Assembly (NCBI GenBank): GCA_030674155.1
Contig: CM060317.1
Span: 46,062,145 to 46,126,144 of the forward strand
Length of the DNA stretch: 64,000 nt
Origin: Stramonita haemastoma
Taxonomy: Eukaryota; Mollusca; Gastropoda; Neogastropoda; Muricidae
Reading direction: 5' to 3'
Shown one piece after another: positions 1 to 64,000 of the stretch (position 1 is the stretch's first letter; every line of letters starts with the position of its first letter). A model generated the notes under the pieces. The model did no database searches. It saw only the letters and a program-made list of their open reading frames with translations, and had not been told where the DNA came from. A program made the translations under genes and the position numbers.

Positions 1-3000
1 TCATTATCATGGAACAAATGAAGCCTGATACTAGTTTTTGGATAGATATTCTAATCATTTTCGTGTGATGCTCACTTTGTTCTGATTCATCCCCAAGCCC
101 CAATTTGCATTGTGGCCCAAAGCCAGTGTACTTTAAATTAGTACAGTGTTCTCTTGCAATGATAAACACATAGGGAAAAGGGTTTATATTCTACATAAAG
201 TCAGTAACTTGTACTTTCATTTTGCTTTGTTGAAATGTAAATTTAAAATCAAGATTTTCCCAGAAAGACCAAGTTTCTGGTTAACTTATTTTTAAGATTA
301 ATCTTGCTGATAAACAAATTTTGTTCACCACAACTGAGATGCCCGATAATCTTCAAAGTCAGTTTTGCACTGAAAGTGTATGTAGGAAAGGAGTGTAGAC
401 TGCACAGGACCTGCCAAATCAGCTGTGCACTATCAACTGTGGTCACATGGTGCTGGGGGAAGAGGAGTTTGAACACTATCAAATTGAACAGTATTGAATG
501 CTGATGAAAAGTCAATGAGCAAACTGTATCACAATGTAATTCGATTGTGCGTGTACATGATTGTAAGAGTGTCGCATCAATTATACTTCTGTTAGATCAG
601 TATGCAAACTGGCATTGATCTCACTTTGGTGTGGTGAGAGGCTGAGTGTGTTTTGCAAAATACTCAGAATATTCACTGATACCAAAAGTTAGAATAATAA
701 GGGGGGGGGGGGGGGGGGCAGGGGTTCCTACAAAGAGATGGTTATTTTCTGATGGTGTTCTTTCAGATAAGTTATTTTCTTACGATAGTCATTCAGAGAA
801 GCAGTTATTTTCCATTGTGCAAGGGTGGGTTGTTTTTTTCAGTATTGCAAGTGCATAGCAGCCTTTTGGATATGAAGGGAAGAATTTCTGAACAAAGTCT
901 GTGTGGCTTTTGTTTTAAGATGTAATCTGCTGATCTGCCCAGGATCAGTTTATGTGATGAGTTTTAAAATGTGTAATAGCCTGGTGTTTTTTTTAGCCAC
1001 TGTTATTGTTAATCATCAAACTTTCCGAAGCCTTTATGTTTGAAAGATTCATTTACATCTATTTTTTGTTATTTCATATTTTTGCCTTAAAAATACTACC
1101 CTATGATTCTGTCTCAGTCTATGGTATGCAGACCCATATAGTTGATAAACCCCTTTTCCAGTTGTTGTCAGACATGAATGACAAGACCTATGATTCACAT
1201 TGAATTTAAACAAACCCGTCTTTTTCTCTTGTCTCCCAGTTCTCTCTCTCTCTCTCTCTTTGTATCTCTCCTTTGTAAATGCACAGAGGGGAGGGGAGGG
1301 GAGTGTAATATCGTTACCATTTGGAATATTGCAGCTTTTTTTCATCGGGATGATGTGATGTCATTTTTCCATTAGGAGTGAATACAAGACAGCTAGTACT
1401 GCTCAAAAGGTTGAAGGCCCAACAATTGGTGATGTACTTGTCAATAAAATGTTATACTGCATGTTCCACGTGCCAGGTCAGCTGCCTATAGACAGTAGAC
1501 AGAACTTTACTTTTGTTTGATTCCTGAGGAATATAAGCTAATAGTGTTGTTTGGTGAGCACAATAAACTGAGGTGTCAGTGTGGCATAGCAGAGTCAGTA
1601 CGGTAACTTCATGTTGTTGATCTTCCTAACAAAATGAACAGAACTTTGTCACCCATTTTAAGATTTTTCTCTTTCTTAATTAAGTTTACCTAATTTCTTT
1701 TAATCTGTTTTTTTTTCCCACCCATTTTCGCAATATGTCATGTTTAGAACACACAAGAATACACAATGCATTTTCACTTAAATGACAGACAACAATAGTT
1801 GTTATCCGAGCATACAACCGAGAAGAAAGAATGCTGAGTAAAAAGAAACATACCTAGAATAAAATAAAGACACACTTTGACATGAAACAAAATCAGACAC
1901 TGGTCATGAATACAATCGAGTACACCTACTCCTTTTTTTTTGGGTTGTAATTATCAAAGGACAAACAGTGGTAGCTATTTAGAATTCAGCATAGTCCATC
2001 TTGGTCATCCCTCAAGCTGAATAGTAAACACTGGAATCTCTTCAACAGTGAACGGGGTTGAGGCAAAATTACAGCTGAAAAGAACGTTACTCATACTGAC
2101 CTTCATTCCTGACTTTAAGAGCATTGCAGAATATACTGACATTCATTCCTGGCTTTAAGAGCATTGCAGAAATTATGTATGGGGATAAGGAAGAAACGAA
2201 GCTGGCTGAACAAGCAAGGTCTGTTGTGTTCAGTCTCCTTACTGCTGAGCACCAAACGGCAAACACTTCTGCAGACAATCTGCTTACATGATGCAAATTC
2301 CATATTTACATCTCAAAAAGTGTCTTGGCCTGATACTCCTCCTATGCCGAATAAGTGATCTTTTTTTTTTCTTTTTTTTTGGTTTTGTAACCCCAGTCTG
2401 GCTTTATTCTGCAGTTTAAACCCTCGTCATTATTGTTTTTTGTTATGTAATGTTTCAATGTTGTTTATTTAAAAGCATCAGTCTCAAAATAAAAGCATTC
2501 AATCGGTCAGTTGGATGTGTCCTCTACTTCTCAATTTGGTCACATTTATCGTCTTTTTTTTATTACCTTGAAAGTTATTAACTATTCTTAATGGGTTTCC
2601 AATTTTCTGGCCGGCACTACATTTCCATTAGATTTTTATATTTTTTTTTTTATTAATGATAGATGGTTTATTTGTTAAGTTAATTTTGGTAATGTTTTGT
2701 TCTTGTTTGAGGGGGAAAGGGGTGGAGGTGGTAGGTGTGGAGGTGATAGGATTGGACTTTTTTGTTATTTGGGGGTCTTTTCCTCCCCACCAGACCTTGT
2801 GGGTGTACACAAACAAACATCATTGACTTGTGACTTTTTTCAGTGTCATAAGAATAGCTTCAACTGAACTTGGAGCTGGAGCTCTTTTCAGCTAGTAGCT
2901 TTAAAGCATTGTAAGAAGTTCCATTGTAAGAAGTTTTTTAAATCCTTTCTTTTCCTCTCTTTTAAAAAATTTTTTTTTATAGAGCTCCCACGTTCACCAA

Positions 3001-6000
3001 CGGTGGGATTTTGCTAATGCGACCATTTTTTCCCACCATTTAGGTAGCTGTGTTCCAACTTAAGGGATTTAATGTCATTAATTAAGCATGGTCTTGTACT
3101 GCTCCACAGTTAAGGAGCCTAAGCAGTGGAAACCCTCAACACTAACGTGCAAAGTGATCAGGCCTGCTATCACCAAAAATTGTAGATTATTATAGTGTAC
3201 ATTAGATTCATACACGTTTTTATCACTTCTGTATTTTTTCTTGGTAAAGGACTGTTAACATAAACTATTAAAAAAAAGAAAAAAAAGAAAAAAAGAACAC
3301 TTTTACTAAAATGATGTAAACTAGATAAAACTTGCCTCAAAGTAGAAGATTTTTGTTTTGTTTATTTTAGAAAAACTTAAACACTTAATACATGGACAAA
3401 AATCTGTTTCCCACAACTACCTGAGCATGGGACATACTTTCTTTTATATTAGCATTGTATTTCTCTTTCACTTAGGTGTCGAAAACATGAGGTTTTCACC
3501 CAGTCCCCTCCACCTGTTTACCAGCCAGCCATCAGAAAATGGTGAACTGTGATATGTTTTATTTTCTAGGATATTTCAATATCTTTTGGGGTTGGGTTTT
3601 TTTTTGTTTTGTTTTTTAAAGCAGGAGTGTCACTCCTTGAAAGCGCCCAATATCCATGCATCCTTAATCATGGATGCCTTATTCTATCATTTGTTTCATG
3701 AACTCCTGTGTGCCTGATCAGATTTTGGAATTTTGTGCTTTTCACTATTCACTGCATACGCTGTTAGTGTTATGAATCCCGGCTGTTCAAGAATAAAAAA
3801 TGATACACTGTATGGATAAAATATTCACACTGGCCGTCCTTTGATAAAGGCATTGTAATCTCTGTTGGCAGTCATTCAAAAGATAAACACTTTTAAAATG
3901 TGGTAGTTGGAGTTTAGTGAAACATTCATGAAACTTAGTTGGATATGTTTCATACTGTTGGGTATCATCACATAAACGATAATTTTGATGCATACAAAAT
4001 TTGAGAGATTAAACATATATTAAGAGAAATTTGTGAGACAGGAAAGTGTCTTTTACACAAAAGTTGCTGTTTCACAAACATGTTATGACATTTGTGTGGG
4101 CAGCTTTGTTTTTCACATCTGTTTAGATGGCTTGTTTGTCATGTTTGTTTTTGTGTGCCATGTACTAGTTTGATATCACAACCTTCTGGCTTCTCCATGT
4201 TTATCTATTGTTCTTATGTATGGCCTAATAATGCAATATGTTGCCTACTCCATTGCATTGACTTGCAGTTTTGAAGAAACATTCCGTTCTCTTAACACTA
4301 TTGCGTAAAGACACGTGTTTTGTTTTATTCTCTAACTCTAACTCATGTAAGTGGTAAATATCAAATATCTCATTACGCTTAGGTGGATACAGGTCTTTTG
4401 CCAACATACATGGCTGCTTACATAGTTCTGTTGTTCTTGCCAACTTGAAAGCATTGGGAAAGTTACTTTTTTTTCTCTCATTTGACAATCTTGTAGGCTG
4501 TTATTAGCCTGGTGTTATGGGCATGCATGTTCTTTAACAAAGATTGGTGCTGCTTACATCTGTCTGGCGTTCTTGTCAGTTAAGTGAGTGAGGGCTGGGT
4601 GTGTTGATATGCTTTTACGTTTTGTTTTGATTTTTAAGGGGGTGGGGGGGGGGCATTTGAACTGAAGAAGGGAGACTTAAAAAAAAGAAAAAAGAAAAGG
4701 GGGGGTTTGAATGAACTCATTTATATACAAGCTTGCCTATTAGCATTCATAGTCCGAAAAACAGCCATGTACGGGTCAGTCCCCATAGGACTAGTGTATT
4801 TATTTGGTCTATGTATGTTCTTCAAGTCCAATCAAGGATTTAGCGCATTCATCTAATGCCCGCAGTTTTTTTCCAATACAACTACTTATTGTGATAATCG
4901 GATTGTCATAACAACTGCGTTATTACTTCAAAAAATTTTCAGGTTTAAGAAACTTTATACATGAAGCACCGAACTACGTCACTCTTGTATTGTTTAACTC
5001 TTCAACAGCACTTGACTATTGCACAAGGAAGGCGCAAGTGGTATAGGAATGTGTAGACTTGTTCATATGTTTCATTTTGTATGATGTGGGCAGTAGAAGA
5101 GGAGAGGAAGATGCAGGTGGCTGAAACATGTTGGCAGAAACCCACAAAACCAGAGTAACTAAACAGTGATATTTGTAACAATAACAAACTACTACGTTGT
5201 GTGGGCCTGAGGCTGCAGCCACCCGCCCATCCTGTTGACAAAACTGAACCTTTAAATGTTATACCGCCAATGATGTATCCTCGTGCTGGGCCGCTTGGCT
5301 TGTTCTCTCATTATTTTACCTCCATGTGCAAGTAACACAGCTGAGCAGCCTTTCCCCTCTTTTGCACAACTGGTGGGAGACGGGTGGGGCCTCTGTGTTT
5401 GTAAAAAGACCGAGTGTGCTGCTTTGGAATTATTTATATTGTACGAGTTATACTGATTTGTAATCACAACAGGGGCATTTGATCTGTTGCTATTCCCAAC
5501 AGAGGCATGAGCATAAACATTAAAGGATAAAAGCAAACTCATCTGCTCGAAGTTGCAAGATCAGAAGCACACAGATCTGCTTGAAGCATTGTTTTGTAGC
5601 TATTGCACTCATTCTGCTATCACATATTTCTGTCATTTTCTAAAGCTGACAGGTAGCCTACCATAACACAGTAAGCCACTGAATGGACAGAATGGCCTTC
5701 TACTTTTTTACCTCCGTCTTACTCAGCTTCTTCTGAACTGCAAATGGAATAAAGGGAACATTATAATCCTCAGACCTGCCTTAGACACTTTTTTTAAAAT
5801 GGCAACCAGATGTTCTCTCTCTCCCCTCTTTTTTGTGCTCTTTGTTGGTTCAGGTAGGGGGAAGTTGTTTAAAGGGGTTGGGGTTTACTAATACAAATAT
5901 TAAGAGGTATTAAAGGGCAAAATGATAAATTTCTTTTTGTTCTTTTGTATTTACTTTGAAGTCTTTTTTCTAAACTTGAAAGCTACTTACATGTTATTCT

Positions 6001-6975
6001 GGTACTCATTTTTTAAAGCACAGTCATTTGGATTTTTTTTTATTTAAACCTTCCCTTGCCTTTTTATGTTTTTTTTTTAAAATTTTTTTTAATGAAACTG
6101 ATCAAAACAAGCATGCACGAACTATTCTTAATAGTAAGTCCAGTACCAGAGAAGTGACAAATGGGAGAGGGTGGGAGTGGGAAGAACACACTTCAGCACT
6201 AGTACTGCATTATTCCCCTAGGTTTGTTTGCCTTCTAGTGCCATTTTGAGTTTGTCTGTGAGTAGCTGTTTTGTGCAGTTTGATTTTGTCAGTAGACCAC
6301 AACAGAATGTTTGCTTCACGGTTGCCTCTGAAAGTCAGTAGTTGCCTTTTGTGCCAGGTGATTTTGTTGTTTCAGAGTGCAGGTCACAGTTTGCTTCTCC
6401 CGGTTCCCAGTCAAATGCAAAATTTTCTTTCTTTTTTTTTTGTTTTGTTTTCTTTATTCGGATTGGAGTTGCAAAACTGTGAGCTGGATCCTGAAAGACA
6501 CTCATAGATTTTGGTACCACTTGTTAACTTTTTGTCTTTCCTGAAGTGAATTTTGTATCTGTTTACTTTTTCACATCATCAGCACTAGTCATGATACTTG
6601 CATTTTGAAAAGTGTAAAGTTGTACAGAAGTTAAACACTTGAATAAGTCCAGCACTGGTATGCCTTTTTCTGTCTCATCTCCCCTCTTGTTTTGGTTGTT
6701 CACTAGTCTCTAAGGACTGTTATCTGTTAATTAAAGCGTTACAACGCAAGTACTGTTACGGATTTGGAGCTGCACAAAGGCCATAATGTTGTAGGGTTGT
6801 TCATGTTGTGAATTTGGGATGATGTGAATCAGTGGTTGGTTGTCTTTTTTTATTCCAATTCCCTAGGTGCCTGCCTCTTACTGGTGTGCTTTGATCAACA
6901 TGGTTTAGATGGTGACCTTTATTTCTCTGGCGTTCGTGCAATGGACAGTTTTTTGTATTGTAAACTATTTTCATG
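1..6975 (+). other. No gene recognised; possible long 3' UTR of a gene left of the window
   Basis: There is no exon with recognisable homology on either strand. The sequence is T-rich on the plus strand and has several scattered AATAAA signals, ending in the one at 6976. Contents include a G run at 702-718, a 40 bp tandem duplication at 2095-2172, and a SINE-like fragment near 2972-3062. Assignment as a 3' UTR is inference only; it could equally be intergenic. Confidence 0.35.
2095..2172. repeat. 40 bp tandem duplication
   Basis: Two adjacent copies of a unit reading TACTGAC-TTCATTCCTG-CTTTAAGAGCATTGCAGAA differ at two positions. Confidence 0.8.
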
Positions 6976-6981
6976 AATAAA
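6976..6981 (+). terminator. Poly(A) signal, plus strand, end of left-hand transcript
   Basis: AATAAA followed within 30 nt by T/G-rich sequence. Other plus-strand AATAAA copies lie near 1443, 1561, 2484 and 5749. Confidence 0.4.
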
Positions 6982-7097
6982 TATTTGGTATTACTTTCTG
7001 TAGAGTGATGTCAAAAAGGAATGTTGTGTATGTACTGGAGATGAATGAATGACAGGAAATACTCACACTAACACCACTTCTGCTACTCACTATTCTC

Positions 7098-7103
7098 TTT
7101 ATT
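7098..7103 (-). terminator. Distal poly(A) signal, minus strand
   Basis: AATAAA on the minus strand. It faces the plus-strand AATAAA at 6976-6981 with about 116 bp between them, the arrangement expected for two convergent transcripts. Confidence 0.45.
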
Positions 7104-10041
7104 ATCATTTCAATTAAAAACATTGTAATATGCAATACTATACGAAATCAAATGTATACACAATCAGATCTTTTTAGTAATTATTTTTCTGCTGCCTCAT
7201 GTATCATTCACACAGTTGATGGGTGACCATCAAAATGCATTCCCTATTTAATTACAGCAAACTGTTTCATACACAGACTAAAACTTGCCTTTACTTCACT
7301 CTTTCCCTTCCCTTTCCCATCACCACCATTCAAGAAGCACAGGATTACTGGGCATGAGTGGGAAAAGGTAAGAAAAGGAAAAGTCCAATAAAAAATGCTG
7401 GGAAACCAATTCTGCCATTAAAATGTTAGCATCTGTTGCTTTAGATTCCTACAGTACACCTAACAGCACATAAAAGATGCCATAAAACGAAGGAATCGTC
7501 TTCCCCATCAACATTCTTCATTTCAAAACCCCAGTGATGGCGTTGACTTTTCGTCACTGCAAATAATACTTGTCACAACAGTAAAATCTGAGCATCTTAT
7601 ACAGACTCCTATGAATCCCAACATGAATTTCATAAAACTGCTAAACTCTTAATAATAAATATTCTTACAGAAATCAACATGTAAAGTTAGGCTATGTACA
7701 GATGTCAGTTATAACACATAAAAGTGGGGAAAGACAGACGAGGTAAAAAGTTAGTTTGCCAAACTGTATCTATACAAACTGTTTCCTAAGCTGCTGAATG
7801 GAGAAAATGAGACCATAACCCAGGTCAGCAGCTCTTTGAAGTACCCCCCTTTCTCCTCTGATAGTTACTCTGCAAAACTGATACCACAGAACCTGCTGGT
7901 TGACATGTCCTTCTTTTACAAAGCCTGAAATACTACTAATGTCTTCAGTAAAGCTTCTGATTGCAAAGCAAACACCTTTGACTAAGCTAATTTCAGTAAC
8001 AGAATCGATCATATTTAGATGTTTTCTCACAACTTAAAATTTTTTCAAAGAACTTTTTTTCTACAAAATTTGCTCCCTATTCCTGCAGTAAAGAGAACTT
8101 TACATATCCATCTTGTGTTCAGCTACCTCAAAACATGGTTAGAGATACAGCAACTTAAAACCTATTATAAATAAAACACCCTCTTCATTGACATCATTAA
8201 ATGTGGGAAATGTGACACATGAAGTCAGATGAAAATGTACAGTCTATTTTCTGAGTTCAAATTTTTGTCTTGTCAAATTCTCTCATCGCCCAACAATTCC
8301 ATGTATAGACTTAGTGATGTAAGACTGCTAACACTAATCTAATATGTTTCTCTGAGCCTATGTTCTAGTTTTTTTCCAGACTGTTGCACTGCAAGACTTT
8401 ACTTTTTAAATGAATTCATTAAAACTCTTTTTCCCCAAGACCGCCCCAAACCCCCAGTAGAAATCTCTCGCAAATGCCCGCTAACACTTGCAAAACATGT
8501 GCTTACTATGGGTGCCACCGTTCCTACATAAACGAGACTCTCATGAGAGCTATTGTCTACGTAATAAGATGCTGCCACGTTGTCTGCACTTTACTGTGTA
8601 CAAATCAGTAAGGTATTAAGCAAATTATGAATTTTCAAAGTTTGCTGAATAAATCTTATGGGCAATAGTTAGGATGGTTGCTGAGTGAGGATTTGGACAC
8701 CTATAGAGAAGGCTTAAAGGCTTTTTCATTAGAATATTGTCAAGACTGATCAAGCAGATGAGACAGAGTGGCCTAGAAGCTGTTTGATGAAGAGACCATA
8801 CTGATAGCAAAAAAATGATGTGTCATAATTCTTTTCTTTCTTTTTTTTTGGTAAACAACTGCATGAATGCAAAAATCGTCTGGCCCAGTGTGTACTTAAT
8901 TTATTGCAGAATGCAGGAAATAACATTTCTTCCAGTAAACGATAGTAGAAATATATATGTAATCAGTTTTTTTTGTAGTGACTGTTGAAACTTGTAAAAA
9001 TTACTTCCCATGACACAAGTTTCACAATGAATGAACTGTGTGACCTCAGGGGAATACGGGTTAAAAGGAACTCTGCTTCACTTTTCAGCCAATCAGTTAA
9101 AACCTCTAGCATGATTTAAGCCACTCAACCACATATTTACAGTGACATTAAATCTCAATGACACACATAATAAAGCATGCAAAGCTTGATGTGGCAACGA
9201 AAGATTTTGAAATGAACAATACATGATAAAATACTTTTAGTTTCATGACATGGCCAGCAAACGACACTTGAAAAATCAAATGCAAGATTATTCAGAAGAC
9301 ACAGAGCAAAATAACTTTGAAATGAGAAACATCCAAGAGAAATTTCGGACTTTTATGCTATACAGGGAATGGGTGGGCAGCTGAATAAAAATAACAGAAA
9401 AGAAATGTCACTGACCAGCAAAATTGTACTTACCGAACATGACTCTAGTCTACAAAGACATGCTAACATAAATTTATTAAAAACTTTAGAACAGCTGTTA
9501 CAACCTGGCAGAAAAAGAGCCCGTTCCAGATGAAGGCTCACTAAAAATGGTCACTATGACCCACAGCAGGTGCTGTCTTTCTCCATCATGCTATAAAGAA
9601 GACTCTAAGGTTAGGAGGGAGCTGAACAGCAGGACTAGATGAAAAGCCCCTTCAGGACACTGCAGCAGACACAGTCACTGATAAGATACAGACCTTCCTC
9701 TCTTCCTATCAACATCATTATAGCAAACTACTGCAACTAACAGGACCCGGAGAAACCAGCAACCATAATTCACACACCAGGCAGCGTCTTCCACACACTG
9801 CACAGAATGTTGACTTCAAAATAAAATGAGTGGCAGTGAAAAGCTGTCAGTAATCTGATGGGGAAAAAAACGCAACAGATACCACGAAAGTTGGATGGAA
9901 GACTCCTACCATGTCACACATTGCAGGCACAGAAGGCAAAAACACAGATGATGATGATGATGATGATGATAGACATGACGTGGTCCACAAATGCTGTACA
10001 AGTCTCTGAGCAGTATGGCAGGGAACATTTGCTGAGCAGTC
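7098..10041 (-). other. NCAPH: Probable NCAPH 3' UTR
   Basis: The 2.9 kb downstream of the NCAPH stop has no recognisable gene or large repeat and is AT-rich. AATAAA on the minus strand occurs at 9472-9477, about 8899 and, most distally, at 7098-7103. Which signal is used cannot be told from sequence. An open frame of 86 codons lies at 7770-8030 but has no recognised homology. Confidence 0.55.
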
Positions 10042-32210
<22,169 letters not shown>

Positions 32211-32222
32211 CTTGAAAATGTC

Positions 32223-34249
32223 CTGAAAAACATCAAGTATGGTCATGAATACTTCACAACATTATGACAAAATTAGTCCACACAATCATACTGATACCGC
32301 AATGAATGTTCTGTAATTAATCCCTATTCTTTGTCAGTTTTAATTCTCTAAAACCTTTAGAGTTTTTGACTAATAAGTAATGTCAATTGACTCATATAAA
32401 AATGAAAACATTCTGCAAACAAACTTTGAAAAATTCAATGACTTGAATGAGTAAACTTGAATTGTGAACTGAACTGAAAACAGGAATGAATACTACCAAA
32501 TGTCTCATTCACATTGTCTGGCAGCCTGTGTGTACCACAAAGAAGAAGAAGAAACTAACACAACAGTCAAAGAAGCACACATGCTACATGTGTAATCAGT
32601 AAAGCATGGGGACTAACACTTTAACATTACAGTGTCTCTCCTAAAACCAAAGGTGATCAGTGCTCCCTGAGTCAGATTTACTTATAGTTGTACTTGTGTT
32701 ATGTCAGGCATCTTAGATGATCTTACACAGTTACACCACTAAAATACCACCAAAAAAATATATATATTATAATGTAGTTTCAACAGGTGCCATATCATGC
32801 CATATCATATGGTAAGGTGAGAAAAATGTCCAGTGCCACTGACACTAAAAGCCAACCATGAACCAGGTCTGATTTTTACCAGTACCTTAAGAGTACACCC
32901 CTAATAAGTCAACTAACAGTAACACTAACAGACTAACATTCTTAATCACACACACACACACAACACACAACTCACACACAAACACACGCACGCGCACACC
33001 ACACACACACACACACACACACGATAGCCTAGTGGTTAGAACATTGCACTCGCAATTTGACAGCCTGGGTTCGATTCCTGTTCAAGGAAATTTTTTCCCT
33101 GGAGTTAACTTCAGTGCTGACTCCACTCTCCCTAAAAGTCCTTCGGATGAGACTATAAACCGAGGCCCAGTGTGCGAAAACAATCAGAATATCTTGTGCA
33201 CATGTTAAATCCTGTTCCGCTTTTCGTAAGAGTAGGGCATTGTGTGCCGGTGGGAACAGATGACAAGATTTACAAAACTGCATACACACAGGGACTAGAT
33301 GTAAAAAAAAAAGCACTTGAGAGCTTATTCCATTATCCTAAAATAGTAAAATGGGTCAATATAAAAGAATAAAATTATAAATTTTATATGGATACATGCT
33401 TAGTAAAAAATAGACTCAAAGACTGAGACAGTGACAGACAGAAGATAGACAGAAGCTTAGTTTAAACTAGTACCCAATCAATGAATCATATAAATTACTA
33501 TTTTATTACTAAGTTCATTTTGGCAAGTGCTGATAACAATTGCAGGCCATTTAAGGCATTTTCTACATATTCGGTGAATTTATTTTGTAAAGTGTTGCAG
33601 GGCAATAAATTGAAAAAGTGCCGATGTTCTGGCCATGTGTCAGGTGGCCTATCCCCTTAGGTCCTCCTCTCTGCTTCGGTCTTCGGCACTGGCAGCTTCT
33701 TCTGTCGCTAGGACACGCATCTGGGATCGGGGGTGATCCGATGACCAATGTTTGCTGATTTACATAAGTTTTGTTTCTCTTTTGTCAACAAATGTTTTCA
33801 TGACCACCCTCCCCCATCCAAGATAAAAAAAAAATCAATTACACATCCAGTGTTAGCGACAAATTCCACTTCCTAAATTTCAAATCGAGAATGTGTATTT
33901 TCAAACATGTAGGCTAGGCCTAGGCCTATGTGTTGTTGCACTTTAGTTCACTTACTCTTGGTGGAAGCTCTCCTGATCACAACACAAAATATAATTATGA
34001 TTGGCTCACCTGGCTATTCCTTATGCTGCTACAAACAAAAGTACAAGTATATTTTTATCTGCTTTGCCACAAATTCTCCAAAAAAATTGATTTTGTTCAA
34101 TTTTTCACTCTTCAGTTTGAAGTCGCCGCCATCCGTTGACATTCAATTCTCGTTGATGCACGCACCTTCTCGCGCTGCAGCTAAATGCTTGTTGTCTATG
34201 AAATACTGTCATATGAGGACATAGCTGTGACCCGGTTTTTTCGATAATG

Positions 34250-34250
<1 letters not shown>
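32223..34250 (-). other. NCAPH: NCAPH intron 1 and probable 5' end
   Basis: The acceptor before exon 2 implies an upstream non-coding exon. A candidate lies near 34090-34240, the least AT-rich stretch. On the minus strand it reads GCAGCGCGAGAAG/GTGCGTG (possible donor) and CAACGGATGGCGGCGAC, a YY1-like start-site motif. The intron holds a SINE at 33022-33376. The exact start and first exon cannot be fixed from sequence. Confidence 0.4.
33022..33376 (+). repeat. tRNA-headed SINE, family 1, full length
   Basis: The head GATAGCCTAGTGGTTAGAAC and B box GGTTCGATTCC precede a core TTCGGATGAGACTATAAACC GAGGCCC. The body then continues through GTAAGAGTAGGGCATTGTGT GCCGGTGGGAAC and ends CTTATTCCATTATCCT with an A-rich tail. 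The core resembles the conserved Nin-type SINE domain. Its 5' end abuts a (CA)n tract. Confidence 0.85.
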
Positions 34251-34328
<78 letters not shown>

Positions 34329-34333
34329 TATAT
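34247..34333. repeat. (AT)n microsatellite
   Basis: About 85 bp of TA repeats near the presumed NCAPH 5' end. Confidence 0.95.
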
Positions 34334-34805
34334 CATCTGCATATGAACAGCAAATGTCACACATGAGGTGATCCAGGAGGATATTAAGCCCAAGATAAAC
34401 ATCACCCAAGATTATCAACTTATAAACAGTAAAATTAATACCCCACATGGGGTGACCCAGGAGGGCTTTTAGCTTAAATATAGATAGATTTATCCCACAA
34501 ATCCAGTGGATATTATGTTACATTATGTTATGATACGTCATGTCCCATTGAGCCATGTTGTGTTGAATTATATTGTGTCATGTTACTTTTTCTTTATCAG
34601 AGGACTAAGGACAGTCATAACGGACATCCATGCTATGGATGATAGGGGTCTAAATAATATTGTTCAGATGTGGGACATAACACTAAAAATAAATAAAATA
34701 AAATAAAATAAAATAAAATAAAATAAAACCCCTTTAACCTGAGAAAATATGGAAGAATTAAAAAGAAAGATACAGCACTAAAAACTAGAACATTGGTATG
34801 CATAC

Positions 34806-34848
<43 letters not shown>

Positions 34849-36005
34849 GATCCGGATTATATTCTAAACCGATATCCGTGTGCGAACGCACGCAGAACGT
34901 CTTGCGCACACGTTAAAACCCGTTCTGCTTCTTAAAGAGCAGGCTATTGTGTGCCGGTGGGAACGGATGACAAAATTTACAAAACGACTTACACACGGGG
35001 ACTAGATATAAAACAATACAAGAGTGATTATTCCATTATCCTCTAAATAGACGATTTTTTTTAACAGGAACTAAATGCAAGAGTTAGGCTACTAAGTTCT
35101 GGCGTTGAGCGCCCCCCACCCCCTCTTTATTATTATTCTTAACTTTACAGCTCCATTCATCGTGATTATTTACGAAACCTTTATGGGTTGGTCATGAGAT
35201 TTTCATGCATCCAAAGCAACGAGTCAGATTCAAATGTACAGAGACGATCAGACTATATGTTCTGAGAGCAGTTAGATTTCAGTCAGTGAGACTGAAGTCT
35301 GACAAGTGGTGTTCTCTCTCAAACCTGCCGGGAGGTTCACATTTTCACAGGCCACATATTTTTGCGTCAACGTATTGCAGACTTACCTCCTCTTATCCGG
35401 GAATTTCAAGGTTCTCCAAAACAACAATCACCCTATCTGCTAAACAGATTGCTGTGGTTAGCCTATAAACATTAGGCCTAAGTGATGTTAGCTATGGTAA
35501 CATGAATGCTGCTAGATATTGTGGGTGCGGTGATCTATATCAAAGGGAACATTTGGGGACCTAAAAGAAGAGGACACGACACATTCACCACAGAAGGTTC
35601 GTCACTGCCACTACTAGTAGTACTTAAGTACTAGCCTAGTTAGGCCTACCGTGTGTTTGTTAATAGTTTGGTTGTTGGGCCTCCCCCCCCCTCACATTTA
35701 TGTTAGGCCTTTTGGACTTTTTAAACTCATGTTCTTGAAAAGTCTTGAAAAATGCAGCTTGGTTTCATTGTTGTCGATTTCTTAAGTTTGTTTCTTGTTA
35801 GTTTTTTTTTTTTTTTCATAATATTGATTTGAAATAAGAAAGATATGTTAAAATGTTTTAATATGTTTGTATTTTTTTGGTTGGGTTGCTATCTTCTTTG
35901 CTGTCACCTCTCAATTTTAATCACTTTGATTTATTATAATCAGTGTACCTCACTACCTGCCTCCACATTTATGTTTGGGTTAGTTAGGGATTACATGTTT
36001 GTTGA

Positions 36006-36043
<38 letters not shown>

Positions 36044-36520
36044 TATATATATATCTTTTGTTAAAATAAATGTATCTAGTTGGGATTATGCGTTTGTTGA
36101 ATGTATACCAATCTCCATTTTTTTAATCATAGGTTGAACTTTTAATTGTTAGTGATGGTGGTTTTGACTTTTGTGTTGTTGTTTTGTTGTGGTTTTTATG
36201 TTGTTGTTTTTGTTGTTGTTTTTTTTCACATCATTCAGTGTTTGACACCAAATGGGATTGGTATTTTAGTGGTAATCTTTTTTTGCTTTTAACATTAATT
36301 AATGTGGCATTGGAAATGGAATAGAAACAAGAGCCGCTATGATAATAAGGAAAATTTAAACTGACTTCCTAAGAAAAAAACAAAACAAAATGGATGTCTT
36401 AGATGTCTTAGACTTCCCTATTCATCAATTTCTTAGTGGGTGAAAAAGTGTTGTTTTTGTTCTTAAATCATACTCAGAAAGTTATTGTTTTGTGTTTTTT
36501 GCTGTTGTTATTGTACATAG
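34250..36520. promoter_or_regulatory. Intergenic region between divergent NCAPH and SFR1
   Basis: About 2 kb separates the presumed NCAPH start from the first coding exon of SFR1. It holds (AAAAT)n at 34691-34728, (CA)n at 34810-34846, a truncated SINE at 34847-35050, and (AT)n at 36009-36054. A palindromic GTTAGCTATGGTAAC at 35488-35502 partly fits an X-box (RFX) site. The SFR1 5' UTR exon probably lies near 35500-35630. All regulatory roles are inference. Confidence 0.35.
34847..35050 (+). repeat. SINE family 1, 5'-truncated
   Basis: It starts at ATCCGGATTATATTCTAAAC C, within the core, and continues GTGTGCGAACGCACGCAGAA CGTCTTGCGCACACGTTAAA to the ATTATCCTCTAAATAG end. The truncation point abuts (CA)n. 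Confidence 0.8.
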
Positions 36521-36528
36521 CCCAGCAA

Positions 36529-36663
36529 ATGGAGATGAATACATCAGAAATGGAGGGTGTATCATCAACACCGTCTGACAGATGTACTGCAACAGTAGGA
36601 ACTACTCCAACCAGTAGAGTACAAGACAGAGGAAACCCAGTTGGAAGGACTCCTCTTTCTGGG
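36529..36663 (+). CDS. SFR1: SFR1 first coding exon
   Basis: The exon starts at 36521 after TTGTACATAG. ATG at 36529 gives MEMNTSEMEGVSSTPSDRCT, 45 codons ending TPLSG, donor GGG/GTAAGT. The upstream open frame from 36436 crosses the acceptor and is not used. A downstream ATG at 36535 is also possible. The sequence is low-complexity and this exon is the least certain of the three. Confidence 0.75.
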
Positions 36664-36842
36664 GTAAGTCATACTCATAGTAACATTACTAGTCATTACA
36701 ATATTAGGCATGTCTTTGCTAGGCTGGGGGGAGGGAGGGGGGGTTGTTGTTGTTTTTCACCTTAGGCTTAGAATCCTTGGGCCAATTGTGATTGTTGTAT
36801 TCATGACAGATATTTTGTGAAGGGTTTGGAAGATGAAAATTG

Positions 36843-36909
<67 letters not shown>

Positions 36910-36964
36910 GAGAGCGTCTTACTCTTAGTATCATGAATTACACATAACTAAAGAAAAATGGAAT

Positions 36965-37036
<72 letters not shown>

Positions 37037-37039
37037 CCT

Positions 37040-37086
<47 letters not shown>

Positions 37087-40000
37087 GTGCCGGTGGGAAC
37101 AGATGACATTTACAAAACTGCATACACACGGGGACTGGATGTAAAAAAGCATGAGTGCTTATTCCATCATCCTCGGTATAAAAGAATAAATCAAATCAAA
37201 TCAAATCAAATCAAATCAAATCAAATCAAATCTCTCTCTGGGTCTGAGTCTTTATCAGGGCTCCCACTGAAGAAAAAAATAAGGACTTTGCTTATAAACT
37301 TCAAAGACTATAAGTCAGTATAACTGATATTGATAAGATATTGGCATGTTCAACATTGATAATGATACTGTTTTATCATCAAATCACAAATCACATAAGA
37401 ACTAGCAGAATAAGGCCCCCTCAAATTACTTTTTTTTTTAAAGTAGGGGGAAAACCCCAGTGTTCTGTTCTACCAGGTTTTGCTGCAGAGCCTTATTTTC
37501 ATACCTCATTTGTTTACTTGTAAGTAAATCGTTTACATTAGATGACAGGACAAATATTCATCACAATTTCTCATGATGCAAAATATCAAATTTATACTAG
37601 TCATAGTGGATTAAAACATAAAAGATAAGATAATAGAGTGTACTTGTTCTACTTTCTGCTAGTTTGCTTTGATTGTATTCTTGTGTTGCCGCATGCTTGT
37701 CATGATGCACCGACATTGAATTCACGTACATTACATGACTAAATGACTGTGTTTGTTTTATTCCCAGTGTGTAACATGTGTTTTTTGTGTACACATATGC
37801 ACAGGTTTGAGTTCATGCACTCATTTTCTTTTCTTCTTTGTGCTCCCTGATAATTCAGGTTATTTGGGTGCGATGCATTGTCAGGGTTCGCGCTAGGATT
37901 TTGTAAAACCGGTACTGCGAGTTGTCATTTCAGAGACATCTTGACCAACTCCCCCAAAATCGGTCCCCAGAAAATAAAATCCGGTACGCACTGTGAACAA
38001 AACAAAACTAAGTGAGGGGGTGGGGAGGGGGATTTTTGGGCAGCAAAACAAAATCTAAATTGAACGCGAATCTCTCAGACTTTGATTGCCGTGCTGCTTG
38101 CTGCCACTCGCTTCTTGGGCATGAAGCCACGAAGGAAATAGGATTTTTTTCTAGCGCCTGTGCCACTGTCCGTGTCAGTCTGTTGTTTTGCATGGCATCA
38201 TTCGTGTGACTTATATTCTTCTTTCTTGTTTCTAGGCTTAGCACTCATCTAGATCTTTGTTCAATTTAGATTTGGTTTTCGACTCTTCTCTCTGAAAGCA
38301 ACGCGCAAATTCATAGTCATAGACCCTCGCTTTTCGTAAGAGCAGGCCATCGTGTGCCGGTGGGAATGGATTACATTTACAAAACTGCATACACACGGGG
38401 ACTGGATGTGAAAAAGCACAGGAGTGCTTATTCCATTATCCTCGATATAAAAGATTAAAAGAATACAGAATAAATAAATCTAGGCCCCATTTACTCAATG
38501 TGAATGGAAGTCGCTGTCATGCCGAGAAGAGCGCGAAGCTCTATTCTTTCACAGTAAGCTTGCTGTTCTGCGTGCTAGGCTAATAATGAGGCTGGCGCTA
38601 AAGATGTTCATCGGAAGGAGTGGGAAGGGGTAGGTGCGGTAAGCACAGTACAGGCCCATGACAGACTGTCAGAAAACGTCACTTCAGACTTTTTTTTTTG
38701 AGACGGAAATCTAATCGGTCACAGGCAAACAGAATCGGTACGCGGTACCGGCTGCTTCGAAAATTTTCGGTATTCCTGTTTACAATCGGTAAATACCGAC
38801 AATTACCGGTTATCGCGAACCCTGATTGTGCCAGGTCTTCTCCTGTCTTCATAATTCTGCAGGAAGTCTGCCCATGGGCCTCAGCCAGTGCATTCCAACC
38901 TCAGAGCAACTCATTTGTTTGTACAGGCTGAGTAAAGTATGTTCAGGTTTAATAATGGCATAAATGATAACCTACTGAATGCTGACAGGAATTACGGGTG
39001 CGTTTAACGTATATCATATTTGATCTTCTCTTACATGTGTATGAACATGCAAAGGGAATTTCTAAATCTAAGGCACTGGCAGGTCCCCACTTTGACGTGG
39101 GACATATAAAAAATCCTCACCCTTAATTTTTTTTCCAGACACTCTACTGAAATGGGAACTAATGATTACATGGACCCATAGGATTGAAGTGAGTCAGACA
39201 GTCCTAATCACTCAGCTGTAGCGTCCATCACATGCACTCATTCATGATGTATTTTTTGCTTTCAGATGAGCTCATCTCTCAAAGAACGGTTGAAGAAATG
39301 CGGCCGATATCATCCAGCAACTCCTCCATCCAGCCATCAGTCAGCACCCACCCCCCCTAACCTGTCCCGTACACCTGTGTCCAGCTGTCAGTCAGCACCC
39401 ACCCCCCCTAACCTGTCCCGTACACCTGTGTCACCAGTGAACACCTCTGCGCCCACATGTCAGGGCACACCTACCCGCCCTCACCCAGCCTCTGAAAGCT
39501 TGAAAGATGGCACAGTTCCACTCAGCAGAACTTTACCACAGCCCAGAAATATTTTGAAAGAAAAGTGTGTTCCGAGTAACCACGTGGAGACGGGAAGTGA
39601 GAACCTAAAATGTTCTGTCGGCAGCTATACTGAAAATGAAAGTGTGAGTGTTAAAAGTTCGTCTGAAGCTTTGTTGGATTACAAAAAACGTTTGACAGTT
39701 GACCGCAAGAGAAAAAATAGGCCATGTGATTTGGACAATATCCATGCAGGAGTTTGTGCAGGTGCTGAAACTCCTGACCCTCATTCTCAATCTGAAGATG
39801 TATCTGTGATAAGCACCTCACGGTTACCTGTTGCCAAAAGATTGGCATCAGCAGAATGTGAGGAGGAATTGTGTTCAGATAAAGAGGACACTGAGCAGGA
39901 GCGGTGTGCTGTGGACTGGAGAGAAGTGAAGAAGACACTGACTGCCAAGCTGGCGCAGCAGAAGGAGACACTTCGAAAACTTCACATGGTCAAGACTTAC

Positions 40001-41891
40001 AGGGCAAAGGTCAGTTGGCGACGAACCACAGTGTGGCAGTCATGCACACACTATGTTCTCACATGCAAATACATGTGTGCATACACACTCATCTGCTCTC
40101 ACGTATATATGGATTTTTCTCCCTAGAGTTAACATCAGTGCAGACTCCACTACCCCCAAAAGTCCTTCGGATAAGACTATAAACCAAAGCCCCATGTGGA
40201 AACGTATGCTGAACATCTTGTGCACATGTTAAATCCTGTTTCACTTTTCGAAAGAGTAGGCCATTGTGTGCTGGTGGGAACGGATGACAAAATTGATAAA
40301 ACTGCATACACATGGGGACTGGGTGTAAAAAGCATGAGTGCTTATTCCTTTATCCTCGATATCAAAGAATAAATAAGTAAATACATATACACTGGGTTAC
40401 ATGAATGTGCACACACCATTGTCTTTTTTTTGCTTGTGTACAATGACTGTACAATCCCTGCCACATTATAGTTATACTAGTATCCCCAAAGTGGGAATGT
40501 AGCTACTTTACAGAGATCTAGCCCAGGAACAGGTGGGGGAATATTGTTGTGTGTGATATGAACATTTATGAGATAAGTAGTTTAATGTAGACTACCACAT
40601 TTTTAATCTTTTGACAGGAATTTGTTTATGATTTCCTTGGTCTGAAGACAGCATTAAAAAAAAAAAAGATACCATGGCTCTATTTCTGCAATATGTACAT
40701 TGGTGTCAGCTTAACAGAGAAAGAAAATAAAAATCTAATTATGTTACCAAAGTATGTCAAAAGAAAATAAATCATATTATCAAAGTATGTCAAAGGAAAG
40801 TACAGTCTCAAGAACTGAACGAGCAGATCAAAAGTCCAGCAAGTGAGACATCAATTTTTAAGCCAACGAAAGATTACAGTCAGACATAATGATTTTGGTA
40901 CTAAAGCACTTACCAGACTCAATTATGAATTAATTAGTTGCAGTTTGCTCACATTGGTATGTGAATAAAGTCAAGTACAGGTAATATTGTTTCCATTACT
41001 GCAGTGGTAACATAAAAAGGTAAGGTAAAGGTGTTCCCATACGTAGCCGGTGTGGTCATTTGGGAATGAGATGTCAGATCTCAGCTTCTCCAGGGGCCAG
41101 CATAGTTAAAAGTTAAGTTAAAGTCTGTCCCGAGCCTAAGCTCATCAGGCCGGTGCTTATCCCGGTTTCTGTGGCGTTAAGCGACTGAGAGTCATAGACT
41201 CCCCCTGGATAGGACGCCAGTCTATTGCAGGGTTAACCCCCAACACAAGGTTGGTACCCCTTTTACACCTGGGTGGGGTGAGAAAATAGCCATAAAGTGC
41301 CTTTTCCAAGGGCACAACGCCATAGTCGAAAGCTGGGATCGAACCCGCAACCTTTAGATTACGAGTCCAACGCCCTAACCACTAGACTACAGCGGCGGCC
41401 CAGGGGCCAGCATATTGAGGGCAATACCCATCTCCTCTCCCTCACTGCTTTACCTTCCCTGCCCCTAAAGAGGGCAGGTACCCATTTATAGCTGGGGGGA
41501 CTACTGAAGCCAAGGCGTGGCAAACAGTCTCTCATACACTTGGTTACAACGCTCAGTGCTACTTAACCTTAGCTTGGGGAAAGCTATGACCACATAGCTA
41601 TCTTGCCCCTAATGGTAAAATATGATATATACTGCTGACACTTAGATCTCCCCTGTCTCCTGCAAAGAGAACTAATTTACTTTTTTCCTTTCTTTGCTGC
41701 TGCAGCATGACCTCCTGGAACTGCAAGGCCTCATCGACAAGTGGCGCTCCACCTGCCAGCAAGCTGTTCTTGACCTTCATGAGCTGACCTCTGACCCCCG
41801 ACCCTCCTTGACCCAGCTTGTGAGCCAGATTGGCCTTGATCAGGAGCTTGTGCGCTACAATGCAGAGGACGAGTGTTTTGAAGAGGATTAA
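36529..41891 (+). CDS. SFR1: SFR1 (MEI5), Swi5-dependent recombination mediator subunit
   Basis: Coding exons 36529-36663, 39266-40009 and 41706-41891 are all in phase 0 and give 354 aa. SFR1 pairs with SWI5 and stimulates Rad51/Dmc1 strand exchange in nuclear homologous recombination. Visible features: a low-complexity N-terminus; MSSSLKERLKKCGRYHPATP at the second exon start, matching the family 'S-LKERLKK-RRSF' DNA-binding motif; a P/S/T-rich repeat; then the conserved C-terminal coiled coil and helical domain, KLAQQKETLRKLHMVKTYRA, HDLLELQGLIDKWRSTCQQA and SLTQLVSQIGLDQELVRYNA. Vertebrate SFR1 has 'KLRKLKLVKMYRSK' and 'LTQLIDHFGLDDKLLHYN' there. The length is above the ~245-320 aa of mammals because of the linker. 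The first coding exon is preceded by acceptor GTACATAG, so a 5' UTR exon is implied. Confidence 0.92.
36845..36906. repeat. (CA)n microsatellite
   Basis: About 62 bp of CA repeats in SFR1 intron 1. Confidence 0.95.
36969..37231 (+). repeat. (CT)n, truncated SINE family 1, then (AATCA)n
   Basis: A 115 bp CT repeat (36969-37084) abuts the 3' half of the SINE beginning ATGTGCCGGTGGGAACAGAT. The SINE ends with CCTCGGTATAAAAGAATAAA and eight AATCA units (37190-37231). Confidence 0.9.
37882..38824. mobile_element. Non-autonomous DNA transposon, CAGGGTTCGCG ends, 5 bp duplication, SINE inside
   Basis: The left end reads CAGGGTTCGCGCTAGG. The right end, reverse complemented, reads CAGGGTTCGCGATAACCGG. 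Flanks repeat ATTGT at 37877-37881 and 38825-38829. Both ends are rich in CCGGTA blocks. A truncated family 1 SINE is nested at about 38326-38490. No transposase is visible. It shares the end motif and duplication length with the element at 22160-24611. It lies in SFR1 intron 1. Confidence 0.8.
38326..38490 (+). repeat. SINE family 1, 3' half, nested in a transposon
   Basis: It begins CGCTTTTCGTAAGAGCAGGC and runs GTGTGCCGGTGGGAATGGAT to ATTATCCTCGATATAAAAG and an AATAAATAAAT tail. Confidence 0.85.
39266..40009 (+). CDS. SFR1: SFR1 second coding exon
   Basis: Acceptor TTGCTTTCAG, 248 codons, donor AAG/GTCAGT. It opens MSSSLKERLKKCGRYHPATP and ends KLHMVKTYRAK. A 45 bp duplication encodes two tandem copies of QSAPTPPNLSRTPVS. 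A basic cluster KKRLTVDRKRKNRP lies in the middle, which could be a nuclear localisation signal. Confidence 0.92.
39338..39430 (+). repeat. SFR1: 45 bp coding tandem duplication in SFR1
   Basis: Two almost identical units cover CAGTCAGCACCCACCCCCCC TAACCTGTCCCGTACACCTGTGTCC. They keep frame and encode QSAPTPPNLSRTPVS twice. Near-identity of the copies indicates a recent duplication. Confidence 0.9.
40107..40386 (+). repeat. SINE family 1, lacking the tRNA head
   Basis: From GGATTTTTCTCCCTAGAGTT AACATCAGTG through the core TTCGGATAAGACTATAAACC to TTATCCTCGATATCAAAGAA TAAATAAG. The head is replaced by CA-rich sequence. It lies in SFR1 intron 2. Confidence 0.85.
41010..41609 (-). repeat. 5S-rRNA-headed SINE (family 3), split by a nested SINE
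   Basis: In minus sense the head reads CCAAGCTAAGGTTAAGTAGC then AACCAAGTGTATGAGAGACT, resembling the 5S rRNA internal promoter (AAGCTAAGC and TGGATGGGTGACC). The body follows: CTATAAATGGGTACCTGCCC TCTTTAGG and CAATATGCTGGCCCCTGG. It is interrupted by the family 2 SINE at 41105-41400 and resumes to a tail near 41010. A second, cleaner copy is at 54118-54425. Confidence 0.7.
41105..41400 (-). repeat. tRNA-headed SINE, family 2, with perfect 14 bp target duplication
   Basis: In minus sense it starts GCCGCTGTAGTCTAGTGGTT AGGGCGTTGG with B box GGTTCGATCCC. It continues CCTTGGAAAAGGCACTTTAT and CCCAGGTGTAAAAGGGGTACC, ending in a TTAACTT-rich tail. CAGGGGCCAGCATA flanks it at 41091-41104 and 41401-41414, placing the insertion within the family 3 SINE. 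Confidence 0.9.
41706..41891 (+). CDS. SFR1: SFR1 last exon
   Basis: Acceptor TTTGCTGCTGCAG, 61 codons and TAA. HDLLELQGLIDKWRSTCQQA and the acidic end YNAEDECFEED match the SFR1 C-terminus. Confidence 0.95.
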   Translation, partial: HDLLELQGLIDKWRSTCQQAVLDLHELTSDPRPSLTQLVSQIGLDQELVRYNAEDECFEED

Positions 41892-42625
41892 CTTCCAGGT
41901 TTTTTCAGCTTTTGTTAGTTGTTTTTATTGTGTTTTTTGCCCAGTCTTGACAAAATCAAGCTGTTGCTACATTAACTTTCAACATCTTGAGAAAGTTGTT
42001 TTAATCTCTTTTTTTCTTGTCAGAAGTCGCAGAAACAAAAGGGAAGTGTGTAACAGTGTGTACAAAGATTGTAGTAGATGTATACATGTATACACATGTA
42101 TAAATTCTGGCTCCTGCAAATTGTGAGAAGAAATGGATGCTTGATCTGATAATTGCATGGAGGACAGAACTGAAAGACAAAATGTGCACTGCAAGGTATG
42201 AATAATACAAACATTGATCTACTGAAGATCGTGTTAATGGTTACGCTACATATGCACTAGTGATTTTAATGACTAACTGCAGTTCCTCAGTAGACAAAAA
42301 TTATTGTGTGAAACCCACCCAGATACCCGTACCCATACATCCACACACACATGAGTTGATATAGATAAAAGTTTGTAGCATATAAACACAAGATTTCTTA
42401 AGTTACAGATTATTTGACCCAACACCTTTAAAAAAAAAAAAAAAAAAGTGTTAGATCAGTGTGGTATTGTTACAGTTACTGTGTTTCACTTTGTTTTTTT
42501 ACCTTCCAGGTACTGTTTTTGTTTAACCATCATTAATTAACTTTTTTATGTTGGTCATTTAGTGCTTTATGAAACTACAAAGCTGTGGTGTTTGAAAAAA
42601 TAAAGTGATAGCAGAATTTGTCTTA
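41892..42625 (+). terminator. SFR1: SFR1 3' UTR with poly(A) signal at 42599-42604
   Basis: AATAAA at 42599-42604 is followed by a T/G-rich stretch. No earlier AATAAA lies in the UTR. Confidence 0.6.
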
Positions 42626-42807
42626 AGTTCTGTGTGCAGAGTGTTGAAATGATGAGTGTCAAATCAAAAGTGTGGCTGTTGTGTTAGTGATGTTATCAGT
42701 TTCTTTTTGGTGTTTTATCATTTTTAAAGTGTCACATTTTCAAGGTGATATCTGGATTTTTTCCTCCATTTTCAAGCCGAGAGGATAAGTTCGTGACACA
42801 TTTCATA

Positions 42808-42930
42808 ACCCAAATCTTCCCCAGGTTGGAATGTGGTAACCTTAATGGTTGGAAAAAACAGTCACATGCACAAAAGCTCCCCTTTGGTAAACCCCAGAGC
42901 TCTAGCCTAGAAAAAGGGGGGGGGGGGGGG
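42808..42930 (+). repeat. SINE-like family 5 copy
   Basis: TGGAATGTGGTAACCTTAAT GGTTGGAAAAAACAGTCACA then CCAGAGCTCTAGCCTAG, ending in a G run. Its tail composition matches the copies at 48140 and 48525. Confidence 0.6.
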
Positions 42931-43599
42931 AACCATCTAACCAAAAGCCAGACTTGGATACTATAAAACAATAACATGGTGGTCGTGAGAAAGATAATTT
43001 GATCATTTCTAATGCATCTACTCACACCTGAATATCTTTCACAGCTGCTCGCCACATGCACACACTTGCTATCATACACAAAATAAGAAATCTGAAAACC
43101 TTTGAACACTGTAGAATGGAATCACACTCAGTGGTGTACACAACAGGCACACAACTACCATTTATTTCTTCAAACCAATGGGTGTACACATGCAGGCACA
43201 CAACTCTTTTGTTTGGGTTGTTTTTTTTATTTCAAACCAATGGAAAGGGTGGAATAGTCTCCAAGGTACATCAGAAATGGCACCATCAGATTTCTATTCA
43301 CAAAATCAAAAATACCAAAGCTTGTTTTTTTCAGTCATTTAGAATAGACAGGGCTGAAAATGAATGCAGACGGCTGAAAATGAATGCACACTGTGACAAA
43401 GTTCATGTGGCCTTAAGGATCTTTTGGCTATTCTGTTGCATATCACACAGAGAGAGAGAATAAGATGAAGCAGGAAAGGATGGAACCAAAATCAGGTAAA
43501 CACCAAAAAGGAAAAATGAAGAAAATGCCAAATTTTCTGAGTAAGAAAATACCTACTACGTATAACGTTGAAATCATAAAAATATCGTATACACTAGTA

Positions 43600-43786
43600 C
43601 TAATACTTTTTTTATTCCTACGTGCCGTCTTCCCAACTGCCATCAATGTAACACTATAATGTAGAATACTTTTTTATTCCTACATGCTGTCTACCCAACT
43701 GCCATCAATGTAACACTATAATGCAGAATACTTTTTTTATTCCTATGTGCCGTCTACCCAACTGCCATCAATGTAACACTATAATG
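43600..43786. repeat. 62 bp triplication containing a minus-strand poly(A) signal
   Basis: Three units of ATACTTTTTTTATTCCTA then GCCGTCTACCCAACTGCCAT CAATGTAACACTATAATG. Each holds TTTATT, that is AATAAA on the minus strand, at 43611, 43673 and 43736. It may mark the distal end of TAPT1 transcripts; that is inference. Confidence 0.9.
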
Positions 43787-46700
43787 CAGACCTATAAGCT
43801 TTATCTTCATACTCGTGATGCAGTGACTGGTAATCCTCAACCTGTCTATCTTCCCCGTTGAATCATCTTGGACATGGCTGAACTCCAGCTTGCAAACACT
43901 TGAACAATCATTTTGAAAAAACAGACAAAAACAAAACTAAAACCAAAAAAAACGCAAGTGTAAAAGTCAAAAATAAAACAGAAGAGGGAGGGTGCACTGC
44001 AGTTTACACTTTAAAAAATAATAAACAGAAGAAACCATATTAGCACTGTTAAGCAGTGTGGCTTTTCAATTCTGGTGGTTTTCACCATTTTATAGAATGT
44101 CCGTTAAATGAATTCTGCTTTAACTCTCCCCTACCAAACTACATTAGCTTTGCAAACACGGCTGAAGCTGATGTTTATTGATACTAATAATTTTGTTTTC
44201 TCTGTAGTTTATGTGTAGAATAGGGGAGTGGAGGGATAGCCAGCCTAGCAGTTGAACTCACAATCTGATAACATGGGTATGAACCCCCAGCTTGATGAGA
44301 CGCCCATTCTAGGGGATTTTTCCCATGGAGTTCACATCAGAAATGACTCCACTCCCCTGACAGTCCTTCAAATGAGGCTATAAACCTAGGTCCTTTAATT
44401 ATATACTACTTTGTCTTTAAAAAAAAAAAAAAACTACCCAAAAACAATAGATAACTGTAAATGGAATGTTACAAATATGAAAACATCTAAGAAGGATTAA
44501 AAAAAAAAAAAAGGGGGGGGGGAGATTTTATAAATCTTATGAAAAAGTCAAACTTCTTACGCAATAAATTTCTAAGTGAAAATAAAAGATCATAGGTCAC
44601 CCATAACCATTTCAACACGCACACACACACACACAAAAGGTGGACACTTTTTTTTTTCAAAATCAGAAAGCAGACGAGTTCATACTTAATGCTAGCCAGA
44701 TTTTTTTCCTGCTCCATAAACCCTCTAGTGATTTTCATGCTATTGATGCTGTTTTTTCACATGTATGGCATGATATTGCACAAGCACATGATTTAATACA
44801 GAACACAAATCCCATGGCAACAAGGAGCCTGCACCTCGCAGAGTTCTGAAAACATAACCAATGAACAATATGTATAGATATATATTTTAATAACTTTGCA
44901 CATGCAAACAAAACTGAAAAAACACACAAACAAAACGGGAAGCAGCAGGTGGGAAGGAGTGACACACTTATCTAAGGTTGGAGCAGTCTGAAATTGGTTG
45001 TCACATCAAAACTGATCAAATCAAAATAAAATCCAGAAAATCTATCATAATCAATAAAAAAAATTAAAAATTTTAAAACACCCTCCAGGGTACTGTTTTC
45101 ATAAAAGTGAACATAAAATTGAAGCAGAATCAATTGGCAATGATGCGAAAGAGAGTGGGTGGGGTAGGGTTCCGTTAACCTAATGAGCATGTTCAAGGAG
45201 AGGGAGGGAGAGTAGAAACCTGCAGTTTCTGCAAGTTCTAAAGAGGAGGCAAACAACCTCACTGCCTTTCATGCATTGCTTCAATGCCCAAAGGAAAGAG
45301 CTGACAAGTATTGGAGTCTTTTGACCAGCCCATGTGTTTAAAATGTGCTGGTGACCAGAACCAAGAATCATGAACATACATAATATATATAGCTAATAGT
45401 TCACATTTTCTGAGGTCAACAAATGCAAATACAGAGTTAGTGTGCCTTGATCTCTTTGTCTTTGATGCATGATCATGCTCCTTAAACTAAAGGTGATGAT
45501 GCATGCTCTAAAGGACACGGCAGTCCACAGAAATGATGTTGGCTGTCAAGACAATTAATGCCCCTGAAGTAAACTTCAAGTGTAGATACCTAAACAGCTG
45601 CACAAACATGGCCTTAGACAGCCTGCTCACTGGAACACACCTCACAAAGATAAAAATGACATAGACTATTAGAATGAGTCAAAAAGTGTATACATATAAG
45701 ACCTTGTTATTCGTACACTAGTAACAAAGTGAGCAGATCGACTATGGTCATCAGTTCATTTTGAAGGCACAGTGAATGTTGACATGCAGAAACCTTGTGA
45801 CTTCCAATGAGAACAGGAAAATCTGGGGGTGGGAAAATGTAAACCTTGTACACAAAGGAATTAAAAGCTTTAATGCAAAAGACAATAATGAGATAATTTA
45901 ATGCAAAAGGCAATCAACATTGTTCCTTAATGCTGTTTCTGCTATCATTTTCCTTCAAAATGGTTCCCATATATTGACAATTACATTCTGCCTGATGTCA
46001 TTATAAAAGAATTTCTGCATTTTAACAGTGATGGGCACACAATTAAAAGTATACAGGACTTGTGTCTTTTGATTTCTTCTTTGTCCCATTTGCTGCTATC
46101 ATACTTTGCTCAGACACAGGCAAGACGAAAAAGAAAGAGCGTTGAATCAAGACGAACAGCGATCGTCAACTGAGCATTGCTGGTGACGGTTTCTAAGACA
46201 AACGCTGTTTGTCAACAGTGCAGTAAAGAGGTTAATCAGGTGATTCAGCTCACACCTGCAGACAACAGACTAGCTGAAGTGAGTGTGACTCTTTTACTGT
46301 GCCCACTGAATTTAGAAACCATATTTCTTGTACGAAGCTATGTCAGCTGCAAGAGTATACAAGTCTTTAAGGCATGTATATGTTTAGCTTTTTCCATATG
46401 TCTACACACCAAGGAAACTTGATTTAGCCAAGATTTGAACTGTATGCCCTGAGGGTAAGGTCTGGTGCTTGCATAACTGGACCAGCCACATCTGGGATTT
46501 TATCTGGTCAAAATGGCAGACATCTTTATGGGAAGAGCGAGATTATGCACTTTACACAAAAAGAAAAGACAAAATAAAACATAAAATAAATAATAAACAT
46601 CACAACAAAGCCCTGCAGGCAGGATGTGAGCTGGAATTGTTCTGCTAAAAGTGAACTCCAGCAACTGAAGATGGGTATCTACAGCACACACGTCTCACTG

Positions 46701-47416
46701 TGAAAAACAAAACAGAACTCAATAACAACCAGGCAAGGTCTAGACTCTCTTCCAGTAAATAATGACAATAAAAGTCAAAAGAGAAAGCAGGGAAGGCTGG
46801 TATGGCAGACACACACACACATAATTTCACCAACTCCTTTTTTTTTTAATCCTAATAGGTCAGCTTCACACCTCTGCAACTTACAACACTGCAACTTACT
46901 TCCACTTTCCCTGATTAAACAAGAGACTTTCCCAACTCGCAAATGTGACTATCATTATTTCACCCACAACTTTGTTTTGGCAAGCCTGAAGTCAGATTCA
47001 AACAAACAAACAAAAGAAGGGAAAAAAAGATTGGGAAAGTGGTTTTTAAGCACATTGTCATCCATATTAATTTTTTCTTCTTTTTTTCTTTTTTTGCTGC
47101 CTTATTTTATGCCTTATCAACAAGAAAATTTCTTACATTAACAAATGAAAAAAACTAAGATATTATGTGACCATGCACAACACCATCAAGATACGGAGCT
47201 CATAAAGACTGTCTTTCAAGGCAAGACCAAGGGCAAAAGAAAAAGGCAGACCACCAGCTTCTCTCACTGGCAGCATCACTGCATCCTGTAGCATGAGAAT
47301 CCATGAAGTCAGCAGGGCCAGCAAGACTGGAGCAAATGGAGAAGGAGAATCACGTCGGTCAGTGTCATTGGGTGCGGCAGCTAACACTGAACTTTGTGAT
47401 GCCAACTAGAGAGACA
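43787..47416. other. No gene recognised
   Basis: AT-rich sequence. It is possibly the distal TAPT1 3' UTR (minus strand) or intergenic. A minus-strand open frame at 47163-47405 follows a T/C-rich tract and CTCTCTAG, but its product has no recognisable homology. Confidence 0.4.
44236..44400 (+). repeat. Decayed SINE family 1
   Basis: GGATAGCCAGCCTAGCAGTT (head), GGAGTTCACATCAGAAATGA CTCC and CAAATGAGGCTATAAACCTA are recognisable with many substitutions. Confidence 0.65.
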
Positions 47417-48030
47417 GGAGAGTATCTTCTGTAATGTTCCCCTCCTGCTGTTCCCACAATGTTCAGTCTGAGTTCTGTGCCTCAGCCATACCCAAGCCCT
47501 TCATATTTTATTTTATAATACCCAAGCCCATTGTATGTTGCACCCTCAGAGCCAGAAGTCCACAGAGAACCAGTCAGTGTGAGGTCACCATGTGGCTACC
47601 AGCCAGAGGAACTCTGCACTTGCTGCTGAGTCGCTTTATTCAGTGGTGCCTGTTCTGAGCTAACATATAGGACACCTCCATTCTCAGCCCCCTACTAACA
47701 ACAATGACAGCTTAGGTGCAGGACCAGATGAGTGACATGCCCATCCAAAGTGGCAACTACAACAAAATCCTCCAACAACCCCCCAAAGAACTTGCAGGGA
47801 TGGACGCCCAACTCACCACAGGTACGAAGTGTGGAAACTGAAACTCTTCTCTAAGGTCACCAAGAGACCAAGGTAACTCTGGCCACCAAATCAGAGACGG
47901 TTTTCCTCCATTGCACTGGTGATCAATGGTAATGAAGATAATGTCAAGAAGATAGCTCTGAAAGTGCACCAGCTTTGAGACTACTTGACAGGGCTGTGCT
48001 CTACGCTTTTTATCATAATATATAGAACTT
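47417..48030 (-). repeat. ~600 bp dispersed repeat, copy 2
   Basis: Inverted relative to 11029-11640 and collinear over its length, from AAGCGTAGAGCACAGCCCTG TCAAGTAG to GGGAACAGCAGGAGGGGAAC ATTACAGAAGAT in minus sense. An internal duplication of the GGGCTTGGGTAT block is unique to this copy. Confidence 0.7.
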
Positions 48031-48139
48031 TCTCAAAATCACATCTGTAGAGTGAACGAAGCTTGATTCTGTGGGATTTTACCTGCACGCAAGATTGTCT
48101 ATGTGTGTGTGTACACATGGGACCTGGTTTTAAAGTGTC

Positions 48140-48340
48140 ATAACAAGGAATACCCTCAATGTCAGAATGCAGCTACCTTGATTAATGGTGGGCAAAAACA
48201 GTCACATACACAAAACCTCATCATGGTGGGCAAAAACAGTCACATACACAAAACCTCATCATGGTGGGCAAAAACAGTCACATACACAAAACCTCATCAT
48301 TGGTGAACCTCAGAGCTCCAGCCAAGAATGGAAAAAAGTA
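48140..48340 (+). repeat. SINE-like family 5 with internal 38 bp triplication
   Basis: The unit GTGGGCAAAAACAGTCACAT ACACAAAACCTCATCATG is repeated three times (48187-48302). The family end follows, GGTGAACCTCAGAGCTCCAG CC. A further short copy is at 48525-48577. Confidence 0.75.
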
Positions 48341-48599
48341 AATAACAGGGAACTGAAGGGGCTTGAAATCTGAACAAACGCTGGTTCCAAAGAAAGTCTC
48401 TTCCAAACCGACAACAAGCAGTAAGGACAAAGCTCAAGATAAGCAGATCAAGGATCCCACCCTCCATGCCAACCTGCCCCCTTTTCTCATTCTTTTCTTT
48501 TTAAATCATGGCAACTGGACTACATATAATACTAAAATCTCACCATTGGGGAACTTTGGAGCTCTAGCTGAGGAACAGATGTATAAGATGACCAAAAAA

Positions 48600-51500
48600 A
48601 GCCACAATAATGCTTCTTACATAAGAAATAATTTATGATGTAAGCAAAAATGTAGAAATCTACTGAAAATAGATATTACCCAACCCTTTCCCCAAAAAAG
48701 TCAATATACATATTCTGGAAACAGTTAAAAACATGCAAATTAAACAAGGCAATTTCCAAAATATGAAAAAGTGACAAAACAAATATTGTCCGTAAAGCAG
48801 AAATTCATCGTGCCTGCATTTCTAGAAGCATCCAAACCATTTCATTCTATCTATGTATTTACAAGGAGCGGTGATGTCATAGCAGTAAAAAAACACACTA
48901 AAGTACTACACACAAATGTACATTTCAACATAATTCCAAAACTCTTCTGCAAATCAATGTAAGGCAACCATTATGCATTAGAATGAAATAAATTCTACTC
49001 ACCAGGTTACTCGGCATGGAATGGGAATGAGTCAATGAAAATATCTATACTAATCAGCTTTCTCTCTCTCTTTCTTTCTCAGTCCTCTGACAAATAACAT
49101 GTATCTTTTCATACAAAACATTTGTATCTCTCAGTCCCATTTCCAAACAAACAATATAAATTAAAAAAACAAGCAGAGCCCGAGCATCACAAGCAAAAAC
49201 TCAATATAAGTGTCATCTTACATATTTCACAAATACAACCCTGAGAAACGGTATTGATGAATGGCTTGTTCTCATATGCTGCCAAAAAAAAAAAAAATCA
49301 TCACTCCAACTTAAATTCTTATGACTCATTATCATGAGGAATCATTCTACTCTGTTTCTGGTGTTATAGATTTGCTTTTCATTGTACAAACTGAATGCAC
49401 CATAACTACCATCTCCAGCAAGTTTGACTATGACAAAGTTGTGAGCAAACATGGTCGTTTGTACAAGTGTGTGCATTTGTTGTGTGTGTGTGTGCACTGT
49501 GAGCATACATGTACCAATCACCCAACTATGCAGATGATGAGCAGTTTTGGTGAATGGTTTTCTGAATGAATGCAACGAAGTGCCTCAATGTATACATTTG
49601 AACACAAGAATGCTCAGATAACTGACTGTGACCAATGATGCATACAGACTACCAGGGCTGAGCTTTAATGTTCATTAATTCACCAATAACCTAAACTTCA
49701 AAACAAGCCAATTCCAACTTTCAGTTCTAGTTGCTTGGGTCATGAATTGACATTTTCCCTTAGAAACAAAGCAGAACAGATTCTATAATGCACACCAACT
49801 CTTGAGAAGCTCAACACAGCAAACATGCATACAACCCACAACACTGCTGGTCAGACTTAGGAGTCCCCCACCACCCACCACCAAACATACTGGACATTCA
49901 CAAGTAACATAACTTTCCATTTCTAATCGATAGAATCTGGCTACCGGATAAAAGCAAACATCAAGCTTTCTCTGCTTCTATGGTTGGATACTTATTCTGG
50001 AGGATAAAATCTCAGCCCTGATATATGAAAGCAGATGGTCAGAAAAGTGTGAAATGGCTAATTTCTGTTCAAAATTGTAATCATAAGGAAAGCATCTATT
50101 GTAAAAGCGATGTAGTGCTGATGTGATTGAAGATGAGTGAGTACTCTGCATACCAGTGTCGAAATTCAATTCTGTGATACCTTGTACACTTCTTTTAAAT
50201 ACATCAAAAAACCACTCCCATTTTCTTTTCACCCAAACCAAAACACATGCAATCAAGACATTCTGAATTTTGGGGCTACAGGGCTCAGTAAATTGTAGAT
50301 TCTTTTTTAATTGTAGATTTGGGGAAAGTTTAAAGAGACAGTTTCATTCATTTGTATGGCACACTTAAGGTATGGAGCACTAAATGTATGATTTAAGTCT
50401 AGTCTTTGCTTTGCTCCTCGTTTCTGCCTGCCACATTGCTTTGTGACTTCAAACTGATTTTTCTCCATTTGTTTTTAACCTTTTGGACAAAGCACACAAC
50501 CATTACTCCCTAAGATTTGTTAACATCTTTATTTCATGTATTGTTGAGTTATGTATATTCAGTGCAAAAATAGTTTTTAGATTAGATGAGTGGAACTCTT
50601 TCCCATTTTGTGAATCTTAGGTTTTCTGACTAGAACCCAAGCAGACAGCTTGCAGTCAAATCAGGGTTTACACACTCCGCAGACACAATACATGAAAACC
50701 ATGATAAATTAGGCTTTCTAATGAAATCTTTTACCAAAAAAAAACCCCAAACAAATGACAAGGAAATCTGGCATTCTTACCAATACAGTCCAGCAAACAA
50801 ATCCTGTATATGTTTTCACTTTAAAGCACACCTTGCATTGTCCATAGTTCTACTTGGAAAATTGAAAATGAACAAACCTACTGACATACTTTGACAGCAG
50901 TAACACTTTGTTTCACACACACACACCCCAAAAAAACCAAGACATATGTTATTAAAATCTGCCAATGGACATCTTATTTATTAGATTTTCAAGGAAAAAA
51001 TCCTATGGGACACCTTGCACTCAATCAGGTTTTGTTGTTGTTGGTTGCTTCTTTTATATTCCAGATACCTTAAAGCACTTGTCCTCATGTGACCATCTTA
51101 GAAAAAAGAAAATCATACAAAATCTCATGGGGTTTTTGATTCAGCTTATTTTTTTAAGGGGGGAGGGGGGCGGTATTCAGAATGCATAATGGTAAAGAGA
51201 TCAGTAAGTTAAGAACCAATACAGACCAAAACGAAAGAAAAAAACTGGCCACAAATCAACTAACAGTAAAACAAGGGGACATATCTGCCCTAGAGTTTTC
51301 TGAAAATGAAGGATACTTACATTAACTGTTACTGGACTGACTTAGCTCTATAAAAGATGTTTTGACCTCTTTACCAGGGCCCCCCCCCCCCCCCCCTCCC
51401 CCCCAAGATTTAGCCATAAAAGATGTTTAAATTCTAAGGGTGCAAAAAAAAAAAAGCCCACAACAAACCCTGTAACCATGTAGCCCCAAAATTCCATTAA

Positions 51501-52290
51501 AGTTCATTAACAAACATTGCTTTCTTCTTGAATTCACAGTGCTCTTGTTTCTCCTGTACAAATACTGTGACAAGAAAAGGTTAATTGATGCATTGCCCTT
51601 AACCCCAAAATTACATTTCATTCACAAAACATATGCTGTTCTCCTCAGTCCACCACACTTGATTCTCTGTCAAACTGCTGAATTCTTTCAATGGTGTAAC
51701 ATTCAAACAAAAAGAACAGTCTATCTTCTCTGTCCATATCGTTAAGAGGAAAAATCTGGTAAAAGTCCCTTACAGAAAAGAAAAGTTAATAACTTTTATC
51801 TGAGTCTTTTCATCCATGTTTTCACTGAACAGCAAACCAGTTTGGGTTTGGTTTTTGTTTTTTCCTACCTCCATATAAAGAAACTTCTGTTGCAGAGAAT
51901 TCTTTTTAGATGCATTAAATGCATACTAACCATAGGAACTCAAGTTTGTCATCTCATCTTAAAAAAACTTGCACACAGGCTATAACTCGCAATCTAGGAG
52001 ACTAGGAAAAAGTGCAACTGCAGACAGAATTGAACCTGGAACTTGAAGCTTCAAGCACTACTGCTAGACCACTTCCCACTACACGCATCCTGAGGAAGGG
52101 CCAGGTCATCAGCCACTGACCTCCTCATGCTTCTATTGCGGGTCAGAAAGGAAAGCATGGGGCTTTGTTTCGCAGAGAATAGATGCTAAATATCCTGCTG
52201 CCATGACTTCATAACATGTCAGACAAACGCCATCTCATAAGCTCTAACTCTGTAGAAGGAAAAATAATAATATCTGTAAGCCTGTAAAAA
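48600..52290. other. No gene recognised; probable TAPT1 3' UTR or downstream sequence
   Basis: AT-rich with no recognisable exon. Minus-strand AATAAA signals lie at 50977-50982 and 50528-50533. A degenerate tRNA-like SINE head (minus sense GTGGTCTAGCAGTAGTGC and GGTTCAATTC) sits at about 52025-52090. C-rich runs occur at 51379-51404. Confidence 0.4.
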
Positions 52291-52295
52291 AAAAA

Positions 52296-52392
52296 AGGGT
52301 AGGCGCTGCACTTGTGGCGACGCGCTCTCCCCGGGGAGAGCAGCCCGAATTTCACGCAGAGAAATCTGCTGTGACATAAAGTGGTATTAAAA
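52296..52392 (+). repeat. SINE 3' tail of a conserved mollusc family
   Basis: GGCGACGCGCTCTCCCCGGG GAGAGCAGCCCGAATTTCAC GCAGAGAAATCTGCTGTGA is a block I recognise as a conserved SINE 3' region in gastropod genomes. The head is missing. Confidence 0.7.
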
Positions 52393-52840
52393 AAAAAAAA
52401 TTTTTTTAAAAGCCTTAGGTAGTAGATCTACAAGACACTAACTCACCACAAAGTTGTGATTTTTATGGTATACAAGGTGCATATGATATAACACTGTCAT
52501 GACTAAAGCCCATTCTGTTCATTTTGTTGGTGGTGTAACACTCTGTTTCCTCTGTATTTCAAGTTCGTTCAAACTTCATCACTGAGAAGTACCAAACTTT
52601 ACAGCTACAGACCAAACAATATAATATCTTTTACACAGTTATTTTTCTCTTTGTTTTTCTCACTTCAGGTGGTTGAAAAGACTATGATAAATATCTCTTA
52701 ACTTATCAAGTTATCACAAAAAAACTCGCGTAATTTTTCTACTCTCTGACGATATCACTTTCAACTTTTGTTTGTGCTTCAAAATCATAATATCACACAC
52801 AACCCAGACACCCTTCAATCACTCACAGTTTCCTCTCCTG

Positions 52841-53422
52841 TCATTTATACTTCTTCTCATCATCGTAATCCACCACTGGCGTACCAGCTGCCTGCCTGGA
52901 GGCGTGACCAGAACCACTGTCGTCTAGAGAGCTGTGGAACTCAGAGTCACTGTCTCCACTCTCCACCTCCCACCCGTCTTGGGGGGAGAACAGTTCCACC
53001 ACCTCCCCATCCTTCACCAGACACGGCTCAGGTGACAGGATCCCTGGCTGCCTTTGCACCACAGGCTGGCTCACGGAGCACTGCCACCCCGTATCGGGAA
53101 CCTCCCCACCCACCCCAGGGTCCAGGTGTCCGGCCACAGTGTCCACAACAGTCGGTGAATCCCCGGCACTGAAGGATCTGTGAGCAGGGATGTGCCTGGG
53201 AGTGGAGTGTGTGGGTTGGAGGGCGGGGATTTCTGGGGGCTGCCTTTCTCCGAGGGGTGGCGGTCCCTGCCCGGGGCGTCCTTGGGGTGGTCCTTCTTGG
53301 CCAGGACCTGGGAGTCCACCGTGCAGGGGTTGGTCTGCCGCCCCTCCTCCTCCGCCCCCTCCAGCAGGGAGCACCCCCAGCTCAGCAGCAGGATGGAGGT
53401 CAGCACTTTGGTGGACACCAGC
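52841..53422 (-). CDS. TAPT1: TAPT1 last coding exon with long hydrophilic tail
   Basis: Acceptor GGCTGGCAG, first base completes a glycine codon, then LVSTKVLTSILLLSWGCSLL, the last membrane helix. The next ~85 codons are polar and P/S/K-rich. Around 53160 (GTGCCGGGGATT) the frame that carries the helix stays open only to 53071. A shift of one base in the G run leads to an acidic ending, DSDSEFHSSLDDSGSGHASR then DYDDEKKYK, TGA at 52841. The tail is not conserved in the family, so the shift here rests on composition only. Confidence 0.75.
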   Translation of the reverse strand, partial: AGVHQSADLHPAAELGVLPAGGGGGGGAADQPLHGGLPGPGQEGPPQGRPGQGPPPLGERQPPEIPALQPTHSTPRHIPAHRSFSAGDSPTVVDTVAGHLDPGVGGEVPDTGWQCSVSQPVVQRQPGILSPEPCLVKDGEVVELFSPQDGWEVESGDSDSEFHSSLDDSGSGHASRQAAGTPVVDYDDEKKYK

Positions 53423-56400
53423 CTGCCAGCCACCACAATATAATATATATATATATAAGAAAGAGAAAGAAATATATAAGAAAAAAGAAAAAGAAAACAA
53501 CAATTTTTTTTTGACAATACATACATGCCTCACCTCTATCAACACTTTCATCATGTATATTGCAATGAAATGATTAATGCTTTGGGACAAGGTCCTCACA
53601 AAGTCATGATGATAAAAAAAAATAATGACAGCTTAAATATCTGTTCTTACAGTAGATAAAAAGGACGGTAGGAAGGACGGTGGCAGAATGGTTAAGACGT
53701 TCGCCTGCCAATATGTAAATCGTGAGTTTCTGGGTTCGAACCCAGCCTCGCCCTTTCTTCCCAGTTTGACGAAAAAATCGAACTGAATGTCAAAGTCATT
53801 CGGATGAGACTCGAAACCGAGGCCCCGTGTGCGAATGCACGCAGAACATCTTGCGCACACGTTAAAACCCCCCCGTTCCACCTTTCGGAAGAGTAGGCCA
53901 TCGTGTGCCGGTAGGAGCGGATGACAAAATTATAACAAACCAGCATGCACACAGGTGTCGTGTTTAGACACCATCCCTGAGGAAAAATCGGGGAGTTGGA
54001 GTTGGGATCTTTGCGCCTGGTGGCAGCATGATCTGTGGCTCTGTAAGGTCAAATGCAAGCGCTTTGATTTGTCTTACAAGAGATAGCGCTATACAAATTC
54101 CATGTATAATAATAATAAAAACAAAAGGTAAGAAGTCCCATAACATATAAGGTTGCTGTGCAGCGAGGCATCAGAGACGGGAGCTTCTTCTTCTTCAGGA
54201 GCCAGCATGTTGAGGGCAGCACCCATCTCCTCTCTCCCTCGCTGCTTTACCTTTCCTGATCCTAAAGAGGGCAGGTACCCATTTACAGCAGGGTGAACTG
54301 GGGACTGTAGTGAAGCCAAGGCGCGCAAATGGTCACCCATCCACTTGGTTACCCCGATCAATGCTTCTTAAACTTAGCTTGAGCAAAGTGAGTGCTCTGA
54401 CCACTGAACAACTCCATCTCCATTACTCTAGGACATTTCAGTTAATAAAAAGCAAAAAAACATTTAAAAAGTTTTGAAAAAACAGCTGTACAACATACAA
54501 TCATGTAAACTGTATGAAGGTGCTGAACACAGAATAATACTGTATGCAATAAGAGCATATGTTATCACGACTGTCAAACAAAACTTCCTATTCATAAACA
54601 GGTCTATATATATATATTTTCTTGTGCCCCCTATTTTCTTGCAATTGCTATTACACCAACAAAATGTAAATGAGAAATGAACATTTTTATTTAAAGTTTG
54701 TTTTTTTTTAAGTATGGCAAGTAGGTAACAACTTGTGTTGTTAATAAAGTGTCAAAAGCTAGCCACATACTTGACAGATGAATATTGAAACAAAGATTAA
54801 AAAAATCAATTTCTTGCCCTTCTGTGGCTGTCATAAGTGCTATTATGTTCTCGTTCCCCCCCCCCACCCCACCCCCACCCCCCTAATTTTTGCTCTTTTT
54901 TTCCTTTTTTTAATTGAAAGTGTCCTTTTAAATTTTTTTTTGACTCTGGATTCTCTTCAAATAACAAGAAAATCTTTTGCCTTTTTTCTTCTTCTAAAAA
55001 TGAGCAAAAGGAACATGCCTGCTAAAGAGTGTGTGTATCTTCATAAGGCAAACAATGACCGGCACAGACAGACATACAAACAATGACCGGTACAGACAGA
55101 CATACAAACAATGACCGGCACAGACAGACATACAAACAATGACCGGTACAGACAGACATACAAACAATGACCGGTACAGACAGACAAACAAACAATGACC
55201 GGTACAGACAGACATACAAACAATGACCGGTACAGACAGACAGACATACAGGGCCCAGTGAGGTACCCTGAACTGACCCCAGAAAGAAGAGACCCAGCAG
55301 CAGGTAGGTGAAGGGTCCTGTCACCTGATGGACTTGCTGCACACCTGGATCAACAGGCACACCAGAGGGATGGGGGTCATCCCCAGCGTCGACACACCTG
55401 ATCCGAATAGTCTGTGTGTGCCTGAAAAAGACAGCATCTTCAAGTAGTTTCTATGTGTCTAAAAAAGAAATCATCTTCAAGTAGTTTCTATGTGCCTGAA
55501 AAAGACAGCATCTTCAAGTAGTTTCTATGTGTCTAAAAAAGAAATCATCTTCAAGTAGTTTCTATGTGCCTGAAAAAGACAGCATCTTCAAGTAGTTTCT
55601 ATGTGCCTAAAAAAGAAATCATCTTCAGGTAGTTTCTATGTGCCTAAAAAAGAAATCATCTTCAAGTAGTTTCTATGTGCCTAAAAAAGAAATCATCTTC
55701 AGGTAGTTTCTATGTGCCTAAAAAGACAGCTTCTTCAGGTAGTTTCTATGTGCCTAAAAAAGACAGCTTCTTCATGTAGTTTCTATGTGCCTAAAAAAGA
55801 AATCATCTTCAAGTAGTTTCTATGTGCCTAAAAAAGAAATCATCTTCAGGTAGTTTCTATGCGCCTAAAAAAGACAGCTTCTTCAAGTAGTTTCTATGTG
55901 CCTGAAAAACATAATATCTTCAAGTAGTTTCTATGTGCCTGAAAAACATAATATCTTCAAGTAGTTTCTATGTGCCTGAAAAAGACAGCATCTTCAAGAA
56001 GTTTCTATGTGCCTGAACAAAAGATAGTTTATAGTTTATTTTTGAAAAAACAACTTCCCTGTAGAATTCACGTAGCTCTAGATCATTTGGGACAAGTCTG
56101 TTGTTCGTAATGGGGAACTAGCAATCTTCTGCTTCCCCTTTTTTTCTTATTTTACTCTTTTGGGCGTGAGTGGGACACCAAACTGAAGAGCTGTTGGTCA
56201 GTTGACTAATTTCATTGTATTAAGAGTCCCATCGGAGTTATCCAATACAGGGACTATACCATTAACCAGCCATTATCACATCATCTCTCCCATGTCAGGC
56301 AAGTATGAGCTTCTTGTGGAATATATAACAAACTCATTTCTTGCAGACGGATTATTTACCAATTTTAAGACTTTCTAGTAGAAAATATATAAATTAATGT

Positions 56401-59400
56401 CAATATTTTCTTATGGAATATTTTCCAAACTAATTACATTCTTGTGGAAAATATACCTACATGAACTTTTTTTTATGGAATATATACAAATGTTAACATT
56501 TTCTGGTGAAATATACATACCAAAATAAATACTGCCCTGTGGAAAATATACCAATGCTAATACTTTCTAGAAGAATATACCAATATGAATATTTCATTGT
56601 GGAATATACACAAAAGTTAATTTTTTCTTGTGGGGTGACTGTTTGTAGTTTATCTGCAATGTTGCTTATTAGGGCACTACCTTGAGGAATAGGTGCAAAA
56701 GTATTATGTCATGCAAGTGAACTTCTAAGAAACAGGCAAATGTTCATGATAAAACACTGAGCACTTGTGTGATAAGTAAACAAGCCAAGTCAATCAAGTT
56801 TTTTCCCCTCTGAAATACCTAAGAAACGTTTGTTATGCAGACTGGAACCAAAGTGATCGCTTTGTGTTTTCAGTCTGTCAGCAACAATGCTTGTCTAAGC
56901 ACTTTTGGGAGTGAATAAAAAGGATGACTGTTGCATAATGAAGGGGATATGCAAGTACATGTAGCATTTGCTTTCAGCAGGCAGTAATATTTTAGATACT
57001 CAACCATATACTACATATCCACTTTTTTAAGATACTCAACTCTATACTAGATATACACTATTTTAGATATTCAACAATATACTAGATATCCACTATTTTA
57101 GATACTCAACAATATACTAGATATCCACTATTTTAACACTCAACTATATACTACACATCCAAAAGTTGATGAAGATGTTTCGTTTGTTTGTTTGGGGCTT
57201 TTTTCTGTACACTGTTTCTTACAAACAAATCAGATAGCAACATGCTTCTTCTCATCTTGTCTCCATTATCAATATGGTTTTGATGCTGGAACTATCATGT
57301 ACAGCTATGATTAAACTGCTCTTTAACCCTCTTGCATTCAGATCTCTGAACACAAACTGCCCCTAGATTTCGCATTTCATCACGAAATCAGGTCAGGCAC
57401 ACATGTTTCGCTGGCCTTTTCCTCCTTCCAAGTACATACCAGCAGCTATTATTACTTCCAGACACTCAACAGGGTTTCTCCTTCTAGCCTGATAAAGCTT
57501 GACATGTGGTAGCAATTAATGATGATCACATGTGATGGAAATCTACTGTGTGTAAATCCCAGCAAATCTGGATCGGGACTTAGGGGGTTAATTATTCAAT
57601 CCCAGCAAATCCCAGTTTGGGACTAAGAGGGTTAAAGAGAATCAACTTACACATTTTTCTTGGCTGGTCAGAATATCCTGGGCCAAGTTGATTTTAAAAG
57701 TTTGGTATGTCTGAAAAAAAGAAGACAATCATGTTACAAAAAGTAAAGACAATATTCAAACATCCCATCAATAAAGACAAAAAAAGAGAAAAATAACAAA
57801 TCTTCCAAATTTTCACTTAAACATTAAAACCAAGAACAATGTATGACAGGCAAAAGCTTTGGTAAAGGGCGACCCAAAGGAGATTTTCTTCTAAAGACAA
57901 TGAAAAGCAGAAAGGTTAAATCAAGATGAATACATCAAGGTCTGACAAGAAAAATAACGATGACTATTTCGTTCCTCTCTCTCTCTTGTTATATTTGTTC
58001 AAGATTTTTTTTTTAAGTCTGCAATTCAACAGCAGCTGGGAGAGTAATCATGCTACTGTTACAAATAATACACTACATGAAACTGATGACTACAAAACAC
58101 TGATTCTTCACTTATATAAATCAAGCTTCCTTTTCTATTTCTAACCAGAAAGTTATACATAATTTTTTCTGTGTATTCAGCACATTGCTGAATAGTTATA
58201 CATTCTAATTATTTTGTTCATAAGGTAGAGCTCCAAGATTCACAACTGGTGAGATTTGCACATGCGACTGTTTGTACCCACCATTAAGTGAAGGTAGCAG
58301 CATCCCAACTTTGGGATGATGTCTAAACACAATACCTGTGTGAGTATGCTTTCTTTTTTATATTTTGTTATTTGTTCCTACCAGCACAAAATGGCTTACT
58401 CTTACAAAAGGCGGAACAGGATTTTAATGTGTCCACAAGATGTTCTGCATGCGTTTCCACATGGGCTTTGGTTTATAAGCCTCATCCGAACGACTTTTGA
58501 GGGAGTCGAGTCAGTGCTAATGTTAACTCCAGGTTAAATTCCTTAAAACAGGTGCCTCCGTGGTGGCTTTAATCCCAGGTTGTCAGATCATGGCACTATG
58601 CTCTAACCACAAGGCTTCCCCCCCCCCCCCCCCCATATTATATTCTGATAAATTAATATGGTGTGTTTTCCACTTGCACCATGTTAAAAACAAAAAAACT
58701 TTTTGATACTTCAAACATCATTCTAAAATGACTTTCTCTACGTCTCAACGCAAAAATAAAAACAGTTACATGTCATCAAAATTGTACAGACTTCAAGACC
58801 AAAATCAGGACCATGCTGCTGAAGGAAACACACAACAACACACACCCCCCACCCCCTCTCCCCCACCCCCTCCTACCCCCCATCCCTTCACCCCTCACCC
58901 CCCACCCAACATAACATTCCCCCCACCCACCCCATCCCCCCACCACGTCCCCCCCCCACCCCATCCCCCCCCCCCCCCCCCCCACCTCACTCCCCGACAA
59001 TCCAACCCAAAGCGTTGTTCCCGCTTACTTCAGAGGAGATTTCATTGAACTTGGTGATGAAGGCATGCTTCACCCAGTCTACCACCACCTCAGCAAACCC
59101 CACGTACAGCGTGTCCTGAAGAATCGCCCACATCTGGTCTGAAACAGCACACCCACAAACCTAAACTCCTGGCTGTTCAGGTGTCACAAGTATGTAAACA
59201 TTGCATCCACCATTTAATCCACACACATACATATACAGACACAGACACAGACATGCACACACACGGACGCGCGCACACGCACGTGTGCGCACACAACACA
59301 CACATTTTCTTACATACTGCCACTCAAAATGTATGCACGCATACACACACATACACACACACGCATGCACGCACACGCACACACACACTTTTCTTACATA

Positions 59401-59592
59401 CTGCCATATAATTCAAAATGTAATGCAAACAGACACACAAAGACACACAGACACAGACACACACACAACACACACTCACACACACACACACACTCACACA
59501 CAACACAACACACACAACACAACACAACACACACAACACACATACACACACAACACACACACACACCACTCACTCACTCACTCACTCACTCA

Positions 59593-59626
<34 letters not shown>

Positions 59627-59639
59627 AACTCACTCACTC

Positions 59640-59730
<91 letters not shown>

Positions 59731-61598
59731 ACACACACACACCACTGTCATTCAGATCCCCTGTTCAAAGATTACCTACCAGTGTTCCACTGGAACTCGG
59801 TCATGTTGCGCACAAAGACGACAAAGAGCAGGACGGAATAATGAAAGCGCTCCTTCACGTCGCTGCAGGAGATCTGCTGGAGGTTGTTCCGATCCATCCG
59901 TTTGAATAAGCTGCCTTTGATCTCCACAAACTGCACTCATCAGGTAAAAACATAATAATGATGAATTAATTTTGAAACCGGAACGAAACCAAACAACACG
60001 AATGAACAGAAAATAATGAAAATGTAACAATATAATGAAAATGTCAACAAGCCAAAAAAAAAAATAATAATAACCTTATGTTACTAATACAACAGTCTCA
60101 TTTAAACATAAATCAATAGGTCACTAAAACAAGATGGCTGTCAGGGGAGATAAGAGAGACGTCTTGGTCAACCGTTTTCTGCAGGCAGATCTCTCTTCCA
60201 CCTTTTGCATAAACACAGCCATGCCAATGATAGTGTTCCAACATGCGCCTTCAAACTCAAAGTTCCTCTGTAGTCGGAGTATGGCTGCCTATATGGCGAG
60301 GTACTTGAAAATAGTCATACACGCAAACTTCTCATTCAGTGTGCAATTGCAATCTCACAGTGATTCCCAAGTGGGATAAGTGAGTCAGAGAGCATATTCT
60401 GGGTGACCCCCCAGAGTGTTAAGCTGGGGAACAACAACAACAACAACAACAAACTCAAAGTATTACAATCAAAACACACATTTTCTGAACGTCTTTCGTT
60501 TTCGTTAAATTTGGAATAAGTTTATAATGAAGAAAGGTTGGCTTTAACCCAGCCACTGTATGGACATGTCCAATGATAACAATACAGCCTGATTTCCTCC
60601 TTTTGTTTTATTTTTAATCTCTTCTTGTTACTACTGTTTATAAGAAAGAAAGACAAACTGATGACACAGAGTACAATAATGATAATGACAATGACAATGG
60701 CTATACAAAAATGATGGCTCACATTATTAAAAATCATGATAGAAAGAAAGACAAACTGACAACACAGAGTACAATAACGATAATGAGAATAGCTATACAA
60801 AAATGATGGCTCACATTATTAGAAATCATGACAGAAAGAAAGACAAACTGATGACACAGAGTACAATAATGATAATGATAATGACAATGGCTTGCACAAA
60901 AATGATGGCTCAGATAATTAGAAATCATGGTAAAAAGAAAGACAAACTAATGACACTGAGATGTTCAATTATGATAATGACAATGACAATGGCATAGATA
61001 CAAAAATGATGGCTCACATTGTTAGAAATCATGATGGTGAGGAGAGCCTTGTTGTGAGAGTTGAAGGCCACGTTCAGTACTGTGGCCTGACCCAGAATCA
61101 GCACAGTGTGAATCACTGGCCTCCAGTCAAGAAATTCATTCACATCAAACATGGCAGTGACACCCACACACACACACACACACACCAACACACCCACCCA
61201 CACCCACCCACACACACACACACCAACACACCCACCCACACCCACACCCACACACAGGCGGATGGGATAGCCTAGTGGTCAGAACATTGCACTCGCAATT
61301 TGACGACCCAGGTTCGATTCCCGTTCGTGGACATTTTTCTCCTGGAGTTAACATCAGTGCTGACTCCCCCAAAGTCCTTAAGATGAGACTATAAACTGAG
61401 GCCCTGTGTGTGAATACACGCAGAACATCTTGCGCACACGTTAAATCCTGTTCCGCTTTTCGTAAGAGTAGGCCATCATGTGCCAGTGGGAACAGATGGC
61501 ATTTACAAAACTGTATACACATGGGTACTGGATGTAAAACAGCACAAGAGTGCTTATCCCATTATCCTCAATATAAAAGAATAAAATGAATAAATAAA

Positions 61599-61658
<60 letters not shown>

Positions 61659-64000
61659 AAGTTAGTAATCCTCTATCAGGATTACTCATGTCTTGAACTT
61701 CTCACACAAACCTAAAACGAGAAACTGTTACAAGCCTATGTCTCTGACTGCAGCTAGTCCCTTTAAAAAAAAACTTTTTTAAGATAATCTCACTCTGTCA
61801 TACAATATTCACCCAGTCCTCCACTCTTCCTGATCTATCTCCATATCATACATTTCTCACTCCCTTTTATTTCTGTGAGCTCTCCGAAAACTAAACAACA
61901 CAACTTTACAACAAACCTTCACATTTGACTTTAAAAACAGTTCATAACTATACGGCTGGGATCTTTTATTCGTTTGGGTTTTCTGTTTCTGTTGTTCTCT
62001 TTTTTCAACGATGACATCTAGGCAGCCACACTCTTATCTTCAAGGGCCCTAATGTTAGCTCTACAGCCCACTGCGAGAGGTTAAGTTAAAGTCTGTCCTG
62101 AGCCTAAGACTCATCAGGCGGTGCTTATCCCGGTTTCTGTGGCGTAAGCGACTGAGAGTCATAGACTCCCCCCTGGATAGGACGCCGGTCTATCGCAGGG
62201 TTAACCCCCAACACAAGGTTGGTACTCCTTTTACACCTGGGTGGGGTGAGAAAATAGCGTAAAGTGCCTTTTCCAAGGGCACAACGCCATAGCCGAAAGC
62301 TGGGATCGAACCCGCAACCTTTAGATTACGAGTCCAACGCCCTAACCACTAGTCTACAGCGGCGAAACTGCAAGAGGCAAAAGGATACAAATGTAGAGCA
62401 GAGCCAGCACAAAGTGGAGGGTGACGAGAGCAAAGCGACGACTTTTTCTCCCTGGTTCTGTGGCCGTCCAGTACAAAGCATCCAACATGTCCTGCCCTGC
62501 TCCTGACACCAGACGGTCGGCTAACTGTATAGACATATAAAATATATATATATATAAATTGTAACAGAGTGGACATAGGGGCCCGTGTGATGTCCCATCT
62601 CTGCACAGCTTCTCGGGTGGGTACAGTTAGCCAGTTACAGGAAGTGACCTCTAAAAAGAGGTTGCATAAATTCTACCGTTCACCATGAAGCCAAAGAGTA
62701 TGCAATGGAGGGCGTTCGACCACCACCCAAGGAAACAGAGCATCGCACAATTCGCAGGTGTGTCCGGATTTAGTAACATGACGCTGCAACAGGGCTTTAT
62801 TGCATGGGAGGTAATCTACTAACCACCCCATCACAATATCAAAGCAGGCTGTTCAGAAACATTTTACAGTTAACACAGAGTGGAGGTGGGGAAAGGGGAG
62901 AAGGAAGGGGAGGGGAGAGATGGAGTGGGGGGAGACCATTTTCCTTTCAAAGTATATTATATTCCAGGAGGTGGAATAGCCTAGTGGTTAGAGCGCTGTG
63001 CACATGATCTGTGGCCCAGGTTTGAACCATCATCGAGGCACCCGATCAATGAGATATTCGCCCTGGAATTAACTTCACTCTCCCTTTAAACCAAAATCCC
63101 ACATAGAAATGCACACAGAACATCTTGTGCACATGTTAAAATCTGTTCTGCCTTATGGAAGAAATGGCAAATGCGTGCTGGTAGGAACAGATGGCCATTT
63201 CTACAAGTTTATACACAATCATCCCCCCTCCCTCCCTACCCCGCCCACTTCACTCCAAGAAATCCCAACTTACATCCAGCATGTTGTAGAAGACATAGAG
63301 TTTGATGACCGCTTGACCACAAAATCAGCCCCCCCGCCCCCCCCACCCCAACTTACATCCAGCATGTTGTAGAAGACATAGAGTTTGATGACGGCTTGAT
63401 CACAAAATCAGCCCCCCCGCCCCCCCCACCCCCCGCCCACTTCACTCCAACAAAACCAAACTTACATCCAGCATGTTGTAGAAGACATACAGTTTGATGA
63501 CGGCTTGACCACAAAATCATCCCCCCCCCCCCTCCCCTGCCCACTTCACTCAAAGAAATCCCAACTTACATCCAGCATGTTGTAGAAGAAATAAGAGTTT
63601 GATGACCGCTTGACCACAAAATCATCCCCCGCCCCCCCCCCCCCCCCCCCCCCACTCCAACAAAACCCAACTTACATCCAGCATGTTGTAGAAGACATAC
63701 AGTTTGATGACGGCTTGACCACAAAATCATCCCCCCCACCCCCCCCCCCGCCCACTTCACTTCAACAAATCCCAACTTACATCCAGCATGTTGTAGAAGA
63801 CATACAGTTTGATGACAGCTTGACCACAAAATCATCCCCCCTCCCTCGCCCCCTTCACTTCAACAAAACCCAACTTACATCCAGCATGTTGTAGAAGACA
63901 TACAGTTTGATGACGGCTTGGCCACAAAATCATCCCCCCACCCCCTCGCCCACTTCATTCCAACAAAACCCAACTTACATCCAGCATGTTGTAGAAGACA
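52841..64000 (-). CDS. TAPT1: TAPT1, multi-pass membrane protein (C-terminal part; 5' end beyond window)
   Basis: Eight exons are found: the array exon (63255 onward), 62389-62524, 61018-61115, 59780-59930, 59029-59138, 57651-57710, 55278-55421 and 52841-53422. They read GQAVIKLYVFYNMLD, LADRLVSGAGQDMLDALYWT, QATVLNVAFNSHNKALLTIM, FVEIKGSLFKRMDRNNLQQI, FAEVVVDWVKHAFITKFNEI, HTDYSD, LGMTPIPLVCLLIQV and LVSTKVLTSILLLSWG, in the order and spacing of human TAPT1. Members sit in ER/Golgi-type membranes and, in vertebrates, at the ciliary base; loss causes skeletal disease. All junction phases agree except for two one-base gaps in 55278-55421, and probably one in the last exon. The tail after the last hydrophobic helix is long (~170 aa) and acidic. 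Given intact neighbours, assembly deletions are likelier than a pseudogene. Confidence 0.93.
53683..54118 (+). repeat. tRNA-headed SINE with family 1 core and a different tail
   Basis: The head CGGTGGCAGAATGGTTAAGA CG and B box GGTTCGAACCC are distinct from family 1. The core CATTCGGATGAGACTCGAAA CCGAGGCCCC and CACGCAGAACATCTTGCGCA C are shared. The tail GATAGCGCTATACAAATTCC ATGTATAATAATAATAA is different again. A modular exchange of heads and tails is visible. It lies in the last TAPT1 intron. Confidence 0.85.
54119..54425 (-). repeat. 5S-rRNA-headed SINE, family 3, copy 2
   Basis: In minus sense: GAGTTGTTCAGTGGTCAGAG CACTC (tRNA-like start), CAAGCTAAGTTTAAGAAGC and AACCAAGTGGATGGGTGACC (5S-like A and C boxes), then TGTAAATGGGTACCTGCCCT CTTTAGGA and CAACATGCTGGCTCCTGAAG AAG. 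It is collinear with the copy split across 41010-41609. Confidence 0.75.
55048..55250. repeat. 28 bp minisatellite, about 7-8 units
   Basis: Unit AAACAATGACCGGTACAGAC AGACATAC. It starts about 30 nt inside the TAPT1 intron downstream of exon 55278-55421. Confidence 0.95.
55278..55421 (-). CDS. TAPT1: TAPT1 penultimate exon, two apparent one-base deletions
   Basis: The acceptor TTTTTCAG opens AHTDYSDQVCRR, matching 'AYTDYSDSVARR' in vertebrates. The frame then needs one base near 55384-55391 to read LGMTPIPLVCLLIQVCSKSI ('MGFIPLPLAVLLIRVVTSSI'). It needs another near 55326 to read VTGPFTYLLLGLFFLG, donor GG/GTCAGT. The exon is 144 nt; 146 makes both junction phases fit. Confidence 0.88.
55415..56030 (-). 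repeat. 37 bp minisatellite repeating a 3' splice site, about 16 units
   Basis: In minus sense each unit reads ATAGAAACTACTTGAAGATG then a pyrimidine tract and CAG or TAG followed by GCAC. The unit next to the exon provides the working acceptor TTTTTCAG/GCACAC. Confidence 0.95.
56031..57650 (-). other. TAPT1 intron, with short tandem repeat at 56992-57160
   Basis: AT-rich. The only repeat is about five ~34 bp units of TACTCAACTATATACTAGAT ATCCACTATTTTAGA type. Nothing else was recognised. Confidence 0.7.
57651..57710 (-). CDS. TAPT1: TAPT1 exon, TYQTFKINLAQDILTSQEKC
   Basis: 60 nt, 20 codons, phase 0, acceptor TTTTTCAG, donor TGT/GTAAGT. It matches the short 'VYSEYRASLAFDLVSSRQKN' segment of vertebrates. 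Confidence 0.9.
58224..58320 (-). repeat. SINE-like family 5 copy, inverted
   Basis: Plus-strand TAGAGCTCCAAGATTCACAA CTGGTGAGATTTGCACATGC GACTG then CCCACCATTAAG is the inverse of the family consensus seen at 48140 and 42808. Confidence 0.6.
58368..58618 (-). repeat. SINE family 1, inverted
   Basis: The reverse complement gives the tRNA-like head CTTGTGGTTAGAGCATAGTG CC, then TTAACATTAGCACTGACTCG and the core GTTCGGATGAGGCTTATAAA CC, then CAAGATGTT and GTAAGAGTAAGCCATTTTGT GC. The head abuts a C run at 58618-58634. Confidence 0.8.
58845..59000. repeat. C-rich (CCCCACC)n tract next to TAPT1 exon 59029-59138
   Basis: About 150 bp of almost pure C/A on the plus strand, including C17 at 58965-58982. 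It begins about 30 nt inside the intron after the donor at 59023-59028. Confidence 0.9.
59029..59138 (-). CDS. TAPT1: TAPT1 exon with the WVKHAFITKFN motif
   Basis: 110 nt, phase 1 in and phase 0 out, acceptor GTTTCAG, donor GAA/GTAAGC. It encodes DQMWAILQDTLYVGFAEVVV then DWVKHAFITKFNEISSE; vertebrates have 'DIVKHAFITKFNDI'. Confidence 0.96.
59219..59750. repeat. (CA)n complex microsatellite, about 500 bp
   Basis: CA repeats with CACT, CAACA and CACG variants, ending in about 100 bp of pure CA just upstream of TAPT1 exon 59780-59930. In transcript sense these are GT repeats followed by the donor side. Confidence 0.95.
59780..59930 (-). CDS. TAPT1: TAPT1 exon with the FVEIKGS and ERF motifs
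   Basis: 151 nt, phase 0 in and phase 1 out, acceptor GAGTGCAG, donor ACTG/GTAGGT. It encodes FVEIKGSLFKRMDRNNLQQI, SCSDVKERFHYSVLLFVVFV and RNMTEFQWNT, close to vertebrate 'FVEIKGSVFKKFEKNNLFQM' and 'RNMEQFSWNP'. Confidence 0.97.
60643..61040 (-). repeat. TAPT1: ~95 bp tandem array carrying the TAPT1 exon end and 5' splice site, 4 units
   Basis: Units start near 60643, 60741, 60833 and 60931. Each ends, in minus sense, with ATGATTTCTAATAAT/GTGAGC and CATCATTTTTG or a close variant. The fourth unit contains the true exon end at 61018. Units 1 and 2 keep the GTGAGC donor; unit 3 has CTGAGC and loses it. Confidence 0.92.
61018..61115 (-). CDS. TAPT1: TAPT1 exon with the LNVAFNSHNKALLTIM motif
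   Basis: 98 nt, entered after one base, phase 0 out, acceptor GGCCAG, donor AAT/GTGAGC. It encodes IHTVLILGQATVLNVAFNSH then NKALLTIMISNN. The last 20 nt and the donor are part of the tandem array at 60643-61040. Confidence 0.97.
61257..61600 (+). repeat. tRNA-headed SINE family 1, full length
   Basis: GGGATAGCCTAGTGGTCAGA AC, B box GGTTCGATTCC, GGAGTTAACATCAGTGCTGA CTCC, AGATGAGACTATAAACTGAG GCCC, TTTTCGTAAGAGTAGGCCAT and an AATAAATAAATAAA tail. It is flanked by (CA)n on both sides. It lies in the TAPT1 intron between 61115 and 62389. Confidence 0.9.
61601..61658. repeat. (CA)n microsatellite
   Basis: About 58 bp of CA repeats following the SINE tail. Confidence 0.95.
62081..62366 (-). repeat. 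tRNA-headed SINE family 2, with 11 bp target duplication
   Basis: Nearly identical to the copy at 41105-41400. ACTGCGAGAGG at 62070-62080 and ACTGCAAGAGG at 62367-62377 flank it (one mismatch). Head in minus sense GCCGCTGTAGACTAGTGGTT AGGG. It sits 22 nt from the end of TAPT1 exon 62389-62524. Confidence 0.9.
62389..62524 (-). CDS. TAPT1: TAPT1 exon with the DALYWTATEP motif
   Basis: 136 nt, phase 0 in and phase 1 out, acceptor CTATACAG, weak donor ATTT/GTATCC. It encodes LADRLVSGAGQDMLDALYWT, ATEPGRKSRRFALVTLHFVL and ALLYI. A SINE insertion begins only 22 nt into the intron after this exon. Confidence 0.96.
62972..63215 (+). repeat. SINE family 1, diverged
   Basis: GGTGGAATAGCCTAGTGGTT AGAGCGCTGTG head, weak B box GGTTTGAACC, GAATTAACTTCACTCTCCCT, CACAGAACATCTTGTGCACA TGTTAAA, GTGCTGGTAGGAACAGATGG. 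The core GATGAGAC segment is deleted. Confidence 0.75.
63255..64000 (-). repeat. TAPT1: ~100 bp tandem array of a TAPT1 coding end plus 5' splice site, at least 8 units
   Basis: Each unit in minus sense carries GGTCAAGCCGTCATCAAACT G then TATGTCTTCTACAACATGCT GGAT/GTAAGTTGG and a G-rich spacer. The coding part reads GQAVIKLYVFYNMLD in most units. The array runs off the right edge of the window. The copy nearest 63255 is adjacent to the next exon (62389-62524), with which its phase agrees. Confidence 0.95.

What the first reader, a model, noticed from the sequence alone, without database searches (positions are those of the whole stretch)
63255..64000. TAPT1 exon end and 5' splice site tandemly multiplied at least eight times
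Units of about 100 bp repeat 15 codons (GQAVIKLYVFYNMLD) and the GTAAGT donor, separated by C/G-rich spacers. Differences between units are mostly silent third-position changes (GCC/GCT/GCG, CTG/CTC). One unit has G to D and one (near 63590) is frame-shifted by an insertion. No clear acceptor is visible inside the unit, so this seems to be a cluster of competing donors, or of pseudo-exons if the weak AG in GTCAAG is used. Every donor joined to 62389-62524 in phase would give the same or a lengthened protein.
Basis: partly seen in the sequence, partly recalled or inferred. Interest (0 to 1): 0.8.

Follow-up and report, generated by a model that had tools for sequence, protein, structure and literature searches.

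The report
Repeated exon-end splice sites in TAPT1
In a probably molluscan gene called TAPT1 the end of one exon, together with its splice signal, has been copied ten times into the following intron; the copies look like decoys left by a spreading tandem repeat, of a kind already known from one human gene.

Summary
The window holds eight units. Beyond its end the array continues to the true exon, ext. 64269-64453, giving 11 identical donors GAT|GTAAGT: the founder exon plus ten intronic copies of its last 45 nt and the start of the intron. TAPT1 identity is firm (Pfam DUF747, 5.2e-86; mollusc TAPT1 proteins), and no second TAPT1 locus was found.

Reading past the founder's donor meets TGA after VSWVLLE, so all ten downstream donors would give truncated products. 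Copies have no convincing acceptor, and the GTCAAG choice makes a 38-nt, frame-shifting exon in 9 of 10 copies.

Best reading: a neutral minisatellite seeded on an exon-intron junction, tolerated because the full exon still carries the first donor. The human CBS 31-bp VNTR is the same kind. TAPT1 has two more junction arrays (E6 donor, E10 acceptor), and two other exon-like stretches within about 110 kb have one each. That minisatellites favour junctions is not established: 3 of 17 placed TAPT1 junctions (P 0.053), 0 of 18 dynein exon edges, pooled P 0.24.

The parts
63239..64000 (-). Window part of the array in the intron after exon E4: copies of the last 45 nt of the exon + donor + G-rich intron start, donor spacing 83-109 bp. 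The array goes on past the window to 64268 (continued numbering), and the founder, the complete TAPT1 exon E4 (185 nt, acceptor AACAG, ending CTGGAT|GTAAGT), is at continued positions 64269-64453, minus strand.
   Evidence: homology of E4 to mollusc TAPT1
63564..63614 (-). Frame-shifted unit with intact donor (last exon-like base 63570)
63351..63401 (-). Unit with Gly-to-Asp change (last exon-like base 63357)
62389..62524 (-). Next exon E5 (LADRLVSGAGQDMLDALYWTATEP...), acceptor TATACAG|TTAGCC; joins the founder exon in phase.
60643..61035 (-). Second donor array of the same gene: end of exon E6 (matched part 61116-61018) + GTGAGC, 92 bp x 4; 1 of 3 downstream copies has CTGAGC
55417..56024 (-). 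Acceptor array of the same gene: 37 bp x 16.4; 17 acceptor-like sites 36-37 bp apart, the last one being the acceptor of exon E10

Best explanation
It is a minisatellite seeded on an exon-intron junction of TAPT1. A segment of about 90-100 bp, from 45 nt before the exon end to about 45 nt into the intron, was duplicated in tandem, and slippage or unequal exchange with homogenisation then raised it to 11 copies. The complete exon stays at the 5' end, so the normal donor is still the first one met and the only one attached to a whole exon with an acceptor. I infer that it is used almost always (exon definition) and that the ten others are decoys in the intron; when one is used the mRNA gains a stop codon after 7 extra codons and is probably degraded. 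Shown: anatomy, identity of the 11 donors, reading frames, lack of good acceptors. Inferred: order of events, donor choice, neutrality.
For: Founder exon plus ten partial copies. Units differ by substitutions and spacer length, against a plain assembly stutter. Downstream donors all lead to a stop; candidate acceptors are weak by pyrimidine count and 22 of 29 give frame-shifting lengths. Other junction arrays show decay of copied sites: E6 CTGAGC, and in two other stretches GTAAGG, GTGAGA, GTAGAA and GTACAA, as for unselected copies. Minisatellites are common here: complex arrays (unit 15 bp or more, 2.5 copies or more) cover 4.0% of 312 kb. A 221-nt piece of the array (63460-63680) folds no better than shuffles (z 0.36). 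The human CBS 31-bp VNTR, named c.1444_1467+7(16_21), likewise spans an exon end.
Against: All 11 donor 9-mers are identical although copies differ from the founder by 5.9% per site in the exon part; a rough P for an untouched hexamer in 9 copies is 0.037 (copies share changes, so it overstates). At least 4 of 6 substitutions are silent (P 0.032; by columns 3 of 5, P 0.09). Both could hint at selection or at conversion from the exon. With identical donors the one nearest the 3' splice site is often favoured (recalled), which would predict truncated transcripts. No RNA was available.
Confidence: 0.75

Rival explanations
1. Expression rheostat: the downstream donors compete in earnest, a fixed share of transcripts becomes unproductive (stop codon, decay), and copy number tunes TAPT1 level.
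For: Ten competitors with the same 9-mer; all unproductive. For CBS the title of Lievers 2001, seen in the reference list of PMC2630376, links the VNTR to reduced activity. PMC5585400 (abstract and passages) shows that a bound factor shifts choice between close donors.
Against: No RNA or population data. Copied sites decay in the other arrays. Silent-change signal weak.
Confidence: 0.12
2. The copies are spliced in as small exons and lengthen the protein.
For: Exon part is 45 nt, and 10 of 11 units (founder included) keep the frame over it. 7 of 29 possible AG choices give a length divisible by three.
Against: No acceptor at the copy start; AGs inside units have 3-11 pyrimidines in the 20 bases before them, true acceptors of E4 and E5 12; the GTCAAG choice is 38 nt in 9 of 10 copies.
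Confidence: 0.02
3. Dying gene: TAPT1 is becoming a pseudogene here and arrays spread because nothing depends on splicing.
For: Exon E10 shows two single-base frame breaks against mollusc TAPT1 (read by eye); three junction arrays in one gene.
Against: The matched parts of E2 and E4-E8 are open, and E6 and E7 are 85% and 84% identical to Gigantopelta (the other matches are lower); no second TAPT1 was found; E10 breaks may be assembly errors.
Confidence: 0.08
4. Assembly artefact: copies multiplied by mis-assembly.
For: Long G runs in the spacers (up to 22) are hard to read.
Against: Units carry different substitutions, an indel and different spacers; the locus is inside a 91.6-Mb contig.
Confidence: 0.03

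Closest known systems
31-bp VNTR of human CBS (c.1444_1467+7(16_21)), PMC2630376 passages
   Same: Tandem unit spans an exon end and the start of the intron (by my reading of the name, 24 + 7 bases); many copies; units may differ by single substitutions
   Different: 31-bp unit, mostly coding, 16-21 copies and variable in people; here about 100 bp with a G-rich intron spacer, 11 copies, variability unknown
CBS 844ins68, PMC2630376 passages
   Same: Duplicated intron/exon junction makes competing splice sites; splicing still yields normal mRNA
   Different: One duplication of 68 bp
[quoted passage not shown] fission yeast 24-bp AGGT repeats), PMC4974935 passages
   Same: Tandem copies that carry splice signals inside a gene
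   Different: There a new intron arises; here an existing donor is copied and no new intron is evident
C. elegans minisatellite CeRep25B near alternative exons, PMC4039745 passages
   Same: Minisatellite in introns near splice decisions
   Different: A repeat family at many loci holding regulatory motifs; not described there as copies of a splice junction in the passages seen

Membership tests
Exon-intron boundary minisatellite (CBS VNTR type) | Tandem unit contains exon end and donor of the same gene | tested here: met
Exon-intron boundary minisatellite (CBS VNTR type) | Founder junction intact at one end of the array | tested here: met
Exon-intron boundary minisatellite (CBS VNTR type) | Copy number varies between individuals | not testable with these tools
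   one assembly only; no second copy of the locus found
Intron gain by tandem duplication | Duplicates supply both a 5' and a 3' splice site for a new intron | tested here: not met
   by sequence only: weak acceptors in all ten units, 22 of 29 AG choices frame-shifting; no RNA
TAPT1 (Pfam DUF747) | Profile match over the gathering score; orthologues in molluscs | tested here: met
   289.6 bits, 5.2e-86 for joined exons E2, E4-E8
Alternative 5' splice site event | More than one donor used in RNA | not testable with these tools
   no transcript data in the tools

The most novel reading that the evidence does not exclude
In this genome splice junctions are preferred birthplaces of minisatellites, so a few percent of all exons carry arrays of decoy donors or acceptors that the spliceosome must ignore by exon definition. 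Five such arrays were seen within 312 kb, three of them in TAPT1. The copies could also recruit extra U1 snRNP or act as a rheostat.
Probability: 0.13. Interest if true: 0.7.

Novelty: new member of a known kind. Interest (0 to 1): 0.42.

Why it matters
Eleven donors with the same 9-mer in one intron are a natural test of how a spliceosome chooses among equal 5' splice sites: the donor nearest the 3' splice site should win under intron definition, the founder under exon definition (both rules recalled). One long-read RNA run answers it. The same gene offers a mirror test with 17 tandem acceptor-like sites before exon E10. If such arrays prove frequent, they would show how minisatellites arise at junctions and are tolerated.

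Tried and rejected
Protein extension through distal donors: rejected, TGA after seven codons in all ten. Pseudo-exons: rejected as a main reading. RNA structure: one 221-nt piece, nothing (z 0.36). Selection on copies: signals weak. Enrichment of donor hexamers in minisatellite units: 9 of 32 arrays in 312 kb against 3.7 expected from random intervals, 2 of 300 draws reaching it; acceptor-like motifs 5 of 32 against 3.6, 95 of 300 reaching it; but 42 of 624 permuted donor-hexamer sets reach 9 and the reversed set gives 7, so not claimed. Enrichment of arrays at junctions: 3 of 17 TAPT1 junctions within 10 bp of an array, array coverage 5.1% of 112 kb, P 0.053 (several junction coordinates were placed by eye; the E3 donor and the ends outside E2-E11 were not placed); 0 of 18 edges of nine dynein exons within 30 bp of an array of period 15 or more (nine of the 104 matches, chosen because they lie close together, which biases against long arrays; HMM match edges, not exact junctions; one edge has a 5-bp-period array 21 bp away, not counted); pooled P 0.24. 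Literature: ten searches were answered; two searches found nothing, the only one that names TAPT1, listed two papers on other subjects by title and abstract. Only open-licence papers are searched. From PMC2630376, PMC4974935, PMC5585400 and PMC4039745 I saw passages and abstracts only; Lievers 2001 is known by its title in a reference list. Rules of donor choice (nearest-donor preference, exon definition, decay of mRNA with early stops, U1 roles) are recalled.
Full report
OBSERVATION. On the minus strand of window 63239-64000 the sequence CTGGAT|GTAAGT occurs eight times, 83-109 bp apart. Tandem Repeats Finder finds the same array. The genome is held (2.17 Gb; window = C2:46062145-46126144). 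With the next bases fetched the array reaches 11 donors and ends at the complete exon: ext. 64453-64269 (window numbering continued), 185 nt, after acceptor AACAG. Nine of the ten downstream copies hold the last 45 nt of this exon without an indel and the tenth (donor 63570) holds it frame-shifted; each is followed by the donor and a G-rich piece of intron. The 9-mer GAT|GTAAGT is the same in all 11. The intron to the next exon (62524-62389) runs 64268-62525, about 1.74 kb, of which the array fills about 1.0 kb (start of E5 read from its printed sequence).

GENE. Five exon matches to Pfam DUF747 in the whole genome lie all at this locus. Joined exons score 289.6 bits against DUF747. The best listed protein matches are mollusc TAPT1, first Gigantopelta at 47% identity over 98% of the query (1253 matches, best 120 listed). 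With mollusc proteins I placed exons E2 to E11 on the minus strand, several ends by eye. A protein search of the genome returned 7 matches, all here. So the array sits in the only TAPT1 found.

READING FRAMES. The founder exon ends on a whole codon (GAT), and the next exon begins TTA GCC GAC, giving YNMLD-LADRL beside YNMLD-VCDRL in Gigantopelta. If any downstream donor is used, translation runs into the intron as VSWVLLE and stops (10 of 10 donors). For use as small exons, the AG in GTCAAG gives 38 nt in nine copies and 39 nt in the frame-shifted one, with 8-9 pyrimidines of 20 before it; the other AGs have 3-11, against 12 for the true acceptors of E4 and E5 (for E5 the counted stretch was shifted by one base). 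Of 29 AG choices in all, 7 give a length divisible by three.

VARIATION. Leaving out the one unit with an indel (donor 63570), 5 of 45 exon columns vary among 10 units: three silent, two replacement (G to D; F to C). A minimum of 4 silent in 6 changes has P 0.032 under random change, 3 of 5 columns P 0.09. The nine copies differ from the founder by 1-3 bases of 45 (mean 5.9%); no change in the donor hexamer has a rough P of 0.037, which ignores shared descent. These hints of constraint are weak and could come from conversion by the exon.

NOT ALONE. The same gene has two more arrays on junctions: the end of exon E6 with donor GTGAGC, 92 bp x 4, where one of three downstream copies has lost GT (exon-end identity of copies 17-19 of 25 bases); and 17 tandem acceptor-like sites, 36-37 bp apart, the last being that of exon E10. 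Read in the frame of E10's first codon (assumed GCA), 15 of the 16 upstream acceptors lead to a stop after 11-14 codons; the nearest one adds 37 nt and shifts the frame. The array unit resembles the E10 start at 9 of 15 bases beyond the shared GCACA; 135 of 20000 random places do as well. In the 312 kb around the window two further exon-like stretches show the same anatomy: L032 8429-8761 (four donors, three of them copies) and L034 8106-8689 minus (nine donors, eight of them copies each with a pyrimidine-rich acceptor and a 28-nt body). That the latter belongs to PDCD11/RRP5 is recall only: Pfam gave just weak TPR matches below cut-off for two pieces of that region and nothing for the L032 exon.

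HOW IT WORKS. The simplest account is a minisatellite born on a junction. Since the first unit is always the real exon end, the gene keeps a normal donor at the normal place. By exon definition the full exon, with its acceptor, should win; the copies lack one. I hold this likely but untested: no RNA was available. The opposing rule, that the donor nearest the acceptor is favoured when donors are equal, is recalled; PMC5585400 (abstract and passages) reports factors that favour either donor of a close pair.

IS IT GENERAL? Not shown. Three of 17 placed TAPT1 junctions fall in arrays against 5.1% coverage (P 0.053); 0 of 18 edges of nine dynein exons do; pooled P 0.24. The other two arrays were found by looking at arrays, so they cannot be added. 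Donor-hexamer enrichment in array units fails the permuted-hexamer control.

KNOWN KIND. Human CBS carries a 31-bp VNTR written c.1444_1467+7(16_21), which I read as 24 exon bases plus 7 intron bases in 16-21 copies, and the 844ins68 duplication of an intron/exon junction (PMC2630376, passages). Fission yeast genes with several 24-bp AGGT copies and introns across them are cited in PMC4974935 (passages). The present array is a new member of this kind, with a longer unit; I saw no described case with a founder and ten copies of an identical donor in the ten searches named under Tried and rejected, which is a narrow look.

VERDICT. Worth attention as a natural test of donor choice.

Noticed in passing
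window 60643-61035 (-): Donor array at the end of TAPT1 exon E6, 92 bp x 4; one copied donor reads CTGAGC.
   Followed up: yes
window 55417-56024 (-): Seventeen tandem acceptor-like sites, 36-37 bp apart, before and including the acceptor of TAPT1 exon E10.
   Followed up: yes
window 55278-55421 (-): TAPT1 exon E10 shows two single-base frame breaks against mollusc TAPT1 (after CRR and after SI, read by eye): assembly error or a damaged gene.
   Followed up: partly
L034:8106-8689 (-): Exon end copied eight times; each copy has a pyrimidine-rich acceptor, a 28-nt body and a donor, like a row of micro-exons. A second array (57 bp x 7.8) lies just before the same exon.
   Followed up: partly
L032:8429-8761 (+): Exon end GVSAQRYGRWKRK with donor copied three times downstream, 87 bp period; two copied donors read GTAAGG and GTGAGA.
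   Followed up: partly
window 55049-55250: 28 bp x 7 array with a GTATGT motif about 25 bp after the presumed end of TAPT1 exon E10.
   Followed up: partly
window 61990-62370 and 62960-63010: Stretches resembling tRNA-derived SINEs (by eye, not searched) beside TAPT1 exon E5 and in the array intron.
   Followed up: no
continued window numbering 96044-96130: 21-bp coding repeat inside a long open frame that looks like a U-box protein (by recall).
   Followed up: no
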